A stretch of 64,000 nucleotides of DNA, taken from an uncultured Eubacterium sp. (GTDB lineage: Bacteria; Bacillota; Clostridia; Peptostreptococcales; Anaerovoracaceae). Below the pieces are notes generated by a model. That model made no database searches and was not told where the DNA came from. It saw nothing but the letters and a program-made list of their open reading frames with translations. Below, piece by piece: positions 1 through 64,000 of this stretch (positions are counted from its first letter, which is position 1; each line of letters opens with the position of its first letter). Where the stretch lies: positions 1 through 64,000 of the forward strand of contig CAMNSS010000006.1 of assembly GCA_946555345.1 (NCBI GenBank), read 5' to 3'. The position numbers and the translations under genes are program-made.

Positions 1-49
1 GCACAGGTTTTATTTGGTTTTGAGTGCGCGGCGGCGCGGCGCGTAGGAT

Positions 50-163
50 GCGGTGACAACAGCGAAGAGGCCACACCTGTTCCCATACCGAACACAGCAG
101 TTAAGCTCTTCAGCGCTGATGATACCTGGCGGGGGACTGCCCGGGAAAGTAGGTCGTTGCCGC
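50..163 (+). rRNA. rrf: 5S ribosomal RNA
   Basis: The stretch contains the conserved 5S core (GAAGAGGCCACACCTGTTCC, then CCGAACACAGCAGTTAAGC). The ends are set by helix I: GCGGTGAC at the 5' end pairs with the GUCGUUGCCGC 3' end. At about 114 nt it is a normal bacterial 5S. It sits just before a tRNA-Glu gene, so it is probably the tail of an rRNA operon whose 16S and 23S lie left of the window; positions 1-49 look like the 23S-5S spacer. Confidence 0.95.
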
Positions 164-170
164 TTATTTT

Positions 171-245
171 GGTCCTATGGTCAAGCGGTTAAGACACCGC
201 CCTTTCACGGCGGTAACCCGGGTTCGATTCCCGGTAGGATCACCA
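171..245 (+). tRNA. tRNA-Glu (TTC)
   Basis: A cloverleaf can be drawn: acceptor GGTCCTA pairs with TAGGATC, the anticodon stem CCGCC/GGCGG encloses loop CTTTCAC with anticodon TTC, and the T arm is CCGGGTTCGATTCCCGG. CCA is encoded (243-245). It starts 8 nt after the 5S rRNA, so it is most likely co-transcribed with the rRNA operon. Confidence 0.97.
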
Positions 246-253
246 AAAGATAG

Positions 254-283
254 CCTGAACCAGTAAAGTGGTTCGGGTTTTTT
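254..283 (+). terminator. intrinsic terminator after tRNA-Glu
   Basis: CCTGAACCA and TGGTTCGGG form a 9-bp stem with a short loop, followed directly by a run of six T. It closes the 5S/tRNA-Glu transcript. Confidence 0.9.
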
Positions 284-443
284 AATTTATAAATAGATAC
301 AGGGTACTTTATTTTTGTACGGGAGCGGCATTTTCGATTTAAATATTCTGGTATGGGCGAAACCCTGCACGGGGCTGCTAAAAGGCAGTATCCTATTTTC
401 CCCTTATTTCTTTTATCATAAAGAGAGAAAGGAGCGGAAGAAG

Positions 444-779
444 ATGGAAAAAGAAAACTTTTTGTCGGAAAACCTGAGAGCATGCCAGCAATCGCGCGGG
501 ATGTCCCTCATGGAGTTTGCGAAAGAGCTTGATATACCAAAATCAACATTGCGGGCGATATTGAAGGACGGTAATACGACTCTTGAAACTGCAATCCGCA
601 TTGCGGTGAGCATGGGAATGGGGCTGGATAGCTTGGTACACGATAGGCAGTTTTCGGACAAGCAGTTCATCTTGAAGCATCTGGAGCAGGCAGGAGACTG
701 GTTTGTGTCCCTTCCTGAAGAAACGAGGGGGAAAATTGCAGAGTTGGTTGCGGAGCTCTGGAAGCTTATGAGTAAGTAA
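444..779 (+). CDS. XRE-family helix-turn-helix regulator
   Basis: A 111-residue protein with a Cro/CI-type helix-turn-helix in the first 65 residues (LRACQQSRGMSLMEFAKELD, then IPKSTLRAILKDG). The C-terminal 40 residues are helical and of unknown role. The ATG at 444 is chosen because GGAG lies at 431-434; an upstream in-frame ATG at 315 has no ribosome binding site. It stands alone behind the tRNA terminator, so target genes cannot be read from context. DNA binding is known for the family; ligand and operator are not visible. Confidence 0.8.
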   Translation: MEKENFLSENLRACQQSRGMSLMEFAKELDIPKSTLRAILKDGNTTLETAIRIAVSMGMGLDSLVHDRQFSDKQFILKHLEQAGDWFVSLPEETRGKIAELVAELWKLMSK

Positions 780-891
780 AATAGGGAACAGGCGTTGCGG
801 GGCGAAGCATTATTTCCTTCGTCCCGAAACCTTCGCTGAAATGATTCCGCCGGCCACTGCTGAAACGGGGGTAGCCGTTTTCCTGTTTCCT

Positions 892-1284
892 TTATCCCTT
901 TTGGAATAATTCGATCAATTCGCCGCTAGGCCCGGTCAAAAAAATGATTCGGATACCGCCGAAAAGTGGGGAATTGTATGGATTTTCTGTCCGGAATGTG
1001 TCAATGCCTTTTGCACGAAGCTCTTTTACCGTTTCGTCTACGTTTTCCACCGCAAAACAGAAATGTTCGCAGAGTCCGTTTCCCGCTGGCATCATTTCAG
1101 GATCGCTCGGGCAGACGAGTTCAATTGTGGTTTTTCCTTCAAACTCCATATGTAATAAGCGCTTGGAAAATCCATTTTCCAGCTCGAGAATGCCTTCTGC
1201 GCCTTTTTTGCCGCCGAACAGGGAGTAAAATTCGGCGGACTTGTTTAAATCGTTTGTGTAAAGTGCAATGTGTCCTAGATTCAT
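892..1284 (-). CDS. VOC-family (glyoxalase/bleomycin-resistance fold) protein
   Basis: A 130-residue single-domain vicinal-oxygen-chelate protein. The N-terminal beta-alpha unit (LGHIALYTNDLNKSAEFYSL) and C-terminal half with a late Glu (GPSGELIELFQ) are typical of glyoxalase I/epimerase relatives. His5, the ELV strand, HFCF and the final Glu are candidate metal ligands. A strong AGGAGG precedes the ATG. It is divergent from the HxlR-type gene, which may control it through the shared 150-190 bp region. Substrate unknown; methylmalonyl-CoA epimerase or a detoxification enzyme are alternatives. Confidence 0.8.
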   Translation of the reverse strand: MNLGHIALYTNDLNKSAEFYSLFGGKKGAEGILELENGFSKRLLHMEFEGKTTIELVCPSDPEMMPAGNGLCEHFCFAVENVDETVKELRAKGIDTFRTENPYNSPLFGGIRIIFLTGPSGELIELFQKG

Positions 1285-1473
1285 AATCAGTCCTCCTCAT
1301 GTAAACTTGTCTGGAAAGTCACCTGTTTGAACATTAATTATTGGGCTATTAATTGTCCTTTTGTTGTCTTATATTATCATTATACTGAATCAAGCTAGAA
1401 ATTCAAGAATGTGCTTTCAGGATAGACGCAAATCAAAATGGAAGCCGGTAGCGAATCAAATGGGAAACCTGTG

Positions 1474-1842
1474 ATGGTGACAACGATATGCGAAACGGGT
1501 TATGTATGTCCGGTAACGGTAACGGGCAAAGTGATGAGCGGTAAGTACAAGGCGGCTATTTTATGGAATTTGTATCAACGTACTTTGCGTTACGGCGGGA
1601 TTGATAAAATTGTGCCGGAGGTGACAGATAAAATGCTGTCGCAGCGGTTGGAAGAAATGAAGCCGCAGGGGCTTATTCCGGAGACGGTGTACCCGATCGT
1701 TCCGCCGAAGCCGGAATATGCCCTCACTGCATTTGGCGTGAGATTGATACCTGTGCTGGATGCGATGTGCGACTGGGGCGAGCAGTATTTGGAAAAGCTG
1801 GAGCAGGGGTCGTGCAGTGGCAGGAGTTGCCAGGAAAAATAG
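1474..1842 (+). CDS. HxlR-family transcriptional regulator
   Basis: A winged-helix protein of about 122 residues with the HxlR layout: an N-terminal CPV segment, GKYKAAILWNL, LRYGGIDKIVPEVTDKMLSQ as recognition region, and VYPIVPPKPEYALTAFG as wing. The start at 1474 gives the usual short tail before CPV; an in-frame ATG at 1438 would add 12 residues but has no clear ribosome binding site. It is divergent from the VOC-protein gene, a common HxlR arrangement, so it may regulate that neighbour. Many HxlR proteins sense quinones or aldehydes through the N-terminal Cys; here that is only a possibility. Confidence 0.8.
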   Translation: MVTTICETGYVCPVTVTGKVMSGKYKAAILWNLYQRTLRYGGIDKIVPEVTDKMLSQRLEEMKPQGLIPETVYPIVPPKPEYALTAFGVRLIPVLDAMCDWGEQYLEKLEQGSCSGRSCQEK

Positions 1843-2398
1843 GAAATAGGGGTTTTGCTCAAGCCCGGCGGTTAACACAGACTAATTTTTTAGGTTCAAC
1901 CGGGATGTGCATAAATGCTTAGTTTTGAATATATGTATTCAGTGGGTTTCGGTAAATTTCAGTGGTTTGCCAATGTGTTTTAGCGATGGTGATTGATGCG
2001 TGTTGACTGTTGGTGGTGGTTCGACGCTGCGCATCAGCTTTCGTTTATGGAGGCTGCATGCGCTGCCTTTTGCGTACTGCCTTTTCCTTTCACCAAAACA
2101 AAACCGGCCTCCAATCATTAGATTCTTGGTCTAACTTTTAGGGACCGGATCATTATTTTGCATCAGTTTGACGGTTTCCATAGACTTTGGGATGATTTTG
2201 AATACTCCTTAATCAATCTGCATTGTGCCATTTACATTTTGATAGAGAACCTAGAGAATCCCTCGTCATGGAGTTTTAGCCAGTTTCTCGTCTCATTATG
2301 GATGTTTTAATCTCTCAGGGCCTAATTTCCCGCAGCTCTGCTGCGGGGAGCTTCATTTTAGTTTGCGCTCTCATTTTATAATTGGCGGTTTATAAAAG
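1843..2398. other. intergenic region, 556 bp, no gene seen
   Basis: No convincing coding sequence on either strand. A strong inverted repeat, CCCGCAG-CTCTG-CTGCGGG, lies near 2328-2348. It could end transcripts arriving from either side, but neither flank has a clean T-run. Confidence 0.5.
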
Positions 2399-4105
2399 CT
2401 ATCCCCTCGTAATCGTCAAGTCGTTTTTGATCACTCTCTTCTCGCCGTCAAAGTATGTATATTCCGCATCTACTGTCATCATATCTTCTGCCGCAACTTC
2501 AAAGATGTCTTTGTTCAGCACCATGAAGTTTGCGATTTTTCCCGCTTCCAGTGAACCGATCTTATCCTGCAATCTCATGCGGGCCGCATTGTTGATCGTG
2601 TATCCTTTCAGCAGCTCTTCCAGGGTGTATTTTGCACCTTCCGGCTGGCGAACGCTTCCCGGGTATTTTTCCGGATTCAGCGGCAGCAGGGGATCGACCC
2701 TCGTCATTGCAGTCTGGATGCCGAAGAATGGATTTGCACGGATGGCTTCCTGATAGCTGAATACGTCGCTGGAAAACCCCAGCATTCCGCCGTTTGCCGT
2801 AAATTCACGGAAGTCATACATCGTATTCCAGCGGTCGATTCCCTGAAATTCCTGCGCAGCTTCTCCGAAGTAGCCGCCGGACCAGTGCGTGGACCAGTCG
2901 ATGAACATTCCAAGCTCAGCTGCACGCTTTCTGTCATCCGGATGCGTTAATTCGCAATGAGCGCCTGTAACGTAGATCTTCCAGTCATCTCCACAGATTT
3001 TTCTGGATTCTTCCAGTGCATCGACGACATTCCTGAACGCTCCGTCACAGATGATATGCAAATGCAGGTCGAGTCCTTCTTCGTTGCAACGCGTGAAGGC
3101 TTTTACCAAGTCATCCTTATACATATTGGCTTCGCCGCAGTTTTTTCCTTCCGGGTCGTTGCGGAATGGCTCCAGGCTCAAGCAGTCGCCCAGCTCGTTT
3201 GTTCCGTCGACAAAGATTTTGATCGTGTTGATCCCCACGTGTTCCGAAGTGTATTTTTCTTTCCAGTCTTTTGCTACTGCGATGGCATCTTCCAGGTCAT
3301 TGATTGTCCCGCATATGGAAGTCCCTTCATAGTACATTCCCAGTTTTCCTGCCCTGTCCAGCTCATAGAACATCTTCATGGACTCTTCGCCTTCCGTAAA
3401 TCCGTCCATCATGCCGGTAACGCCGTGCGCCTTGAAGAAATCCAGCAAAGGCTTGGTCATTTCTTCATCCGCATTTTCAGGCGGATACCAGCCGATTGCA
3501 TCGTAAATGCCGTGGTCTCCTTCTGGGCCTGATTCTTTGCACCATCCCGTGTATTCGCCATTTTCATCCTTTACAAATTCAGAGAAGCCCAGAGGGGAAT
3601 CTGCCTGCGGTACTCCGTTTTCATCCTTCAGCATTTCAAGTGCCATTGAGTTGTACCAGCATGCATGGTCAGTAAAGTCCTGGATTCTTGCCGGTCTGTC
3701 AGGGACGATTTCATCCAACACTTCTTTTTTAGGACCTTCCGGGCCGAATACTTCTGCAAAATAGTTTTCACAGAAGAAATAGGGCTTTTCTTCTTTTGGG
3801 TTTTCTTCGGCATATTTTTTAATGTTCGCCAGTAATTCGTCTTTGTCATGCGTAAGCGGCATGCGCACGCGGTAATGTGTTTTGGCAACGGTTACAGGAT
3901 GTGTATGCCCGTCGATGAATCCCGGAAGCACTGTTTTCCCTTCCAGATCGATGATTTCCGTTTCATCCTCTGCCATTGCTTTTGCTGTTTCATTATCGCC
4001 TACATATGCTAGCGTTTTTCCTGAAATGGCGATCGCCTCAGCCCATGGCTGTTTTTCATCGGATGTATAAATTTTTCCGTTTAATAAAATCTTATGAATT
4101 GTCAC
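2399..4105 (-). CDS. YtcJ-type amidohydrolase
   Basis: A 568-residue metal-dependent hydrolase of the amidohydrolase-3 (YtcJ) family. Visible parts are the N-terminal beta-sandwich strand, the metal-binding GFIDGHTHP near residue 65, a central LHLHIICDG strand-end, and a C-terminal YTINNAARMRLQDKIGSLEAG. The family hydrolyses C-N bonds of amides or cyclic substrates; this substrate is unknown. The start is a GTG with AAAGG about 12 nt upstream; no in-frame ATG is close. The upstream region has a promoter and the motif shared with the AraC and permease genes, so it probably belongs to their regulon. Confidence 0.85.
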   Translation of the reverse strand: MTIHKILLNGKIYTSDEKQPWAEAIAISGKTLAYVGDNETAKAMAEDETEIIDLEGKTVLPGFIDGHTHPVTVAKTHYRVRMPLTHDKDELLANIKKYAEENPKEEKPYFFCENYFAEVFGPEGPKKEVLDEIVPDRPARIQDFTDHACWYNSMALEMLKDENGVPQADSPLGFSEFVKDENGEYTGWCKESGPEGDHGIYDAIGWYPPENADEEMTKPLLDFFKAHGVTGMMDGFTEGEESMKMFYELDRAGKLGMYYEGTSICGTINDLEDAIAVAKDWKEKYTSEHVGINTIKIFVDGTNELGDCLSLEPFRNDPEGKNCGEANMYKDDLVKAFTRCNEEGLDLHLHIICDGAFRNVVDALEESRKICGDDWKIYVTGAHCELTHPDDRKRAAELGMFIDWSTHWSGGYFGEAAQEFQGIDRWNTMYDFREFTANGGMLGFSSDVFSYQEAIRANPFFGIQTAMTRVDPLLPLNPEKYPGSVRQPEGAKYTLEELLKGYTINNAARMRLQDKIGSLEAGKIANFMVLNKDIFEVAAEDMMTVDAEYTYFDGEKRVIKNDLTITRG

Positions 4106-4161
4106 TTTTCATACCAACCTTTCTTATTTTCCGATAGCCGTTTTTCTATGGCTGTATCATC

Positions 4162-4191
4162 ATTATAGCCATTTCCTGCAATTTGGCACAA
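4162..4191 (-). promoter_or_regulatory. predicted promoter of the amidohydrolase gene
   Basis: On the minus strand, TTGTGC (4191-4186) and TATAAT (4167-4162) are 18 bp apart. The 16-bp candidate operator at 4222-4237 lies 30 bp upstream of the -35 box. Confidence 0.5.
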
Positions 4192-4221
4192 TGGCTTTTT
4201 GTTGGCGTTTTCCATATTATT

Positions 4222-4237
4222 AACACGAAAACAGCAA
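4222..4237 (+). promoter_or_regulatory. candidate AraC-regulator site 1 (AACACGAAAACAGCAA)
   Basis: This 16-mer recurs with one to two changes upstream of the AraC gene (5276-5291) and the APC permease gene (7577-7592). Here it lies upstream of the -35 box, a usual activator position. Confidence 0.5.
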
Positions 4238-4297
4238 TATGCATCATGCGGCTTCCTGTTTTTTTGAAATCGTAAAAACGGAAAATAATTGGAGCGA

Positions 4298-5230
4298 TTA
4301 CAGGCTGTATCGGCCTAAAAATGTATTCATATAATGCGTCTGCATCAGTTTATCCAGCAGCAATGCGATGTCTTTCAGCTCCATTGCCTTCAAATTTTCT
4401 TCTTTTAAATCCCCATACTGGTTTCTGAATTGCTTCGGCGTGCATTTGTACCATTTCCGGAAGGCCGAATAATAGTATTTCACATCAGAAAATCCGCATT
4501 CTTCGGAGATTTCAAGGATTGTCTTATTCGTGTTCAATAGCAGGCTTTCAGAACTGCTTGCCCTGCAATATGCCAGCATTCTTCTGAAACCAACCGAATT
4601 TTTCCGCATGAGCTCAGACGCATATCCCGGCGCAACATTGATTTTTTTAGCAAGGTCTTCCATTGTGATCTTTTCTTTCATATGCGTCAGCAAATAATGG
4701 TTGATTTCCCTAATGCGGGCAAATTGATTGTCCCGGATATCGCGGCCTCTTGCATGGAAGTATAAAATATCAAAATGCGCTACGAAGGTATCAATGATTC
4801 TCTCTGTCGTAACGATCGTCATCTTGTCATCCCCGTCATCCGAAATATGCTTTAGTAGAGCGATCATCATCCCTTTCAACAGGTTGTGAGACTTGGTTGG
4901 ATATTCCATTTCGCTTTCGGCGCAGCCTTCGCAAACGAACAGATTGTCGCAGATAAAGGGATATTTGCCTGTAAAATGGTTCAGGTCAAAATAAAGCGAT
5001 ACGCATACATTCTCTCTCCCATCGTACAGATAGTAAGCATCCCGGTCAACCGATATGTATTCCCCTGCATGCAATGTAAATTCTTCATATGCGTAGGAGA
5101 ATTTTACGCTTCCTTTGAGGCAAAATATGATTTCCAGTACCCCTCTCTCATGCAAAGTGGTTGCAGTCTGTTTTGCGGAGTATACGCTGATGCTGAGGGG
5201 GGTGTTTCCGATTCGCTGAATTTTTCTCAT
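4298..5230 (-). CDS. AraC-family regulator with N-terminal cupin-like domain
   Basis: A 310-residue regulator. Residues 1-110 form a cupin-like ligand domain (FCLKGSVKFSYAYEEFTLHA, then GEYISVDRDAYYLYDG). Residues about 175-275 hold two helix-turn-helix units (MEDLAKKINVAPGYASELM and ILEISEECGFSDVKYYYSAF followed by CTPKQFRNQY). AAAGGGGAT precedes the ATG. It lies between the amidohydrolase and the DUF3237/permease genes, and a shared motif occurs before all three transcription units. Its own promoter has that motif over the -35 box, which suggests autorepression. The inducer is unknown. Confidence 0.88.
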   Translation of the reverse strand: MRKIQRIGNTPLSISVYSAKQTATTLHERGVLEIIFCLKGSVKFSYAYEEFTLHAGEYISVDRDAYYLYDGRENVCVSLYFDLNHFTGKYPFICDNLFVCEGCAESEMEYPTKSHNLLKGMMIALLKHISDDGDDKMTIVTTERIIDTFVAHFDILYFHARGRDIRDNQFARIREINHYLLTHMKEKITMEDLAKKINVAPGYASELMRKNSVGFRRMLAYCRASSSESLLLNTNKTILEISEECGFSDVKYYYSAFRKWYKCTPKQFRNQYGDLKEENLKAMELKDIALLLDKLMQTHYMNTFLGRYSL

Positions 5231-5262
5231 GGCAGGTATCCCCTTTCTAATTTGTTGCTGTT

Positions 5263-5291
5263 ATTATAGACTGCCAACACGAAAATAGCAA
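5263..5291 (-). promoter_or_regulatory. predicted promoter of the AraC gene with overlapping operator
   Basis: On the minus strand, TTGCTA (5291-5286), 17 bp, then TATAAT (5268-5263). The motif copy AACACGAAAATAGCAA (5276-5291) contains the -35 box. The arms GTTGCTGTT (5254-5262) and AATAGCAAC (5285-5293) form an inverted repeat with one mismatch across the promoter. Confidence 0.6.
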
Positions 5292-5302
5292 CGCAGGGCA
5301 TC

Positions 5303-5337
5303 AAAACAGCCGCAAAATAAATCTTTGCGGCTGTTTT
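5303..5337 (-). terminator. terminator below the DUF3237 gene
   Basis: AAAACAGCCGCAAA and TTTGCGGCTGTTTT form a perfect 14-bp stem with a 7-nt loop. It follows the minus-strand permease/DUF3237 unit and separates it from the AraC gene. Confidence 0.75.
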
Positions 5338-5388
5338 AACGTGTTTTAACGCCCTGTTATTTTGGGGGATTGGCTTTCTTTGCGGCAG

Positions 5389-5829
5389 TTAAAACATATA
5401 GACAGTCGTCAAAAGCTCGGACCAGCTTTTGATTTCCGTGTCATAAACGCAGACTTTTCGTTCCAGCCATTTGTACTGCTCTGCGTCTGTGCGGAATGAA
5501 ATCGTTCCTTTGTGATAGTACTGGTCAGGAGAGACATATTCTCCGGCTGCCATTTTTGTTTCCGTTTCATAATCCACATCGAATACGCCTTTTGTTTCCA
5601 TGATGATATGAGCGCCATCAGAAGTCTTGATTAAGGCAGTCGCTGTCAGGTCATTTTTGCCCGGATCTTTCATGTATACGATTCCCATGCCCACAGGCTC
5701 GATCGTCCCGTTGATTTTTCCCCGGACAGTTCCGCCGTCTGTGGGAACGATTAGTGCTTCCCCCAGGCAGGTTTCGCCCATTTCGATGTCATGCTCCTGG
5801 CTTAATGTGTACTCCATAATTTTTTCCAT
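5389..5829 (-). CDS. DUF3237-family protein
   Basis: A 146-residue soluble protein. The pattern GKINGTIEPVGMGIVYMKDPG, LIKTSDGAHIIMETKGVFD, ISFRTDAEQYKWLERKVCVYD resembles the DUF3237 beta-barrel family, which has no assigned reaction. AAGGAGAAAGGAC lies just before the ATG at 5829; a second ATG four codons in is possible. It is the last gene of a unit with the 61-residue membrane protein and the APC permease, so it may act on the imported compound or its product. Family assignment is by recognition, not alignment. Confidence 0.65.
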   Translation of the reverse strand: MEKIMEYTLSQEHDIEMGETCLGEALIVPTDGGTVRGKINGTIEPVGMGIVYMKDPGKNDLTATALIKTSDGAHIIMETKGVFDVDYETETKMAAGEYVSPDQYYHKGTISFRTDAEQYKWLERKVCVYDTEIKSWSELLTTVYMF

Positions 5830-5885
5830 TGTCTTTGTCCTTTCTCCTTGATGCGTGGAATCACGTTAGACAACAAAATCCGCAA

Positions 5886-6071
5886 CTATCTCTTTGCTTT
5901 TCGCAATCCCCAGAATGAGAAGATGGCGATGATGCCGCCTAACACGATCGGTACCATTCCTTTTTCGGGGACTACCTGGCTGAGCAGTCCCATGCGCACG
6001 ATGATGCCGAACAGCACACAGCATGAGGCAAGGATTCCGCATACCAGATTGATTACAGCCCTTAAATCCAT
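5886..6071 (-). CDS. small two-segment membrane protein
   Basis: A 61-residue hydrophobic protein with two likely transmembrane helices (AVINLVCGILASCCVLFGII and VPIVLGGIIAIFSFWGL) and a basic tail RKAKR. A clear AGGAGG precedes the ATG. It sits 25 bp after the APC permease stop and before the DUF3237 gene, so it is probably co-transcribed and could be an accessory of the transporter. No family is recognised. Confidence 0.65.
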   Translation of the reverse strand: MDLRAVINLVCGILASCCVLFGIIVRMGLLSQVVPEKGMVPIVLGGIIAIFSFWGLRKAKR

Positions 6072-6096
6072 GTCAAGACCCTCCTGCGACTACGAA

Positions 6097-7460
6097 TTAT
6101 TCGTCAAATCCCATTTCCGGCGGCAGTTCTTTGAAGCCCTTCGTTTTAATGCCCAGATAAATGATGCCAAGAACAGTCCATACAGCACCGATAATCTTAG
6201 CGCCGGCACCGGTAAAGAGAAATGCGAATACCAGGAACGCAACGCTGATCAATGGCAGGATTACATATTTAATCACTGCTGCGCCGCCTCTTTCCTTTCT
6301 CTTAACCCAGAACAGGGAAAAGACAGAAACATTTACCAGGATGAATCCGACGATAACGCCGAAGGATACCAAGTCCAAAGCTGCGCTCAGGTTGTTCACG
6401 CAAGCCATGCCGATGATCATTGGCAGGATCGTTGTCAGCAGGATGTTCTTTACAGGGGTATTGAATTTCGGCGATACAGATGCGAAAAACTGCTTCGGGA
6501 TGATGTTATCGCGTCCCATCCCATACAGAATACGGGAACCCGCTCCTACTGCGGCAAGGGAACAGATGAAGGAAGCGCAGTTATCTACCACGAAGAATAC
6601 ATCTGTCATCCATCCGTAACCGATCGCCGGATAGAATTCAAAGATTCCCGTATCCGGGTCTTGAATCTTCCAAATGCCTTCCGGCCAAGCAAGATTCATC
6701 ACATAAGCTGTGATGAAAAACAGAATTCCGGCACCGGCTACGATCAGCATGATTGCCTTGCCCATTACTTTGTCCGGGTTCTTGACTTCTTCTACCATTG
6801 TTGTTACTGCGTCGAATCCAACGAAGGATAAGCAGAGGATTGCAGCTGCGTGCATTACTTTGCTGAATCCAAATGTTTCAGGGTTATAAATGGCAGTCGA
6901 TGAGAACAGCGTGCCTGCTCCGCCGCCGCCGCAGACATAAACGATGCAGACGATGATGGTTGCTGCTGTAAAGATCAACTGTGCGGCGATGATAATCGTG
7001 TCTATCATCGAGGCAACACGTGCGCCGATAATATTCAGGATTGCGCAAACCGCAGCCACCACGACGACGATAAGCATTGCCGGGATCTGCGGGAAGTATT
7101 CATGTCCGTAGATTCCCAGCAGCAGGAAGCCTGCCATCGGCAGTAGCAGATAGTCCAGCAGCATAATCCATCCGGCGATGAATCCCACGTGCGGATTGAT
7201 TGATCTGTTTACATATATGTATGCAGAACCGGCAACCGGGAATTCCCTTACCATATACGTATAGCTCAATCCGGTAAATACCATAAGGATAGTCGTGATG
7301 ATAAGTGCGAGCGGGTAATGCCCGCCCGTTCCGCTTTCAGCGGTCCACAGGCCATAGTAGTTAAATACTACTGTCGGTGCAAGGTACGCAAGGCCAAAAC
7401 CTACCAGCAGCGGCAGCCAATGGTTCTTTTTAACTCGCCCTGTTTCTTTTGTTCGTTCAT
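6097..7460 (-). CDS. APC-superfamily amino acid/amine permease, frameshifted near the N-terminus
   Basis: The body (7284 to 6097, 395 residues) is a hydrophobic permease of the APC type, with GSAYIYVNRSINPHVGFIAG as the conserved segment after the third helix and about 11 helices. The frame continues upstream to about 7460, encoding HWLPLLVGFGLAYLAP and so the expected first helix, but has no start there. The only start with a good ribosome binding site (GGAGGG, ATG at 7460-7458) is in another frame and stops after 19 codons. One extra A in the AAAAA tract (7427-7431) would join them. Either a real lesion, slippage, or a sequence error. It heads a unit with the small membrane protein and DUF3237 gene. 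Confidence 0.75.
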
Positions 7461-7512
7461 TTTTCCCTCCTTAATAAATGAAATAATACCGATAATATTT
7501 ATATGAACACCA

Positions 7513-7542
7513 TTTATAGTATAACCGTCAATTTTTTGTCAA
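7513..7542 (-). promoter_or_regulatory. predicted promoter of the APC permease unit
   Basis: On the minus strand, a consensus TTGACA (7542-7537), 18 bp, then TATAAA (7518-7513). Confidence 0.6.
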
Positions 7543-7576
7543 ACAACGACGTTTATTGGTACTTTTGATGAAAAAG

Positions 7577-7592
7577 AACATTAAAACAGCAA
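7577..7592 (+). promoter_or_regulatory. candidate AraC-regulator site 3 (AACATTAAAACAGCAA)
   Basis: Matches the site before the amidohydrolase gene at 14 of 16 positions, in the same orientation, and lies 34 bp upstream of the permease -35 box. Confidence 0.5.
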
Positions 7593-8216
7593 TACTTTTT
7601 AGCGGATTCCATATCCTTTGCAGTCAAGGCGAAGAGCGAATTTTGCCTTAAATCTAACAGGCGTTTTGGCGTTTCCCTATCCGCAGCAGTCCCGGTAAGG
7701 ATTTAGGAGCGGGAGATGATGCCCTTTCGCACAAAAGCAGTTAAAGCGGCTGCTGTCATTTAGCGCTTGCTTGGAAAAGGCATAAAGCGCTGTCTGCTCG
7801 AGATGCCGGCGCATAACGTATGTGGAAAATAGGGATGATACAGCGAGCTGCGAGTTCTCAATCCTCTGTTTGCAACTCCCGTTCGCATATCCCTCCTAGA
7901 TTTGCAACAGGCAAAAAAGAGCAAACAGTATTCGCCTTTGAAAGTGAAACAGATCGGTATTCCCCGGGTACTTTGCGTACACTTTGAATCTTATATTTGC
8001 CTGTTTCTCCGGCATGGGAATCGCTGTTCATCGCCGCTTTTAGCCTTGGGGCAAGTCCCTAAATATACATATGGGTTTATTGGTAAACCATTGTATATAA
8101 GGGTGTTATAACGGTGGTTTATTGGTGTAGAAAATTTTAGAATGATAGAAATGCAAAGCGGCAGCAGCAGGCAAGCCGTGCCATTTAACACGCTCTTGTA
8201 GAATAGGAGGCATTTC
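7593..8216. other. intergenic region, 624 bp, no gene seen
   Basis: Short open frames here lack ribosome binding sites and family signatures. Only the far right end, with AGGAGG at 8205-8210, belongs to a recognisable (decayed) gene. Confidence 0.5.
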
Positions 8217-8575
8217 ATGGGAGCAATATACGGATATGCGCGCATAAGCGCACGGGATCGGAATGAAGACAGGCAACCGGCAAAGATTTTAACTGGCCGC
8301 TGTACCTCAAACCGTTGAAACGATTAAAGCCGGATGATTTATTGTACATCAAAAGCATCGACCGCCTGGGGCGGGATTACAAGGAGGTTTTGGAACAGTG
8401 GAGGATCTTGGCCAAGGAGAAGAAAATCGATGTTGTGGTGATGGATATGCAGCTTCTGGATACACGGCGGGGACGGATCGGAAAATTAGTCGATTATGAC
8501 ACCTAGGTGGCTTATTCTCTTTTGGCAGACATGACCCGATAAAAGCAGGCGTATGTAAAACGGGGGATTATGTGA
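8217..8575 (+). pseudogene. decayed serine recombinase (resolvase family)
   Basis: An ATG at 8217 with AGGAGG opens MGAIYGYARISARDRNEDRQ, the resolvase N-terminus with its YARIS segment, though the nucleophile Ser appears as the S of this motif. A deletion then removes about 25 residues and shifts frame. The conserved LLYIKSIDRLGRDYKEVLEQ and VVVMDMQLLDTRRG follow, and the rest (8500-8575) is broken by stops. An intact member would be about 190 residues or more. It is therefore a remnant of a mobile element or phase-variation invertase, and no partner element is visible. Confidence 0.85.
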
Positions 8576-8614
8576 AAATAATGATGGGACGCTAGGATCG
8601 AGGGGAAGGGGCGT

Positions 8615-9526
8615 TTAATTTTTTAACACCTCCCCGATATCCCCGTTGATGCAAATGGCCCTATCCCTAATTTCCCTCGGGCAGGCCGTCTCCCCATTAT
8701 TGATGCAGGCATACACCGCCTTCGGGTTTCCCGCCGTCATCTGCCAGAAAGGGTACTTGATGATCCCCGGGGTGTTACCGCCAACGCCCAGTTCCAGATA
8801 TAGTATTTTCTTTCTTTTCTGGCGGCGCAAAAAATCCTGATACCTGTCCGCTGCCATATGCCAGCCGCGATCCTCGACAAAGGCATTATCCGCCCGTAAA
8901 TTCATTGTCATGGGCGCGCCGCAAACGGGGCAGCGGGGGACAAGCCCTGATGGTATCGTCATTTTAAGGGGGTTCCCTTCCGGCAAAGATAATCCATATT
9001 TTGGCAAAGATGGCGTGCCGTCCGGCAAGGACGGCGCATCGCCACCACCAATCACATAGCCTTGCGCTTCAATCATTTCCCGGATGATTGCTTCATTATC
9101 ATAGGTGTTTTGATGGCATGGTTTGCTGCATTGGAAGAGGCCGTAATCGCCTTGCGTGTAAAATAGCCTGCTTTTATCAAAGCCCGATTTTTGAAAGCAG
9201 TGGTCTACATTTGTGGTCAAAACGAAGTAGTCTTTGTCCTGTACCAGGCGGAACAGATCATCATAAACATTTTTAGGCGCATTTTGATAGCGGTTAATAA
9301 AAATGTAACGGCTCCAGTATGCCCAATGCTCTTCCGGCGTTTCATAAGGATAAAAGCCTGCTGTATACATATCTTGAAACCCGTATTTTTCGATGAAATC
9401 TAGGAAATAGCATTTAAAGCGTGATCCGTCATAAGTAAATCCAGCGGAAGTGGACAGGCCTGCACCTGCACCGATCAAGACTGCGTCTGCGCATTGGATT
9501 TCCGCTTTTAGTTTTTTTATTTTCAC
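8615..9526 (-). CDS. SirTM-type (class M) sirtuin, likely protein ADP-ribosyltransferase
   Basis: Sir2-fold protein of about 303 residues from a GTG at 9526 (GGAG 7 nt upstream); an ATG at 9631 would add a Lys/Glu-rich tail of 35 residues. Visible are the NAD motif GAGAGLSTSAGF, TTNVDHCFQKSGF and a CPVC zinc site with partner Cys residues. Where deacetylases carry catalytic His in an HG motif this has Gln (YTQGDYGLFQC), as in the ADP-ribosylating SirTM group. A Pro/Ser/Leu-rich insertion (PSLPDGTPSLPKYGLSLP) lies mid-protein. The macrodomain gene is just upstream, matching known SirTM operons, but no lipoyl-carrier or lipoate-ligase gene is adjacent. Confidence 0.8.
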   Translation of the reverse strand: MKIKKLKAEIQCADAVLIGAGAGLSTSAGFTYDGSRFKCYFLDFIEKYGFQDMYTAGFYPYETPEEHWAYWSRYIFINRYQNAPKNVYDDLFRLVQDKDYFVLTTNVDHCFQKSGFDKSRLFYTQGDYGLFQCSKPCHQNTYDNEAIIREMIEAQGYVIGGGDAPSLPDGTPSLPKYGLSLPEGNPLKMTIPSGLVPRCPVCGAPMTMNLRADNAFVEDRGWHMAADRYQDFLRRQKRKKILYLELGVGGNTPGIIKYPFWQMTAGNPKAVYACINNGETACPREIRDRAICINGDIGEVLKN

Positions 9527-9726
9527 GTTTCGCTCCTTTATTTTTTCGATGTTCACGTCTTCCGCCCTTACCTTTCTTATTTTTTCTTCTTTTCCTTTCA
9601 TCTTTCCCGCTTCTGTTTCTTTCCTTTTCATTTTTTCGGTTTTCCTTTTTTTTTCACTGTTTTGTTTTTTTGCTTTTTCGTTCCTCTTTTCACCGCCCGT
9701 TTTTTGTGGAAGGGTTGGATTCCATA

Positions 9727-10509
9727 TTATTTTAGTAATCGTTTATAGATTTCGTAGTCCTGGTCTTTGAAAACATTGAAAACTACTTCAATGCCGTTTT
9801 GATGTTTATTTTGATAGTCCTGCACTGTTTTGATTGCTATTTCGGCAGCTTTTTCATTTGGGAAATGAAATTCGCCTGTGGAAATGCAGCAAAATGCGAT
9901 GCTTTTTAACTGGTGCGCTGCCGCAAGTTCCAGGCAGGAACGGTAGCAGCCAGATAACAGCTCGCAATCTTTTCGCGCAACCTTGCCATGGATGATCGGA
10001 CCGACTGTGTGCAGCACATAGCGGCAGGGGAGATTATATGCTTTTGTGAGTTTCGCCTTTCCCGCCGGCTCTTCCGTTTGCTGGTTCTCCATGATGCGGG
10101 AGCATTCCAAGCGAAGCTGCACGCCTGCGGCAGAGTGTATCGCATTGTCGATGCACCCGTGGCAAGGGATGAAACAGCCTAGCATGGCGCTGTTTGCCGC
10201 ATTTACGATCGCATCTATAGATAGGCGGGTAATATCGCCTTGCCATAAGTAAATGCCTGGTTGCATCGGTTGCATTGAGGCGGGACCTGATAGGGAAACG
10301 ATGCCTTTTGCATCGCATTCTTCTTGCAAATAGGCATCTTGTATTTTCAGAAACTCGCTGGAAATTTTCTTCGGCGGGCGTATGTTCATCAGGGAACGGA
10401 GCAGGCGCTTTTTCGCTGTTTTCCTTGCCGGAACCTCGATTGATGCTAGTTCGCTATTTTCGCTTATCAAATATTTTATTAAATAAAGAAGTCTTTCTGA
10501 TTGCGTCAT
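9727..10509 (-). CDS. zinc-type macrodomain ADP-ribosyl hydrolase
   Basis: A 260-residue protein with an N-terminal helical segment (1-75) and a macrodomain: LWQGDITRLSIDAIVNAANS binds ADP-ribose, and GCFIPCHGCIDNAIHSAAG carries the Cys/His ligands of the zinc-dependent subgroup. VLHTVGPIIHG and ISTGEFHFPNEKAAEIAI complete the fold. A perfect AAGGAGG precedes the ATG. Family members remove ADP-ribose added by the partner SirTM, whose gene follows. The pair is thus a writer-eraser couple, at least by homology. Confidence 0.9.
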   Translation of the reverse strand: MTQSERLLYLIKYLISENSELASIEVPARKTAKKRLLRSLMNIRPPKKISSEFLKIQDAYLQEECDAKGIVSLSGPASMQPMQPGIYLWQGDITRLSIDAIVNAANSAMLGCFIPCHGCIDNAIHSAAGVQLRLECSRIMENQQTEEPAGKAKLTKAYNLPCRYVLHTVGPIIHGKVARKDCELLSGCYRSCLELAAAHQLKSIAFCCISTGEFHFPNEKAAEIAIKTVQDYQNKHQNGIEVVFNVFKDQDYEIYKRLLK

Positions 10510-11093
10510 AATATCCTCCTTTTCTGTCTGGTTTCCCGCTTTCGTTTGTTTTTTCCCTGTATGGGCAGATCGATATATTCCTTGCTGGCAATCAGGCGAA
10601 ACATTTAAAATTTAATGCGGGCGACGCTTTCATTTTATTTTGCGTTCGTGATGATAAGTTTGCACAGGGCTGCTTCGCAGGCTTTTTTATGTATAGGCGC
10701 TTGCCCTTATAGGGAAGGGGCGTTTTAATTTAGCTGGAAACGCCCCCCCTTTATTTGATCGTAATGGCTTGTATGTTTGGCCGTAGCACGTCAATCGGTT
10801 TGCTCGTATGAGCTACGCATTATCGCCCCGCTTGTTTCGTCAATCGGCCTTCTGCTTGGCTATAACGCCTTCCTTTTTTGTCCTCCTTTTGTTTTTTGGT
10901 GAGATCTATAACTCTTGGGTTGCAGCGGGTTATGCTTCGATTTGGTTTGCCCTGGGGGCATCCAGTTTGTTTGCGGATTGTCTTTTCCCGCTTGCAAGGT
11001 TATAATACATCCGTAAGGAAAAAGCGTAAAGTAAGCACTTTATTGTGCTATAGTTACCGAAAAGAAACTATTATAGGAAAATGGAGGGTTTTT
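10510..11093. other. intergenic region, 584 bp, no gene seen
   Basis: A 65-codon open frame at 10808-11005 has no ribosome binding site or recognisable family. The region probably holds the divergent promoters of the macrodomain and HxlR genes. Confidence 0.4.
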
Positions 11094-11429
11094 ATGGAAA
11101 AAAAATTACCTGCCTGTCCGGTGGAAACGACGTTGATGCTCATCAGTGACCGTTGGAAGGTACTAATTATCCGTGATTTGCTGGATGGGACAAAACGATT
11201 TGGGGAATTAAAAAAATCCGTTGGCAGTATTTCGCAGAAAGTATTGACTGCAAATTTGCGCTCGATGGAAGCAAGCGGGCTGCTTACCCGGAAAGTATAC
11301 CCGGAAGTGCCGCCGCGCGTGGAATATACGTTGACGGAAACGGGGTACAGTTTGAAGCCGGTTTTAGATGCGATGATGGCGTGGGGTACAGCATATAAGA
11401 AGAAAAGCAATGCGAGCGCGAAAGCATAG
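11094..11429 (+). CDS. HxlR-family transcriptional regulator
   Basis: A 111-residue winged-helix protein: ACPVETTLMLISDRWKVLII at the N-terminus with the conserved Cys and DRWK, KRFGELKKSVGSISQKVLTA as recognition segment, and VYPEVPPRVEYTLTETGYSL as wing. TGGAGGG (11082-11087) precedes the ATG; upstream in-frame codons lack a site. Unlike most HxlR genes it has no adjacent oxidoreductase target here. It resembles the copy at 1474 but is clearly a different subfamily member. Confidence 0.88.
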   Translation: MEKKLPACPVETTLMLISDRWKVLIIRDLLDGTKRFGELKKSVGSISQKVLTANLRSMEASGLLTRKVYPEVPPRVEYTLTETGYSLKPVLDAMMAWGTAYKKKSNASAKA

Positions 11430-11700
11430 ACCGCAAAATTAAAAAATTGCGAAGCCGTGCGAGCGCAGGAAAGCGTCTGCGCAAAACGCCAGGAAAGCTT
11501 GGAACAGCGCCGAATGAACTGGCGGAGTTGGCTGGCGCAGGACGGGAAGGGGGGGGTATCTGGCAAAAACGCCAGATGGCTAGTACCGGATGGCTCGCCG
11601 TTTAGATGGCAGTGCGTGACGGGACGCTTGCGGGTGAATACGATATTGCGCAGCTTGTTTGCCGTTCGTATGGTATCATGCGGCTGAAACCTGCCGGATT

Positions 11701-11765
11701 TCTTGTTATGCTGGAAGTATTGCTTGCGATATTTCCAGTTTGCCCCGAATATTCAGCGAATGGCG
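11701..11765. repeat. dispersed intergenic palindrome, copy 1
   Basis: Degenerate copy of an element found at least seven times in this window: a GGAAATATCGC-like arm, a GCGATAT arm, then TTGCC-CGAAT-ATTCAGCG. The GAATATTCAGCGRATG end is shared with the copy at 27224. It overlaps the tail of the 71-residue open frame on the minus strand. Confidence 0.45.
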
Positions 11766-11968
11766 ATTTTTTGCAGTAGCTGAATCATCTGGTTGTTCTG
11801 CTCGATCAGCGTTTCATGCTGGGAAGCCAGTTTTTCAAACAATGGCTTCAAATCCTGCATACGAAGCGGCAGATCATCTTTCGCTTCAGGAATATTCTCT
11901 GCGCCTTTTATCTTTTCATCCAGGGTCAGGGTTTTGCCGTAATTGCCAAACATTTCTTTGAATTCCAT
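11753..11968 (-). CDS. hypothetical small protein with C-terminal helix
   Basis: A 71-residue hydrophilic protein, rich in Lys and Glu, ending in a likely amphipathic helix or coiled coil (LASQHETLIEQNNQMIQLLQ). GGAGG lies about 10 nt before the ATG. No family recognised. Support is the ribosome binding site and the plausible composition only; its last codons fall in a repeat copy, which lowers confidence. Confidence 0.4.
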   Translation of the reverse strand: MEFKEMFGNYGKTLTLDEKIKGAENIPEAKDDLPLRMQDLKPLFEKLASQHETLIEQNNQMIQLLQKIAIR

Positions 11969-12590
11969 TCTTCTTCCGCCTCCAACGGCACGATCACAAC
12001 ATAGAGCGTCATTGTATCCTTATATTATATTTCGTCATATAAAAGGAAAAGGATAAGCCGTGGCGAAAATCTGCGGTATTTCCATGGGTTTATGGATATT
12101 TTTGTTTTCAATATGCAGAACTTGCAAATTATTCACAATTAATCCTATGCGCTTTTTTTGTATTTGCGGGCCTTACCATCCCTTGCGGCTGCAAGCGCTT
12201 TTCTTTTCATGCAAATATTTCCCGAGCCTTGGAGATTTCTTCTGTTTCAATCACCATTCTCTCAAGTATGCTCAAAAATGAACAGATGTAATCAAAAATA
12301 AGCAGGCAATCCATCAAAGTAGCTGGAATTTCAACCATTCTGGCTATTTTGCCATGCAGGAAATATCGAAATATCGCTGGCGGTATTGACGGAATATCAA
12401 CAAAGTTTGCCTTTGGAAGCAAATCAGCACGGCAGGATTTGTGATTGTGGCATTAAATTTGCAATATAACAACATAATAGGATAGTAAGAATCTATAGAT
12501 GCGGCATCTGGTTTGTGCGATGTTGTTTTATCGTTTTGTACATAAGAAGCGGCCCCATTTGAAATGGGGAGATTGGTAACTGGGGAAACA
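11969..12590. other. intergenic region, 622 bp, with one repeat copy
   Basis: No convincing gene. A copy of the dispersed palindrome lies at 12353-12400 (CATGCAGGAAATATCGA start). CCCCATTT-GAAATGGGG at 12554-12570 is an inverted repeat close upstream of the grdX-like start and may act as an operator or weak terminator. Confidence 0.45.
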
Positions 12591-12593
12591 ATG

Positions 12594-12968
12594 ATGGCAA
12601 AGTATACGCTTTTGACAAACAATCCTGTCGTGCGGGATTTAATCGAAAATGAGGCAAAGCACCATCTTTTCTTTATTGATGGGCCGGTGCAGGCAGTTCT
12701 GTCAAAATGCGAGGCGCTTTTTTTGCAAGGAAACTGCAAGCTGGCTGCCGATCCCCTGGCAGGGCGCAGGGCGCGCCCTTTTCCATATCTTACCCTCGTA
12801 TTGCAGGAAAGCGATAAACCTGCTGATGCGGATGACTGGAACAGGCTTGCGGATTACTCGGCGTTAAATAGCCGCAGGATAGAAGCAAGCGAAGCATGCA
12901 GCGAGCGGCTCAAGCGTGATTACCAGGCGTTGGATTGTTCCTTTACGAAAGCGGCGTTGAAGTTGTAA
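12594..12968 (+). CDS. grdX: GrdX-family protein
   Basis: About 124 residues beginning AKYTLLTNNPVVRDLIENEA, with HHLFFIDGPVQAVLSKCEAL and KLAADPLAGRRARPFPYLTL: the pattern of GrdX, a small protein of unknown activity that heads glycine reductase operons. Two adjacent ATGs (12591, 12594) follow TGGGGA; 12594 gives better spacing, and an ATG at 12564 has none. About 300 bp separate it from trxB, so co-transcription is likely but unproven. The C-terminal 45 residues look poorly conserved. Confidence 0.8.
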   Translation: MAKYTLLTNNPVVRDLIENEAKHHLFFIDGPVQAVLSKCEALFLQGNCKLAADPLAGRRARPFPYLTLVLQESDKPADADDWNRLADYSALNSRRIEASEACSERLKRDYQALDCSFTKAALKL

Positions 12969-13275
12969 GCCAGGGCATTGTAATGCCAGGAAGGAAATGA
13001 TGGGAGCGGCTCATGCAGGAAGCCCAGCAGTAAGGACAGGCAATGCCAGGGGCAGCCGAAAGAATGCCGCTGGCAGAGCAGATAGCGGAAGGCGGCCTCG
13101 TCGCAGAATGGGCAATGCCAGAGCGGGCAACGGTTAATCGCAAATATGGCTCATGCCAGAAGGTTATGCGCAAGAATGTCCCATGCCAGCGCAGGCAATC
13201 GCAGAAAAAGCTCATTGCTGGAAAGATTCATAAGAACGAAGGACAAGCATATAATAGCAGAAAGGACAAGCAGGA

Positions 13276-14214
13276 ATGGAGAAAGTTTATGATGTGATTA
13301 TCATCGGCGGCGGTCCGGCCGGTCTTGCGGCGGGGCTGTATGCAGGGCGCGCACGGCTCCGGACGCTGATTATTGAGGGCGATAAGGAAGGCGGGCAGAT
13401 CGTGCAGACTGCTGAAATCGAAAATTATCCGGGAAGTTTAGCGGAGGAATCAGGACCGGCGCTCATCGGCCGGATGAGCGCGCAGGCAGATAAGTTTGGT
13501 GCAGAAAAGACGCTGGATACCATCGTGGATTTGGAACTGGAAGGGGCGGAAAAGAAACTGGTTGGCAAGAAGGGCACTTATCTTGGCAAGACGGTGATTA
13601 TTGCCACGGGGGCAGTCCCGACGGTGATCGGGTGTCCCGGCGAAAAGGAATTTACGGGAAAAGGCGTTTCGTATTGCGCTACCTGTGATGCGGCGTTTTT
13701 CGAGGATTTTGAGGTCTATGTGGTAGGCGGCGGCGATTCTGCGGTGGAAGAGGCGCTCTATTTGACGAAGTTTGCCCGCAAGGTGACGATCATTCACAGG
13801 CGTGATGCGCTCCGTGCGGCGAAATCCATACAGGAAAAGGCGTTTGCCAATGACAAGATCGCATTCCTTTGGGACAGCGTTGTAAAAGAATTGAAGGGCG
13901 ATGGCCTTTTGGAGTCCATGGTAGTTGAAAATGTGAAAACCGGGGAGCTGACAGAAATTTGCGCCGATGAAGAAGACGGCATTTTCGGTGTATTTGTCTT
14001 TATCGGTTTTAAACCCGCCACGGCGCTTTTCCAAGGGAAGATTTCCATGGAAAACGGCTATATCCTGACGGATGCTGACATGAAGACAAATGTGGACGGC
14101 GTCTTTGCGGCGGGCGATGTCAGGGCGAAGAGCCTGCGCCAGGTGGTGACGGCTGTTGCCGACGGGGCGATTGCGGCAGTACAGGCGGGAAAATATATCG
14201 ACGAAAACGGGTAA
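13276..14214 (+). CDS. trxB: thioredoxin reductase of the glycine reductase system
   Basis: A 312-residue flavoprotein with FAD motif GGGPAGLAAGLYAGRARL, redox pair CATCDAAFF (Cys about 134 and 137), NADPH motif VVGGGDSAVEEALYLTKFA and the C-terminal FAD site GVFAAGDVRAKSLRQVVTA. Length and order are normal for low-Mr thioredoxin reductase. It lies between grdX and trxA at the head of the glycine reductase cluster, so it most likely passes NADPH electrons to TrxA for reducing GrdA. The ribosome binding site (AGGA) is weak and close. Confidence 0.95.
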   Translation: MEKVYDVIIIGGGPAGLAAGLYAGRARLRTLIIEGDKEGGQIVQTAEIENYPGSLAEESGPALIGRMSAQADKFGAEKTLDTIVDLELEGAEKKLVGKKGTYLGKTVIIATGAVPTVIGCPGEKEFTGKGVSYCATCDAAFFEDFEVYVVGGGDSAVEEALYLTKFARKVTIIHRRDALRAAKSIQEKAFANDKIAFLWDSVVKELKGDGLLESMVVENVKTGELTEICADEEDGIFGVFVFIGFKPATALFQGKISMENGYILTDADMKTNVDGVFAAGDVRAKSLRQVVTAVADGAIAAVQAGKYIDENG

Positions 14215-14220
14215 GGTCCT

Positions 14221-14411
14221 GGCATGGTGGCCGAAAGAGCCGCTTGATGGCTTGTCTGTTTAGAGCTGGCGGATTGTGCAGTTTGATGGATTTGCCGGCT
14301 TGTTCGCATGAACGGCAGAAGTAAGTGTAAGTTAGCCTGACGGCATGGCGGCCGGAAAAACCGCTTGATGGCTGGTCCCGCCTGGAAGTGGCGGCTTGCG
14401 CGGCTTGATGG
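14221..14411. repeat. pair of ~70-bp imperfect direct repeats
   Basis: 14221-14290 and 14342-14411 share GGCATGGYGGCCGRAARARC, CGCTTGATGGCT, and GGCGGMTTGYGCRGYTTGATGG in the same order. They fill the trxB-trxA gap (446 bp), which holds no gene. Confidence 0.7.
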
Positions 14412-14660
14412 TATGCTGGAGACGTCCTTGGAACAGTAAACTGCCAGTCGCCTTGGGAAGGCCAGCCCGTTTGCCGGTCTTTTGGCCCAGCCCGCCAAAC
14501 TGCTGATGCGGCCGCCCGGCGGATTTTGCAAAATCAAATCATGCGAGCTTTATAAGAGCAAACCGAAAATCGTTGTATTCCAATGTTAAAAATGGGTGAT
14601 TCCTTACTGGCGGTAAGGGCGATTAACCATAAATATATTGTAGTAGAAAGGAAAGTTATT

Positions 14661-14978
14661 ATGATTATCTGTGATAAAAAGACATTTGAACCTGAAGTAT
14701 TGCAGGCGGAAGGATTGGTTTTGGTGGATTTCTTCGGCGACGGGTGCGTCCCTTGTGAAGCGCTGATGCCCCACGTGGAAGCGCTTTCTGAAAAGTACGG
14801 CAGTCAGATTAAATTTTGCAAGCTGAACATCACCTCTGCCAGAAGGCTGGCCATCGGCCAGAAGATCATGGGCGTGCCAGTCGTTGCGATGTATAAAGAC
14901 GGCGAGAAGGTGGAAGAACTGGTAAAGGATGACGCCACGGCGGAAGCAGTGGAAGCGATGATCCAGAAATATATATAA
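14661..14978 (+). CDS. trxA: thioredoxin of the glycine reductase system
   Basis: A 105-residue thioredoxin whose active site is GCVPCE rather than WCGPC, a variant typical of thioredoxins encoded with glycine reductase. The cis-Pro segment [13 protein letters not shown] is present. The ATG at 14661 follows AAAGGAAAG; the in-frame ATG at 14583 has no site. It should accept electrons from TrxB and re-reduce the oxidised selenenyl-sulfide of GrdA after each cycle. Confidence 0.93.
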
Positions 14979-14999
14979 TCATATATATTTTATCAATCC

Positions 15000-15080
15000 G
15001 CAAATATCGGTTTCGATATGGCGATTTGCTTCGTTGGAAATATCGGCTTTGATATGGAGGATTGTCCTGGATGTGCAGCA
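15000..15080. repeat. dispersed intergenic palindrome, tandem copies
   Basis: Two adjacent degenerate units: AAATATCGG-TTTCGATATGG at about 15002-15021 and GAAATATCGG-CTTTGATATGG at about 15037-15057, the second followed by ATTGTCCTGGATGTGCAG. Same family as copies at 27224, 45903, 48264 and 55078. Confidence 0.45.
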
Positions 15081-15273
15081 AACATTGGGGGTATCCCGGA
15101 TGCGTGGTGGACATTTGGGGTTTGTCCTGAATTTGCTGTAACTAGTATGTGCAGTGAACATTCGGGGACTGTCCGGGCGTCCGGCGGACGCTTTGGAAAA
15201 TTGCAAAAAGCCCGCCGCTGATAAGAACTTGGCAGGGCTGGCTTTTCATTCTGGAAGAAAGGAGGTTATGAAC

Positions 15274-15735
15274 ATGGCATTGTTGAAAGACAAGAAAGCA
15301 GTCATCATAGGCGACCGTGATGGAATTCCAGGACCCGCTATTGCAGAATGTGCGAAGAGCGCAGGGGCGGAGGTGGTTTTCTCATCGACCGAATGCTTCG
15401 TCTGAACGGCGGCTGGAGCTATGGACCTGGAGAATCAAAAGAGGGTAAAAGAGTTTTTTGACCAGTATGGAAAGGACGATCTGGTCGTTCTTTTGGGCGC
15501 TGCGGAAGGAGAAGCAGCAGGGCTGGCGGCAGAAACCGTAACGCTCGGCGATCCGACCTTTGCAGGTCCATTAGCCGGAGTCTCGTTGGGACTCTCCGTA
15601 TACCACGTATGCGAACCGGAAATCAAGGAAGAAGTGGATGAAGGCGTATACGATGAGCAGATCAGCATGATGGAAATGGTACTCGATGTAGAAGATATCA
15701 TCAGCGAAATGACTGCGATCAGGGATCAATTATAA
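15274..15735 (+). CDS. grdA: glycine reductase selenoprotein A (in-frame TGA = Sec)
   Basis: Two frame-matched halves join through TGA at 15403-15405 to give 153 residues. The Sec context CFVU followed by [11 protein letters not shown] is the signature of GrdA, the small selenoprotein that carries the carboxymethyl group between components B and C. The start ATG at 15274 has AAAGGAGG 8 nt upstream; the ATG at 15268 is too close to it. The UGA is followed by a GC-rich sequence able to fold as a bacterial SECIS. It lies after trxA and before grdC, with grdE/grdB absent from the usual place. Standard callers would split or truncate it. Confidence 0.96.
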
Positions 15736-16081
15736 TGAAAAGAAGGATGAAACCGCCACAATGAAACCAGGATGAGGCTGTCAGCGTGGAAATTTATTTT
15801 TCATGCATATGATGGTTTTTCTCCTCGTTTTTTCCGTGGCGGACTCATCCGCTATGGAATCGTTGCATGGGGTTTTTTGTGCTTCATGCCCAACATAACG
15901 TGATAGTAAAAAGGGAAAGCGGCATGCAAGGGTTTTGTTCCTTGTGTGTCCGGCTGTGCGGCGCATTGGTTGCCATTATAAATTTGGCGGCGCGGAATTT
16001 TGCCTGCCGCTACGCATGCAAGGGGTTCGCCTTTGGCGGGGCGGCTTTCCCGATTACCAATAACCATGGAAGGAGAAACAA
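15736..16081. other. intergenic region between grdA and grdC, 346 bp
   Basis: No gene seen. This is the interval where grdE and/or grdB often sit in other clostridia. Its right end carries AAGGAG for grdC. Confidence 0.5.
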
Positions 16082-17770
16082 GTGGGAGGATATGCAGTAC
16101 TGAAAGGCGCAAGCTATACGCTGGCGGTTACGCCGGATATGGTCGCCTATAATGGAACAACGCAGACGACAGAACGGACGGTGAATCCGGATTCCGAATA
16201 TTTGAAGGCGCTGCCGGGACACCTAAGAAGCTACGAAGAGGCATTGTCCTATTTGCCAAACCAGGTGTATATCGGCAATAAAACCCCCGACGACCTGGCC
16301 GCAGAGGGCTTTCCATGGCATGACAAGAAAACGGAAGGCTTGCGCCAGGGAAAATACGGCGAAATCATGCCGCAGGATGAATTTATCGGCCTGATGCAGA
16401 TTTGCGATGTGTTTGACCTTGTGAAGCTGGAGCAGTCCTTTGCAAAAAACATACGAAAAAAACTTGCCGCCCATCCGCTGGTCGATGCAGGGCAGGCGGC
16501 AATTCTAGATAAAAATGAGGATACACTGGAAACGATTCAGGCGCTGGTCGAAGAAGGCCATGCAGAACCGCTGTATCATGAAGGCCAGCTCGTGGGGGCT
16601 GTGAAGCGGGCGCACGATATCGACGTCAATTTATCGGCGCATGTGATGCTGGAAAACCTGGTCACGAAGGCTTCGAGCGTGCTTTCCCTGCTCCATCTGG
16701 TACAGGTGACGGGAATCGATGCTTCTGAGGTTGAATATGTCATTGATTGCTGTGAAGAGGCCTGCGGCGATATGAACCAGAGGGGCGGGGGCAATTTCGC
16801 CAAAGCGGCGGCCGAGACGGCAGGCCTTGTCAATGCCACGGGTTCGGATGTCAGGGGTTTCTGCGCCGGGCCTGCACATGCGCTTTTGGATGCGGCAAGC
16901 TTGGTAAAAGCGGGAACATTTAAAACCGTAGCGGTGACGGCGGGCGGCTGCACGGCTAAGCTGGGAATGAACGGAAAAGACCACCTGAAAAAAGGAATGC
17001 CAATTTTAGAAGATGCCATTGCCGGGTTTGCTGTTTTGATTACGACGGATGATGGGGTTTCCCCGCAGATCAGGAACGATATCGTCGGCAGGCATACGGT
17101 GGGAACCGGCGCTTCCCCGCAGGCCGTGATCAGTTCCCTGGTTACCAAGCCTTTGGCAGAGGCAGGCCTTGGGATACTCGATGTCGATAAATATGCGCCG
17201 GAGATGCAGAATCCGGATATCACTAAGCCAGCAGGCGCCGGGGATGTCCCGGAGTCCAATTACAAGATGATCGCCGCTTTGGGCGTTAAGCAGGGAGAAT
17301 TACAGCGTGCAGATATCGCTGGGTTTGTAAAGACGCACGGCATGACGGGCTGGGCGCCGACGCAGGGCCATATTCCGTCCGGCGTGCCTTACCTGGGCTT
17401 TGCACGGGAGGATATGCTGGCGGGAAAGATTCGCCGCGCGATGATCATTGGAAAAGGCAGTTTGTTCTTAGGCAGGATGACGAACTTGTTTGACGGCGTG
17501 AGCTTTATTTTGGAGGCAAACGATGGCGGGCTTAGCGGGCAAAGCGGCACGGGCGCACTTGATGCAAACGGAGCGGATAACGCAAGCGGCGGCACAGCCT
17601 TCCCTGCGGCAAACGGAGCAAATGATGCAAATAATGCGGCGGCTGGCATAAGTGGAGCGGATAACGCAAACGGCGGCGCAGCTTCGCTTGATGCGGCCGA
17701 TGAAGCCAGGATCAGAACGCTGATCGGGGAAGCGATGCGCAAATTTGCAGAGCAGCTTTTGCAGAAGTAG
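16082..17770 (+). CDS. grdC: glycine reductase complex component C subunit beta
   Basis: A 562-residue FabH/thiolase-fold protein with GrdC features: AYNGTTQTTERTVN near the N-terminus, DCCEEACGDMNQRGGGNFAK, GFCAGPAHALLDAA and HGMTGWAPTQGHIPSGVPYL. With GrdD it turns the acetyl-thioester formed from the Se-carboxymethyl group into acetyl phosphate. The start is GTG with AAGGAG 6 nt upstream. Close to the C-terminus (about residues 481-537, DNA 17525-17700) is an Asn/Ala/Gly-rich insertion built from repeats (GADNASGG, GADNANGG) that makes it about 50 residues longer than usual. The conserved tail (RTLIGEAMRKFAEQLL) returns after it. Confidence 0.95.
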   Translation: MGGYAVLKGASYTLAVTPDMVAYNGTTQTTERTVNPDSEYLKALPGHLRSYEEALSYLPNQVYIGNKTPDDLAAEGFPWHDKKTEGLRQGKYGEIMPQDEFIGLMQICDVFDLVKLEQSFAKNIRKKLAAHPLVDAGQAAILDKNEDTLETIQALVEEGHAEPLYHEGQLVGAVKRAHDIDVNLSAHVMLENLVTKASSVLSLLHLVQVTGIDASEVEYVIDCCEEACGDMNQRGGGNFAKAAAETAGLVNATGSDVRGFCAGPAHALLDAASLVKAGTFKTVAVTAGGCTAKLGMNGKDHLKKGMPILEDAIAGFAVLITTDDGVSPQIRNDIVGRHTVGTGASPQAVISSLVTKPLAEAGLGILDVDKYAPEMQNPDITKPAGAGDVPESNYKMIAALGVKQGELQRADIAGFVKTHGMTGWAPTQGHIPSGVPYLGFAREDMLAGKIRRAMIIGKGSLFLGRMTNLFDGVSFILEANDGGLSGQSGTGALDANGADNASGGTAFPAANGANDANNAAAGISGADNANGGAASLDAADEARIRTLIGEAMRKFAEQLLQK

Positions 17771-17786
17771 GAAGGAAAGGTGCGCC

Positions 17787-18923
17787 ATGTCGGAAAAGAA
17801 GATAAAAGAAGTGATCGCCAGGACTTTTTTGGAACTGGCGGACGGGCTGGAAACGGGCAGCTTTGGCAAGAATCCTGTCATTGGAATCGCTGCGGAGGGA
17901 AGCGAACACGGCAGTGAAGTTTTAGGGGAGGCGGCGGCCCTGGCGGCGGCAAAGGGCATCAAAACCGTGCTTTTGCAAGGTGAAAAGGCACATGAAGAAA
18001 TGGAGCGGATGCTTCGGGAAGGGACGCTAGACGGGGCGGTAACGATGCATTACCCGTTCCCGATCGGGGTGTCCACTGTGGGAAAGATCGTAACGCCTGC
18101 AAAGGGAAAAAGCCTGTACCTTGCCACTACGACAGGGACGGCGGATACAGACCGGGTTTGTGCGATGGTTAAAAATGCTGTTTACGGGATTATTGCGGCG
18201 AAAGCGGACGGGGTGCGAGATCCGTCTGTGGGAATTGCGAATATCGACGGCGCGCGCCAGTGTGAAAAAGCGCTGCGCAAGCTGCAGGCGGGCGGCTATC
18301 CGATTACGTTTGCCCAGTCCCAGAGAGCGGATGGCGGGATCGTCATGCGGGGCAATGACCTGCTGTCAGCCAGCGCAGACGTTATGGTGATGGACTCCCT
18401 GACGGGAAACTTGATGGTGAAAATATTTTCCGCTTATACGACGGGAGGAAGCTATGAATCCCTCGGATGGGGATATGGTCCGGGGATCGGGGAAGGCTTT
18501 GACAAAGTGATCTTGATTATCTCCCGCGCCTCCGGCGCGCCGCTCATTTGCGGCGCAGCGGAGTATGCATCAAACCTGCTCAAAAATGATATGCTCCGCA
18601 TAGCCGCTAATGAATTAGCGAAGGCGAAGGATGCAGGGCTTGCGGAAATCCTCGCTGAGATTCGCAGCGGCGACGCAGACCATGGGGAGGCAAGCCGCCA
18701 AAAAGAAGCCGCCTCAAATGCTGTGTCCGCCCCGGAAAAAGAAGTGGTGACGGCACAGATTCCCGGGATCGAGGTGATGGATCTGGACGATGCTGTAGCT
18801 GCGCTTTGGGCAGAAAACATCTATGCGGAAAGCGGCATGGGGTGTACCGGCCCGATTATCATGATCAGCGAAGGAAATCAGCAGAAAGCGATGAAAATAT
18901 TGACGGAAAAGAAGTTTGTCTAA
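17787..18923 (+). CDS. grdD: glycine reductase complex component C subunit alpha
   Basis: A 378-residue PlsX/phosphotransacetylase-like protein, GrdD by sequence and position: GIAAEGSEHGSEVLGEAAAL, HYPFPIGVSTVGKIVTPAKG, and the C-terminal MGCTGPIIMISEGN with the conserved Cys. It forms component C with GrdC, releasing acetyl phosphate that acetate kinase can use for ATP. AAGGAAAGG precedes the ATG, 16 bp after grdC. Around residues 295-325 a Gln/Ala/Glu-rich stretch looks like an added linker. Confidence 0.95.
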   Translation: MSEKKIKEVIARTFLELADGLETGSFGKNPVIGIAAEGSEHGSEVLGEAAALAAAKGIKTVLLQGEKAHEEMERMLREGTLDGAVTMHYPFPIGVSTVGKIVTPAKGKSLYLATTTGTADTDRVCAMVKNAVYGIIAAKADGVRDPSVGIANIDGARQCEKALRKLQAGGYPITFAQSQRADGGIVMRGNDLLSASADVMVMDSLTGNLMVKIFSAYTTGGSYESLGWGYGPGIGEGFDKVILIISRASGAPLICGAAEYASNLLKNDMLRIAANELAKAKDAGLAEILAEIRSGDADHGEASRQKEAASNAVSAPEKEVVTAQIPGIEVMDLDDAVAALWAENIYAESGMGCTGPIIMISEGNQQKAMKILTEKKFV

Positions 18924-18943
18924 CTGCCGTTTTTATGTATAAT
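18916..18943 (+). promoter_or_regulatory. predicted promoter of selC
   Basis: TTGTCT (18916-18921), 16 bp, TATAAT (18938-18943). The -35 overlaps the last codons of grdD. Transcription would start near 18950, about 30 nt before the tRNA. Confidence 0.6.
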
Positions 18944-18980
18944 ATAGATAGCGTATATCCGCATACAGTTGGTACGATAC

Positions 18981-19077
18981 GGGGGTAGATGGGCGCTGGT
19001 GTGCCTTCCGGTCTTCAAAACCGGTTTGAGGGGTTAAGAGCTTCTCAGGTGGGTTCGATTCCCACATACTCCCGCCA
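18981..19077 (+). tRNA. selC: tRNA-Sec (TCA, reads UGA)
   Basis: A 97-nt tRNA with the hallmarks of selenocysteine tRNA: anticodon TCA in loop CTTCAAA between CCGGT and ACCGG, a long variable arm (about 20 nt), a 5-bp T stem GTGGG/CCCAC around TTCGATT, a long acceptor (GGGGGTA with TACTCCC), discriminator G and encoded CCA. It lies between grdD and selA, so the tRNA, its charging enzyme and its elongation factor are contiguous. Confidence 0.96.
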
Positions 19078-19104
19078 TTTATCTGCAAACAGGAGGATTG
19101 CGAA

Positions 19105-20511
19105 ATGGATAGGAAAAGACAGCTTTTGGCTGGATTGCCAAAGGTGGATGAAGTTTTGCACGACAGCCGTTTGGAAGGCTTTGTTGGCGATACGCCAAGA
19201 GAGCTGGTTTTGGATGCGGTTAAGGAAGCGATCGACGAACGGCGGCAGCGCATTTTACAATCATGGGAGCATATGGACGATATGGAGCCAGCTCCTTTTT
19301 TTGATACCATAAAAGAAAAGATCCGGCAGAAACGGCAGCACAGCTTAAAGCGCGTGGTGAATGCGACAGGCGTGGTTTTGCATACGAACCTGGGCAGGGC
19401 GGCGCTTGCGGAATCCGCTTGCCAGAGGCTTATGGAAATCGGCAGCGGGTATTCAAACCTGGAATACGATGTGCGGAAGGGCGCGCGGGGCTTGCGTAAC
19501 AGCCATGTGGAGCAGATGATCACGAAAATAACGGGAGCGGAAGCGGCGATGGCAGTCAATAACAATGCGGCGGCTACCCTGCTGTGCCTTTCCGCCATGG
19601 CGGAAGACAGGGAGGTGATCGTTTCCAGGGGAGAACTAGTGGAAATCGGCGGTTCTTTCCGCGTTCCTGAAATCATGGCGCAGGGCGGCGCAGTTTTGGT
19701 GGAGGTTGGGACGACGAACAAGACGAGGCTTTCTGATTATGAAAATGCGATTACGGAGGAAACGGCCGCTTTGATGAAAGTGCATACCAGCAATTACAGG
19801 ATCGTCGGATTTACGGCGGAAGCATCGCTTGCAGAGCTTGCTGCGCTGGGGAAAAAACGCAGGCTTCCCGTGATTTACGATATGGGAAGCGGGCTGATGG
19901 TGGATTTGAAACGGTACGGGATCGACGAACCGACGGTGAAGGAAAGTTTACGGGCAGGAATCGACGTTATCCTGTTTAGCGGGGATAAGTTGCTGGGCGG
20001 TCCGCAGGCAGGCATTATCGCTGGGAAAAAGATCTGGATCGATGCGATGAAAAACCATCCCCTTGCCAGGATCGCCAGGATTGATAAGCTGACGCTGGCT
20101 GCGCTGGAGGAGACGTTCCGCATTTACCTGGATGAAGAACAGGCGGTCAAGGAAATCCCGGCGCTTGCCATGCTTGCCATGCAGCCTGCGGAACTGAAAA
20201 AGCGCGGAGAGCTGTTGATGAGGCGGCTTGCGGGGCTTTCGTGGTGCGAAGCGGAATTGATTCCCGTCAAGGAAAAGGCTGGCGGCGGCTGCGCTCCTTT
20301 GGCTGCGCTCGATGGGTTTGCGGTAAGCATCAGTGCGCAGGTCCCGGCGGAAAAGCTGGAGCGGGAGCTTCGGAAGGGAGAATGCCCGGTGGTCGCGCGC
20401 ATCATAAAGGACAGGGTCTGTTTTGACCTGCGGACGATATCGGATGCGGATACAGAGATTATCATAGCGGCGATGCGGCAGGCAGGCGAAGCATTGCATA
20501 TCATGCCATGA
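19105..20511 (+). CDS. selA: L-seryl-tRNA(Sec) selenium transferase
   Basis: A 468-residue PLP enzyme of the bacterial SelA family. Visible are RVVNATGVVLHTNLGRAALA, the glycine-rich LEYDVRKGARGLRNSHVEQ, the PLP-lysine region FSGDKLLGGPQAGIIAGKK and the C-terminal R.I.D..CFDLRT segment. It converts Ser-tRNA(Sec) to Sec-tRNA(Sec) with selenophosphate from SelD. AGGAGG precedes the ATG, 27 bp after selC. selB follows at 61 bp, so selC-selA-selB are probably one transcription unit. Confidence 0.97.
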   Translation: MDRKRQLLAGLPKVDEVLHDSRLEGFVGDTPRELVLDAVKEAIDERRQRILQSWEHMDDMEPAPFFDTIKEKIRQKRQHSLKRVVNATGVVLHTNLGRAALAESACQRLMEIGSGYSNLEYDVRKGARGLRNSHVEQMITKITGAEAAMAVNNNAAATLLCLSAMAEDREVIVSRGELVEIGGSFRVPEIMAQGGAVLVEVGTTNKTRLSDYENAITEETAALMKVHTSNYRIVGFTAEASLAELAALGKKRRLPVIYDMGSGLMVDLKRYGIDEPTVKESLRAGIDVILFSGDKLLGGPQAGIIAGKKIWIDAMKNHPLARIARIDKLTLAALEETFRIYLDEEQAVKEIPALAMLAMQPAELKKRGELLMRRLAGLSWCEAELIPVKEKAGGGCAPLAALDGFAVSISAQVPAEKLERELRKGECPVVARIIKDRVCFDLRTISDADTEIIIAAMRQAGEALHIMP

Positions 20512-20572
20512 CCGCATCACAGCTGCATTATGGAGGCGGTGCGGCAGGCAAGCTGCACGGGAGGAAAACGGA

Positions 20573-22618
20573 ATGAAGAACGTGATTATCGGCACGGCAG
20601 GTCATGTGGATCATGGCAAAACCTGCCTGATTAAAGCTCTGACGAGGATCGATACCGACAGGCTCAAGGAAGAAAAGCAGCGTGGGATCACCATTGAACT
20701 GGGCTTTGCAAGCCTGCCCAACGACCTGGATCTGGATATCGGCATCATCGATGTTCCCGGCCATGAAAAATTCGTCCGCCATATGCTTGCGGGGATTGGC
20801 GGGATCGATATTGTTTTGTTGATCATTGCCGCTGACGAGGGCATTATGCCCCAGACGGCGGAGCATTTCGAGATTTTGAAGATGCTCCGCATTCCCCGTG
20901 GCATTGTGGCGCTGACCAAAACCGATCTGGTGGATGCCGATTGGCTGGAGCTGGTGCGGGAGGATGTGGAGGCGTATGTCCGCGGTACTTTTTTAGAAGG
21001 TGCGCCGATCGTCCCGATTTCATCCCAGACGGGCGAAAACATAGAAGAACTGCGCACGCTGATCCTTTCCATGGCGGCGGAGTGCGGAGACCGCCGTGAG
21101 AAGAAAGAGCTTCTGCGGCTTCCCGCCGACAGGGTCTTTACGGTGGATGGGTTCGGCACGGTCATTACTGGGACGCTGATGGAAGGAAGCGTAGAAAAGG
21201 GCGACGAGGTGATGATTTATCCTGCGGGGAAAAAGGCCAGGGTGCGGAATGTCCAGATTCATGGGCATGATGTAGGACGTGCGGCGGCTGGAAGCCGCAC
21301 GGCAATCAACCTGACGGGGATTAAAAAAGAAGAACTTGAACGGGGCGATGTGATCGCTTATCCTGGTTCGCTGGAAGCGGCGCAGATTTTAGATGTGAGA
21401 ATCGATTTGTTCCAGGATACAAAGCGGCTTTTGAAGAGCGGGAGCAGGCTGCATTTTTACTACGGTGCGGCGGAAACGCTGTGCAAGGCGGTTTTGCTGT
21501 CAGGGGAAACGCTTGGCGGCGGGCAGTCGGGGTATGGGCAGCTCAGGTTTGAATCTGAGGTTGCAGTGAAACGAGGCGACCGTTTTATCCTGCGGTTTTA
21601 TTCCCCGATGGAAACCATCGGCGGCGGCATCGTGCTGAATGCTTCACCCCGCAAGCGGAAACGGTTTGACGAGACGGCAGCGGAGCGTTTGCGCATCGAG
21701 GATACGGGAAGCTGCGAGCAGGTTTTGGAACTGCTGTTTTTAGAGGAAGGAAGCAGGCTGGCCGATGCGAAAAAGGTGGTGCAAAAGCTGGGAAAAACCT
21801 GGGAGGAAGCACAGCCCCTTTTGGAAGCACTTTTGGAAAAGGGCGCGATTTTTGACATTAGCGGTTCGTTTCTTCGCCGGGATGCCGCTGCCAGCGAAGA
21901 ACTTTTGCTTCACCGGGATATTGCCGCATGGATGGAGCAGAAGGCGCAGGAAATCTTAGACGGCTTTCACCTCGAAAACCCGGTCAATCCGGGCATGCCC
22001 AAGGAAGCGTTCCGCAATCGCTTGAAGGCGGCTATTTCCGGGGATGACATGAAAAAAATTGAATGCTTTATCGATTTTCTTTTAGAAAAAGGCGTGATCA
22101 GGGAAACTGGCGGGATGATTGCTGCGGCGGGCTTTTCCGTCCGGTATACGCAAGAGCAGCAAAGGTTGGCGGATCTGATGGAAGCGCTTTATCGCAAGGC
22201 CGGGTTTGAACCGCCTGAGCTGGATGCCGTTCCTTCCTTAATCCAGGATAAAACAGGCAAGCCGCCCAAGCAGACGGCGACGTTCAAGCAGGATGGGAAA
22301 CTCATGCAGCGGGATGACGGCGCCGCAGGCGGGAAACCGTTACAGAAGGATAGCAGGCTTATCCAGCAGATGGCGGATTCGCTGTGCGTGAGCGGGACGC
22401 TTAAACGGATCAATTATCAGTATTATATGCACAGGGATGCATTTGCGCAGGCGATGGATTTGCTGATGGCGGCTCTTCGGGAGCGGGGAAGCATTACGCT
22501 GGCGGATTATCGGGATCTGCTCGGCACGTCCCGCAAATATGCGATGCTGATTTTGGAATATGCAGATGAGGATAAGATTACAAAGATGGATGGCGATCGC
22601 CGCATTCCGGCAAAATAG
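20573..22618 (+). CDS. selB: selenocysteine-specific elongation factor
   Basis: A 681-residue translational GTPase. G-domain motifs are GTAGHVDHGKTCLIKAL, the G2 region QRGITIELGFASL, DVPGHEKFVRHML and ALTKTDLVDAD. EF-Tu-like domains 2 and 3 follow, then winged-helix repeats (from about residue 370) that bind the SECIS hairpin. It delivers Sec-tRNA to UGA. Around residues 555-600 there is a Lys/Gln/Asp-rich low-complexity insertion between winged-helix units. A GGAGG precedes the ATG. The stop overlaps the ribosome binding site of the LysR gene. Confidence 0.97.
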   Translation: MKNVIIGTAGHVDHGKTCLIKALTRIDTDRLKEEKQRGITIELGFASLPNDLDLDIGIIDVPGHEKFVRHMLAGIGGIDIVLLIIAADEGIMPQTAEHFEILKMLRIPRGIVALTKTDLVDADWLELVREDVEAYVRGTFLEGAPIVPISSQTGENIEELRTLILSMAAECGDRREKKELLRLPADRVFTVDGFGTVITGTLMEGSVEKGDEVMIYPAGKKARVRNVQIHGHDVGRAAAGSRTAINLTGIKKEELERGDVIAYPGSLEAAQILDVRIDLFQDTKRLLKSGSRLHFYYGAAETLCKAVLLSGETLGGGQSGYGQLRFESEVAVKRGDRFILRFYSPMETIGGGIVLNASPRKRKRFDETAAERLRIEDTGSCEQVLELLFLEEGSRLADAKKVVQKLGKTWEEAQPLLEALLEKGAIFDISGSFLRRDAAASEELLLHRDIAAWMEQKAQEILDGFHLENPVNPGMPKEAFRNRLKAAISGDDMKKIECFIDFLLEKGVIRETGGMIAAAGFSVRYTQEQQRLADLMEALYRKAGFEPPELDAVPSLIQDKTGKPPKQTATFKQDGKLMQRDDGAAGGKPLQKDSRLIQQMADSLCVSGTLKRINYQYYMHRDAFAQAMDLLMAALRERGSITLADYRDLLGTSRKYAMLILEYADEDKITKMDGDRRIPAK

Positions 22619-22626
22619 GAGGGCGC

Positions 22627-23529
22627 ATGGACTTTAAACAGATTGAAGCTTTTATCAATGTCGTGAAGTACAAGGGCTTTTCAAAAGCGGCGAAGGCTAC
22701 CTATTTGACGCAGCCGACCATCAGCGCGCATATCAACGCCTTGGAGAAGGAATTGAACCTGCAGCTGATCGACAGGATGAGAAAAGAAGCGGTTTTGACG
22801 CCGGAGGGGCGCATTTTTTACAATTATGCGCTGTCGATCCTCAATATGCGGTCGCAAGCGATCCTTGCCGTGCAGAATTTTTCCTTGAATATCAACGGGA
22901 CGGTGGAATTGCAGGCGTCCAGCATTCCGGGCCAGTATATCGTCCCGCGTTTGATGGCGGCATTTAAGAAAGAGTATCCGGAAGCGAAATTCATGCTGGA
23001 GCAGTCTGACAGCAGGAAGGTGGCGGAAAATATACGGGCGCATAAGGGTGAAATCGGCTTTACGGGCGTAAAGGCGGGCGATGGACTGATTTATGAGCCG
23101 CTCATGCGGGATCGCGTTGTCTTGATCACGCCGGACCAGCCGGATTACAGGGAAAGGCTGGGACGGAAGGTTTCGCTCCGGGATTTGGCGGGAGAGGATT
23201 TTATCCTGCGGGAAGAAGGCTCGGGAACGCGCGGGTCGTTTGAACAGGAGCTGGGCAGGCATGGGATTGGATTGCGTGACGTGAAGATAGCTGCCTGCAT
23301 GAACAATATGGAAGCGATTAAGCAGGCGGTAAAAGGCGGTGTAGGGGTTTCCATCATTTCGGAGGTAGCGGCAGACCGGGGGCGGGCCGATAATGGGTAT
23401 CTGGTTTTCGACCTGTCAGACTACCAGGCACAGCGGGAATTTTACCTTGCGTACAGCGACCGGGTTACGATGTCGCCGACGGCGGAAACCTTTCGGCTGT
23501 TTGTGATGGAGATGTTTGCCAGAATGTGA
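22627..23529 (+). CDS. LysR-family regulator of the selenium cluster
   Basis: A 300-residue LysR protein: N-terminal winged helix (FINVVKYKGFSKAAKATYLT, then QPTISAHINALEKELNLQLI) and an effector domain from about residue 90 (VELQASSIPGQYIVPRLMAA). GGAGG overlaps the selB stop and the ATG lies 8 bp on, so it is translationally linked to selB. Its place between selB and the selD group matches LysR proteins annotated as selenium-metabolism associated. The effector (selenite, O-acetylserine, or another) is unknown. Confidence 0.9.
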   Translation: MDFKQIEAFINVVKYKGFSKAAKATYLTQPTISAHINALEKELNLQLIDRMRKEAVLTPEGRIFYNYALSILNMRSQAILAVQNFSLNINGTVELQASSIPGQYIVPRLMAAFKKEYPEAKFMLEQSDSRKVAENIRAHKGEIGFTGVKAGDGLIYEPLMRDRVVLITPDQPDYRERLGRKVSLRDLAGEDFILREEGSGTRGSFEQELGRHGIGLRDVKIAACMNNMEAIKQAVKGGVGVSIISEVAADRGRADNGYLVFDLSDYQAQREFYLAYSDRVTMSPTAETFRLFVMEMFARM

Positions 23530-23608
23530 TAGAGCCGCTTGCATGAATGTGATGGAGATGCTTGCATGAGGCGAAAAGCTTTTGGTTATTTGTGATGGAG
23601 ATATTTGC

Positions 23609-24886
23609 ATGAAACAGATTTACCTTGATAACAGCAGCACGTCTTTTCCCAAAGCGCCGGGGCTTGGGAAAGCGATGGGCGCGCATATTGACGGCAATGG
23701 ATACAACATCAGCAGGGGTGGTTATGGCAAGGCTTATGCGCTGGAGCGGGAGGTGATGGAGGCCCGGGAGGAGCTTTGCGGGTTTTTCGGGGCAAAGCAG
23801 CCGCAAAACGTGATTTTTACGCCAGGCGCGACTTGGGGACTCAACATGGTCATCAAAGGGATTTTAAAGCCAGGGGATCATGTGATCACGACTGCGATGG
23901 AGCATAATGCGGTAGTGCGTCCCCTGACGCAGATGGCAGCGGCGGGCGTGGCATGGGAAAAGATCCCTTGCGATGAAACTGGCGCATTGCGGATGGATGC
24001 GCTGAAGCGGATGATCAGGCCGGAAACAAAGCTGGTTCTCATCATCCATGGCTCGAATGTCTGCGGGACGGTAAACTCTCTGGCGGAGGTTGGCGCATTG
24101 TGTGAAAAACAGGGTGTTTTTTTCGCAGTCGATGCGTCGCAGACGGCGGGGAGCGTGCCGATCGATATGGGCGGTTGCTGTATCGATGCGCTCGTTTTTC
24201 CTGCGCACAAGGGCCTGATGGGACCTGCGGGAATCGGCGGGCTTTTGCTTAGCGCTGATTTTGCGGAAAGCTGCGTGCCGCTTGTTTCGGGCGGGACTGG
24301 GAGTTTTTCCCATGAGGAGCGGATGCCGGAAATCATGCCGGACAAATTTCAGCCGGGTACGCTGAACCTGCCGGGCATTATCGGATTGAAACATGCGCTT
24401 TCTTTTATCAGGCAGGAAGGGATCGAAGCGATTGCGGCGAAAAAACAGGAGCTTGCCGCCCTCTTTCTGGAAGAGGTTCAGAATATGAAGGGCGTAAGGG
24501 CGGCAGGACTGCCAGGGATAGCATCGGAAGGAACGCCGGATGGGAGGCCGGCGAGAACGCTTGAAGGAACGCTTGGGATAGCGTGTGCGGGAATATCAGG
24601 GAAAAGACCGTCGGAAACGCCGGAGATAACACTGGGAACAAAAAAGCGGTGTGCCGTTGTGTCGCTGGATTTTCTGGAGCTGGATAACGGGGAAGCTGGG
24701 TATCTCTTGGAACATGAATTTGGCATCATGACACGGTGCGGGCTTCATTGTGCGCCTGATGCGCATAAGACGCTGGGGACGTTTCCACAAGGGACGGTTC
24801 GTTTTTCCTTTGGGTATTTTAATACCCGGGAGGAGATCCGGCAGGCGGCAGACGCAGTTCATTCGATTCTGTGCGGGGCGTTGTGA
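23609..24886 (+). CDS. cysteine desulfurase-like aminotransferase class V enzyme (copy 1)
   Basis: A 425-residue PLP enzyme of the NifS/SufS-related family. Features are YLDNSSTSFPKAPGLGKAMG, TAMEHNAVVRPLTQM, the VDASQTAGSVPIDM Asp, the PLP Lys in FPAHKGLMGP and the C-terminal RCGLHCAPDAHKTLGT with Cys. Family enzymes remove S from cysteine or Se from selenocysteine; next to selD, selenide supply is plausible. A Gly/Thr/Pro-rich insertion from repeats (SEGTPDGR, LEGTLGIA) lies at about 300-345. The ATG at 23609 follows GGAG. A second family member is at 28597. Confidence 0.9.
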   Translation: MKQIYLDNSSTSFPKAPGLGKAMGAHIDGNGYNISRGGYGKAYALEREVMEAREELCGFFGAKQPQNVIFTPGATWGLNMVIKGILKPGDHVITTAMEHNAVVRPLTQMAAAGVAWEKIPCDETGALRMDALKRMIRPETKLVLIIHGSNVCGTVNSLAEVGALCEKQGVFFAVDASQTAGSVPIDMGGCCIDALVFPAHKGLMGPAGIGGLLLSADFAESCVPLVSGGTGSFSHEERMPEIMPDKFQPGTLNLPGIIGLKHALSFIRQEGIEAIAAKKQELAALFLEEVQNMKGVRAAGLPGIASEGTPDGRPARTLEGTLGIACAGISGKRPSETPEITLGTKKRCAVVSLDFLELDNGEAGYLLEHEFGIMTRCGLHCAPDAHKTLGTFPQGTVRFSFGYFNTREEIRQAADAVHSILCGAL

Positions 24887-24957
24887 GAGCGTCTTTAAGA
24901 AGGGCGGCAGGACAGGCGGCTTTGAATGGGATGGCAGTATAGAAAGGAGGTGGCAGC

Positions 24958-25998
24958 ATGGACAAGGATCAAATTAAATTGACGAGCATGTCGCAGCACG
25001 CTGGTTGAGCGGCAAAAATGGAACCGTGTGTTCTATCAGATGTACTTGGCGGATTGCCGAAATTCGACGACCCGAAGCTTTTGGTGGGGTTTGAAACGAG
25101 CGACGATGCGTCGGTTTACCTGCTCAATGATGAGCAGGCGATGATCCAGACAGTGGATATTTTCCCGCCGGTGGTGGATGATCCGTATTTTTATGGGCAA
25201 ATTGCGGCGGCAAATGCGCTGAGCGATGTGTACGCCATGGGCGGAGAGCCTAAGCTGGCGTTGAATATCCTCTGTTTTCCCGATAATCAGCCCGTGGAAA
25301 TCGCAGGAGAAATTTTGCGGGGTGGTTATGAAAAGGCACAGGAAGCGGGGACGATGATTACAGGCGGCCATACTATCCGGGATCAAGAACCGAAGTATGG
25401 CTTATCCGTGACGGGATTCAGCCACCCGAAGGATGTCTTGACGAATGGCGGCGCAAAGCCCGGGGATGTGCTGGTTTTAACGAAACCACTGGGAACAGGG
25501 ATTTTGACGACGGCGGCGAAAGCCGATCTGCTGGAAAAGCCTGCCCATGATGCGATGATCCGTACCATGGGGCGGCTGAATAAATATGCGGCGGAAACGA
25601 TGCGGCGTTTTGCTGTTTCCGGCTGTACGGATGTGACTGGGTTCGGTCTTTTGGGCCATGCTTATGAGATGGCGGCGGCAAGCGGATGCACCCTGGCTAT
25701 CGATTCGGCGGCTGTCTCTTATTTGCCGGAGGCCAAGGCGTTTGCAGAAGAGGGAATTATTCCGGCGGGTTCGTACCGGAACCGGGCGTTCCTAGGGGGA
25801 AAGGTTTCGGTTGCCAAGGGCATTGCGCTTGCAGTTGAGGATTTGCTGTATGATCCACAGACGTCTGGCGGGCTGTTGATCGCCCTGTCAGAGCGGCACG
25901 GCGCGCGCCTTTTGCATGAACTGGAAGAGGCAGGAGAAGAAGCGGCTTTAATTGGATGGGCGCAGGAACGGGAAGCCCGCCATATTATTGTGAAATAA
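24958..25998 (+). CDS. selD: selenide, water dikinase (in-frame TGA = Sec)
   Basis: SelD makes selenophosphate from selenide and ATP. The start is the ATG at 24958 behind AAAGGAGG; TGA at 25006-25008 is residue 17 and gives HAGUAAKMEP, the position of the catalytic Cys/Sec in SelD. From there the frame runs unbroken: VGFETSDDASVYLLND, QTVDIFPPVVDDPYFYGQIA, NALSDVYAMGGEP, ITGGHTI and FGLLGHAYEMA. Total 346 residues, normal for SelD. Callers unaware of Sec would start at 25018 and lose the catalytic residue. SelD thus depends on its own product, as in other Sec-containing SelDs. Confidence 0.97.
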
Positions 25999-26058
25999 CG
26001 AAAGCTTATGGAACGCCTGGCGATGGACAGGCGAGAGGAGAAAGGAGCAGGAGAAAAA

Positions 26059-26409
26059 ATGAGTGAAGCGAAAAAAATTGCGATCATGATTTGCACGGAT
26101 AGTATTGGGACGGGCGAGGAGGAACTCGGCCACAGCCTGATGAAAAGCTATATTTATTCGTTAACGGAGGTGGATGATAAGCCTTCCTGCATGATGTTCT
26201 TAAACAAGGGCATTTATTTGACGACGGAAGGGTCTCCTGTCCTGGAGATGCTAAAGCAGCTTGCGGATGAGGGCGTGGAAATCCTTACTTGCGGGGCGTG
26301 CTTGGATTATTACAAGCTGACCGATGCGCTTTCGGTTGGGGAAGTTACGAATATGTATTATAATGTGGAATTAATGCACGAGTCGGACAATACGATCGTG
26401 ATTTCATAG
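26059..26409 (+). CDS. yedF: YedF-type selenium-metabolism protein, DsrE-like domain only
   Basis: A 116-residue protein matching the C-terminal DsrE-like half of YedF: IMICTDSIGTGEEELGHSLM, FLNKGIYLTTEGSPVLEML and EILTCGACLDYYKLTDAL with a conserved Cys pair. Full-length YedF also has an N-terminal TusA-like domain, absent here; a separate TusA gene lies at 31875. AAAGGAG precedes the ATG at 26059. It follows selD by 60 bp and abuts the DUF3343 gene, so it is probably in the selD operon. Proposed role is handling persulfide or perselenide, by family association. Confidence 0.88.
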   Translation: MSEAKKIAIMICTDSIGTGEEELGHSLMKSYIYSLTEVDDKPSCMMFLNKGIYLTTEGSPVLEMLKQLADEGVEILTCGACLDYYKLTDALSVGEVTNMYYNVELMHESDNTIVIS

Positions 26410-26706
26410 GTGCGTATTATGGCAGGGGGGAGATTGAACCAGCCATTTTATGCGATGGTGTTTTATGCCACTGAGGATACGATCCGGACGGAGCGGCAGC
26501 TTAGCTGTATTTTCGAGACGGCGATCATGCCGACTCCCAGGGAAATCTCCGAAAGCTGCGGTTTTGCGATCCGGTTTTCCCATGCAGAGGAGGATGAGCT
26601 GGTAGCGCGGCTGCCTGAAATCGAGGCAGCCTGCGCCCTGTACTATTTCAGTGCGCGGGATGGGAAGAAGCACAGGGCGGTCAGGCTCGTGGCAAAGAAG
26701 CCATAG
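26410..26706 (+). CDS. DUF3343 (putative Se/S carrier-like) protein, copy 1
   Basis: About 98 residues starting at a GTG that overlaps the end region of the YedF-type gene; an ATG at 26419 is the alternative. The pattern YAMVFYATEDTIRTERQL, MPTPREISESCGFAIRF and a central SCG are typical of DUF3343, described as a putative Se/S carrier family. It terminates the selD unit, being followed by a terminator at 26999. A second, divergent copy at 31239 follows the double-cubane gene. Confidence 0.82.
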   Translation: MRIMAGGRLNQPFYAMVFYATEDTIRTERQLSCIFETAIMPTPREISESCGFAIRFSHAEEDELVARLPEIEAACALYYFSARDGKKHRAVRLVAKKP

Positions 26707-26998
26707 CCGCCGGTGTGATTTTGATGCGAAAACAAAGCAGCCGCCATGTTTATTTCATTCTTGTATCCTGTCCCTGGAATCAAATTGGTTGGCACGCTTA
26801 AATTTATATTTTATGTTAAATGGGATTTTTTGAGTAGCAGATGCTGTTGTTTGTGCAGATGTTGCTCTGTTTTCAATGGTTCTGGCGTTGAAGCTGGCTC
26901 TTATTTGGAAAAACGGCCGTTTTCTGGCATGGGAATGGCCGTAACCGTTGGATTTAAAATAACAGTTGCTTTAAAAACAAGAGTTGTTACCAAATTTT

Positions 26999-27026
26999 AG
27001 CGGTTTTGTTAAAACCGCTGCCTTTT
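26999..27026 (+). terminator. terminator of the selD unit
   Basis: AGCGGTTTT and AAAACCGCT form a 9-bp perfect stem with loop GT, followed by GCCTTTT. Confidence 0.75.
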
Positions 27027-27223
27027 GTATTATTCTTTATCATTTCTTTTGCTGCTTTTTCGCTTGCGGTATGGGCGTGCATTATCCTTTCTGTACCGAA
27101 CGCCCCACTATTAAGAAAAAATAAACATTAATGGAAATATATTAAAATCATGGCCTCCGCATGGTAAAATGAACGCAATGATCGGTACGGTGTTGCCGCA
27201 AGGGAGCGTTCCTTGAATCGTGA

Positions 27224-27287
27224 ACAATTCAGGAAATATCGCTAAGGCGATATGACGGCCTGCCTCGAATATTCAGCGGATGTTTGG
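27224..27287. repeat. dispersed intergenic palindrome, copy at 27 kb
   Basis: GGAAATATCGC-TAAG-GCGATATGACGG followed by CCTGCCTCGAATATTCAGCG. This is one of the better-preserved copies, with a 7-bp core stem ATATCGC/GCGATAT. Confidence 0.55.
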
Positions 27288-27507
27288 AAAATGTAGCAGA
27301 ATCTGCCGTTGAAAAAGGATTGTCGAGTGAAAAAGAATTGTCGAGGTCAGCGTTGCCCTGTAATGGGAAATGCTGCGGGAAATGTAAATATATGCATAGA
27401 AATCATCGATGCGGACAGAGGGAACGATACATTTATTCGATTTTGCCGCTTGTTGCAAATAGATTATACTGGAAGAAAACAAGCATTAAGGGAAGAGGGA
27501 TGGAAAG

Positions 27508-28299
27508 ATGCAGTACCTTGTCGGAATTGATATTGGTTCTACCTGTGCGAAAACCATTGTGATGAATCGCAAGCGTGAGATTGTGCACCGGTTTATGCAG
27601 CCTACGGGCTGGAGCAGCGTGGACACAGCGCAGCAGATCGAAAAACGTTTGCTAAAGCTGGGCGTTGAAAAGGACCATGCCGGGATTGTAGCTACGGGAT
27701 ATGGGCGCGTTTCCGTTCCTTATGCTGATCAATGCGTTACGGAAATTACTTGTCACGGAAAAGGCGCTTGCTTCCTTTACGGCGCACGGGACTTGATGGT
27801 GGTCGATATCGGCGGGCAGGATACGAAAATTATCGCCTTGGAAGCGGGCGCAGTAATGGATTTTTCGATGAATGATAAATGCTCGGCAGGAACAGGCAGG
27901 TTTTTGGAGGTCATGGCAAATACGCTTTCCCTGCGGCCTGGGGAGCTGTGCGAGATGGCTTCATTAGGTGGCGGTACGGCCATTAGCTCCATGTGTACGG
28001 TATTTGCCGAATCGGAAGTGATCAGCCTCATCGGGCGGGGAGAACAGAAGGAAAATATCGCTTATGCGGTAATGGATTCCATCGTTTCCAAGGTGGCCTC
28101 GCAGGCAGCTCGGTTTCAGCTTCAGGGGAAAACGGTTTGCCTGACCGGGGGCTTGTGCGGTTTTGAAAATTTGCGGCAGGCCCTTTCTAAGAAGTTAGGG
28201 GTCGATGTGGCTGCGCATGAAGAAGGCAGGTATGCGGGTGCGGTTGGCGCAGCGCTTTGCGCCAATGCGTTTGCACAGCAGAAGGCTGCTTCGGAATAA
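27508..28299 (+). CDS. acyl-CoA dehydratase activase / ASKHA ATPase
   Basis: A 263-residue member of the HgdC/BadF family. It has the ATPase phosphate-1 loop GIDIGSTCAKTIVM, VVDIGGQDTKIIAL, MNDKCSAGTGRFLEVMANTL (cluster-binding Cys), CTVFAESEVISLIGRG and a second Cys segment, and GRYAGAVGAALCAN. These homodimers carry one [4Fe-4S] and use ATP to push an electron into a partner. The partner is most likely the double-cubane protein at 29972 rather than a true dehydratase, since no HgdA/HgdB pair is near. GAGGGATGG precedes the ATG. Confidence 0.93.
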   Translation: MQYLVGIDIGSTCAKTIVMNRKREIVHRFMQPTGWSSVDTAQQIEKRLLKLGVEKDHAGIVATGYGRVSVPYADQCVTEITCHGKGACFLYGARDLMVVDIGGQDTKIIALEAGAVMDFSMNDKCSAGTGRFLEVMANTLSLRPGELCEMASLGGGTAISSMCTVFAESEVISLIGRGEQKENIAYAVMDSIVSKVASQAARFQLQGKTVCLTGGLCGFENLRQALSKKLGVDVAAHEEGRYAGAVGAALCANAFAQQKAASE

Positions 28300-28596
28300 G
28301 AGGCGTAAGGGTTAGTGTCCAGGCTTGGCGGCGTCCGGCGCAAGCAGAGGGAAGCATAGATGAAGAGGAAGTCCGTTATGCGGGTTGCGGAATAGGCATC
28401 TGGAGTAAGCGGCGTGTAAAGGGAGCATTCTGGGTTTATTGCGATGTTGCGCAAGCGGCGGGAAAGACAGCTTCGGTTTTTTGGCGGCGCTGCGCGGGCG
28501 GTCAAAGAGCTGCAGTGGCGATAATAGCGCAAGGTGAGAAACGCTGAATCCTGTTTTTGGCGATGGCGGAGCGGCAGGACGAAGAAAGGGCAGGCA
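28300..28596. other. intergenic region between activase and second desulfurase-like gene
   Basis: 297 bp with no convincing gene. Open frames on either strand lack ribosome binding sites. Confidence 0.4.
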
Positions 28597-29739
28597 ATGA
28601 TTTATCTTGATAATGCAGCGACGACGATATGGAAGCCGCAGCAGGTGATCGATGCGGTAGCGGAGGCGATGCAGTCTATGGGAAATGCATCCAGGGGCGT
28701 CCATGCGGGCGCATTGCAGGCGGCGAGAACGGTTTATGATACCCGGCGGAAGCTGGCGCATTTGTTTCACTGTGGAAACCCATCCAATGTGGTATTTTGC
28801 AGCAATTCTACAGAAGCGCTGAATACGGCGGTCAATGGGACGATTGGTGCGAAGACGCACGTGATTACGACGGAGCTGGAGCATAATTCCGTCTTGCGCC
28901 CGCTGTACCGATTGCAGCGGGAACAAGGCGTGTGCCTTAGCTTTGTGAAAGCTGACAGGAAAGGCCGGGTTGATTATGGGGAATTTGATAAACTGGCCAG
29001 GGAAAATACCGTTGCCGTTGTGTGTACGCATGGCTCGAACCTGACGGGAAATGTGCTGGATATCGCGCGGATCGGCGAGATTGCCCGTATGCATGGTCTT
29101 TTGTTTATCGTCGACGCATCCCAGACGGCGGGCGTGATTCCGATCGATATGGAAAAAATGCAAATCGGCATCCTGTGTTTTACAGGGCATAAGAGCCTGA
29201 TGGGCCCGCAAGGCACGGGCGGGCTGTGCGTGCGGGAAGGTGTTTCTGTCAAGCCGCTGAAAACAGGCGGTACGGGCGTGCAGTCTTATCGCCGGTTCCA
29301 GCCGGAGGAAATGCCTGTGCGCTTGGAAGCGGGAACCTTGAACAGCCATGGGATCGCAGGGTTATCCGCAGCCGTTGACTATATAGAAGCGATCGGAATG
29401 GATGTGATCTGGGAGCGGGAACAGCAACTGATGCAGCGGTTTTATCAAGGTGTTGCCGGTTTGGAAAATGTTCAAATATATGGCGATTTTGCTACGTGGA
29501 AACGGGCTGCAATCGTGGCGCTGAATATTGAAGGAATTGATTCAAATGAGGTGGCGGACGAGTTGATTTGTACATATGGGATCGCCACAAGGCCGGGCGC
29601 TCATTGTGCGCCGCTTTTGCATCGGGCGTTGGGGACAGAATCGCAGGGTGCGGTGCGGTTCAGCTTTTCCTGGCATAACACGGAGGCAGAAGTCGATGAA
29701 GCGGTCCGGGCCGTCCAGGAAATCGCAGGGCGCATTTGA
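28597..29739 (+). CDS. cysteine desulfurase-like aminotransferase class V enzyme (copy 2)
   Basis: A 380-residue PLP enzyme of the same family as that at 23609, without its insertion: IYLDNAATTIWKPQQVIDAV, TTELEHNSVLRPLYRL, VDASQTAGVIPIDM, PLP Lys in TGHKSLMGPQ and RPGAHCAPLLHRALGT with Cys. It sits between the activase and double-cubane genes. It may deliver S or Se to that group, or directly to SelD; a class V desulfurase beside each half of the island is unusual. The ribosome binding site is weak (GGCAGGCA). Confidence 0.9.
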   Translation: MIYLDNAATTIWKPQQVIDAVAEAMQSMGNASRGVHAGALQAARTVYDTRRKLAHLFHCGNPSNVVFCSNSTEALNTAVNGTIGAKTHVITTELEHNSVLRPLYRLQREQGVCLSFVKADRKGRVDYGEFDKLARENTVAVVCTHGSNLTGNVLDIARIGEIARMHGLLFIVDASQTAGVIPIDMEKMQIGILCFTGHKSLMGPQGTGGLCVREGVSVKPLKTGGTGVQSYRRFQPEEMPVRLEAGTLNSHGIAGLSAAVDYIEAIGMDVIWEREQQLMQRFYQGVAGLENVQIYGDFATWKRAAIVALNIEGIDSNEVADELICTYGIATRPGAHCAPLLHRALGTESQGAVRFSFSWHNTEAEVDEAVRAVQEIAGRI

Positions 29740-29749
29740 GCTGGTTTGC

Positions 29750-29962
29750 GCAGAGGTAATTCATGTTATAGCAAACGCTGGACATTCCAACGGCATCAGC
29801 GCAAGGAAGCGTTTGCTGAAACATGAATCTTGATGGAAAAGGCAGAGGTAATTCATGTTATAACAAACGCTGGACATTCCAACGGCGCCAGCGCAAGGAA
29901 GCGTTTGCTGAAACATGAATCTTGATGGAAAAGGCAGAGGTAATTCATGTTATAATAAAGGA
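29750..29962 (+). repeat. tandem 92-bp palindromic repeats (2.3 copies)
   Basis: Units begin GCAGAGGTAATTCATGTTAT at 29750, 29842 and 29934, an exact 92-bp period; the first two are full and almost identical, the third stops after about 29 nt where the ribosome binding site of the next gene starts. Inside each unit TTCATGTTATAGCAAACGCT and AGCGTTTGCTGAAACATGAA are a 20-bp inverted repeat with two mismatches around a 28-nt loop. The array fills the gap before the double-cubane gene. Confidence 0.92.
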
Positions 29963-29971
29963 GGAGCAAAA

Positions 29972-31246
29972 ATGTCCGATTATGTAAAAATGTGGGAAGA
30001 TTTGGGAATGGATCTGGAAAATCACGATTTGCTGTGCCAGGTATTGCCGACAGCGGTAGGCGATGTCTTCATGACGCAGGAAAACCGGCCGCAGGCGATG
30101 GATTTCTGGGATATGGTGATCGCAGAGGTTCACGGCATCAGGCCGGCGGAGCTGGTTGAAGCGCAGAAGGAAGGGCGAAAGGTATTCGGCACGTTCTGCG
30201 TATATGTGCCGGATGAAGTGGTGATCGCAGCCGATGGCATCGTGACGGGCCTTTGCGGCGGTTCGCAGTTCTGGGTGCCGGGTGGGGAGGCTGTTTTACC
30301 GAAAAGCACTTGTCCATTGATTAAGGCTTCCGTTGGCGCGCGCTTAGGCAAAACCTGCCCGTTTTTCCGCATCGCCGATATGTATGTGGGGGAAACGACG
30401 TGCGACGGAAAGAAAAAGGCTTATGAAATTTTGGGCGAAGATGTCCCGATGTATGTGATGGACGTTCCGCAGATGAAGCGGGAGAAGGACATCGTGAAAT
30501 GGAAGGATGAAATCGCAGAATTTGCAAAAACCGTGGAGGAATTTACGGGCAATGCCATTACGCCGGAAAAGCTGGGCGAAGCGATTCATATCATCAACGA
30601 GAGGCGGAAAGCGCTGGCCAGGGTATTTGAATGCCGCAAGTCCGAAGTCTTACCGATTTCGGGGAGGGATGCGCTCCTGATGATGCAGATCTCCTTCTTT
30701 GACGATCCGGTCCGTTGCGCCCAGATGTGCAATAAGCTGGCGGATGAGCTGGAGCAGAGAATCAAGGACGGCGTATCGGTTGTTCCGGCAGGCACGAAAC
30801 GGATTTTGGTGACAGGAACGCCGCTCGCCGTTCCAAATTGGAAGCTGCATAACATCATCGAGACGAGCGGAGCCGCTGTCGTCTGTGAAGAAATGTGTAC
30901 CGGGACGCGCTATTTTGAAAACCTGGTGGATGAGACGAAGACGACGCTTTCCGATCAGTTCATGGCGCTTTCCGAACGGTACATGAAGACGAACTGCGCT
31001 TGCTTTACGCCAAACCAGGGCAGAATCGAAGACATTCTCCGCATGGCAAAGGAATATAAAGTGGATGGCGTGATCGATTGCAGCCTGAAATTCTGCTGTC
31101 TGTATGATACGGAAAAATATGCAGTATCGCGTGCGCTCAAGGCGGCTGGCGTTCCCGTCCTCAGCCTTGAAACGGATTATACCGATACGGATGCGGAGCA
31201 GCTCCGCACGAGAATCGGCGCTTTTATCGAGGTTCTCAATGGCTGA
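29972..31246 (+). CDS. double-cubane-cluster-type reductase (YjiM-like, 2-hydroxyacyl-CoA dehydratase fold)
   Basis: A 424-residue protein of the HgdB-like fold (N-terminal DLENHDLLCQVLPTAVGDVF, then CGGSQFWVPGGEAVLPKSTC). Cys residues in GLCGGSQ, KSTCP, KTCPFF, GETTCDGKKKAYEIL, ETSGAAVVCEEMCTG and DCSLKFCCLYDTEKYAVSRA are placed to bind the clusters. Members shaped like this hold a [8Fe-9S] double cubane and are powered by an activase such as the one at 27508. The physiological substrate of the family is not settled. AAGGAGGAGC precedes the ATG; the open frame reaches further upstream into the repeats, but without signals. Confidence 0.9.
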   Translation: MSDYVKMWEDLGMDLENHDLLCQVLPTAVGDVFMTQENRPQAMDFWDMVIAEVHGIRPAELVEAQKEGRKVFGTFCVYVPDEVVIAADGIVTGLCGGSQFWVPGGEAVLPKSTCPLIKASVGARLGKTCPFFRIADMYVGETTCDGKKKAYEILGEDVPMYVMDVPQMKREKDIVKWKDEIAEFAKTVEEFTGNAITPEKLGEAIHIINERRKALARVFECRKSEVLPISGRDALLMMQISFFDDPVRCAQMCNKLADELEQRIKDGVSVVPAGTKRILVTGTPLAVPNWKLHNIIETSGAAVVCEEMCTGTRYFENLVDETKTTLSDQFMALSERYMKTNCACFTPNQGRIEDILRMAKEYKVDGVIDCSLKFCCLYDTEKYAVSRALKAAGVPVLSLETDYTDTDAEQLRTRIGAFIEVLNG

Positions 31247-31511
31247 CGATACGCTCCGCTATTACATACTCTTTGCGAATTATGAGCAGGGCATGTGTCT
31301 TCATGACCTGCTCAATGAACGGGGGATCAAGCACAGGATTGCACCGGCGCCCCGCCAGATACAAGGCGAGCTTTCCTGCGGTATGTCGCTGATGCTTTTG
31401 CCCGATGCTTTGGAAAAGGCAGAGCAGTGCATTGCGGAGACGGGTGCGGCACATCATGCCATTGTGCCGTTTGAGAGCCGTTTGAAACCACAGCGGGATC
31501 GGTATTGTTAG
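31239..31511 (+). CDS. DUF3343 (putative Se/S carrier-like) protein, copy 2
   Basis: A 90-residue protein whose ATG overlaps the end of the double-cubane gene by 8 bp, implying translational coupling. YYILFANYEQGMCLHDLLNE, HRIAPAPRQIQGELSCGMSL and LPDALEKAEQCI fit DUF3343; the central SCG is shared with the copy at 26410. It ends in RDRYC, so a C-terminal Cys is available. A carrier of S or Se to or from the upstream enzyme is a reasonable guess. Confidence 0.85.
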   Translation: MADDTLRYYILFANYEQGMCLHDLLNERGIKHRIAPAPRQIQGELSCGMSLMLLPDALEKAEQCIAETGAAHHAIVPFESRLKPQRDRYC

Positions 31512-31874
31512 GCGGGAGGGTCTTGGCGAGGCTGCATCCCTGCCCGGGCAAGGAGGCAGCCAGCAAGACCGCTTCCGCCAGCGTTTTGGGCAAGCCGGGC
31601 ATCTGATTGCGGATGGCCGGGCTTTGCGCAGGGCGGCAAGGCTCGCAAAATGAAAAAGCCAAGCATCAGGTTCTTTTCGGACGGCTGAGGCTTTGTGCAG
31701 GGAAGCGAAGCTTTGCCGGGCGGGAGCAAAACAGCAGGATATTTTTGGAAGGCCGAGGGCTTTGTGCGGCTGGGCCAGCTAAACTTCGCCGCAGACGCTT
31801 GATGGAATAAAATCCAATCACGGCTTTCCTCATGATTTGTGCCGCCAACCAAAAGCGGCGGAATGGAGATTGAT
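31512..31874. other. intergenic region, 363 bp, degenerate repeats
   Basis: No gene seen. GGCTTTGTGCAGG/GGCTTTGCGCAGG/GGCTTTGTGCGGC recur at about 31620, 31689 and 31757, suggesting an eroded direct repeat. Confidence 0.4.
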
Positions 31875-32087
31875 ATGACAATTACAGTCGATGTTACAGG
31901 GTGCGCATGCCCAGAGCCGGTCATCCGGACGAAAAAAGCGATGAAGGAAGAACACAGTGAAATCGTCGTCCTGGTGGATAACCAGACCGCTTGTGAAAAC
32001 GTGAAACGGCTGGCGGCGAAAAACAGCCACAGCGTTACCGTGGAGGAAGACGGGGGCATTTACAGGATGACGCTAAAAAAGAATTGA
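31875..32087 (+). CDS. TusA-family sulfur carrier
   Basis: A 70-residue TusA/SirA-like protein with VDVTGCACPEPVIRTKKAM, where the CPxP motif carries the persulfide Cys, and VDNQTACENVKRLA. GGAG is 6 nt before the ATG at 31875; an in-frame ATG at 31863 is possible. In many genomes this domain is fused N-terminal to YedF. Here YedF is DsrE-only (26059) and this is a free TusA 5.8 kb away, so the two may form the split equivalent. Role: probably accepting S or Se from one of the desulfurase-like enzymes. Confidence 0.88.
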   Translation: MTITVDVTGCACPEPVIRTKKAMKEEHSEIVVLVDNQTACENVKRLAAKNSHSVTVEEDGGIYRMTLKKN

Positions 32088-32168
32088 CTTTGGGCAAGGT
32101 CAGGAGATATCATTAGGGGACAGAGAAGCTTTTGCGGCATAACTGAATCGGGACTAGAGAGGTGGGCG

Positions 32169-33554
32169 ATGAACTTTAATGAATTTTCCAAGGAAACCAA
32201 AGCGTGCATCAGAGCCATCATCGAATGCATCGATGATGGGATTTTTATCACGGACGGGGAAGGCACGGTCGTGGAGCTGAACCAGACAGCCCTTGGCGCA
32301 CAGCAGCGGGAGCATATTCTCGGCAAAAATATGCGAGAGCTGATCGAAGAAGGCATTTACAGGGATTCGCTTTCCTTGCAGAGCATCAAGGAGAAACAAA
32401 AGGTCACGCGCTTTCAAAACGAGGAGACGGAAATCCTGACGACCGCAATTCCCTATATAGAGGATGGAAAAGTACAGCTAGTGGTCTGCTGCGAGCGGGA
32501 AATGCAGGAGCTGGAAATCATGAAAGAGCAGATCAGGAACAGCGAAAAGAAGCTGGAGGATTACCGCAGGGAACTGGAATACCTTCGATCGGTCGTTGCC
32601 AAGGATGTAGATGTGGTAATGGAGTCGGATGAAATGCAGCATGTGGTGAACCTGGCGCTGACAGCGGCGCAGTACGGCTCGCGCGTGTTGATTCAAGGCG
32701 AGACGGGCGTCGGCAAGGAAATCATCGCAAAGATCATCTATAAAAACAGCTCCAGAAGGAATGCCCCGTTTATCGCTGTCAACTGTAGCGCAATCCCGGA
32801 ATCTTTGCTGGAGTCGGAGCTGTTCGGTTATGAAAGGGGCGCATTTACCGGAGCTAGTGAAAAAGGCAAGAAGGGCTATTTTGAACTTGCCAACAGAGGC
32901 GTCCTGTTTCTGGATGAGATCGGCGATATGCCTTTGAATTTCCAAGCGAAGCTGTTGCGCGTCCTCCAGGAAAACGAAGTGATGCGCATCGGCGGCAAGG
33001 AGATGATTCCCATTGACGTGCAGGTGATCGCCGCCAGCAACAAATCGCTGGCAGATAAAGCCGCCGCCGGGGAATTTCGCTCGGACTTATTTTACAGGCT
33101 GAATACGTTCCCGATTTTGATTCCGCCCCTGCGCGCTAGAAAGCGCGATATCGTCCCGCTGATCTATATGTTTGTGCAGAGCTTTAACAATAAATACGAG
33201 ACGAAGAAAATGTTTTCGTTGAGCAGCTTGAACGTGTTGCAGCGGTATGAATGGCCGGGCAATGTGCGGGAGCTGGAAAACCTGGTCGAGCGGATCATCC
33301 TGACCTCGAAGGAGGATATTATCACGGATGAGCATGTCAAGCAGATGCTCTTTTTCCCGCAGCGTGAGGAGGAAGATGTTTCCTTGATGGAAGGCACGTT
33401 AAAGGATGCGATAGAAAAGACGGAAAAACGGGTGATCAAAAAGTACATGGAGCGGTACAAAAGCCCATCCGAGCTGGAACAAGCCCTCGGGCTTTCCCGG
33501 GCGACATTGAACAGGAAAATATTAAAATACGGACTTCGGGAAGACACCCGCTAA
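32169..33554 (+). CDS. PAS-domain sigma-54-dependent transcriptional activator
   Basis: A 461-residue enhancer-binding protein. An N-terminal PAS domain (about 10-110: IIECIDDGIFITDGEGTVVE) and coiled linker lead to the AAA+ domain (about 150-380) with Walker A GETGVGKE, the sigma-54 contact loop ESELFGYERGAFTGA, Walker B FLDEIGDM and WPGNVRELENLVER. A Fis-type helix-turn-helix ends the protein (SPSELEQALGLSRATLNRKI). A sigma-54 promoter follows at 33673, so it very likely controls the component B genes. The PAS ligand is unknown. Confidence 0.95.
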   Translation: MNFNEFSKETKACIRAIIECIDDGIFITDGEGTVVELNQTALGAQQREHILGKNMRELIEEGIYRDSLSLQSIKEKQKVTRFQNEETEILTTAIPYIEDGKVQLVVCCEREMQELEIMKEQIRNSEKKLEDYRRELEYLRSVVAKDVDVVMESDEMQHVVNLALTAAQYGSRVLIQGETGVGKEIIAKIIYKNSSRRNAPFIAVNCSAIPESLLESELFGYERGAFTGASEKGKKGYFELANRGVLFLDEIGDMPLNFQAKLLRVLQENEVMRIGGKEMIPIDVQVIAASNKSLADKAAAGEFRSDLFYRLNTFPILIPPLRARKRDIVPLIYMFVQSFNNKYETKKMFSLSSLNVLQRYEWPGNVRELENLVERIILTSKEDIITDEHVKQMLFFPQREEEDVSLMEGTLKDAIEKTEKRVIKKYMERYKSPSELEQALGLSRATLNRKILKYGLREDTR

Positions 33555-33583
33555 TCAGAAATGATTAGCGGGTGCTTTCTTTT
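33545..33583 (+). terminator. terminator of the sigma-54 activator gene
   Basis: CACCCGCTAATCA and TGATTAGCGGGTG form a perfect 13-bp stem with a GAAA loop, followed by CTTTCTTTT. The stop codon is inside the stem. It isolates the activator from the component B unit. Confidence 0.92.
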
Positions 33584-33672
33584 GAGCAGGAAAAAAGTGC
33601 AAAAGGATTGGATTTTTCTATGAAAGCCAGTAATTGCAATCCGTTTTTGTGATAACAAAGACGTAAAAAAAG

Positions 33673-33687
33673 TGGCACGATACTTGC
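33673..33687 (+). promoter_or_regulatory. sigma-54 promoter (-24/-12) of the component B unit
   Basis: TGGCACGATACTTGC fits the sigma-54 consensus TGGCACG-N4-TTGC, with GG and GC exactly 10 bp apart. It lies about 90 bp before the first component B start and right after the terminator of an adjacent sigma-54 activator gene. Confidence 0.93.
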
Positions 33688-33776
33688 GTTATGATTAATA
33701 TAGGCAAACAAAACAAATAATATAAGCAAATAAAATGAATTGCTGATGTTCTAAGACAAAGAGTGGGGGTGATTGT

Positions 33777-35039
33777 TTGAAAGAAATGAATTTGAAGCTG
33801 GATATCATAGAAATAAAAGATGTTTGCTTTGGCGGCCAGAACAAGATCAGCGGCGGCGTATTGCAGGTCGATAAAGCAGGGCTTTTAGACTATATATCCG
33901 ATCCGGTGTTTACGAAGCTGGATGTTGCGCTGGCAAAGCCCGGCGAATCCGTACGGATTATTCCCGTCAAGGATGTGATCGAGCCGAGGATCAAGGAAGC
34001 GCCGGACGGCGGGTACTTTCCCGGTTATTTCGGCAAGTTTGAAACCTGCGGCGACGGCGTAACCAAGGTATTGCGGGGCGCTGCCGTGGTGACGACCGGG
34101 ACGATCGTCGGGTTTCAGGAAGGCGTGATCGATATGTCGGGCATCGGTGCGCAGTATACGCAGTTTTCAAAGCTGAATAACATTGTCATCACAGCAGATG
34201 TGAAAGAAGGGCTTCACCCGGCGGAACACGAAGCGGCAGTGAGGGTAGCGGGCATTAAAGCCGCCCATTACATTGCCCATGCGGGGCTGGGGATGGAAGC
34301 GGATTATACGGAAGAATACTGCTTGCCAAAGCCGGAAAAAGATTTGCCTAAAGTGGCCATTATGTACATGATCATGGCGCAGGGCCTACTGCATGACAAT
34401 TATGTATATGGAATCGATGCCAAGAAGCTTCACACGATGCTTTTGCATCCAAATGAGGTCTTTGATGGCGCGATCGTAAATGGAAACTGCGTTGTCGCCG
34501 GGGACAAGCATACGACCTACGACCACCAGAACAGCCCGCTTGTGAAAGAGATGTTTAAAAGGCATGGAAAAACATTGGATTTCAAGGGGCTGATCGTCGT
34601 GCCGACGTATCCGGGGCTTGCGGACAAGCAGAGGTGCTGTGAATCGGCCGTGAAGATGGCAAGGCTTCTCGACCTGGACGGGGTATGCATCCCGGAAGAG
34701 GGCGGCGGCAATCCGGAAGCAGACCTGATGATGATTTGCAGGGGCTGCGAGCATCACGATATTAAGACCGTGATGATGCTGGGACCTGACGGCGTGGAAG
34801 AACCGGTCGCTGACACGACGCCGGAGGCTGATGCGGTGATCAATGTCGGCGATTGCAATGAATATATCATCGTTCCGCCGATGGATCAGGTGATCGGCGA
34901 CCAGGAGCAGATCAAGGTGATGTCGGGCGGCTCTGAAACCAGCATTCAGGAAGACGGCGGGATGCGGATTTCCTTGTCTGCGATTATCGGTTCCGTGAAT
35001 GGATTTGGGACGTCTAACATGAGTTCCTATGTGCGATAA
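33777..35039 (+). CDS. glycine/sarcosine/betaine reductase component B proprotein (GrdE/GrdG/GrdI-like)
   Basis: A 420-residue homologue of the component B proprotein that is autocleaved to give a pyruvoyl-bearing subunit. The family Cys is present at about residue 238 in AIVNGNCVVAGDKHTTYDHQ. KPGESVRIIPVKDVIEPRIK and GTIVGFQEGVIDMSG are well conserved. The start is TTG at 33777 (GGGGGTG 7 nt upstream); ATG at 33786 is the alternative. It cannot be assigned to glycine, sarcosine or betaine by eye. It lies behind a sigma-54 promoter, about 15 kb from grdACD. Confidence 0.9.
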   Translation: MKEMNLKLDIIEIKDVCFGGQNKISGGVLQVDKAGLLDYISDPVFTKLDVALAKPGESVRIIPVKDVIEPRIKEAPDGGYFPGYFGKFETCGDGVTKVLRGAAVVTTGTIVGFQEGVIDMSGIGAQYTQFSKLNNIVITADVKEGLHPAEHEAAVRVAGIKAAHYIAHAGLGMEADYTEEYCLPKPEKDLPKVAIMYMIMAQGLLHDNYVYGIDAKKLHTMLLHPNEVFDGAIVNGNCVVAGDKHTTYDHQNSPLVKEMFKRHGKTLDFKGLIVVPTYPGLADKQRCCESAVKMARLLDLDGVCIPEEGGGNPEADLMMICRGCEHHDIKTVMMLGPDGVEEPVADTTPEADAVINVGDCNEYIIVPPMDQVIGDQEQIKVMSGGSETSIQEDGGMRISLSAIIGSVNGFGTSNMSSYVR

Positions 35040-35057
35040 GAAAGGAGGGCATAAGCA

Positions 35058-36362
35058 TTGAGAATTGTCCATTATATCAATCAGTTTTTCGGCCAGGTCG
35101 GCGGGGAAGCAGAAGCCGGGCATCCTTTAGAGGCCAGGCCGGGTGTCGTTGGCCCAGGCATGGCGTTGAAACAGCAGATCGGCGATAACGAAATCGTGGC
35201 TACGATTATCTGCGGCGATAATTATTTTGTCGAAAATATCGATGCAGTAAAGCCGCAGATGGTGAATATTTTAAAAGAGTACAAGGCTGATATGCTGGTC
35301 GCAGGGCCTGCATTCAATGCGGGAAGGTACGGCATGGCGTGCGGCAGTGCGTGCCAGATTGCAAATGAAGAGCTGGGAATCGAGGCGGTTTCCGGTATGT
35401 ATGAAGAAAATCCGGGCATGGAGATGTACCGGAAATTTGCTTACATCGTGCCGACGGGAAACAATGCCAGGGGAATGCGGGATGCTGTGAGCAAGATGGG
35501 AACGCTGATCAAGCGGATCGCAGACGGCGAAATGCTGACAAGTCCCGAAGAAGACGGGTTCTTCGAGAGAGGCCTTAGGGAAAATATCTTTTTGGAAAAG
35601 ACCGGTGCAGAGCGTTGCGTCGATATGCTCCTGAAAAAAATCAAGGGCGAGGATTTTGAGACCGAGCTTCCGATGCCGGTGTTTGAAAAGTTTGAACCGA
35701 GCCCTGCGATCAAAGATATGTCAAAGGCTACGATCGCAGTCATGACCAGCGGCGGCATGGTGCCTGCAGGCAATCCGCACAGGCTGGAGGCTTGCAACTG
35801 CACGAAGTGGGAATGTTATTCCATAGATAGCGATTACGGCGGCAGGGGCGTGACGAAGGGCATGGTTGTCCATGGCGGATATGATCCGACGTATGGAAAC
35901 GCGGATGGGAACAGGATTCTCCCGATCGACATGATGGTAGCGCTTGAGCAGGAAGGCAGGATCGGAAAACTCTATGATTACACCTATGTTACCGTCGGAA
36001 ACGGCATGGGAACGGATCAAGCAACCGTGTTTGGGGATGAGATTGCGAAGAAGCTTTTAGATGCGAAGATAGACGGTGCGATCCTAACCTCCACCTGAGG
36101 AACTTGTACGCGTTGCGGTGCAACGATCGTAAAACGGATAGATGCAGCGGGAATCCCGATTGTCCACATCTGTACCGTTACTCCGATTTCCATCTCCGTA
36201 GGAGCGAACCGGGTCGTGCCTGGCGTATCGATCCCGCATCCTGTTGGAAAGCCGGATTTACCATTGGAAGAAGAAAAGGCATATAGAAAGAAAATGCTGG
36301 AAACAGCCCTGAAGGCTCTCGAAACGGATATACAAGAGCAGACCATCTTTGCAGTCGAGTAG
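35058..36362 (+). CDS. component B selenoprotein (GrdB/GrdF/GrdH-like, in-frame TGA = Sec)
   Basis: Two halves joined by TGA at 36096-36098 form a 434-residue protein. The Sec context ILTSTUGTCTRCGA is diagnostic of the selenoprotein subunit of component B. The N-terminus has EARPGVVGPGMALKQQIGDN and the C-terminus ANRVVPGVSIPHPVGKPDLP. TTG at 35058 with AAAGGAGGG 8 nt upstream is the start. The subunit cleaves the C-N bond of the pyruvoyl-bound substrate and passes the carboxymethyl group to GrdA. Gene callers that stop at TGA will lose the last 88 residues. Substrate not determined. Confidence 0.95.
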
Positions 36363-36389
36363 CAGACGTTAAAAGAGGAGAGGGTATAT

Positions 36390-38459
36390 ATGCTGGATAA
36401 AAGGATTGAATATGACGCAAAAGTTCCCATAAGGGCATATGTGAGCCATATCTATCAGCAGCCGGTTCATGCGCACCATGAGGATTTAGAGCTGATCGTC
36501 GTGCTGAAGGGAACGATCCGGGTGATTGCAGGATACAGGACGCTTCTGCTTGGAGACGGAGACGTGATGTTTTTTAACGACAGGGAGCTTCATGGCATCT
36601 ATGAAACCGAAGGGGAAAACCTCGTACTCACGATTCATATTAAGATCAAGTATTTCAGGAAATATAACGAAACAGCATACAGTTCTTTCTTTTTGATGGC
36701 TGCGACTTATTTAAACGACTTGCGTTATGATAAACCGCTGGAAGAACTGCGGGATCAGATGTTCAACATTGCGAAGACACAGATCACGCAGGCGGGAAGC
36801 GATGAAAAAATGGAAATCATGGGCAAGGAGCTTCTCGCCCAGCTCCTCGCCGATTTCCAGTATTTCTATTACAGCACTTCCGGTGGAAAGCATTTTATCA
36901 ACCGCTATGAAGGCAAAAATAATCAAGCGCAGGCAGCCCGCGTCCGTATGCTGATGTATTACCTGTGGGAAAATTATAACCAGAAGATCACGTTGCAGGA
37001 ATATGCCGATGAGTCCCATATCAATATGTACTACCTGTCTCACATCATCAAAGCTTCGACAGGGCTCAATTTTCAAGAACTGCTTAGCTTTACCAGGGTG
37101 GAGGCAAGCGAGACCCTGCTTTTGGAAACGGACAAGAAGATCAGCGAGATCGCTTTTGAATGCGGGTTTTCTGCAACCAGGTATTATGTGAAGCATTTTG
37201 AAAAATGGTTTCAAATCAGCCCGGCGGATTACAGGGCGAAGCATACAAGCCGCCTGACCCTGAAAACCAGAGAGGAAATTCTCACGGGCGAAGAAGCGAT
37301 TGACGTAATTGATGCGTTTTCAGGGCAGAAACGGCGTTTGTCCGCTGGGAAATCCTATTTTTATACGGATGTCATTGAAATTGATGCGGGCAAAAAAAGC
37401 AAAACGCGGCGGAAGCGGTATCAGCAGCTTCTTGCATGGGATTGTAATTTTCTGCCTGAAGAGGCGGGAATGGGGGAATCCTTGAAAGCGATCAGTGAAT
37501 CCTTCCGTTTGTGTGTTCCCGTTACCGAGGCGAAGTCGCTGAATAGCAGGCTGCTGGCGTTTTTGCAGGAAAGCGGCGCGCATTCCTTGTTGTTTGTATA
37601 TGATGCAAAAGCCGGACAGGGTGTGGATTGCGATGCGTTTGCGCAAGCGCTGGGGAGGTTCTGCCAATCCGGAAAATTAAGTGCGTTGACGATTCATATA
37701 GAATATGCGGGCGTTCTGCCGGAAGAAGATAAGAATGAAATTGCGGAAGTATTTGCTGCCGCAGGCGAAGCGGCCGGGTGCAGGATCGCCGTAAAAGAGG
37801 TTTGCCGGTATTCCGGCGCTTTTTGCAGCGGCAATTATTTTCTGGATTCGATTTATGCAGTTCCATGGATCATCCGCAGCAACTTGAAAAGCGGCCATGA
37901 CCAGCGGTTTATGAGTAAGGTCTTTGATGAAAACGAGGAGGGCGTTATCAATGGTGAGGCTGGAATCATCACTGCGAGCCACATCAAGAAGCCATCGTAT
38001 TATGCATATATGTGCCTGGCTTTGCTCGGCAATGAGATCGTGGAAAATTCCGAAGGCTATATCGTGACGAAGCGAAACCAGGATCTGATCATTTTGCTCT
38101 ACGATTACGATAACAGCGTTTTTCATAACTTGGAGAAGTACGGCGATTGGCACAAGCTGGCGATGCTTCGGTTTGCGACGAAGAAAAACAAGGAATACAA
38201 GCTGGAATTATCCAGCTTGGAAGGCAGGTATACCGTGACGGAGATTCGTTTAGGAAAGGAAATCTGCCTTTTCAGCAAAATGGTGGATATGGGAATGCCA
38301 GAAATGCTCATGCTGGAGGAAGAACAGAATATGCGTGATTTTATGAAGCCGAGGCTGGAATTTTCCGTCGTGGGCGGCAGGCATGGAACGGCGTCTTTGG
38401 ATGTAAAAGTACCGCGGCATGGGGCGACGCTGTTACAGTTGCGCAAACTGATGGAATGA
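36390..38459 (+). CDS. large AraC-family regulator with C-terminal glycosyl-hydrolase-like domain
   Basis: A 689-residue protein. Residues 1-110 are a cupin-like sensor (HEDLELIVVLKGTIRVIAGY). Two helix-turn-helix units follow at about 190-290 (QEYADESHINMYYLSHIIKA; ISEIAFECGFSATRYYVKHF). Residues 300-689 form an uncommon extension resembling the GH39-like part of some AraC regulators, not obviously catalytic; an Asp/Tyr-rich middle and a jelly-roll-like end. GAGGAGAGGG precedes the ATG, 27 bp after the component B gene. It is in line with that unit and may respond to its substrate. Confidence 0.85.
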   Translation: MLDKRIEYDAKVPIRAYVSHIYQQPVHAHHEDLELIVVLKGTIRVIAGYRTLLLGDGDVMFFNDRELHGIYETEGENLVLTIHIKIKYFRKYNETAYSSFFLMAATYLNDLRYDKPLEELRDQMFNIAKTQITQAGSDEKMEIMGKELLAQLLADFQYFYYSTSGGKHFINRYEGKNNQAQAARVRMLMYYLWENYNQKITLQEYADESHINMYYLSHIIKASTGLNFQELLSFTRVEASETLLLETDKKISEIAFECGFSATRYYVKHFEKWFQISPADYRAKHTSRLTLKTREEILTGEEAIDVIDAFSGQKRRLSAGKSYFYTDVIEIDAGKKSKTRRKRYQQLLAWDCNFLPEEAGMGESLKAISESFRLCVPVTEAKSLNSRLLAFLQESGAHSLLFVYDAKAGQGVDCDAFAQALGRFCQSGKLSALTIHIEYAGVLPEEDKNEIAEVFAAAGEAAGCRIAVKEVCRYSGAFCSGNYFLDSIYAVPWIIRSNLKSGHDQRFMSKVFDENEEGVINGEAGIITASHIKKPSYYAYMCLALLGNEIVENSEGYIVTKRNQDLIILLYDYDNSVFHNLEKYGDWHKLAMLRFATKKNKEYKLELSSLEGRYTVTEIRLGKEICLFSKMVDMGMPEMLMLEEEQNMRDFMKPRLEFSVVGGRHGTASLDVKVPRHGATLLQLRKLME

Positions 38460-38724
38460 TGAACGCAAGGGATAAATGCATGATATGAATGCGCCGGTTG
38501 ATATGGCGCGCCGCAGGAAAAGCGTTTCCCAGCTTGTCCGTTATGGTTGAAAGGCAGGGATAAGCTTGCGGGTGATAATGGCCGCATTGATTCATATGTT
38601 GTTGTTGTGAAGAAGCGTGCATTGCATCATCAGGCGTGGTTAAAGGGCAAGGGAAATTCATGATATCGCAAATGCTATTGTTAAAAATATATAATATTTA
38701 ATATTTGATTTAAGGAGGTCTATT
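38460..38724. other. intergenic region, 265 bp
   Basis: No gene seen. TTCATGATATCGCAAATGCT near 38658 resembles one arm (16 of 20 positions) of the tandem palindromic repeat at 29750. An AGGAGG before 38725 belongs to the next gene. Confidence 0.4.
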
Positions 38725-39156
38725 ATGGCATATGTAAAAGGTGAAAAGAAATCGTTATTGACTCCGGTGGCAAAGGGCCCGGATGTGGAGTATCTCAAGT
38801 TCAGGACGTCGTTTAACGGCGAGGATTGCCACTATCCGGATGAGATGATCAGCGGATGCAAAATGATCGAAAAATGCATTGACTGCTGTACGGAATTGAG
38901 CAATATCAGGGACAACGGGGATGGCGGATACGTTGTGGACATCAACGCCAGCTTGGTAGATCATGTCCATATGCTGGATGCTGTGGAAATCGTCGCCTGG
39001 GTTGTGAAGCAGGGTTCCCGTTCCAGGATTTACGGTTATGAAATGTATAAGACGTCCGAATATGATGGCGAAGCAGACCGGAACGAAGTGTTTGACGAGC
39101 CGGTATTATGCGTGAAAGGCGAAGCGACGTTCGTTGTAGACGATCCGATTGAATAG
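38725..39156 (+). CDS. hotdog-fold protein resembling beta-amino acyl-CoA ammonia-lyases
   Basis: A 143-residue protein. The segment CHYPDEMISGCKMIEKCIDC followed by CTELSN..NG, INASLVDHVHMLDAVEIVAW and SRSRIYGYEMYK is like the HYGGNLVDGA hotdog proteins that include beta-alanyl-CoA and 3-aminobutyryl-CoA ammonia-lyases. Those add or remove ammonia at CoA esters. AAGGAGG precedes the ATG; the CoA-transferases follow 26 bp on. The identification is by pattern only; a thioesterase or a MaoC-type hydratase are alternatives. Confidence 0.6.
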   Translation: MAYVKGEKKSLLTPVAKGPDVEYLKFRTSFNGEDCHYPDEMISGCKMIEKCIDCCTELSNIRDNGDGGYVVDINASLVDHVHMLDAVEIVAWVVKQGSRSRIYGYEMYKTSEYDGEADRNEVFDEPVLCVKGEATFVVDDPIE

Positions 39157-39182
39157 CCAGACAGGCCGGAAGAGGTGAAACC

Positions 39183-40394
39183 ATGTCAAGAATACTAGAT
39201 GGAATTAAGGTGATCGACTTTACGGAAGGGCATATGGGGAGCTACGGCACGATGATTTTAGCGGATTTTGGCGCTGAAATCATTAAGGTCGAAGATGCAA
39301 AGAACGGCGGGGATTTGATCCGGTCCCGCGCCCCGAAAAATGAGAAGGGAAGCGCTTACCATGCGTATTTGAACCGAGGCAAGAAAAGCGTTTGCGTAGA
39401 CTGGCGCACAGATGAGGGAAGGAAGATCATCCTTGACCTGATCAAACAGGCCGATGTCGTCTGCGATTGTTTTCCAGCGGGTGAGCTGGAAGGCTGCGGG
39501 CTTGGCTATGAAGACGCTTGCAAGGTAAAGCCGGATATCATATATGCCTCGCACACGGGATTCGGCAAAACAGGGCCGCTTTCCAATACGGCTGGAAGCA
39601 ACCTTACGGTAGAAGCTGTGACGGGACTTCTGGATGTAACGGGTCATGATGGTTCTGTTCCGACAACCCATGGTTCCCGGATTGCCGACCAGTTTGGCAA
39701 CCTGTTCTTTGTCATTGGCATCGTGGGCGCACTCCTCGTCAGGGATGAAACGGGCGAAGGGCAGGTGGTGGATGTGGCTTCGTGCGACAGCATGTTCACT
39801 GCCCTTGAAGATATCCTGATTGAAGAGCTGATGACGGGCAAGATCTATATCAGGGAAGGCAACAGTTCCCGTTCAATTGCGCCATATGATACCTTCGCAG
39901 TAAAGGACGGTTATGTTTCGACGGCGGTTTCCACGAACGCCCAGTGGGAGAAATTCTGCGATGCGATGGGATTCCCGGAATATGCGGACGATCCGCGATT
40001 TAATTCCAACGATAACCGGGGTGATAATTATGATGACATTTTGTTCCATATCATCAACGATAGGTTTAAAGATATGACGCGGGACGAGATCGAAAACCTG
40101 CTGCGCCCGTTGAACATTCCGAGCGGACCGACCTTGACGGTGGAAGAAGCGATCGGAAGCGAACAGATCAACCATCGGAACATGGTGGTGGAGCTTACGG
40201 ATACAGCGCTGGGACGCTTGAAAATGCCGGGAATGAACATCAAATTGTCGGGAGAGCCGGATGAACCGGCAGGTTCAGCGCCGCTTCTTGGCGGGGATAC
40301 CTTTGATATTTTATCCATGGCGGGCTACAGCCAGGAGGAAATCAAAGCGTTGCAAGCGAAGGGTATCGTAAAGGATGCAGGAGGTGAGAAATAA
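39183..40394 (+). CDS. class III (CaiB/BaiF) CoA-transferase, first of a pair
   Basis: A 403-residue family III CoA-transferase: LDGIKVIDFTEGHMGSYGTM, ADFGAEIIKVED, the YASHTGFGKTGPLS segment, and the catalytic Asp at position 169 in SRIADQFG, as in FRC/CaiB. It ends in an overlap (TAATG) with the next homologous gene. GGCCGGAAGAGGTGAAA precedes the ATG. Two subunits encoded together suggest a heteromeric enzyme or two steps on related acids. Substrate unknown. Confidence 0.92.
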   Translation: MSRILDGIKVIDFTEGHMGSYGTMILADFGAEIIKVEDAKNGGDLIRSRAPKNEKGSAYHAYLNRGKKSVCVDWRTDEGRKIILDLIKQADVVCDCFPAGELEGCGLGYEDACKVKPDIIYASHTGFGKTGPLSNTAGSNLTVEAVTGLLDVTGHDGSVPTTHGSRIADQFGNLFFVIGIVGALLVRDETGEGQVVDVASCDSMFTALEDILIEELMTGKIYIREGNSSRSIAPYDTFAVKDGYVSTAVSTNAQWEKFCDAMGFPEYADDPRFNSNDNRGDNYDDILFHIINDRFKDMTRDEIENLLRPLNIPSGPTLTVEEAIGSEQINHRNMVVELTDTALGRLKMPGMNIKLSGEPDEPAGSAPLLGGDTFDILSMAGYSQEEIKALQAKGIVKDAGGEK

Positions 40395-41599
40395 TGGCGC
40401 CACTAGAAGGAATCACAATACTGGATTTTACACAAGCCTATAATGGACCGTATTGCACGATGGTTTTGGCGGACCTGGGCGCGCGCGTGATCAAGGTAGA
40501 ACGGCTTGGCGGTGAGCAATCGAGGTTTTGGGAGCCGTATACGGAAGACGATGAAAGCGGATACTTTGCGCTTTTGAACCGAAACAAGGAGGGCATCGCC
40601 GTTGACCTGGGCGAGCCGGAGGGAAAAGAAATCATCAAGAAGCTCTATGCGAAGGTTGATGTCATCGTAGAGAATTTTAAATTCGGAACGATTGACAAGC
40701 TGGGGCTCGGCTATGAGGTGGCGAAGGAAATCAACCCGAACATCATCTTCGCTTCCAGCTCCGGCTACGGGCAGACGGGACCGCTTGCGACCAATACCGC
40801 TTACGATAACGTCATAGAGAGCATGTGCGGATACATGGACATGACGGGATTTCCGGAATTACCGCCATTGCGTTCTGGTGCATCGGTAGGGGATAGCTAT
40901 ACTGGGCTTTCCGTTGCCGTGGGCGTTCTGCTGGCGCTCTACCACCGCAAGAAGACTGGGGAAGGCAAGCGTGTTGACGTGGCGATGCTGGATACGATGT
41001 TCGCTGCGCTTGAAGACAGCATCATGACCTATTCCCTGACGGGAAAGCCGCTTCACCGCTCGGGAAATGCCAAGCCAGCTGAGGTCGTGCCATACGATTC
41101 GTATATTTGTAAGGATGGAAAGATGCTTACGGTGACGATAACGAGGGATGAAATGTGGCCGGATTTCTGCAAGGCGGTCGATATGCCCGAGATGATTTCC
41201 GATCCGCTCTATGCGACGAACGACCTGCGTGTAAAGAACTTTGACAGCTTTACGAAGAAGATGCAAGGTTATATGGAAAAGCAGGACGTGGATGATATGG
41301 TGGAACGGTTTCAAAAGCACAATGTTCCTGCTAGCGGGGTGTACAGGCCGATCGATGCGGCGGAGCATCCGCATATGCTGGCAAGGGATATGATCATCCA
41401 GTACCACGACGATAACATCGGCGAATTTACGAGCTTCGGATTTCCGATCAAATTCAGCAAAACGCCTGAAACGATAAGGAAGGGTTCTCCGAGGATCGGC
41501 GGCGATACGGTCCGGGTTATGCAGGAGCTTGGGTATGACCAGGCTGTGATCGACGAATATATCGAAGAAGAAATCGTGGAAGTTCCAGAGGACAAGTAA
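40394..41599 (+). CDS. class III (CaiB/BaiF) CoA-transferase, second of a pair
   Basis: A 401-residue paralogue of the preceding gene. It has LEGITILDFTQAYNGPYCTM, ADLGARVIKVERLGGEQSRF, ASSSGYGQTGPLA and the catalytic Asp at about 167 in SVGDSYTG, so both members look active. Its ATG overlaps the upstream stop, a sign of translational coupling. Members move CoA between carboxylic acids such as carnitine, oxalate or aryl acids. It ends the operon segment before a 346-bp gap. Confidence 0.92.
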   Translation: MAPLEGITILDFTQAYNGPYCTMVLADLGARVIKVERLGGEQSRFWEPYTEDDESGYFALLNRNKEGIAVDLGEPEGKEIIKKLYAKVDVIVENFKFGTIDKLGLGYEVAKEINPNIIFASSSGYGQTGPLATNTAYDNVIESMCGYMDMTGFPELPPLRSGASVGDSYTGLSVAVGVLLALYHRKKTGEGKRVDVAMLDTMFAALEDSIMTYSLTGKPLHRSGNAKPAEVVPYDSYICKDGKMLTVTITRDEMWPDFCKAVDMPEMISDPLYATNDLRVKNFDSFTKKMQGYMEKQDVDDMVERFQKHNVPASGVYRPIDAAEHPHMLARDMIIQYHDDNIGEFTSFGFPIKFSKTPETIRKGSPRIGGDTVRVMQELGYDQAVIDEYIEEEIVEVPEDK

Positions 41600-41945
41600 C
41601 GAATGTTGTGGTATTATAAATGATGCGGGGCTTATGATGAGCCGCACTGGTTGTGCGGAATCGTAAGCCATGGCATCAACGCAGGCCGTGCAGGGCGTGC
41701 CAGGCAAAGGCTGCCAGGAATGGAAGCATGGGCTGCTGCACTAGCTGCCTGCGGTGGAACACGATGAATCGCAATGGCCGGCCATGTTGCTGCATGGCGG
41801 CGCATATCACATGATGTTAACTTATGAAGCAGTCGCATCAAGGAAATGAGACGGGATATGGCAAGACGAACCAGGTGTTGTGCCATATTCCCTATATCTC
41901 GCCATTGGTGCGACAATTCCATATCAGCCACTAGAAGGAGGAGCG
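41600..41945. other. intergenic region, 346 bp
   Basis: No gene seen. Short GC-rich repeats (GGCAGG/GCCAGG) but no clear terminator; the transporter gene starts behind GAAGGAGGAGC. Confidence 0.4.
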
Positions 41946-43388
41946 ATGAAGACAGAGGCAAGAAAAGACAGCAAGAAAATAGCAAAGAAAAACAAAAAAG
42001 CATTTTGGGGATACGGTGTAGCTGGATTTGGGGATAGTACCTATTATAATATCATCGGATCGTTTTTGTTGTTTTTTCTGACCTCTGTCGCTCATGTTCC
42101 AACGGTTGCGGCAGGCTTTATTTCCTCGCTGGGTTCGATTGCGGACGGCGTATGGAGCCCGATCATGGGCTTTATTTCCGATAACAGCGCTTCCCCCGGC
42201 GGCAGGAGGCGGCCGTATATCATACGGGGCGCGGTGCTGTGCCTGATTTCCACTGCGCTTATTTTTATTACCATACCGGGCGGCGCTGTGGTAAAGTGCC
42301 TGTATTATGGGGCTTTGGTGATTGCGTTTTGGATTTCCTTTGCCACGTTTTTTGTGCCGTATGCGGCTCTGGGGGCGGAAATCGCCACCGATTACGATGA
42401 TAGGACGTGGATCAGGACGCTGACCTCATTTTTTAATTCGGCAGGTTCGCTGCTCAGTACGGTATTGCCGACCTCCATTGTTGCGCTGATCGTTGCCAGG
42501 GGAATCTCCAGGCAGGCAGCTTGGATGTGCGTGGGGATTATCGTCGGGGTTGCCGCTTTTTTTACCATTTTCATCGCTTGGAAGCTGACGGATGGCGCAG
42601 AGCTTGTTAAGCAAAATTTGAAAAAGAAAAAAGTTTCGGTCGTCAATGTCTTCCGGGAATATTTCAGCCTGCTGAAATTAAAGACGATTCGTTATTTGCT
42701 CTTGGGGAGCATCCTGTCGCTCATCGCCTATACGATGATGACGACTGGCAAAATGTATCTATTTACATATAACATGGGATATTCAGAAGCGGCTGCGACG
42801 CTGGTATATTTTTTCTCTTCGATTATATGGATGGCTTCCGCCCCTGTAATCAAGGTGATCAGCGATAAATTGGACAAGCGGGGAACGTTTATCCTCGGCT
42901 GTTTTGTGACGATTGCCGCAGGCGTGGTATACGGCTTGAAAGGCATGGAAAACTTTATCGACCTGATGGTATATATTCTCTTTATCAGCATGGGTAATTG
43001 TTGTTATTGGCAGTTATTCCCTGCGATGATGTATGATATCAGCGAGGTGGATACTTATATCAACGGAACGAAACGGGAAGGTTCGATCATGTCGCTGCAA
43101 TCGTTAGCCGAAGCATTTGCCAGCGCATTTGCCATGTTCCTTGCGGGCGTGGTATTGAATGCCGGCGGCTATGATGGGACGGCCGCAGTGCAAAGCGCGT
43201 CGGCCGAATTTAGCATTTTGTCGCTGAACACGTTTTTTCCGGCTGCATTTTACCTGATCGGTCTGGTTTGCGTGTGGAAATTCCCGCTTACGAGGGAGCG
43301 CCACCATATGTTGCAGGCGGCGATCGCAGAGGGCGTTAAGGCGGAAGATAAAGATCCGAAGTATCAGGACTTGGAGGTTCTGCTGTAA
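41946..43388 (+). CDS. GPH-type MFS transporter
   Basis: A 480-residue membrane protein with about 12 helices and features of the glycoside-pentoside-hexuronide:cation symporter branch: GFGDSTYYNIIGSFLLFFLT, SIADGVWSPIMGFISDN, SPGGRRRPYIIRGAVL and the mid-protein ISDKLDKRG. The ATG at 41946 follows AAGGAGGAGC. Despite the family name these carry diverse solutes. As last gene of the CoA-transferase group it may import their substrate, or export a product. Confidence 0.88.
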   Translation: MKTEARKDSKKIAKKNKKAFWGYGVAGFGDSTYYNIIGSFLLFFLTSVAHVPTVAAGFISSLGSIADGVWSPIMGFISDNSASPGGRRRPYIIRGAVLCLISTALIFITIPGGAVVKCLYYGALVIAFWISFATFFVPYAALGAEIATDYDDRTWIRTLTSFFNSAGSLLSTVLPTSIVALIVARGISRQAAWMCVGIIVGVAAFFTIFIAWKLTDGAELVKQNLKKKKVSVVNVFREYFSLLKLKTIRYLLLGSILSLIAYTMMTTGKMYLFTYNMGYSEAAATLVYFFSSIIWMASAPVIKVISDKLDKRGTFILGCFVTIAAGVVYGLKGMENFIDLMVYILFISMGNCCYWQLFPAMMYDISEVDTYINGTKREGSIMSLQSLAEAFASAFAMFLAGVVLNAGGYDGTAAVQSASAEFSILSLNTFFPAAFYLIGLVCVWKFPLTRERHHMLQAAIAEGVKAEDKDPKYQDLEVLL

Positions 43389-43569
43389 GCTGTGGGCGTG
43401 TTTGGCAAAGCCTCGGCGGGCTGGCGGGACCAGCGTTGCTTGGATGAAGAAATTGATGGTTTTTCGTGCAAACAGCATATACTGTCATCATCAATAGAAA
43501 AGGAGATGGTTATATGGCTGGACCGGCTACAAATATCAGCACCCGAATGGTGATTTTGCCGTAAAAATA

Positions 43570-43613
43570 CCTCCCAAGCAGATTTTGATTATTTATCTTG
43601 TCTGCTTAGGAGG
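43570..43613. terminator. bidirectional hairpin between convergent genes
   Basis: CCTCCCAAGCAGA and TCTGCTTAGGAGG pair (one mismatch) around an 18-nt loop. It separates the plus-strand transporter from the minus-strand dehydrogenase. T-runs are short, so terminator strength is uncertain. Confidence 0.6.
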
Positions 43614-43663
43614 CCTTATGTTACGATGTGGTGGCTTTTGGACTCTATTTACCAAAGCGTACC

Positions 43664-44746
43664 TTAATGTCCCAGATACTTTTTCAGCTCATTGAGGCTC
43701 ATGCCGTTAATTCCCATTTTTTCCAATGTCCTTCCCGTTTCCCTTGGCTTTTGATCGATGATGATAGAGCCAATTTCGATGAATGCATCGATGAGCGGGG
43801 TCGGTACATTGAGCATTTTTCCTAAATCGGACCAAGCGACCAAACCGTAAGGGATATCTTCCGTGAAGTATCTGTTTTTGAGGCTCGTCGGTCCTTTGAT
43901 AAATTCAAGCGTCTTGCATCCGTTTACTTCTTCCCAAATGGTTCGCGGCTGGCGTCCTTCCGCAAGCTCCATCGCTACCGTCATCAGGTCATAGCCTAAC
44001 GCTTTTACAAGTGCGCCTCGTTCGGCATCCAATACCTCCATCACGTCGGCGACGGTAGGGGTGATTCCTTCTTCATAAAGGTAAAAGTCCCCCTTGGAAC
44101 GCTCAATGCGGCCGGCGTTCATCACGCATCCGGGGATGTGCAGGCAAGGATTCAGGCTGTGCAGCCCGCAGGCGAGGACGTCTTCGCATGGAATAAATTC
44201 ACCGTAGTATTTTTCCAGTGTTTGATACACTTCCTGCGATTTGTTTGCGGGAAGCACGCCGCATTTAATTTCGTAATTCCTGTCATAGACGTAGACATGG
44301 CCCGGTTCTAAAATCCTGGCGTCGTAATTCAGCGTCGCCGTTTCACAGAAAATGACATCGGCTTTCACGCCTTTATCGGTAAATGCTTTTTTAAATATGA
44401 GCGAACCCAGGTTTCCCGGTGTAAGGACGATGATCTGCCCGTTTTCTGCCACGCCTGCCAGCAGTTCGGCGTAGTAATCGTGGGAAAACGCAGGAAGCGG
44501 CAGGAAAATGGCCTCTGCGCCTTTTACAGCCTCGGCAATGTCGGTCGTTACGCAGGAGATTGTTGCGGTGCCATCGCCTGCTCTGCCTTCTAACCTGATT
44601 TTTTTGTTGTCAAATACGTATTTCGCATTGGCGCTGTTTGCAAATTTTGCCGCTTCGTACAGGCTTACTTCATGTCCCTTTAGGGTTAAATCGGCAGCCA
44701 TGGCTTGAGAACCATTGCCGCTGCCCATTACAGCAACTTTAGCCAT
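43664..44746 (-). CDS. octopine/nopaline dehydrogenase-family protein
   Basis: A 360-residue NAD(P)-dependent enzyme: N-terminal Rossmann GSGNGSQAMAADLTLKGHEV and a helical C-terminal domain from about 195 with CGLHSLNPCLHIPGCVMNAG (catalytic His region) typical of opine dehydrogenases. They interconvert an N-(carboxyalkyl) amino acid and amino acid plus 2-oxo acid. It is 11 bp after the alanine dehydrogenase stop, so the two are one operon. Together they could release alanine and pyruvate from an opine. Substrate not determined. Confidence 0.87.
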   Translation of the reverse strand: MAKVAVMGSGNGSQAMAADLTLKGHEVSLYEAAKFANSANAKYVFDNKKIRLEGRAGDGTATISCVTTDIAEAVKGAEAIFLPLPAFSHDYYAELLAGVAENGQIIVLTPGNLGSLIFKKAFTDKGVKADVIFCETATLNYDARILEPGHVYVYDRNYEIKCGVLPANKSQEVYQTLEKYYGEFIPCEDVLACGLHSLNPCLHIPGCVMNAGRIERSKGDFYLYEEGITPTVADVMEVLDAERGALVKALGYDLMTVAMELAEGRQPRTIWEEVNGCKTLEFIKGPTSLKNRYFTEDIPYGLVAWSDLGKMLNVPTPLIDAFIEIGSIIIDQKPRETGRTLEKMGINGMSLNELKKYLGH

Positions 44747-44757
44747 ATATTTCCCTC

Positions 44758-45882
44758 CTATTCTTTAATCATGGCAGGATCAAAATCTACCCATGGCAGG
44801 TCGTGCGTCAGGCCGACGTCTTTGTTTACGACTTGCCCGTCGTAGAAGTTCATGGCCGCTGACAATACAGCGCTTTCTTCGCAGGCCTTTTTGAGGCCTT
44901 TGTTCGCAACAGCTTCGATGAACGGATACGTGATTTGCATATAAGCATCCATAGAGGTTTCGGGAACCATGGAAGGCATATTGTCTACGCCGTAATGCAC
45001 AACGCCTTCGTCGATGTAGGTCGGTTCGCTGATCGTGGTGTAGTGCATGGTTTCGATGATGTTCGTTCCCGCTAAATCCATGATGACTGCGCCATTTCGC
45101 ATTTTTCGCACGGTTTCCCTCGGCACGACCGGCACGGGCATGCCTGGGTATGGATAGATGGCGTTGATGAGAACATCACAGTCTAAAGCCCTTTCATTGA
45201 TCAGTTCAACATTATATGAGAGAATTTCAGATTTTTTGAGGTTGTCGCGCAAGTATAGCATTCTGTCTTGGAATGCTTCAAATACAGTAACCTGTGCATC
45301 GAATGCTTCTGCGATCTGCGCTGCCGCATAGCCTGCGTGTCCGCCGCCGATGATGACATACTTTGGCCTTCTGCTGCCCGTAATGGCTACAGGGGATGCG
45401 CCCGCGCCGCCGTTTGGCAAAAGGCAGAGATTTGCGGCGATGACGGTCGTCAGCCTGCCGGCGATTTCGCTCATCGGTTTCATCAGCGGCCTTGACCCGT
45501 CGGGGTTTTGCAGCATTTCGTAAGCGAGGCCGGTGGCTTTGGCGTCGATCATTTTTTTCGTGATGGTATGGTCTGGTTCATTTTCCCCTAGATGGAAACA
45601 GCACCAGATGATGTGATCCTTTCTGATCGGCACATCGTATTCACCCTCCATGTAATCCTTGAACTTGACGATCATCTGTGCTTCTTCGTATACGTTGTCC
45701 ATCGTTTCCACGACAGAAGCGCCAGCCTTTACATAATCTTCGTCAGGAATGCCCGCTAAGTTGGCAAGCCCTTTTTGAATTACGGCCTGATGTCCCTGGC
45801 AGGTCAGCTTCTGCACGTATTTGGGCGTCAAGCCCACTCTCGATTCTTGGTCTTTTGTTTCTTTTGGAATCCCGATTATCAT
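44758..45882 (-). CDS. ald: alanine dehydrogenase-family enzyme
   Basis: A 374-residue protein of the alanine dehydrogenase/PNT family. It has MIIGIPKETKDQESRVGLTP, the Lys and His of the substrate pocket (KFKDY near 73, CCFHLGENEPD near 96), MKPMSEIAGRLTTVIAAN and an NAD site (VIIGGGHAGYAAAQIAEAF). It would turn alanine into pyruvate and ammonia with NADH formation. GGAGGG lies 10 nt before the ATG. Sequence details are diverged enough that an N5-(carboxyethyl)ornithine synthase-like role, another member of the family, cannot be excluded. Confidence 0.8.
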   Translation of the reverse strand: MIIGIPKETKDQESRVGLTPKYVQKLTCQGHQAVIQKGLANLAGIPDEDYVKAGASVVETMDNVYEEAQMIVKFKDYMEGEYDVPIRKDHIIWCCFHLGENEPDHTITKKMIDAKATGLAYEMLQNPDGSRPLMKPMSEIAGRLTTVIAANLCLLPNGGAGASPVAITGSRRPKYVIIGGGHAGYAAAQIAEAFDAQVTVFEAFQDRMLYLRDNLKKSEILSYNVELINERALDCDVLINAIYPYPGMPVPVVPRETVRKMRNGAVIMDLAGTNIIETMHYTTISEPTYIDEGVVHYGVDNMPSMVPETSMDAYMQITYPFIEAVANKGLKKACEESAVLSAAMNFYDGQVVNKDVGLTHDLPWVDFDPAMIKE

Positions 45883-45902
45883 CGTATAAGTCCCTCCTTA
45901 TT

Positions 45903-45970
45903 TATCATGTAGAAAATACCGCCAGAGGCGATATAACGGTTTGCCTTGAATGCCCTGCGTCCATTTGGGA
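45903..45970. repeat. dispersed intergenic palindrome, copy at 45.9 kb
   Basis: TTATCATGTAGAAAATACCG then CCAGAGGCGATATAACGG and TTTGCCTTGAATGCCCTGCG. It ends right above the alanine dehydrogenase ribosome binding site, the same position that the copy at 55078 has above the Rrf2 gene. Confidence 0.6.
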
Positions 45971-46365
45971 AATGCTATAAAGCGTATCGCCTGGGCTGGA
46001 TAGCGGCTGCGGCCTGCTATGATTATATGCTGCCATCGGCATACGAATGCACAGGGGCAATGGCATATGGATAAAACTGTCGGTTTTGGCATTGCCGCTT
46101 TGTCTTGCACAAGATGTCACCAGTAGTATATCCAGAAAATTAAGAAAAAAAAGTATTTAGTTGCGTCAAAAAAACCATGAAAAAAATATAGCGGAAAAAT
46201 TTCAGCAAAGATGTTAAAAAATAGGGGCGGTGAAAAGGGTTTTCAGAAATGCTTTTCTATATAATTGAATTGTCGGATTTTTTCGGTTATTGTACGTTTT
46301 TACCTTGTAATGAGCCGTTATTGCAGTGAAAAAGTAGTCTATAATTCATTTTGGAGGTGAAAAAA
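45971..46365. other. divergent intergenic region before the APC permease
   Basis: About 395 bp with no gene seen. It must hold the promoters of the dehydrogenase operon and of the permease; an AT-rich stretch at 46130-46280 with TATATAAT near 46258 is a candidate. Confidence 0.4.
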
Positions 46366-48012
46366 ATGAATGATACGAACAATAACGCAGGTTTCCTGCG
46401 TGGCGACAACAGTAAGATCGTCGCAAAAAAAATAGGAATTCCTACGATGCTATTCCTGATTTTCAGTTTCTGCTGTGGAGGCGCTTTTGGCGTAGAGGAA
46501 ATGATCTGTTCGTCAGGTCCGGGGCTTACCATCCTCGTGCTGGCTTTATTGCCGTTTTTATGGGCGCTGCCGCAGGCAATGACAGCAGCGGAGCTTGGCT
46601 CGGCAATCCCATACACGGGCGGCTTTTATAAATGGAACCAAGTAGCCCTCGGGGAATTTTGGGGATTCGCAGCAGGTACTGGCAGGGTTATCGCGCAGTA
46701 TCTGGAAATGCCCGGATATGTCCTGCTGGCAACCACATACATCGTATCGATATTTCCGCTGAGCGGCACTACGGCATATATCGTAAAAGCAGCGATTATC
46801 ATTATCTTTACGCTGATTAATTTGCGGGGAATCAAAGAAGTAGGCTGGATTGCGACAGTCATATCGATTTTCGTCCTGATTGCATTCGCAGCGGTTACGT
46901 TGATCGGATTCACGCATATCACGAATCCACAGCCGCTGTCTCCGTTCACCGTTCCAGACGAGAGCTTCCTGTTTAGCTTGGGCGGATGTTTGTCTTTGGG
47001 AATGTGGATGTATTCAGGCTTTACATCTGTATCGACGCTTGCAGGCGACTGCGAGGATAAGTCCGTCGTGTGGAAGTCCTTGCTAATTGCCCTGCCAATC
47101 ATTGCGCTGGTGTACATTCTTCCGTCAATCGCAGGACTTGCATCCGTTGGCAACTGGGAATTATGGAGCGATACCATCAATTACAGCAATGTGGCCGCTT
47201 TAGTAGGGCTTGGCGGTGCGTTTGCCATCGTTGCAATCGTAGCGAACTGCTCTAGCTTCAATACGCTGGTAGCATCGCTTTCCAGAAACGTATATGCGAT
47301 CAGCATGGATAACCTGGGACCAAAGGCGTTCACGAAGCTTTCCCAAAAAAGCGATATGCCGCTGATTGCAATCATTTCAATCGCAATCGTGTCGTTGCTT
47401 GGATGCACGCTCGACTTTTCAACGATCATTACGATCGAAGTAATGTTCCTGATGGTTGACTATTCGCTGATCTGGATCGCATTGATCGTGCTCCGGATCA
47501 AGCATCCTGAAATGGAGCGTCCGTTTAAGATTCCGTTTAAGAGCACCTGGGCTTGCGTTTTATTCGTATCGCCTGGCTGGCTCATCTGCTTGATCGCTAT
47601 CCTGGTAAACGGAGCGGACTATTTCCTCGGTGGAATGATCGGTATTGCCGTGCTTCCTATTCTATACGTATTCTTCAAACTGCGGTATGGCGGGCTGACG
47701 AAGCTTTACCCGGATTTGCATCCGATGAATCCTAAGACGAAGCTGGCCTATGGCGACCTAGGAAGGTTTGCGAAGCTGTTCGGCGTGCTGTCGATCTGTA
47801 GTTTCATCGCAATTCCGTTCATGCCTTGGTATGAAGGTTCATGGGGCGCTGAGTATTATGCGGAGACATATGGCGCTGCAAATTCGTGGGAAATGATCAA
47901 TAACGGCATTATGGTCGTTGCGATTGTATATGCGGTTCTGACGATCGTGCTTGCTTTGCTGGCTAAAAAATTCGACAATAAATCAATGAAGCCAGAGGGG
48001 ATGGAATACTAG
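46366..48012 (+). CDS. APC-superfamily amino acid permease
   Basis: A 548-residue permease with about 12-13 helices. Near the N-terminus KIGIPTMLFLIFSFCCGGAF replaces the common GSGIF motif; ELGSAIPYTGGFYKWNQVAL is the conserved segment between helices 2 and 3. A hydrophilic stretch (residues about 435-470) lies before the last two helices. TTGGAGGTG precedes the ATG. It is divergent from the opine/alanine dehydrogenase operon, so import of their substrate is likely but inferred. Confidence 0.9.
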   Translation: MNDTNNNAGFLRGDNSKIVAKKIGIPTMLFLIFSFCCGGAFGVEEMICSSGPGLTILVLALLPFLWALPQAMTAAELGSAIPYTGGFYKWNQVALGEFWGFAAGTGRVIAQYLEMPGYVLLATTYIVSIFPLSGTTAYIVKAAIIIIFTLINLRGIKEVGWIATVISIFVLIAFAAVTLIGFTHITNPQPLSPFTVPDESFLFSLGGCLSLGMWMYSGFTSVSTLAGDCEDKSVVWKSLLIALPIIALVYILPSIAGLASVGNWELWSDTINYSNVAALVGLGGAFAIVAIVANCSSFNTLVASLSRNVYAISMDNLGPKAFTKLSQKSDMPLIAIISIAIVSLLGCTLDFSTIITIEVMFLMVDYSLIWIALIVLRIKHPEMERPFKIPFKSTWACVLFVSPGWLICLIAILVNGADYFLGGMIGIAVLPILYVFFKLRYGGLTKLYPDLHPMNPKTKLAYGDLGRFAKLFGVLSICSFIAIPFMPWYEGSWGAEYYAETYGAANSWEMINNGIMVVAIVYAVLTIVLALLAKKFDNKSMKPEGMEY

Positions 48013-48226
48013 AGCCTTTCAGCTGGCACAGAAGCCTTGTGCATAGGTAGGGATATGCTTACATGGAAGAGAAAAACTGTGAAGCGGACGCACACGGTTT
48101 GCGCATTTGCTTAAAGAGGCAAATGGATGGGCAGAGCGTTCGCTTCATTCTTCTAAAGATGTGGGAAAGGCGTGCATGCAGGCTTCTTCTTTCCATGAGA
48201 TGCGGAGGCATCTGCATCGGTGCAGT

Positions 48227-48264
48227 AAAAACGGCATGGCCATTTGTGGCTATGCCGTTTTTTT
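48227..48264 (+). terminator. terminator of the APC permease gene
   Basis: AAACGGCATGGCCA and TGGCTATGCCGTTT form a 14-bp stem with one mismatch and a TTTG loop, followed by seven T. Confidence 0.9.
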
Positions 48265-48320
48265 ATCATGCAGGAAATACTGCCATATCGCTGAGGCGTT
48301 ATGACAATCCGCTCCGCCTA
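48264..48320. repeat. dispersed intergenic palindrome, copy at 48.3 kb
   Basis: TTATCATGCAGGAAATACTG then CCATATCGCTGAGGCGTTATGAC. It directly follows the terminator T-run. Confidence 0.5.
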
Positions 48321-48480
48321 TCCGGTGGCTCTGCGGGAAAGGCAACAAAAGCTAACGATGAAAGAGAATCGGCGGGGTCAGCTTTGTTCATAGGGAGATT
48401 CCTGTATTTGATATGCCTATATAGAACAAGATGCATCCAGGTGATTGTTGCGCATAAGAAAACCATATGCAAGCGAATTG

Positions 48481-48507
48481 TTAGCACTCTCATTAGGTGA
48501 GTGCTAA
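48481..48507 (+). promoter_or_regulatory. CIRCE operator (HrcA) upstream of clpB
   Basis: TTAGCACTC-N9-GAGTGCTAA, a perfect CIRCE inverted repeat, the binding site of the heat-shock repressor HrcA. Here it lies just upstream of the -35 box of the predicted promoter rather than downstream. Confidence 0.96.
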
Positions 48508-48514
48508 AAAGTTG

Positions 48515-48543
48515 TTGACTTCTGTGAGAAAGGGGTTTAAAAT
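48515..48543 (+). promoter_or_regulatory. predicted sigma-A promoter of clpB
   Basis: TTGACT (48515-48520), 17 bp, TAAAAT (48538-48543). It begins 8 bp after CIRCE and implies a 5' leader of about 70 nt. Confidence 0.75.
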
Positions 48544-48621
48544 GGTCTCATAAAGGGAAAATAAAAGAAACAAAGAGAATATTTCCTAGTCGTTTAGCGA
48601 AAGCAATTCGGAGGTGAGATT

Positions 48622-51213
48622 ATGAACATAGAAAAATACACACAGAATGCACAGGGAGCGATCATCGATTGCCAGAACATTGCCATCGAAGAAGGCCATC
48701 AGCAAATCGACGGCGAGCATTTGCATTTGGCGCTTCTGATGCAAAAAGACGGATTGATTCCGAAGCTGCTGCAATTCATGGAAGTGAACACAGGGGAGCT
48801 GGTCGGTGCGATCCAGGCCGAGATCGATAAACTGCCGAAGGTGTCCGGCAGTGCGGAAAGTATGTATTCGACCAGAAGATTGCAGCAGATTTTCCTCAAA
48901 GCGGAAAAGACAGCGGAAAAACTGAAAGACGAATATGTCAGCGTGGAGCATCTTTACCTAGCGCTTTTGGAAGAGCGGAACACGCCGTCGGCAGCTATTT
49001 TCAAGCGATACAACATTACGAAGGACAAATTCCTCGACGCATTGAATAAGGTGCGGGGAAACCAGCGGGTAACGAGCCAGAACCCGGAGGAAAACTACGA
49101 CGCACTGAACAAGTACGGGCGGGATTTGGTGGAAATGGCACGGGAAGGCAAGCTCGACCCCGTCATCGGCAGGGACAGCGAAATCAGGCATACGATACAG
49201 ATCCTTTCCAGGAGAACGAAAAACAACCCGGTTCTTATCGGTGAGCCAGGCGTAGGAAAGACAGCCGTGGTAGAGGGGCTGGCGCAGCGTATCCTCAATG
49301 GCGACGTGCCGGAAGGCCTCAAGGATAAAACGATTTTTGCGCTGGACATGGGCGCATTGATCGCAGGTGCAAAATTTCGGGGCGAGTTTGAAGAACGACT
49401 GAAGGCAGTCCTCGGCGAAATCGAAAAATCTGAAGGGCGCATCATCCTTTTCATCGATGAAATTCACAATATCGTCGGTGCGGGCAAGACCGAAGGCGCA
49501 ATGGATGCGGGCAACCTCTTGAAGCCGAAACTGGCCAGGGGCGAGCTTCACTGCATCGGGGCGACCACGCTTGACGAATACAGGAAATACATCGAAAAAG
49601 ACGCTGCGCTCGAACGAAGATTCCAGAAGGTTCTGGTGGATCAGCCGACCGTGGAGGACACGATTTCCATTTTGCGTGGACTGAAGGAACGCTTTGAAAT
49701 TCACCACGGCGTGCGCATCACCGATAATGCATTAATCGCATGTGCAACGCTTTCCGAACGCTACATCAGCGACAGATTTTTGCCGGATAAAGCCATCGAC
49801 CTGATGGACGAAGCCGCCTCTAAAATTAGGACGGAAATCGACAGTATGCCAGCGGAACTCGATGAAATTTCCAGAAAGATCATGCAGTTGGAAATCGAAA
49901 AACAGGCGCTCGGCAAGGAAAGCGACGCCGCTTCGAAAAACAGGCTGGACGCTTTGGAAAAGGAACTTTCGCAGTTGCGGGATGAGAGCAATGCGATGCG
50001 TGCGCAGTGGGAAGGCGAGAAAAAAGCCATCACGGAAGTAAAGACGGTCAAACAGCAGATCGAGGATGTCAAGCACGAGATGGAGGAGGCGGAGCGCAAC
50101 TACAACTTGGAAAAACTGGCGCAGTTGAAATACGGGACGCTTCCTGATTTGGAGAAAAAGCTGGAGCTGGAAAAGGAAAAAGCCGAAGAGGCGAAGGAAG
50201 CCCGCTTGCTCAAGGAAGAGGTCACGGAGGAGGAAATCGCAGAGGTTATTTCCGGCTGGACCGGCATTCCTGTCAGCAAGCTGGTGGAAAGCGAACGGGA
50301 GAAGCTTTTACACCTGCCTGAAATCCTTCACAAGCGGGTCATCGGGCAGGAAGACGGCGTGGAGGCGGTCGCCGAGGCGGTTCTGCGGGCAAGGGCGGGA
50401 CTTAAGGATGAACGCCGTCCAATCGGCTCATTTATCTTCCTAGGCCCGACAGGCGTCGGCAAGACGGAGTTAGCAAAAGCTCTTTCGGAAGCGCTCTTCG
50501 ATTCGGAAAAGAACATGGTTCGCATCGATATGTCGGAATACATGGAAAAGCATTCCGTGTCGAGGCTCGTGGGAGCGCCTCCGGGATATGTCGGCTATGA
50601 TGAAGGCGGGCAGTTGACCGAAGCTGTCAGGAGGAAGCCGTACAGCGTGATTTTGTTCGATGAAATTGAAAAAGCGCATCCCGATGTGTTCAATATCCTG
50701 TTGCAGCTCCTGGACGATGGCCGCCTGACCGATAACCAGGGCAGGACGGTGGATTTCAAGAATACCATTGTGATCATGACCTCCAATATCGGCAGCAATT
50801 ACCTGATCGACGGCATCAAGGCCGATGGAAGCGTGGACGATGATGTTAAACAGCGCGTGGAGGATGAAACGAAGAAATATTTCAGGCCGGAGTTCCTCAA
50901 CCGAATCGATGAAATCGTGGTATTTTCACCGCTTAGCGAGGATCAGATCGTCAGGATTATCGAGCTGGCGATGCGGGATCTGGAAAAGCGCCTTGCGGAG
51001 CGGTCGATTACGCTGGAGCTCACGGATGCGGCGAAGAAGTTCATTGCAGGGGAAAGCTACGATCCGGCTTACGGGGCAAGGCCTGTCAAGCGGTTCTTGC
51101 AGCGGAATGTGGAAACGGAGCTGGCGGGCGAGCTGATCCGAGGCGCGGTCAAGGACGGCGATCATGTCGTGATAGACAGAGACGGCAGCAAGCTGGCGTT
51201 TCATGCAAAATAG
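48622..51213 (+). CDS. clpB: ATP-dependent disaggregase ClpB
   Basis: An 863-residue Hsp100 chaperone with all ClpB parts. The N-domain (1-145, two Clp-N repeats) precedes NBD1 (Walker A GEPGVGKT, Walker [21 protein letters not shown]), a coiled-coil middle domain (about 405-525, Glu/Lys-rich), and NBD2 (Walker A GPTGVGKT, Walker [21 protein letters not shown]). There is no ClpP-binding loop of ClpA type. It unfolds aggregates with DnaK. GGAGGTGAG precedes the ATG. The CIRCE box points to heat control by HrcA. Confidence 0.97.
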
Positions 51214-51636
51214 CAGGTAGCTGGTAAGTATCTGGTTTCTTTGGGGCGGCGGGGCGGTTGCAGCGATGCGGCAACCCTGATTTCTTTGGGACGGCGGCGA
51301 TGCGGCATCCCTGCCGTCTTTTTGAGAGTTGCCGCGATGCGATTCCCTGATTTCCTTGGGGTGGCGATGCGGCAGCAGTCTCACCCGCTTTGGGATTTGC
51401 CGTGATGCGATTCCCCTGTTCCCGTTGGAATCTGCTGTGGTACGGCCGGCCGTCCTTTGCGGGATTCGGCTGTACGGCAGGCAATCCCGCCGCACGCTTT
51501 GGGGGTTATTATTGTGCGGCTGCGATGCGATTCCTTGAGTGCGTTGGAAATTCCTATGATACAGCAGCCTGCTTTTTGTGGGAACTGATGCTGTGCGATG
51601 TCCTCAGCCTTTTGCGGAAAATTGGAAAAACCTTAT

Positions 51637-51686
51637 AAACTCTGTATAAATGGAAAATTTCATCTTGTTTGTACAGAGTTTTTTGT
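51637..51686 (+). terminator. terminator downstream of clpB
   Basis: AACTCTGTA and TACAGAGTT pair around a long loop that can itself pair (AAATGGAAAATTTCATCTT contains GAAAATTTC), followed by TTTTTTG. It is about 430 bp after the clpB stop, behind the repeats. Confidence 0.7.
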
Positions 51687-52060
51687 TGCAATCTGATTGC
51701 CTGCTTCCTGTGGATGAAAAATAGGCTGCCCCCGGCAATTTTGCAAGGTGAAAAAGCAAAAAATAACAAATAGACCTAAAAATATAGCAAATAAATCATA
51801 AAAATGCTCGATTAATCAGCAAATGAATGCAATGGTAACTCAATATGCAACAAGTCAATGCATCCATATCTGCGGGTCAGCCATATGGCGGCTTTATGCT
51901 TTCACAAACGCTGCATTTCGCAGCAAAAATGGCAAGATATACAGCGTTTGCGGGTTTTGCAAGATGGTTCTGCTGGGGAAAAGGGAGTCGCCCCTCCGAT
52001 TTAGCCCTAATTTTTCATGCAAGGGGCTGGACAACGCTGCCAAAAACGTTTATAATATTT

Positions 52061-52070
52061 GTTATATAAC
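52061..52070. promoter_or_regulatory. palindrome GTTATATAAC, probable TetR operator
   Basis: A perfect 10-bp palindrome just downstream of TATAAT (52051-52056), itself 18 bp from TGGACA (52027-52032). Its place over the likely start of transcription suggests autorepression by the TetR protein encoded at 52097. Confidence 0.5.
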
Positions 52071-52096
52071 ATAGATTATAATAAGGGGAAAAACAA

Positions 52097-52669
52097 ATGC
52101 CGCCAAGAGCAAAGATTACAAAAGAGATGGTCGTCGACGCCGCCTTTGCGGTTGCCCGTGAAGCCGGCGGGGAGAACATCAACGCAAGGCTTGTCGCAAA
52201 AAAACTAAATTGCTCCACGCAGCCCGTTATGTACCATTTTGCAACGATTGAGGAACTAAAGAAAGCGGTTTATGCGAAAGCGGACAGCTACCATTCAGAA
52301 TATCTGATGAAGGTTCAAAAACCGCAGAAGGGAATTATGCTTGGAATCGGATTGAATTATATCCGTTTTGCGGTGGAAGAACCGCATTTATTCCGTTTTC
52401 TTTTTCAGTCAAATTTTTTCAATGGAACTGCCTTGGCTGAGCTGATCGATGCAGAAGAGCTTATGCCAGTCATTTCGGCAATGCAGGGGGAAATCGGGGG
52501 AAGCATAGCGCAGGTAAAAGAAGTCTTTGTAACGATTTTTTTGTTTGCCCATGGATATGCAAGCATGATTGCGAACAATTCATTGGACGATAGCGGGCAA
52601 ACCATACAAGCGCATTTAGAACGGGCTTACAAAGGTGCGGTATTGGCCGTACAGGAGGGCGCAAAATGA
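52097..52669 (+). CDS. TetR-family regulator
   Basis: A 190-residue regulator with an N-terminal helix-turn-helix (ITKEMVVDAAFAVAREAGGE, then NARLVAKKLNCSTQPVMYHF) and an all-helical ligand domain. AGGGGA is 9 nt before the ATG. Its TGA overlaps the ATG of the CPBP protease gene (ATGA), so the two are translationally coupled. The ligand is unknown. Confidence 0.9.
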   Translation: MPPRAKITKEMVVDAAFAVAREAGGENINARLVAKKLNCSTQPVMYHFATIEELKKAVYAKADSYHSEYLMKVQKPQKGIMLGIGLNYIRFAVEEPHLFRFLFQSNFFNGTALAELIDAEELMPVISAMQGEIGGSIAQVKEVFVTIFLFAHGYASMIANNSLDDSGQTIQAHLERAYKGAVLAVQEGAK

Positions 52670-53427
52670 AAAAATTATATGAGAAAAGCGAGCTGGCCTT
52701 CACGATCGCCTGGATTGTGGTTTACTGTGCTTTGCAATCCTTCGCAAACCCGTTAAATGAACGAATCGGGATTGCATATTCCGCAAGCGCTGTGTTTTGC
52801 ATCCTGCAGGCGGCTGTCCTTTTTTCCTTTATCCGGCGAAACAGTTTAATGAAACGGTATGGGCTTTGTAAATCTTCTGTAGCCGCCCGCCGGTTTCTTT
52901 TCTATGTGCCGCTGATTATCCTAGCTACAGGAAATCTTTGGAACGGCGCCGTTATCAATGATTCACTGTCCGGGATTGCTTGCCGGATGATTTGCATGCT
53001 TTGCGTTGGTTTTTTAGAGGAAGTGATTTTCAGGGGCTTTCTCTTCAAAGCGGTCGCAAAGGATAATGTAAAATTTGCGATTATCATTTCCAGCGTAACG
53101 TTTGGCATAGGCCATTTGGTAAATCTGTGCAATGGCAGCGGCATGAATTTGGCGGACAATTTATATCAGATTTGTTTTGCGGTTGCGGTGGGTTTCCTGT
53201 TTGTAACAATATTTTATCGCAGCGGAAGCCTGCTTCCTTGTATCATTACCCATTCTGCGATTAATATGTCCAATGCTTTTGCAAATGAAGCGGGGATTAC
53301 ATGGGAAGGGCAAATGATGCACGGTTTCGTTATGATCGTTATAACGGCTCTTTACGCCTTCATTCTTGCGAAGACGCTCCCGGAAACGCTTCCGGAAACA
53401 CAAAAAGAAAATCGGAGCGGCGTGTAA
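52666..53427 (+). CDS. CPBP-family intramembrane metalloprotease
   Basis: A 253-residue membrane protein with about 7-8 helices and the CPBP (Abi) motifs: EEVIFRGFLFK (motif 1, Glu-Glu and Arg), FGIGHLVNL (motif 2, His) and ITHSAINMSN (motif 3, His-x-x-x-Asn). Family roles include prenyl-protein-type processing, bacteriocin immunity and regulation. It shares ATGA with the TetR gene. The low-GC sequence hints at transfer, but this is a visual impression only. Confidence 0.9.
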   Translation: MKKLYEKSELAFTIAWIVVYCALQSFANPLNERIGIAYSASAVFCILQAAVLFSFIRRNSLMKRYGLCKSSVAARRFLFYVPLIILATGNLWNGAVINDSLSGIACRMICMLCVGFLEEVIFRGFLFKAVAKDNVKFAIIISSVTFGIGHLVNLCNGSGMNLADNLYQICFAVAVGFLFVTIFYRSGSLLPCIITHSAINMSNAFANEAGITWEGQMMHGFVMIVITALYAFILAKTLPETLPETQKENRSGV

Positions 53428-53738
53428 ATGCTATGGGAATATGGAATCCGCAGTGCGGGGGCTTTCTATATGGGAGCTTTTATGTGGGGAAAGGTATCGC
53501 CCGCAGCGTGCATTTTGGGCTTCGGCAGTGCGGGACATATGGCATCGGGGACGGAAGCAGTTAATTCCGTCTGTTCGTGTTTTATACAGCCATGCGGAAA
53601 AAGCAAATTCCAATGACCGCATAGCGACTCTCTTTTTTGTGCAAGGATTGAGAGGAAAAAGCTAAGAATAAGCGTTATAATGATAAAAACAAGTTTATGT
53701 CTGCAAAGCACAAGTATGTGTGGATCAGGAGGGATCTC
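53428..53738. other. intergenic region, 311 bp
   Basis: A 62-codon frame begins right after the CPBP stop (53428) with GGAG 10 nt upstream, but its composition resembles no protein family. Otherwise nothing is seen. AGGAGGG at the right end belongs to the AraC gene. Confidence 0.35.
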
Positions 53739-54590
53739 ATGGAGTGGGCTCACAGATTAAACCAAAGCATGAATTATATTGAAGAACATTTGACAGGCGA
53801 AATTGATTATGAACAGCTTGGACGGATTGCCTGCTGTTCCGCCTATCACTACCAGAGGATGTTTACTTATATGGCGGGCATCACGCTGGCAGAATATATC
53901 CGAAGAAGAAAAATGTCTTTAGCGGCGGCAGACTTGCAGTGCGGGGATGAACGGATTATTGACATTGCGGAAAAGTACGGCTATCGTTCACCGACCGCAT
54001 TTAACAGGGCGTTCCAGTCTTTTCACGGGGTTGCGCCTTCATCGGTTAAGTCTGCGGGCGTATCCGTGAAATCCTTTTCCCCGATTGTGTTTCGCATTGC
54101 TGTGAAAGGAGCGGCAGAAATGAATTACAGAATTGAAACAAAAGAAGCATTCCGCATCATAGGCGTATCTGCACCGCTTGACCAGGAAATCGAAAATAAT
54201 TTTATGGTTGTGCCTAAGATGTGGCAGGAGGCGTCTGAAAATGGGACAATACAGAAGCTGGCGAAAATGATGGATGCGCCGCCAATGGGGCTTTTGGGCG
54301 TAAGCGCTTGCAATGACGAGGAACAGTGGAAATATTTTATTGCCGTTTCCAGTACAAAGGCAAGCGATGGATTTGAAGAATATACCGTGCCTGCGTCCAC
54401 TTGGGCCATCTTTTCTGGAACGGGTACAAACCAATCGATACAGGAATTGGAACAGCGGATTATAACGGAGTGGCTTCCGGCTTCTGGGTATGAATATGCC
54501 AATGCTCCTGATATTGAAGTTTACTTAAATCCGGACCCGCAGAACGCACAATATGAGGTATGGATACCCGTAGCGAAGAAAAAGGGATAA
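53739..54590 (+). CDS. AraC-family regulator with GyrI-like effector domain
   Basis: A 283-residue regulator. An N-terminal AraC DNA-binding domain (about 8-105: YEQLGRIACCSAYHYQRMFT; IIDIAEKYGYRSPTAFNRAF) is fused to a C-terminal GyrI/SOUL-like ligand domain (from about 128: MNYRIETKEAFRIIGVSAPL; PDIEVYLNPDPQNAQYEVWI). AGGAGGG lies 6 nt before the ATG at 53739; a start at 53697 has no site. Such proteins often bind amphipathic drugs. No target gene is evident. Confidence 0.9.
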   Translation: MEWAHRLNQSMNYIEEHLTGEIDYEQLGRIACCSAYHYQRMFTYMAGITLAEYIRRRKMSLAAADLQCGDERIIDIAEKYGYRSPTAFNRAFQSFHGVAPSSVKSAGVSVKSFSPIVFRIAVKGAAEMNYRIETKEAFRIIGVSAPLDQEIENNFMVVPKMWQEASENGTIQKLAKMMDAPPMGLLGVSACNDEEQWKYFIAVSSTKASDGFEEYTVPASTWAIFSGTGTNQSIQELEQRIITEWLPASGYEYANAPDIEVYLNPDPQNAQYEVWIPVAKKKG

Positions 54591-54645
54591 CGGAGGAGTT
54601 TAGGGTACGAAATTTCATGCTTAAAAGTGATCGCTGTCCGGGGTA

Positions 54646-55059
54646 TCATTTAACAGCATCGTTTACGAGGTCGGCAATGGAGATGCGGTCAAAATACGCC
54701 TGGGTCATGTCGTGAAACTCGCTCCACATGGCGATGGTTTTGCAGGCGCTTCTCCTTTCGCACGGCTTTGAATCGCATTCGAGGCACGCAACGGGGGCGA
54801 GGTTTCCTTCCGTCAGGCGGAGGATTTCACCGACGGTATAGTCCTCCGGCGGCCTTACCAAGCGGTATCCGCCGCCCTTTCCATGGACGCCTTCCACTAG
54901 ATTGCTTTTTGATAGGGCGGGCATGATCCGTTCCAGGTACTTCAATGAAATTCCTTGCCTGTCAGCAACTTGTTTCATGGGAATGTATGCGTCCTTTGTC
55001 TGTTGGGCAAGGTCGATCATTACGCGGAGTGCGTACCTGCCTCTCGTTGAAATCATCAT
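54646..55059 (-). CDS. Rrf2-family regulator (CymR/IscR-like)
   Basis: A 137-residue winged-helix regulator: STRGRYALRVMIDLAQQ, MKQVADRQGISLKYLERIMP and GKGGGYRLVRPPEDYTVGEI. The Cys-rich loop CLECDSKPCERRSACKT could bind an Fe-S cluster as in IscR. Two adjacent ATGs follow GAGGTG; the first (55059) is chosen. The long frame extending upstream to 55899 is an artefact. It lies downstream of the O-acetylhomoserine sulfhydrylase gene on the same strand, so a CymR-like role in cysteine metabolism is plausible. Confidence 0.9.
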   Translation of the reverse strand: MMISTRGRYALRVMIDLAQQTKDAYIPMKQVADRQGISLKYLERIMPALSKSNLVEGVHGKGGGYRLVRPPEDYTVGEILRLTEGNLAPVACLECDSKPCERRSACKTIAMWSEFHDMTQAYFDRISIADLVNDAVK

Positions 55060-55077
55060 GGGATTCACCTCTATTTT

Positions 55078-55140
55078 TATCATGTGAAGGGTATATCGCC
55101 AGGCGCGGTATGCTTGCTTGCCTGGAATGTGCAGGGATGC
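55078..55140. repeat. dispersed intergenic palindrome, copy at 55.1 kb
   Basis: TATCATGTGAAGGGTATATC then GCCAGGCGCGGTATGC and TTGCCTGGAATGTGCAGGG. It directly precedes the Rrf2 ribosome binding site, in the same orientation relative to its gene as the copy at 45903. Confidence 0.5.
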
Positions 55141-55331
55141 CCTGCGAACATTCAAAACTTGTCCGGAATGCTTTGGGAACATCCGGGGGCGTTCGGGATG
55201 TCTCGGGATGCAAAAAAGAACTCGAGGACCGCTCGGAATGTTTATCGGAACGCCTAGGACTTGCATGGTCTGCCTGGAATGTGCAGCAGGACCAGAAAGC
55301 GTTCGGGGTTGCCTTGATGGTGCAGCAGATG

Positions 55332-55391
55332 TCCTAAAAAATATAGGCAAAGCCTGCCCCCCCTGAACGCAGGGCAGCGGGGCGGGCTTTG
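55332..55391 (-). terminator. terminator of the O-acetylhomoserine sulfhydrylase gene
   Basis: On the minus strand CAAAGCC-CGCCCC and the matching GGGGCA-GGCTTTG form a long GC-rich stem, followed by a TATATTTTTT run. It separates the gene from the Rrf2 gene. Confidence 0.85.
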
Positions 55392-55444
55392 TTTCATTAT
55401 AGTATGGGGTAAGCATATGGTGCAAGGTCTTTTGTTCTTTCGCA

Positions 55445-56731
55445 TTATCCCCGCACCGCCGCAAATCCCTTTTCAAGATCTGCGATAATGTCATCGATAT
55501 GTTCCGTGCCGATGGAAAGGCGGATGGTGTTCGGCTTGATTCCCTGGTCAGCCAATTCTTCTTCCGTAAGCTGGCTGTGCGTCGTGGTAGCCGGATGAAT
55601 GACAAGGCTCTTGGCATCGGCGACGTTCGCCAGAAGGGAAAAGATTTGCAGGTTGTCGATAAACTTGTGCGCTTCTTTGACGCCGCCGTTGATTTCAAAG
55701 GTGAAAATAGATGCGCCGCCCTTTGGGAAATACCGCTGGTAAATGGCATGGTTCGGATGATCCGGCAGGGATGGGTGGTTGATATGCGCCACCTGCGGAT
55801 GAGCGGACAGAAATTCCACGACTTTCTTGGTGTTTTCCACGTGGCGTTCCAAACGCAGCGAAAGCGTTTCAATCCCTTGCAAAAGCAGGAACGCAGCAAA
55901 CGGGGAAAGGGTCGCTCCCGTATCGCGCAGCAGGATGGCGCGGATGTAGGTCACAAAGGCTGCGGGTCCTGCCGCTTCTGTAAAGGAAACGCCGTGGTAG
56001 CTTGGGTTCGGCGCAGCGATCGCCGGATATTTTCCAGATGCTGCCCAGTCGAATTTGCCGGAATCCACGATGATGCCGCCCAGAACCGTGCCGTGGCCGC
56101 CGAGAAACTTTGTCGCTGAATGCACGACGATGTCAGCGCCATGTTCGATCGGGCGGATCAGGTACGGTGTGCCGAACGTATTGTCAACGACAAGCGGCAG
56201 CCCGTGTTTGTGTGCCAGCGCAGAGAGCGCATCGATATCGGGGATATCGCTGTTCGGATTGCCGAGGGTTTCGATGTAAATTGCCCTTGTGTTTTCCTGG
56301 ATTGCCGCTTCTACTTCCCCTAAGTTATGGATATCCACGAAGGAAGCGGTAATGCCGAAATTCGGCAGGGTGTGCGCCAGCAGGTTATAGCTGCCGCCGT
56401 AAATGGTTTTCTGGGAAACGATATGGCCGTTGTTTTGTGCCAGCGCTTCGATGGTATAGGTGATTGCCGCAGCGCCGGATGCCAGCGCTAGCGCTGCGCT
56501 TCCGCCTTCTAATGCGGCGGCCCGCTGTTCCAGGACATCTTGTGTAGAGTTGGTAAGGCGGCCGTAGATGTTTCCGGCGTCCTGCAAGCCAAACCGGGCG
56601 GCTGCGTGTGCTGAATCGCGAAATACATAGGAGGCCGTCGCATAGATGGGAACGGCGCGGGCATCGGTTGCCGGATCGGGTGTTTCTTGTCCTGCGTGGA
56701 GTTGTAATGTTTCAAATTTGTAGCCAGGCAT
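55445..56731 (-). CDS. O-acetylhomoserine sulfhydrylase (aminocarboxypropyltransferase)
   Basis: A 428-residue PLP enzyme of the Cys/Met metabolism family. It begins YKFETLQLHAGQ and contains YATASYVFRDSAHAAARFGL, QKTIYGGSYNLLAHTLPNFG, VVDNTFGTPYLIRPIEHGAD and the PLP lysine in HSATKFLGGHGTVLGG. It makes homocysteine from O-acetylhomoserine and sulfide, or cysteine from O-acetylserine. GGAAGGAAA precedes the ATG at 56731. The 305-nt leader has its own promoter, a Met/Cys-rich leader peptide and a terminator, so expression is probably controlled by attenuation. Confidence 0.95.
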   Translation of the reverse strand: MPGYKFETLQLHAGQETPDPATDARAVPIYATASYVFRDSAHAAARFGLQDAGNIYGRLTNSTQDVLEQRAAALEGGSAALALASGAAAITYTIEALAQNNGHIVSQKTIYGGSYNLLAHTLPNFGITASFVDIHNLGEVEAAIQENTRAIYIETLGNPNSDIPDIDALSALAHKHGLPLVVDNTFGTPYLIRPIEHGADIVVHSATKFLGGHGTVLGGIIVDSGKFDWAASGKYPAIAAPNPSYHGVSFTEAAGPAAFVTYIRAILLRDTGATLSPFAAFLLLQGIETLSLRLERHVENTKKVVEFLSAHPQVAHINHPSLPDHPNHAIYQRYFPKGGASIFTFEINGGVKEAHKFIDNLQIFSLLANVADAKSLVIHPATTTHSQLTEEELADQGIKPNTIRLSIGTEHIDDIIADLEKGFAAVRG

Positions 56732-56752
56732 GATATTTTCCTTCCTTTCTGT

Positions 56753-56782
56753 ATAAAAATGGGAGACTCCGATGAGCCTCCC
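56753..56782 (-). terminator. leader terminator (attenuator) upstream of the sulfhydrylase gene
   Basis: On the minus strand GGGAGGCTC-ATCG-GAGTCTCCC gives a 9-bp stem with a tetraloop, followed by ATTTTTAT, and only 22 nt before the start codon. A terminator in the leader of the gene it precedes is the mark of attenuation. Confidence 0.88.
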
Positions 56783-56824
56783 AACCTGTAAGCAGGTCCA
56801 CAATGCGCATTTTCCGCATCTTGT

Positions 56825-56974
56825 TTATGCGGCGTGGCGATTTGCTTGCGGGATATGATTCTTCGGCAAGATGGAGAACGTATCGGAAATTTGCGTATGA
56901 AAACTCATATACATATGGCAATTCCATATGCACATTTCCATCATTTCGGTTGCAGTGGCATGAACCTTTTTCAT
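56825..56974 (-). CDS. Met/Cys-rich leader peptide
   Basis: A 49-codon frame with a strong AAAGGGG 8 nt before its ATG. Residues 10-24 read EMMEMCIWNCHMYMS: five Met codons and two Cys codons within 14 positions. It lies in the leader of the O-acetylhomoserine sulfhydrylase gene, whose products are homocysteine, cysteine and then methionine. The Met/Cys codons are inside a palindrome (CATATGG-AATTG-CCATATG). The stop codon overlaps GCCGCAT/ATGCGG, and the attenuator follows 43 nt later. This is the layout of ribosome-mediated attenuation. Confidence 0.72.
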   Translation of the reverse strand: MKKVHATATEMMEMCIWNCHMYMSFHTQISDTFSILPKNHIPQANRHAA

Positions 56975-57042
56975 GACACGAATCCCCTTTCTCTCGGCGT
57001 TGTTTTTGATTTAAAAACTTACCTATCATTTAAGTCGGTAAT

Positions 57043-57071
57043 AGGATACCACTTATTACCTACCGAGTCAA
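57043..57071 (-). promoter_or_regulatory. promoter of the sulfhydrylase leader with inverted repeat
   Basis: On the minus strand, TTGACT (57071-57066), 17 bp, TATCCT (57048-57043). TCGGTA-GGTAATA and TATTACC-GA form an inverted repeat covering the spacer and -10, a likely repressor site; the Rrf2 protein is a candidate. Confidence 0.65.
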
Positions 57072-57082
57072 TAGGAAAATGA

Positions 57083-57375
57083 AAAATTTTGATATAATTT
57101 CTTTTCGTGTGGTTTGCCGCTATATGGCGGCTCGTAGCGGAATTTCGGTGCAACAAAAATTACCGCCGCATTTGCTGTGGGAGACCTCGCATATTTTCTC
57201 GCAGCGTAGCTTCCGCAGGGCGTTGCGCCGATAAAATCCATATAGCGCACAGCGCAGAGAACGTCTGCTTGGCGTGGAGTCTTCCGCGGGCGTCGCTTCG
57301 GTGAAATTTATGTTGCCGAATCCCTGTTGGAAGAATCCATTCTAAGTTGAATTTCGTGCGGTTTGCCGTTTTTCC
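57083..57375. other. intergenic region, 293 bp
   Basis: No gene seen. TTTCGTGTGGTTTGCCG (about 57104) and TTTCGTGCGGTTTGCCG (about 57354) are near-identical direct repeats that flank the stretch, possibly the ends of a small inserted element. Confidence 0.4.
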
Positions 57376-57909
57376 CTAGCTGAGCTTCATCTGGCCGGCA
57401 TCTTTTCCTTGTATGCGTTTGCGGTAAAAATTGATCAGTAATGTGTAAATGTAATCATAAAGAATCATCATCAGCGTGCCGCCGGCGATGAGGGCGATGA
57501 CAGGGTAGTCCGGCAGGTTGATGCTGCCCAAGACGAGTTCTTTGAATCCAAGTAAAGCGATGGATAATACAGCGGCGAAAAAAACAGCTTTTATGGCGAC
57601 CTGGACGATGCCGTTCGGCAGTTTTTCGATATAGTATTTTACGATGCCGTAATAGCCGAACAGAAAGGCGTATGGAATGATCGCCAGCTTGTTGGGAATC
57701 AACACGGACCCTAAAAGGACGGCGGCTGCATACAAAATAATGCCGCTTCCGACGCCTGCTTCCAGGATCATTACCGCCACGAAAACAGAGCTGATGGCAT
57801 ATAAAGTAAGTTCAATTCCGGGAACAATAGACCCGGCAAACATGAAAATAATGGTCAGGGCGAGGCAGATCCCGCCCAGTGTAATTTTAGCGGTTTTACT
57901 TTTTGTCAA
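57376..57909 (-). CDS. conserved membrane protein of unknown function
   Basis: About 177 residues from a TTG at 57909, with AAGGAG 11 nt upstream; the open frame reaches to 58056 but the extra 49 residues are proline/threonine-rich and lack a ribosome binding site. Five or six hydrophobic segments (GGICLALTIIFMFAGSIVPG; SGIILYAAAVLLGSVLI; YAFLFGYYGIVKYYIEKLPN) point to an integral membrane protein. No family is recognised with confidence. It might belong with the J-domain gene upstream on the same strand. Confidence 0.65.
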   Translation of the reverse strand: MTKSKTAKITLGGICLALTIIFMFAGSIVPGIELTLYAISSVFVAVMILEAGVGSGIILYAAAVLLGSVLIPNKLAIIPYAFLFGYYGIVKYYIEKLPNGIVQVAIKAVFFAAVLSIALLGFKELVLGSINLPDYPVIALIAGGTLMMILYDYIYTLLINFYRKRIQGKDAGQMKLS

Positions 57910-58164
57910 ATCAAGACCATCTCCTTGTCCGAAGGGGGGGCAACGTGTGCTGGCGGGCGGTGTTGATGGGGCATAAACGGCGAGGGCTTGCATCGTTATC
58001 AACGTGTGTTGGCAGGTGTGAGCTGTAGCGGGCGGTTCATGCCGCCATAATGCCACCGGGCATCTAGCCGGCAGACATAGGCTGTTTATGTGCGCTGGAT
58101 AGCAGGTATGCGCCGCTGACCGATAGTTACGTGCGCTTGCCTGCGCCGCAGCAAATTTGCAAGG
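57910..58164. other. intergenic region, 255 bp
   Basis: Nothing recognisable between the J-domain gene and the membrane protein gene beyond the ribosome binding site of the latter. Confidence 0.3.
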
Positions 58165-58710
58165 CTAGATGCAATCGATACAGCAGTCGGCGCAGATATA
58201 GCACTGCAATGCCTGGCAGCACATATCGTTGTTGTTACCGTACCCGCGTCCATAAGCCTGATTCTGGAATTGCCCGCCCGTATTCAGGATACGCCCGTAA
58301 GCCTGGCTGTATTCCACGTTGTTCGGGTCCATCGTGGTTGCGGTTTGAAGTTTGTTTCTGGCATCGTCGTACCAGCCCTTCCGATAGGAAAGCATGCCGG
58401 AGAGGAAGAACCATTCTGCATTTCTATTGTTGGCTTTATTCAGTATCTTCTCGGCCGCGCGCAGGTTTCCCGCATCGATGTAACGCCTGCACTGCATATA
58501 ATCCGGCGTGCCGTAGACGTTGCCGCCGCCGTTTTTCATCAGCATATCATAAGCCTCGTTTACCTCCCGCAGCTTTTCTTCCGCTAAATCAGAAAGTGGA
58601 TTATTTTGGTATTTGTCGGGGTGGTATTTCTTGGCAAGTTCCTTATAAGCTCGTTTAATCTCTTCCTCCGATGCGTTCTCGGATACTCCTAATACTTCAT
58701 ATGGGTTCAT
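58165..58710 (-). CDS. J-domain protein with TPR-like region
   Basis: A 181-residue protein. The J domain occupies residues 1-60 ([20 protein letters not shown] and HPD in KKYHPDKY), enough to stimulate DnaK-type ATPase. Residues about 75-135 look like TPR helices ([18 protein letters not shown]). The C-terminus is Cys-rich ([17 protein letters not shown]) and could bind metal or attach to membrane. AGGAG precedes the ATG. It is downstream of the DUF5685 gene, a common clostridial pair. Confidence 0.9.
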
Positions 58711-58745
58711 TCCATTCTCCTTTTTTGTGCATGAATTTGCTTCGT

Positions 58746-59918
58746 TTAAATTCGCTCTTTTGGTTCTGTCCGGGTGATGATTTCTTCCGTCTTACGGTTT
58801 AAACCAAAGTAAATTATATTTTCTATTATACCTTGATTTTTTTTAATATCAAGTGGGTTCATGTAATTGCTGGCCATCGCCAGATAGTGGTACAGGTTGA
58901 ATTTTAAATCTTCTTCGATGCGCTTTCTGAACGCTTCCGGCGTTTCGTGTTCCGCATCATAGCCAAAGCGGAAAAGCAGGGGATTGTATGCGCCGGATTG
59001 GATGTTTTCTTCGATATCATCTATCGCATCGGTCAGGTAGATCCATTTTCCTATGTGGTAGCCGATTTTAGCCAGGGCTTCCTGTGGCGGGATGTCCGTC
59101 GGGGTTTCCTCGATCGTGAGGAATGCGCCTTGTTTTTCCGTTTCTACGTCGGGAACGCTGCCTGCGGGACGCTCGGTGTTGTTCGTTGGCGGGGCGATAC
59201 TGCTTGCGGAAGCAGCCATGTTGCCCGCTTTATATTGATTAGAGGCGTTGGGATTGATGGATTCGTTCGTCGCCTCGTGCTTGCCCGTAGCAGTGGAGTG
59301 AATGGGGCTGTCCGCCTTGCTGGCGTTGGATGGCAGGACACAATTTCTGGATTCCGTTTCATTACTTGCGGAATCCAGTTCCCCCAATATGATATGCGCC
59401 CCTTCCGCAAAGATGATTTCCATGATCTTTGCAAATGCCTCGGCCGCCGCATCGAGCTTTTCGCATTTTTCCTTTTCCAAAACCGCAAGCTCGTGCAGGT
59501 GTTCTTCGATCCCCTCGCAAAGGGCAGGATGCCTAGTGCGGAGCTTTTTATAAATGCCTTTCAGAAGCCCTGCGGCAGCCTTTGCAACAATCTTGTTTTC
59601 ATCATGCGCATCGTCTAGCAGTTTGTGCCAAGCCAAAATCAGCATGACGTCGGCGGCGTAGTCGATGGCCTCGTTTCGGATGATCGTTTTTTTCTTGATA
59701 TGGTGTCCGATGCAATGTTCCTGAACTGGAGCGTCGGGCCTATCGCTCAGGGCTTCCAGCATGATGGCGAGAAAAGCGGCATCGTAGCTCAGCGCCATGC
59801 GGGGGAGCTGGCCGTACCGCCTGCCGATGGATTTGCATACGCCGCAGTAGTACCCGCAATATATTTCGTATTCGCGGACCTTTAGCTCGCCCCTGTCGAT
59901 TTTTACATAACCTAACAT
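58746..59918 (-). CDS. DUF5685-family protein with low-complexity insertion
   Basis: A 390-residue protein of unknown function. [20 protein letters not shown] followed by [20 protein letters not shown] and the C-terminal [20 protein letters not shown] with YNPLLFRFG are typical of DUF5685 (helical, with Asp motifs reminiscent of isoprenoid enzymes). Residues about 183-270 are a Ser/Asn/Ala/Thr-rich insertion, absent from the expected fold. The start overlaps the M20 peptidase gene by 7 bp. Confidence 0.82.
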
Positions 59919-61117
59919 GACAGTAACGCCTTGTATAGTGCAAAACCGCTCAGGAGGATTTGTTCGTCAAAGTCGAAGTTCGTGCTGTGGAGCGGGATGC
60001 TTGTCCCAGTTCCCAGCAGAAAAAACACCGCAGGGACATATTGCCCATAAAAGGAAAAGTCCTCTGAGATCATCAGCGGCTGCGATATTTCCTCGTAACC
60101 GCAGGCAAGGCTTTTGACAGCGGGAAGGATTTGCCGATAGAGTTTTTCCTCGTTGATGACAGGCGGGTAGCCTTCGCTGTTGGCAAAATCAGCTTCGCAT
60201 CGATAATCGGAGGCGGTTTCGGCGAGCGTATCCGTTAGGAGCGTGATGAGTTTTTCAAAGTTTTTTTCGCTGAAAGCCCTCACGGTACCCCGCAGATGGG
60301 CGTAATCGGATACGATGTTTCTGGCGTAGCCGCTGTCCATTTTGCCGATGTGGATGATGGTTTTCTCCTCGGGGCTGCTTGGCGGCGCTTGGGGAATGTC
60401 GCTGGTGCCGCTTGGGAAATGCGGGACAGCGCCAGGGATTTGGGCGTGTTTTACATAAATCCGCCTGATATAGTCTGTGGCGATGTAAAGGGCATCGTTT
60501 CCTTCATAGGCCGCAGTTCCATGCGCCGCTTTGCCATGAATGCCGATGTTGATTTCCGCTGATTTTGGCATGAGGGCTCCGGCTTTGGATGCCAGCTTGC
60601 CCGCTTCGATGAACGGCCAAAGGTGGATGCCGAAAATCCTGGTCACGTTGTATCGTTTTAAAATCCCGCTTTCGCAGATTTCCTTTGCGCCGCCCAGTGT
60701 TTCCTCGGCTGGCTGGAAGATCAGCAGGACATTGCATGGCAGTTCGTCAAGCTTATCGATGTATTCGCCGAATGCTAACACCATCGCCATATGTCCATCG
60801 TGGCCGCAGGCGTGCATTTTGCCTTTATGGGTGGAGCAATAAGCGCATGAATTTGCTTCCTCTACTGGCAGTGCGTCCATGTCGGCGCGGAAGCCCGTGG
60901 TTTCTTTCATTCCTTTATCGAAAAATGCGCAGATTCCGCTGTCGCAGAGAAATGTCATTTTGCAGTTGAGCTGTTCCAGCACGGAGAGAAGATATTGCTT
61001 TGTTTTTGGCAAAGTCCTTCCTAGTTCGGGAATCCTGTGCAGGGCTTGCCTGTGTTTTTTTAAGTTTGCCGCATAATTATGGGCTTGCGCCGTTTGTATT
61101 GTTTGTATTGTCGTCAT
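59912..61117 (-). CDS. M20-family amidohydrolase / aminoacylase-like peptidase
   Basis: A 401-residue zinc hydrolase of the HipO/AbgB type: HRIPELGRTLPKTKQYL, FRADMDALPVEEANS, MHACGHDGHMAMVLA (metal ligands), IFQPAEETLGGAKEICESG and FGIHLWPFIEAGKLA, ending MISEDFSFYGQYVPAVFFLL. It probably removes an N-acyl group from an amino acid. A proline-rich loop (HFPSGTSDIPQAPPSSPEEK) lies in the dimerisation domain at about 233-258. AAAAGGAC precedes the ATG. Confidence 0.92.
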   Translation of the reverse strand: MTTIQTIQTAQAHNYAANLKKHRQALHRIPELGRTLPKTKQYLLSVLEQLNCKMTFLCDSGICAFFDKGMKETTGFRADMDALPVEEANSCAYCSTHKGKMHACGHDGHMAMVLAFGEYIDKLDELPCNVLLIFQPAEETLGGAKEICESGILKRYNVTRIFGIHLWPFIEAGKLASKAGALMPKSAEINIGIHGKAAHGTAAYEGNDALYIATDYIRRIYVKHAQIPGAVPHFPSGTSDIPQAPPSSPEEKTIIHIGKMDSGYARNIVSDYAHLRGTVRAFSEKNFEKLITLLTDTLAETASDYRCEADFANSEGYPPVINEEKLYRQILPAVKSLACGYEEISQPLMISEDFSFYGQYVPAVFFLLGTGTSIPLHSTNFDFDEQILLSGFALYKALLSC

Positions 61118-61766
61118 TCGGATTGTCCTTTTGGTTTTTATCGTTTGTCAGGGCTGTTTGAGGCGGGGAGTTTGTTTTTTTTGTGGCGGCCTTTGGGGTG
61201 GCTTTTGGCCGTTTGAGGTGGTTTGCCCGGTTGCAAAGGTGATTCCTTTGCGTGGGCTAGATGCTATTAATCATATCACAGGGCAGGGAGGAAGGCAAAC
61301 AAGAGGCGGGTAAATTTACAGAAAATACATATCTTTCACCAAGTTTTCATGTATAATAAATGAAACGTGTTATTATTGGGCGGGGTTGGATTGCTGGCAG
61401 CAGGTTTCACCGTTTGGGCAATGGAAACGGGGTGAAACGGTGAAACTATAATGCGAGAGGGCGCAGGGTGAGCCTGGGGCATGAAAAGAGCAGGCGAAAG
61501 TTGTCTGCTGAGGGTAAGGTTTCACCGTTTGGGGCGGAAAAACAGAAGCAAACGGTGAAGCCGTGTGTGGGGAAAGCATTGTGTGGATTCTTTTGGAGTG
61601 AATGTGAATGAATTTTCACCGTTTCAGGTTTTGTTGGCAAGCAAAACGGTGAAAGCGATAGCGGCTTTCATGTGGCGGCAGGGAATGATTGCTGTAGGTG
61701 GCGGCAATGCTGAAGTTTATTGATCATAAGGGAGTCCAGGGAAATGGACGGAAAGAGAAAGTTGTA
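61118..61766. other. intergenic region before cca, 649 bp, with three hairpins
   Basis: No gene seen. Its main content is the triple TTTCACCGTTT inverted repeat at 61405-61654. Confidence 0.5.
61405..61654 (+). repeat. three tandem TTTCACCGTTT / AAACGGTGAAA hairpins
   Basis: The 11-mer TTTCACCGTTT occurs at 61405, 61520 and 61614, and its complement AAACGGTGAAA at 61435, 61550 (last base G) and 61644. Each forward copy pairs with the complement 30 nt on, with loops of 19 nt. Spacing between pairs is 115 and 94 bp. All lie upstream of cca. Confidence 0.92.
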
Positions 61767-63425
61767 ATGCGTAAGACAGCAGAAGAGTATATTGTGAAGA
61801 ATTTGCTGATGCGGCGAGAACGGGCGATATTGGACCGGTTAAAGGAAGCTGGATATGAAGGATATTTCGTGGGTGGTTGTATCCGGGATATTTTGATTGC
61901 GGAAAAGCATGGATTGTGCGGGAATAAAGCGGAGGAAAAGGATCAGGTTTTGGCGGAGGAAGCAGAGGGGAATATTGCAGGGGCAGAAGATCAGCCTGCG
62001 ATGGAGGCGAGGCGGCCTGTGGCTCTGACGGGCGATATCGATGTTGCTACTAATGCGTTGCCGCAACAGGTGCAGGAGGTTTTTTCATCGTATCAGGTGG
62101 TTTTGACGGGGCTCAAGCATGGGACTGTGACGGTTGTGCTTTCGGCGGAGGGAGCATCCCAACAATCTGAGCCGCCGCAAGCAGAAGATTTAAACCCTTG
62201 TGCAAAAAATCAGGTGACCTGGACGGCGGATTTGCGGTCTGCGCCGTCACAATCCGCATCGTCGCAACCTGAGCTGCCGCAACCCGCAGGTTCATGCGCA
62301 CAATTCATTCCCGTGGAGGTTACCACATACCGCAGCGATGGCATTTACAGCGACGGCAGGCATCCTGATAGTGTGAAATTCCTTGCATCTATCGAAGAAG
62401 ATTTAGCGCGCCGTGATTTTACCATGAACGCCATGGCCTGTGATGCATCTGGTAATTTAGTGGATTGTTTTGGCGGGCGGGAAGATATCCGGGCGAAGAT
62501 AATCCGGGCGGTGGGAGAACCGGAAAAACGCTTTCAGGAAGATGCGCTGCGGATCATGCGCGCCTTGCGTTTTGCAGCAGTTTTAGGCTTTGCAATCGAA
62601 AGAAAAACGGAAAATGCGATTTTCCAAAACAAGCATTTATTGCAAGGCGTATCCGCAGAACGGATTTTTACAGAACTCAACAAATTGCTTGTGGGAAAAT
62701 ATGCGGGCGATGTGGTCAGGCGTTATGTGGATGTGCTGGGCGTGGTGATTCCTGAGCTTTTGCCGATGAAGGGATTTGAACAGCATAATTCGTACCATCG
62801 TTATGACGTGCTGGAGCATTGTGTCCGCGCGATGGAGCTGGTCAGGGTTACGCCGGAAAATGCCGGGTATATGAAGCTGGCTGCGCTTTTCCATGATGTG
62901 GGGAAGCCTGGGACGTATTCCATGGACGATAAAGGGATTGGGCATTTTTATGGGCATCCGAAACGAAGCGAGGAATTGGTGCGGGCTGTTTTGCTCCGTT
63001 TAAAGGCTGATAAACGTACGCTGGAAAGGGTGGCGGGTTTGGTGAAGCATCACGATCTTTTGTTTGAGCGGGATGCGCGGCTTTTGAAAAAATGGATGAA
63101 CCGCCTGACACCGGAGGTACTTTTGGAGATTCTCGAGATTAAGCTGGCTGATAATCTGGCGACTGGGAATATGAGTGCGGAACTGGAAGAAAAATTTGCT
63201 GATATCAGGCAGATGATCGAGGAAATTCTGGCGCAGGAGCAGTGTTTTTCGCAAAAAGACCTGGCGGTTTCCGGCAGTGATGTGCTTGCGGCGGGGATCA
63301 AACAAGGTCCTGCGGTTGGGGCTGCGCTTGGCGAGCTTTTGGATGCGGTGATCGAGGGTGCGTGTGAAAACGAGCGAGGTGCGCTGCTGGGGTATTTAAA
63401 GGAGCTTCAAGAGAAGAGGAGATGA
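61767..63425 (+). CDS. cca: CCA-adding tRNA nucleotidyltransferase with insertions
   Basis: A class II nucleotidyltransferase with HD domain, about 552 residues from ATG 61767 (GGAAAGAGAAAG upstream; ATG 61698 is possible). It has FVGGCIRDILI, LTGDIDVATNALPQQVQEVF, HGTVTVVL, VEVTTYRSDGIYSDGRHPD, RRDFTMNAMACD and LRIMRALRFAAVLGF, then the HD motif LFHDVGKPGTYS. It adds CCA to tRNA 3' ends. Two low-complexity insertions separate motifs normally adjacent: one before LTGDID (about 48-88) and a Ser/Gln/Pro-rich one after HGTVTVVL (about 130-178). Confidence 0.93.
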   Translation: MRKTAEEYIVKNLLMRRERAILDRLKEAGYEGYFVGGCIRDILIAEKHGLCGNKAEEKDQVLAEEAEGNIAGAEDQPAMEARRPVALTGDIDVATNALPQQVQEVFSSYQVVLTGLKHGTVTVVLSAEGASQQSEPPQAEDLNPCAKNQVTWTADLRSAPSQSASSQPELPQPAGSCAQFIPVEVTTYRSDGIYSDGRHPDSVKFLASIEEDLARRDFTMNAMACDASGNLVDCFGGREDIRAKIIRAVGEPEKRFQEDALRIMRALRFAAVLGFAIERKTENAIFQNKHLLQGVSAERIFTELNKLLVGKYAGDVVRRYVDVLGVVIPELLPMKGFEQHNSYHRYDVLEHCVRAMELVRVTPENAGYMKLAALFHDVGKPGTYSMDDKGIGHFYGHPKRSEELVRAVLLRLKADKRTLERVAGLVKHHDLLFERDARLLKKWMNRLTPEVLLEILEIKLADNLATGNMSAELEEKFADIRQMIEEILAQEQCFSQKDLAVSGSDVLAAGIKQGPAVGAALGELLDAVIEGACENERGALLGYLKELQEKRR

Positions 63426-64000
63426 GATTTTTGTCAGCCGCTTTTTATGTGGGGGCGGTTCGTCTTTTCGCTTGCGGGCGCAGTGAAGTAGAGTGATTCT
63501 GCTTGCTTCCTTCCTGCTGGAATGCTGTATCTTTTCTCCTACGGGCGCAGTGGGATGGAGCGTCTGGGATGCCGCCCTTAAGACTATTTAAAATTCGTCT
63601 TTTTGCTTGTGGGTGCAGTGGGATGAAGGCTTGGATTTTTAAATGAAAGGGAATTTGATTTTCGGGTCGATTTATGGTATCATATAAATTACGGTTTGAA
63701 ACGCTCCCGTACACAAAGGCTATTGTGTACGGGATTTTTTATCTTGCAGAAGAGATTGGTGCGGGCGGGGCGGTAGTCTGTTGTGGCGTTTTGTGGATAT
63801 TTTGGGAATGCCAGCCTGCCGCTGAAAAAAATTGGCGAGGCCAATCTTGTTCCATTGCAGAAGAGATTGGCGCGGGCGGGACGGCCTGTTGTGGCGGTCT
63901 GTGGATATTTGGAATCTGCCCCGGACGCCATATGAACCTTCGGGATCTGCCAAGGGTATTTTGTGGATCTTCGGAATTTGCCCTGAATATCTTGCGCTCA
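63426..64000. other. intergenic end of window with direct repeats
   Basis: No gene seen. CGGGCGCAGTG-like units recur at about 63467, 63543 and 63611. GCAGAAGAGATTGGYGCGGG begins two roughly 67-bp repeats at 63745 and 63857, each with TTGTGGCG and TGTGGATATTT. Confidence 0.5.
63706..63741 (+). terminator. intrinsic terminator downstream of cca
   Basis: CCCGTACACAA and TTGTGTACGGG form a perfect 11-bp stem with a 6-nt loop, followed by ATTTTTTA. Confidence 0.93.

Follow-up and report, generated by a model that had tools for sequence, protein, structure and literature searches.

INTRODUCTION

Control by methionine (Met) and cysteine (Cys) is known in Firmicutes mainly through SAM riboswitches and T-boxes. 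In the leader-peptide attenuator trpL, the segment corresponding to the antiterminator 5′ arm lies past the stop codon of the leader frame. Attenuators of the trpL, hisL and ilv type, such as the Corynebacterium ilvB frame (PMC11109978), share with the locus described here a frame rich in codons for the pathway end product, mutually exclusive antiterminator and terminator structures and a downstream gene of the same pathway. The present locus, found upstream of a putative O-acetylhomoserine sulfhydrylase (OAHS) gene in a 64,000-nt stretch of DNA from an uncultured Eubacterium sp. (hereafter the window), differs from that type in that it uses Met and Cys control codons, places the antiterminator 5′ arm inside the frame and carries the stop codon in the antiterminator apex.

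The 2010 survey that described a histidine leader in bacilli states that no earlier regular leader peptide was known outside Proteobacteria and Actinobacteria (PMC2965389). These hisS/hisZ leaders resemble the window leader as regular leader-peptide attenuators that stand in place of a T-box in Firmicutes, but they serve another amino acid and other genes, and the likeness is one of description only. A 2024 survey lists eight upstream-frame candidates, two of which, ilvB and fthC, are described (PMC11109978). The Streptococcus fthC candidate, tentatively linked to methionine via initiator-tRNA levels and initiation, is again like the window leader in having an upstream frame, three hairpins of which the third is terminator-like, a stop codon often in the second, a methionine link and a Firmicute host; it differs in relying on initiator tRNA and initiation instead of internal Met/Cys codons and in its gene, which encodes 5-formyltetrahydrofolate cyclo-ligase, and this comparison also is by description only.

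Cysteine leader peptides of Actinobacteria likewise place Cys codons in a short frame upstream of sulfur-metabolism genes, but their Cys runs lie near the stop codon and the mycobacterial cases have no conserved hairpin capable of termination (PMC1262725); in the window type, Met dominates and an intrinsic terminator is present. With respect to the target gene, the closest counterpart is in Clostridioides difficile, in which metY, metK and metNLQ are under a SAM-I (S-box) riboswitch (PMC11477304); the window OAHS gene is of the same metY type but has no SAM-I RNA. The met operon of Xanthomonas has a methionine-responsive 5′ leader that acts mainly at the translational level (PMC6230763). In the open-access literature, which our search covered in part, no Met/Cys leader of the window kind was found; the window leader appears to work like a classical attenuator, but its control codons and its layout are new.

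RESULTS

A Met/Cys-rich leader frame upstream of an OAHS gene

The elements of the locus, all on the minus strand, are listed in Table 1. An earlier note on this DNA had described the promoter, a 49-codon frame with its ribosome binding site, the Met and Cys codons and a palindrome over them, all of which are present as it stated. It had also reported a 9-bp terminator with a T-run 22 nt before the structural start; the terminator is there, with 10 pairs, and the OAHS start (56731) lies approximately 22 nt past the end of its tail. The hairpin noted at the leader stop codon exists as well, and is better interpreted as the antiterminator's apical portion. The antiterminator pairing between frame and terminator and the dyad symmetry over the promoter are elements beyond that account. 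The label OAHS is finer than the Pfam match, which does not separate paralogues, and is thus a putative assignment.

Table 1. Elements of the OAHS locus in the window, in order of transcription
Feature	Coordinates	Strand	Basis
Dyad CCTATTGACTCGGTAGG over the -35 region, probable operator	57059..57075	-	Exact match; 0.83 expected at <=3 mismatches
Sigma-70 type promoter TTGACT-17-TATCCT	57043..57071	-	Promoter scan; TTGAC invariant across the 11-row alignment
Second dyad TTACCGACTTAAATGATAGGTAA just 3′ of the -10 region	57019..57041	-	0 mismatches, 0 expected in shuffles; pattern drawn from an alignment containing the window itself
Shine-Dalgarno AAAGGGG of the leader frame	56984..56990	-	Sequence; purine-rich element 5′ of the start codon in 11/11 leaders
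Leader peptide frame, 49 aa, ATG start, Met/Cys-rich	56825..56974	-	ORF and relatives
Control codons 11-23 (5 Met, 2 Cys)	56906..56944	-	Codon count and alignment columns
Palindrome/hairpin over control codons, 12 pairs at 56907-56935	56897..56941 (fold)	-	Best fold
Antiterminator 5′ arm TCCGATA..TCTCC, codons 30-34	56873..56887	-	Folds and hand-placed arms
Stop-codon hairpin CCGCAT/ATGCGG	56814..56832	-	Sequence and folds
Antiterminator 3′ arm GGGAGGCTCATCGGA, overlapping terminator 5′ arm and loop	56768..56782	-	Folds and hand-placed arms
Intrinsic terminator, 10 pairs (56760-56783), then TTTTTAT	56753..56783	-	Terminator scan; -17.8 kcal/mol
OAHS (metY type), controlled gene	55445..56731	-	Pfam Cys_Met_Meta_PP, E 9.7e-133
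Rrf2-family regulator, downstream of OAHS, same direction	54646..55059	-	Pfam Rrf2, E 3.1e-37

Codons 10-24 of the leader frame, EMMEMCIWNCHMYMS, contain five Met and two Cys codons, and Met and Cys account for 7 of the 18 residues in codons 10-27 (P 7.7e-6 against an assumed Met/Cys background of 4.5%). The frame is recovered at E 4.6e-22 by a profile built with the window included. In the 1 kb around the leader, 2 promoter-like sites were observed versus 1.7 in shuffles, so that the promoter match is weak on its own, and its surroundings are kept in ten relatives; for terminator-like sites, the corresponding numbers are 5 and 1.6. The fold of the whole leader beats shuffled sequences (z -3.87, with 0 of 200 as good), and the hairpin over the control codons may be of the pause type. 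No Rfam family matches within the window leader at gathering score, at which the window as a whole also lacks a T-box, and a permissive search of 56500-57500 returned only snoRNA matches far under the gathering score, with no T-box and no SAM RNA, in agreement with the earlier note, which had recognized neither S-box nor T-box; none of the 11 leaders described below matches a riboswitch family in Rfam.

Leaders of the window type are rare

Relatives were taken from GTDB genomes as the best 80 OAHS proteins among the matches listed, a sample of close relatives, and the upstream 600 nt of each gene were examined (412 nt at one locus). A leader of the window type was found at 8 of these 80 loci (L032, L033, L036, L042, L045, L060, L069 and L079). 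A profile made from nine window-type peptides (A1) was then searched over 391 genomes of the class, the window's own included. At E <= 1.3e-18 it matched the window, G218 (two copies), G139 (one) and G107 (one), i.e., 3 of the 390 other class genomes, with the next best match at E 8e-4. One of the G218 copies is L032 and the G107 copy is L042; the two new leaders, L114 and L115, were added, giving a set of 11 (the window, the eight above and these two), apparently from 10 genomes. Strong A1 matches were chosen without regard to the gene, and L114, L115 and L116 all lie upstream of OAHS, the fourth being L032. Matches at E 8e-4 and worse were taken as noise; the five inspected (L117-L121) have no OAHS downstream.

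No match at E <= 0.001 was obtained in 397 other genomes of the phylum, a set that overlaps the class genomes. Within its own genome the leader peptide matches only itself, and the families of G218 and G139 yielded no more members in 4 and 5 other genomes, respectively. At the DNA level, the whole 361-nt leader has no match in 60 other genomes, 36 of them of the same genus; the best outside match (E 8.5e-5) comprises 31 nt around a ribosome binding site and the start of a gene in a different setting, and was rejected as evidence. A covariance model built from the 11 leaders recovers its own members at 60.7 bits at least, as expected by construction; in the 92 sources searched, no other sequence scores above 20 bits. 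One further locus, L068, was left out: despite a Met/Cys-rich frame and a terminator-like hairpin, it lacks a covariance-model match. Altogether, the leader class is real but rare.

The antiterminator pairing is conserved and covaries

When the region from just 5′ of the arm to the terminator loop was folded alone, one nested structure was obtained in all 11 leaders, consisting of P1 (TCCGATA/TATCGGA and variants), a small internal loop, P2 (TCTCC/GGAGA and variants) and an apical part. The leader stop codon lies inside the apical stem-loop in 9 of the 11, the exceptions being L042, which has no stop there, and L079. Because P1 and P2 take their 3′ arms from the 5′ arm and loop of the terminator itself, the antiterminator and terminator are mutually exclusive. 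In the P1/P2 register, 128 of 132 cells pair, a count that leans towards pairing since the arms were placed by hand from the folds, and 5 of the 12 pairs (2, 3, 7, 8 and 11) show changes on both sides. In L045, U-A replaces C-G at pairs 3 and 11, and G-C replaces U-A at pair 8; L079, in which the arm is read in another frame, shows the exchange of C-G for U-A at pairs 2 and 11. That pairing is kept despite the frame shift of L079 and the amino acid differences of L045 argues that the RNA pairing, not the peptide, is conserved there.

In all 11 leaders, one and the same segment of the frame gives the best pairing with the terminator 5′ arm. With respect to pairing energy in single leaders, fewer than 5% of shuffled frames match the natural one in 7 of 11; the test failed at this level for the window (235 of 1,000 shuffles) and for L060 (70), L069 (115) and L079 (357). 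A hairpin is found at the terminator position in every leader, with T-rich tails of varying quality.

The frame is kept together with its Met/Cys codons

Upstream of OAHS, every one of the 11 leaders contains a frame preceded by a ribosome binding site, and the frame is presumably translated. The distance from the start codon to P1 is 75, 81, 84, 87 or 90 nt, in frame, in 10 of the 11 leaders, with L079 (86 nt) as the exception. In L042 (582-887) the frame has no stop ahead of the terminator and would run through it, at 72 codons, as an exception in layout.

These data bear on the possibility that an uncatalogued metabolite riboswitch, sensing for example Met, SAM or homocysteine, accounts for the conserved RNA, the frame being incidental. 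P1 and P2 with their small internal loop are well conserved, as such an RNA would be, and metY of C. difficile is under a SAM-I riboswitch (PMC11477304). However, a riboswitch would leave unexplained why a Met/Cys-rich frame with a binding site occurs in 11 of 11 leaders and why length changes keep the frame in 10 of 11; moreover, the conserved pairs are those of the antiterminator stem, no elaborate junction was seen and Rfam gave no match. We therefore regard a riboswitch as unlikely.

Met and Cys number 7 to 11 per 18 residues in every leader, and occupy alignment columns 13, 15, 16, 17, 20 and 22 in 9 or 10 of 10 or 11 rows. Summed over the 11 leaders and with start codons excluded, the segments 5′ of the arm contain 56 Met and 38 Cys codons. 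In the same segments, differences by codon position number 455, 606 and 603, and of 958 codon differences just 122 are synonymous; outside the Met/Cys columns, the peptide bears no sign of selection. Such poor conservation agrees with a leader that depends on the identity of its codons and not on the sequence of its peptide, and makes the standard test of coding conservation of no help.

A nascent peptide that halts the ribosome in response to a small molecule, with the codons not sensing charged tRNA, was considered as well, some residues recurring among leaders (MCMW..C.M). Yet the relatives' peptides are just 26-56% identical to that of the window, Met/Cys content is kept with its order varied, and the C-terminal part is unconserved as a peptide; no conserved motif near the stall site, of the kind seen in TnaC or SecM type arrest peptides, was found across the leaders, the frame being lost past the Met/Cys codons in L079. 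An arrest peptide is accordingly quite improbable.

A hairpin over the Met/Cys codons is part of the best fold in 11 of 11 leaders. ATG and TGC codons, however, are inherently self-complementary. Shuffles folded as well in 4 of 200 cases for the window and 130 of 200 for L036, and a clear excess is confined to some leaders.

A model for ribosome-mediated attenuation

We consider it likely that the Met/Cys leader acts as a ribosome-mediated transcription attenuator, by which OAHS expression is tied to the availability of charged Met-tRNA, Cys-tRNA or both. A ribosome following RNA polymerase would begin the 49-codon frame. Under shortage of Met or Cys, it would slow on codons 11-23, with its leading edge short of the antiterminator 5′ arm; the free arm would pair with the terminator 5′ arm once the latter is transcribed, enclosing the stop-codon hairpin, and polymerase would read into OAHS. 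With Met and Cys plentiful, the ribosome would reach the stop codon in the apical antiterminator and disturb this structure, permitting the terminator to form; that a ribosome there disfavors the antiterminator is suggested by its position. Stalling, the direction of the response and Met rather than Cys as the main signal are likewise predictions of the model, and build on parts whose geometry is jointly conserved in 11 leaders with compensatory changes.

The geometry was evaluated with a ribosome modelled as covering 14 nt from the A-site onward. In the window, each of the seven Met/Cys codons leaves P1 free when in the A-site; across the 11 leaders this applies to 87 of 112 (5 to 10 per leader), the remaining 25 being in or past the arm, where a stall would be of no help. 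With the arm free and only the downstream RNA folded, the P1 core (6 pairs) forms with a probability of 0.98 in the window and 0.97-0.99 in seven others, the values for L060, L114 and L079 being 0.66, 0.58-0.82 and 0.35-0.89, respectively.

Full-length equilibrium models, for which the transcript start was assumed, favor the terminator in 10 of 11 leaders at every ribosome position tried; L045 alone favors the antiterminator. Antitermination must therefore be kinetic, the antiterminator forming before the terminator 3′ arm is made. When pairing was allowed across the ribosome, the probability of the window antiterminator before the terminator 3′ arm ranged from 0 to 0.93 by codon, falling to approximately 0 at codons 21 and 23, and it was also low at most positions in L069, L079 and L114. 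With a ribosome at the stop codon, the window core pairs still reach 0.98 as the energy changes from -39 to -28 kcal/mol; in L036 the change is from -30 to -18 kcal/mol. In both, the structure is much weakened but may still form.

Folding for mutually exclusive hairpins, as suggested in the earlier note, yields an antiterminator that excludes the terminator and covaries across the 11 leaders, and alignment with ten relatives shows Met/Cys-rich frames kept together with the RNA structure. The note's central proposal, that stalling at Met/Cys codons favors antitermination, gains support from the relatives and the geometry; the response itself is a prediction, as the folding models alone do not produce a switch. 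If correct, charged tRNA, as read by the ribosome on a covarying Met/Cys-codon attenuator, would join the sensors of sulfur amino acids. The leader most likely switches on a sulfur-assimilating enzyme at Met/Cys shortage, a job done by riboswitches in some other bacteria, and with Met also being the initiator such a leader must work while initiation continues.

Other leader types precede the same genes

In all ten relatives, a second short frame lies between the terminator and OAHS, ending in N-(F/Y)-R-F-G-R-M or running past it, so that a Met/Cys attenuator and an N-F-R-x-G-R-M leader stand in tandem in 10 of the 11 leaders. The window, in which just approximately 22 nt separate terminator and gene, has no such leader there, and the search of its genome gave nothing convincing (best E 0.37). 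At E <= 0.05, a profile made from 24 N-F-R-x-G-R-M peptides (A2) matched in 48 of 391 class genomes; chance probably accounts for the weakest of these matches. Among the 30 loci of the best matches (L144-L173), 28 are upstream of OAHS and two upstream of an NlpA (MetQ-type) lipoprotein. The motif is N-(F/Y/W)-R-x-G-R-M, often followed by Cys or a stop. In 56 distinct cases, chosen by a motif requiring Arg-Met, the Arg preceding Met is encoded by CGA in 54, the first Arg uses all six codons, and the codon after Arg-Met is TGT, TGC or TGA in 46. By eye, no terminator was seen between this leader and the gene in the sequences inspected.

In E. coli, the s2C32 modification of tRNA-Arg blocks reading of CGA (PMC5372741). 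An account of the CGA codon through sulfur-modified tRNA was rejected, as no association with a TtcA-like protein emerged: such a protein above 150 bits is encoded in 15 of 23 genomes with an N-F-R-x-G-R-M leader and in 16 of 21 without, and 0 of 45 exceed the curated cut-off. Searches of the leader peptides against protein families (six peptides in NCBIfam, five in Pfam) gave nothing, and no mention of FRFGRM was found in the open-access papers searched.

A second kind of Met/Cys leader, approximately (M/C)-C-C-(R/L)-M-xx-S-R-A and hence termed the SRA kind, has its own antiterminator. Of 30 frames carrying CTCCCGGGCA or near variants, chosen by a motif that includes CTCCCGGGCA, 28 have TGCCCGGGAG or a near variant downstream; CTCCCGGGCA is complementary to TGCCCGGGAG, which by eye lies ahead of a terminator-like hairpin. 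In the 30 listed (L052, L073, L074, L077, L080, L082, L086, L087, L090, L093-L095, L099, L107, L110, L174-L181, L196-L199, L204, L206 and L212), the ATG ends 5 nt 5′ of the arm. Genes behind SRA-kind profile matches include OAHS (L178 and L185), and Pfam assigned seven downstream genes as five NlpA lipoproteins, one Cys/Met-metabolism enzyme and, under the cut-off, one transporter component.

It is possible, though short of what we would favor, that the window leader is one of several exchangeable modules of ribosome-based Met/Cys sensing that replace SAM-I at metY- and metQ-type genes, comprising Met/Cys-codon attenuators, the SRA kind and the N-(F/Y/W)-R-x-G-R-M leader as a nascent-chain arrest sensor for a methionine-related metabolite. 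If this modular reading is true, the tandem leaders are two ribosome sensors in a row on one gene. The N-F-R-x-G-R-M type, which recurs in other class genomes, may be a larger discovery than the window leader itself.

Two loci upstream of OAHS, L037 and L038, are hybrids in which FRCGRM is directly followed by an SRA-type antiterminator arm and a terminator-like hairpin. Their arrangement suggests that N-F-R-x-G-R-M can replace stall codons.

History of the gene and its leader

In a tree of OAHS proteins, the window protein and 8 of the 10 other attenuator-bearing proteins fall in a clade of 20 (support 0.996), which contains none of the 19 OAHS proteins from the window's own genus (74-82% identical). 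The nearest neighbors of the window protein are L046/L146 and a set including L145 of a same-family genome. It is plausible that the window's lineage acquired both the OAHS gene and the leader horizontally. Upstream of the 19 genus genes, the SRA kind of leader was found at 7 and a frame ending in RMCIC at 2; the filter recognized none at 10, one of which has just 143 nt upstream. These differences among loci of one genus indicate that leaders before OAHS are gained, lost or exchanged.

Promoter dyads and a candidate Rrf2-type repressor

The promoter is flanked by the dyads CCTATTGAC..GGTAGG and TTACC..GGTAA, and a sequence like the second dyad of Table 1 is present in most of the 11 alignment rows. 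CCTA-N8-10-TAGG occurs in 37 of the 80 upstream regions of the best 80 listed OAHS, other leader kinds included, compared with a mean of 1.5 and a maximum of 6 in mononucleotide shuffles, which are a loose control. A relative of the Rrf2-family regulator lies within the fetched flank at 40 of 99 OAHS loci, flank lengths differing between them. These data suggest a second layer of control by an Rrf2-type repressor, with the Rrf2-family protein as the candidate binder of the promoter dyads. That such a repressor acts alone, the leader being a vestige or without regulatory role, would agree with the frequency of the dyads, with the rarity of the class and with the genus loci at which no leader was recognized, but is most improbable given that the antiterminator, which covaries, and the Met/Cys-rich frames of all 11 leaders argue for selection.

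In two members of the genus (L195 and L203), an Rrf2 relative lies upstream of OAHS on the opposite strand.

Genome context

The only SAM-I match of the genome is on another contig (L001; G000:C26:15962-16081), directly upstream of a metK-like frame, whose sequence reads as that of a putative S-adenosylmethionine synthetase. With the sole SAM-I match before a metK-like gene, this genome has SAM sensing at one gene and the OAHS leader at another.

Elsewhere in the window, a selenocysteine tRNA (18981-19073, plus strand) and a SECIS_4 element (36099-36136, plus strand) were detected, and the organism may make selenoproteins.
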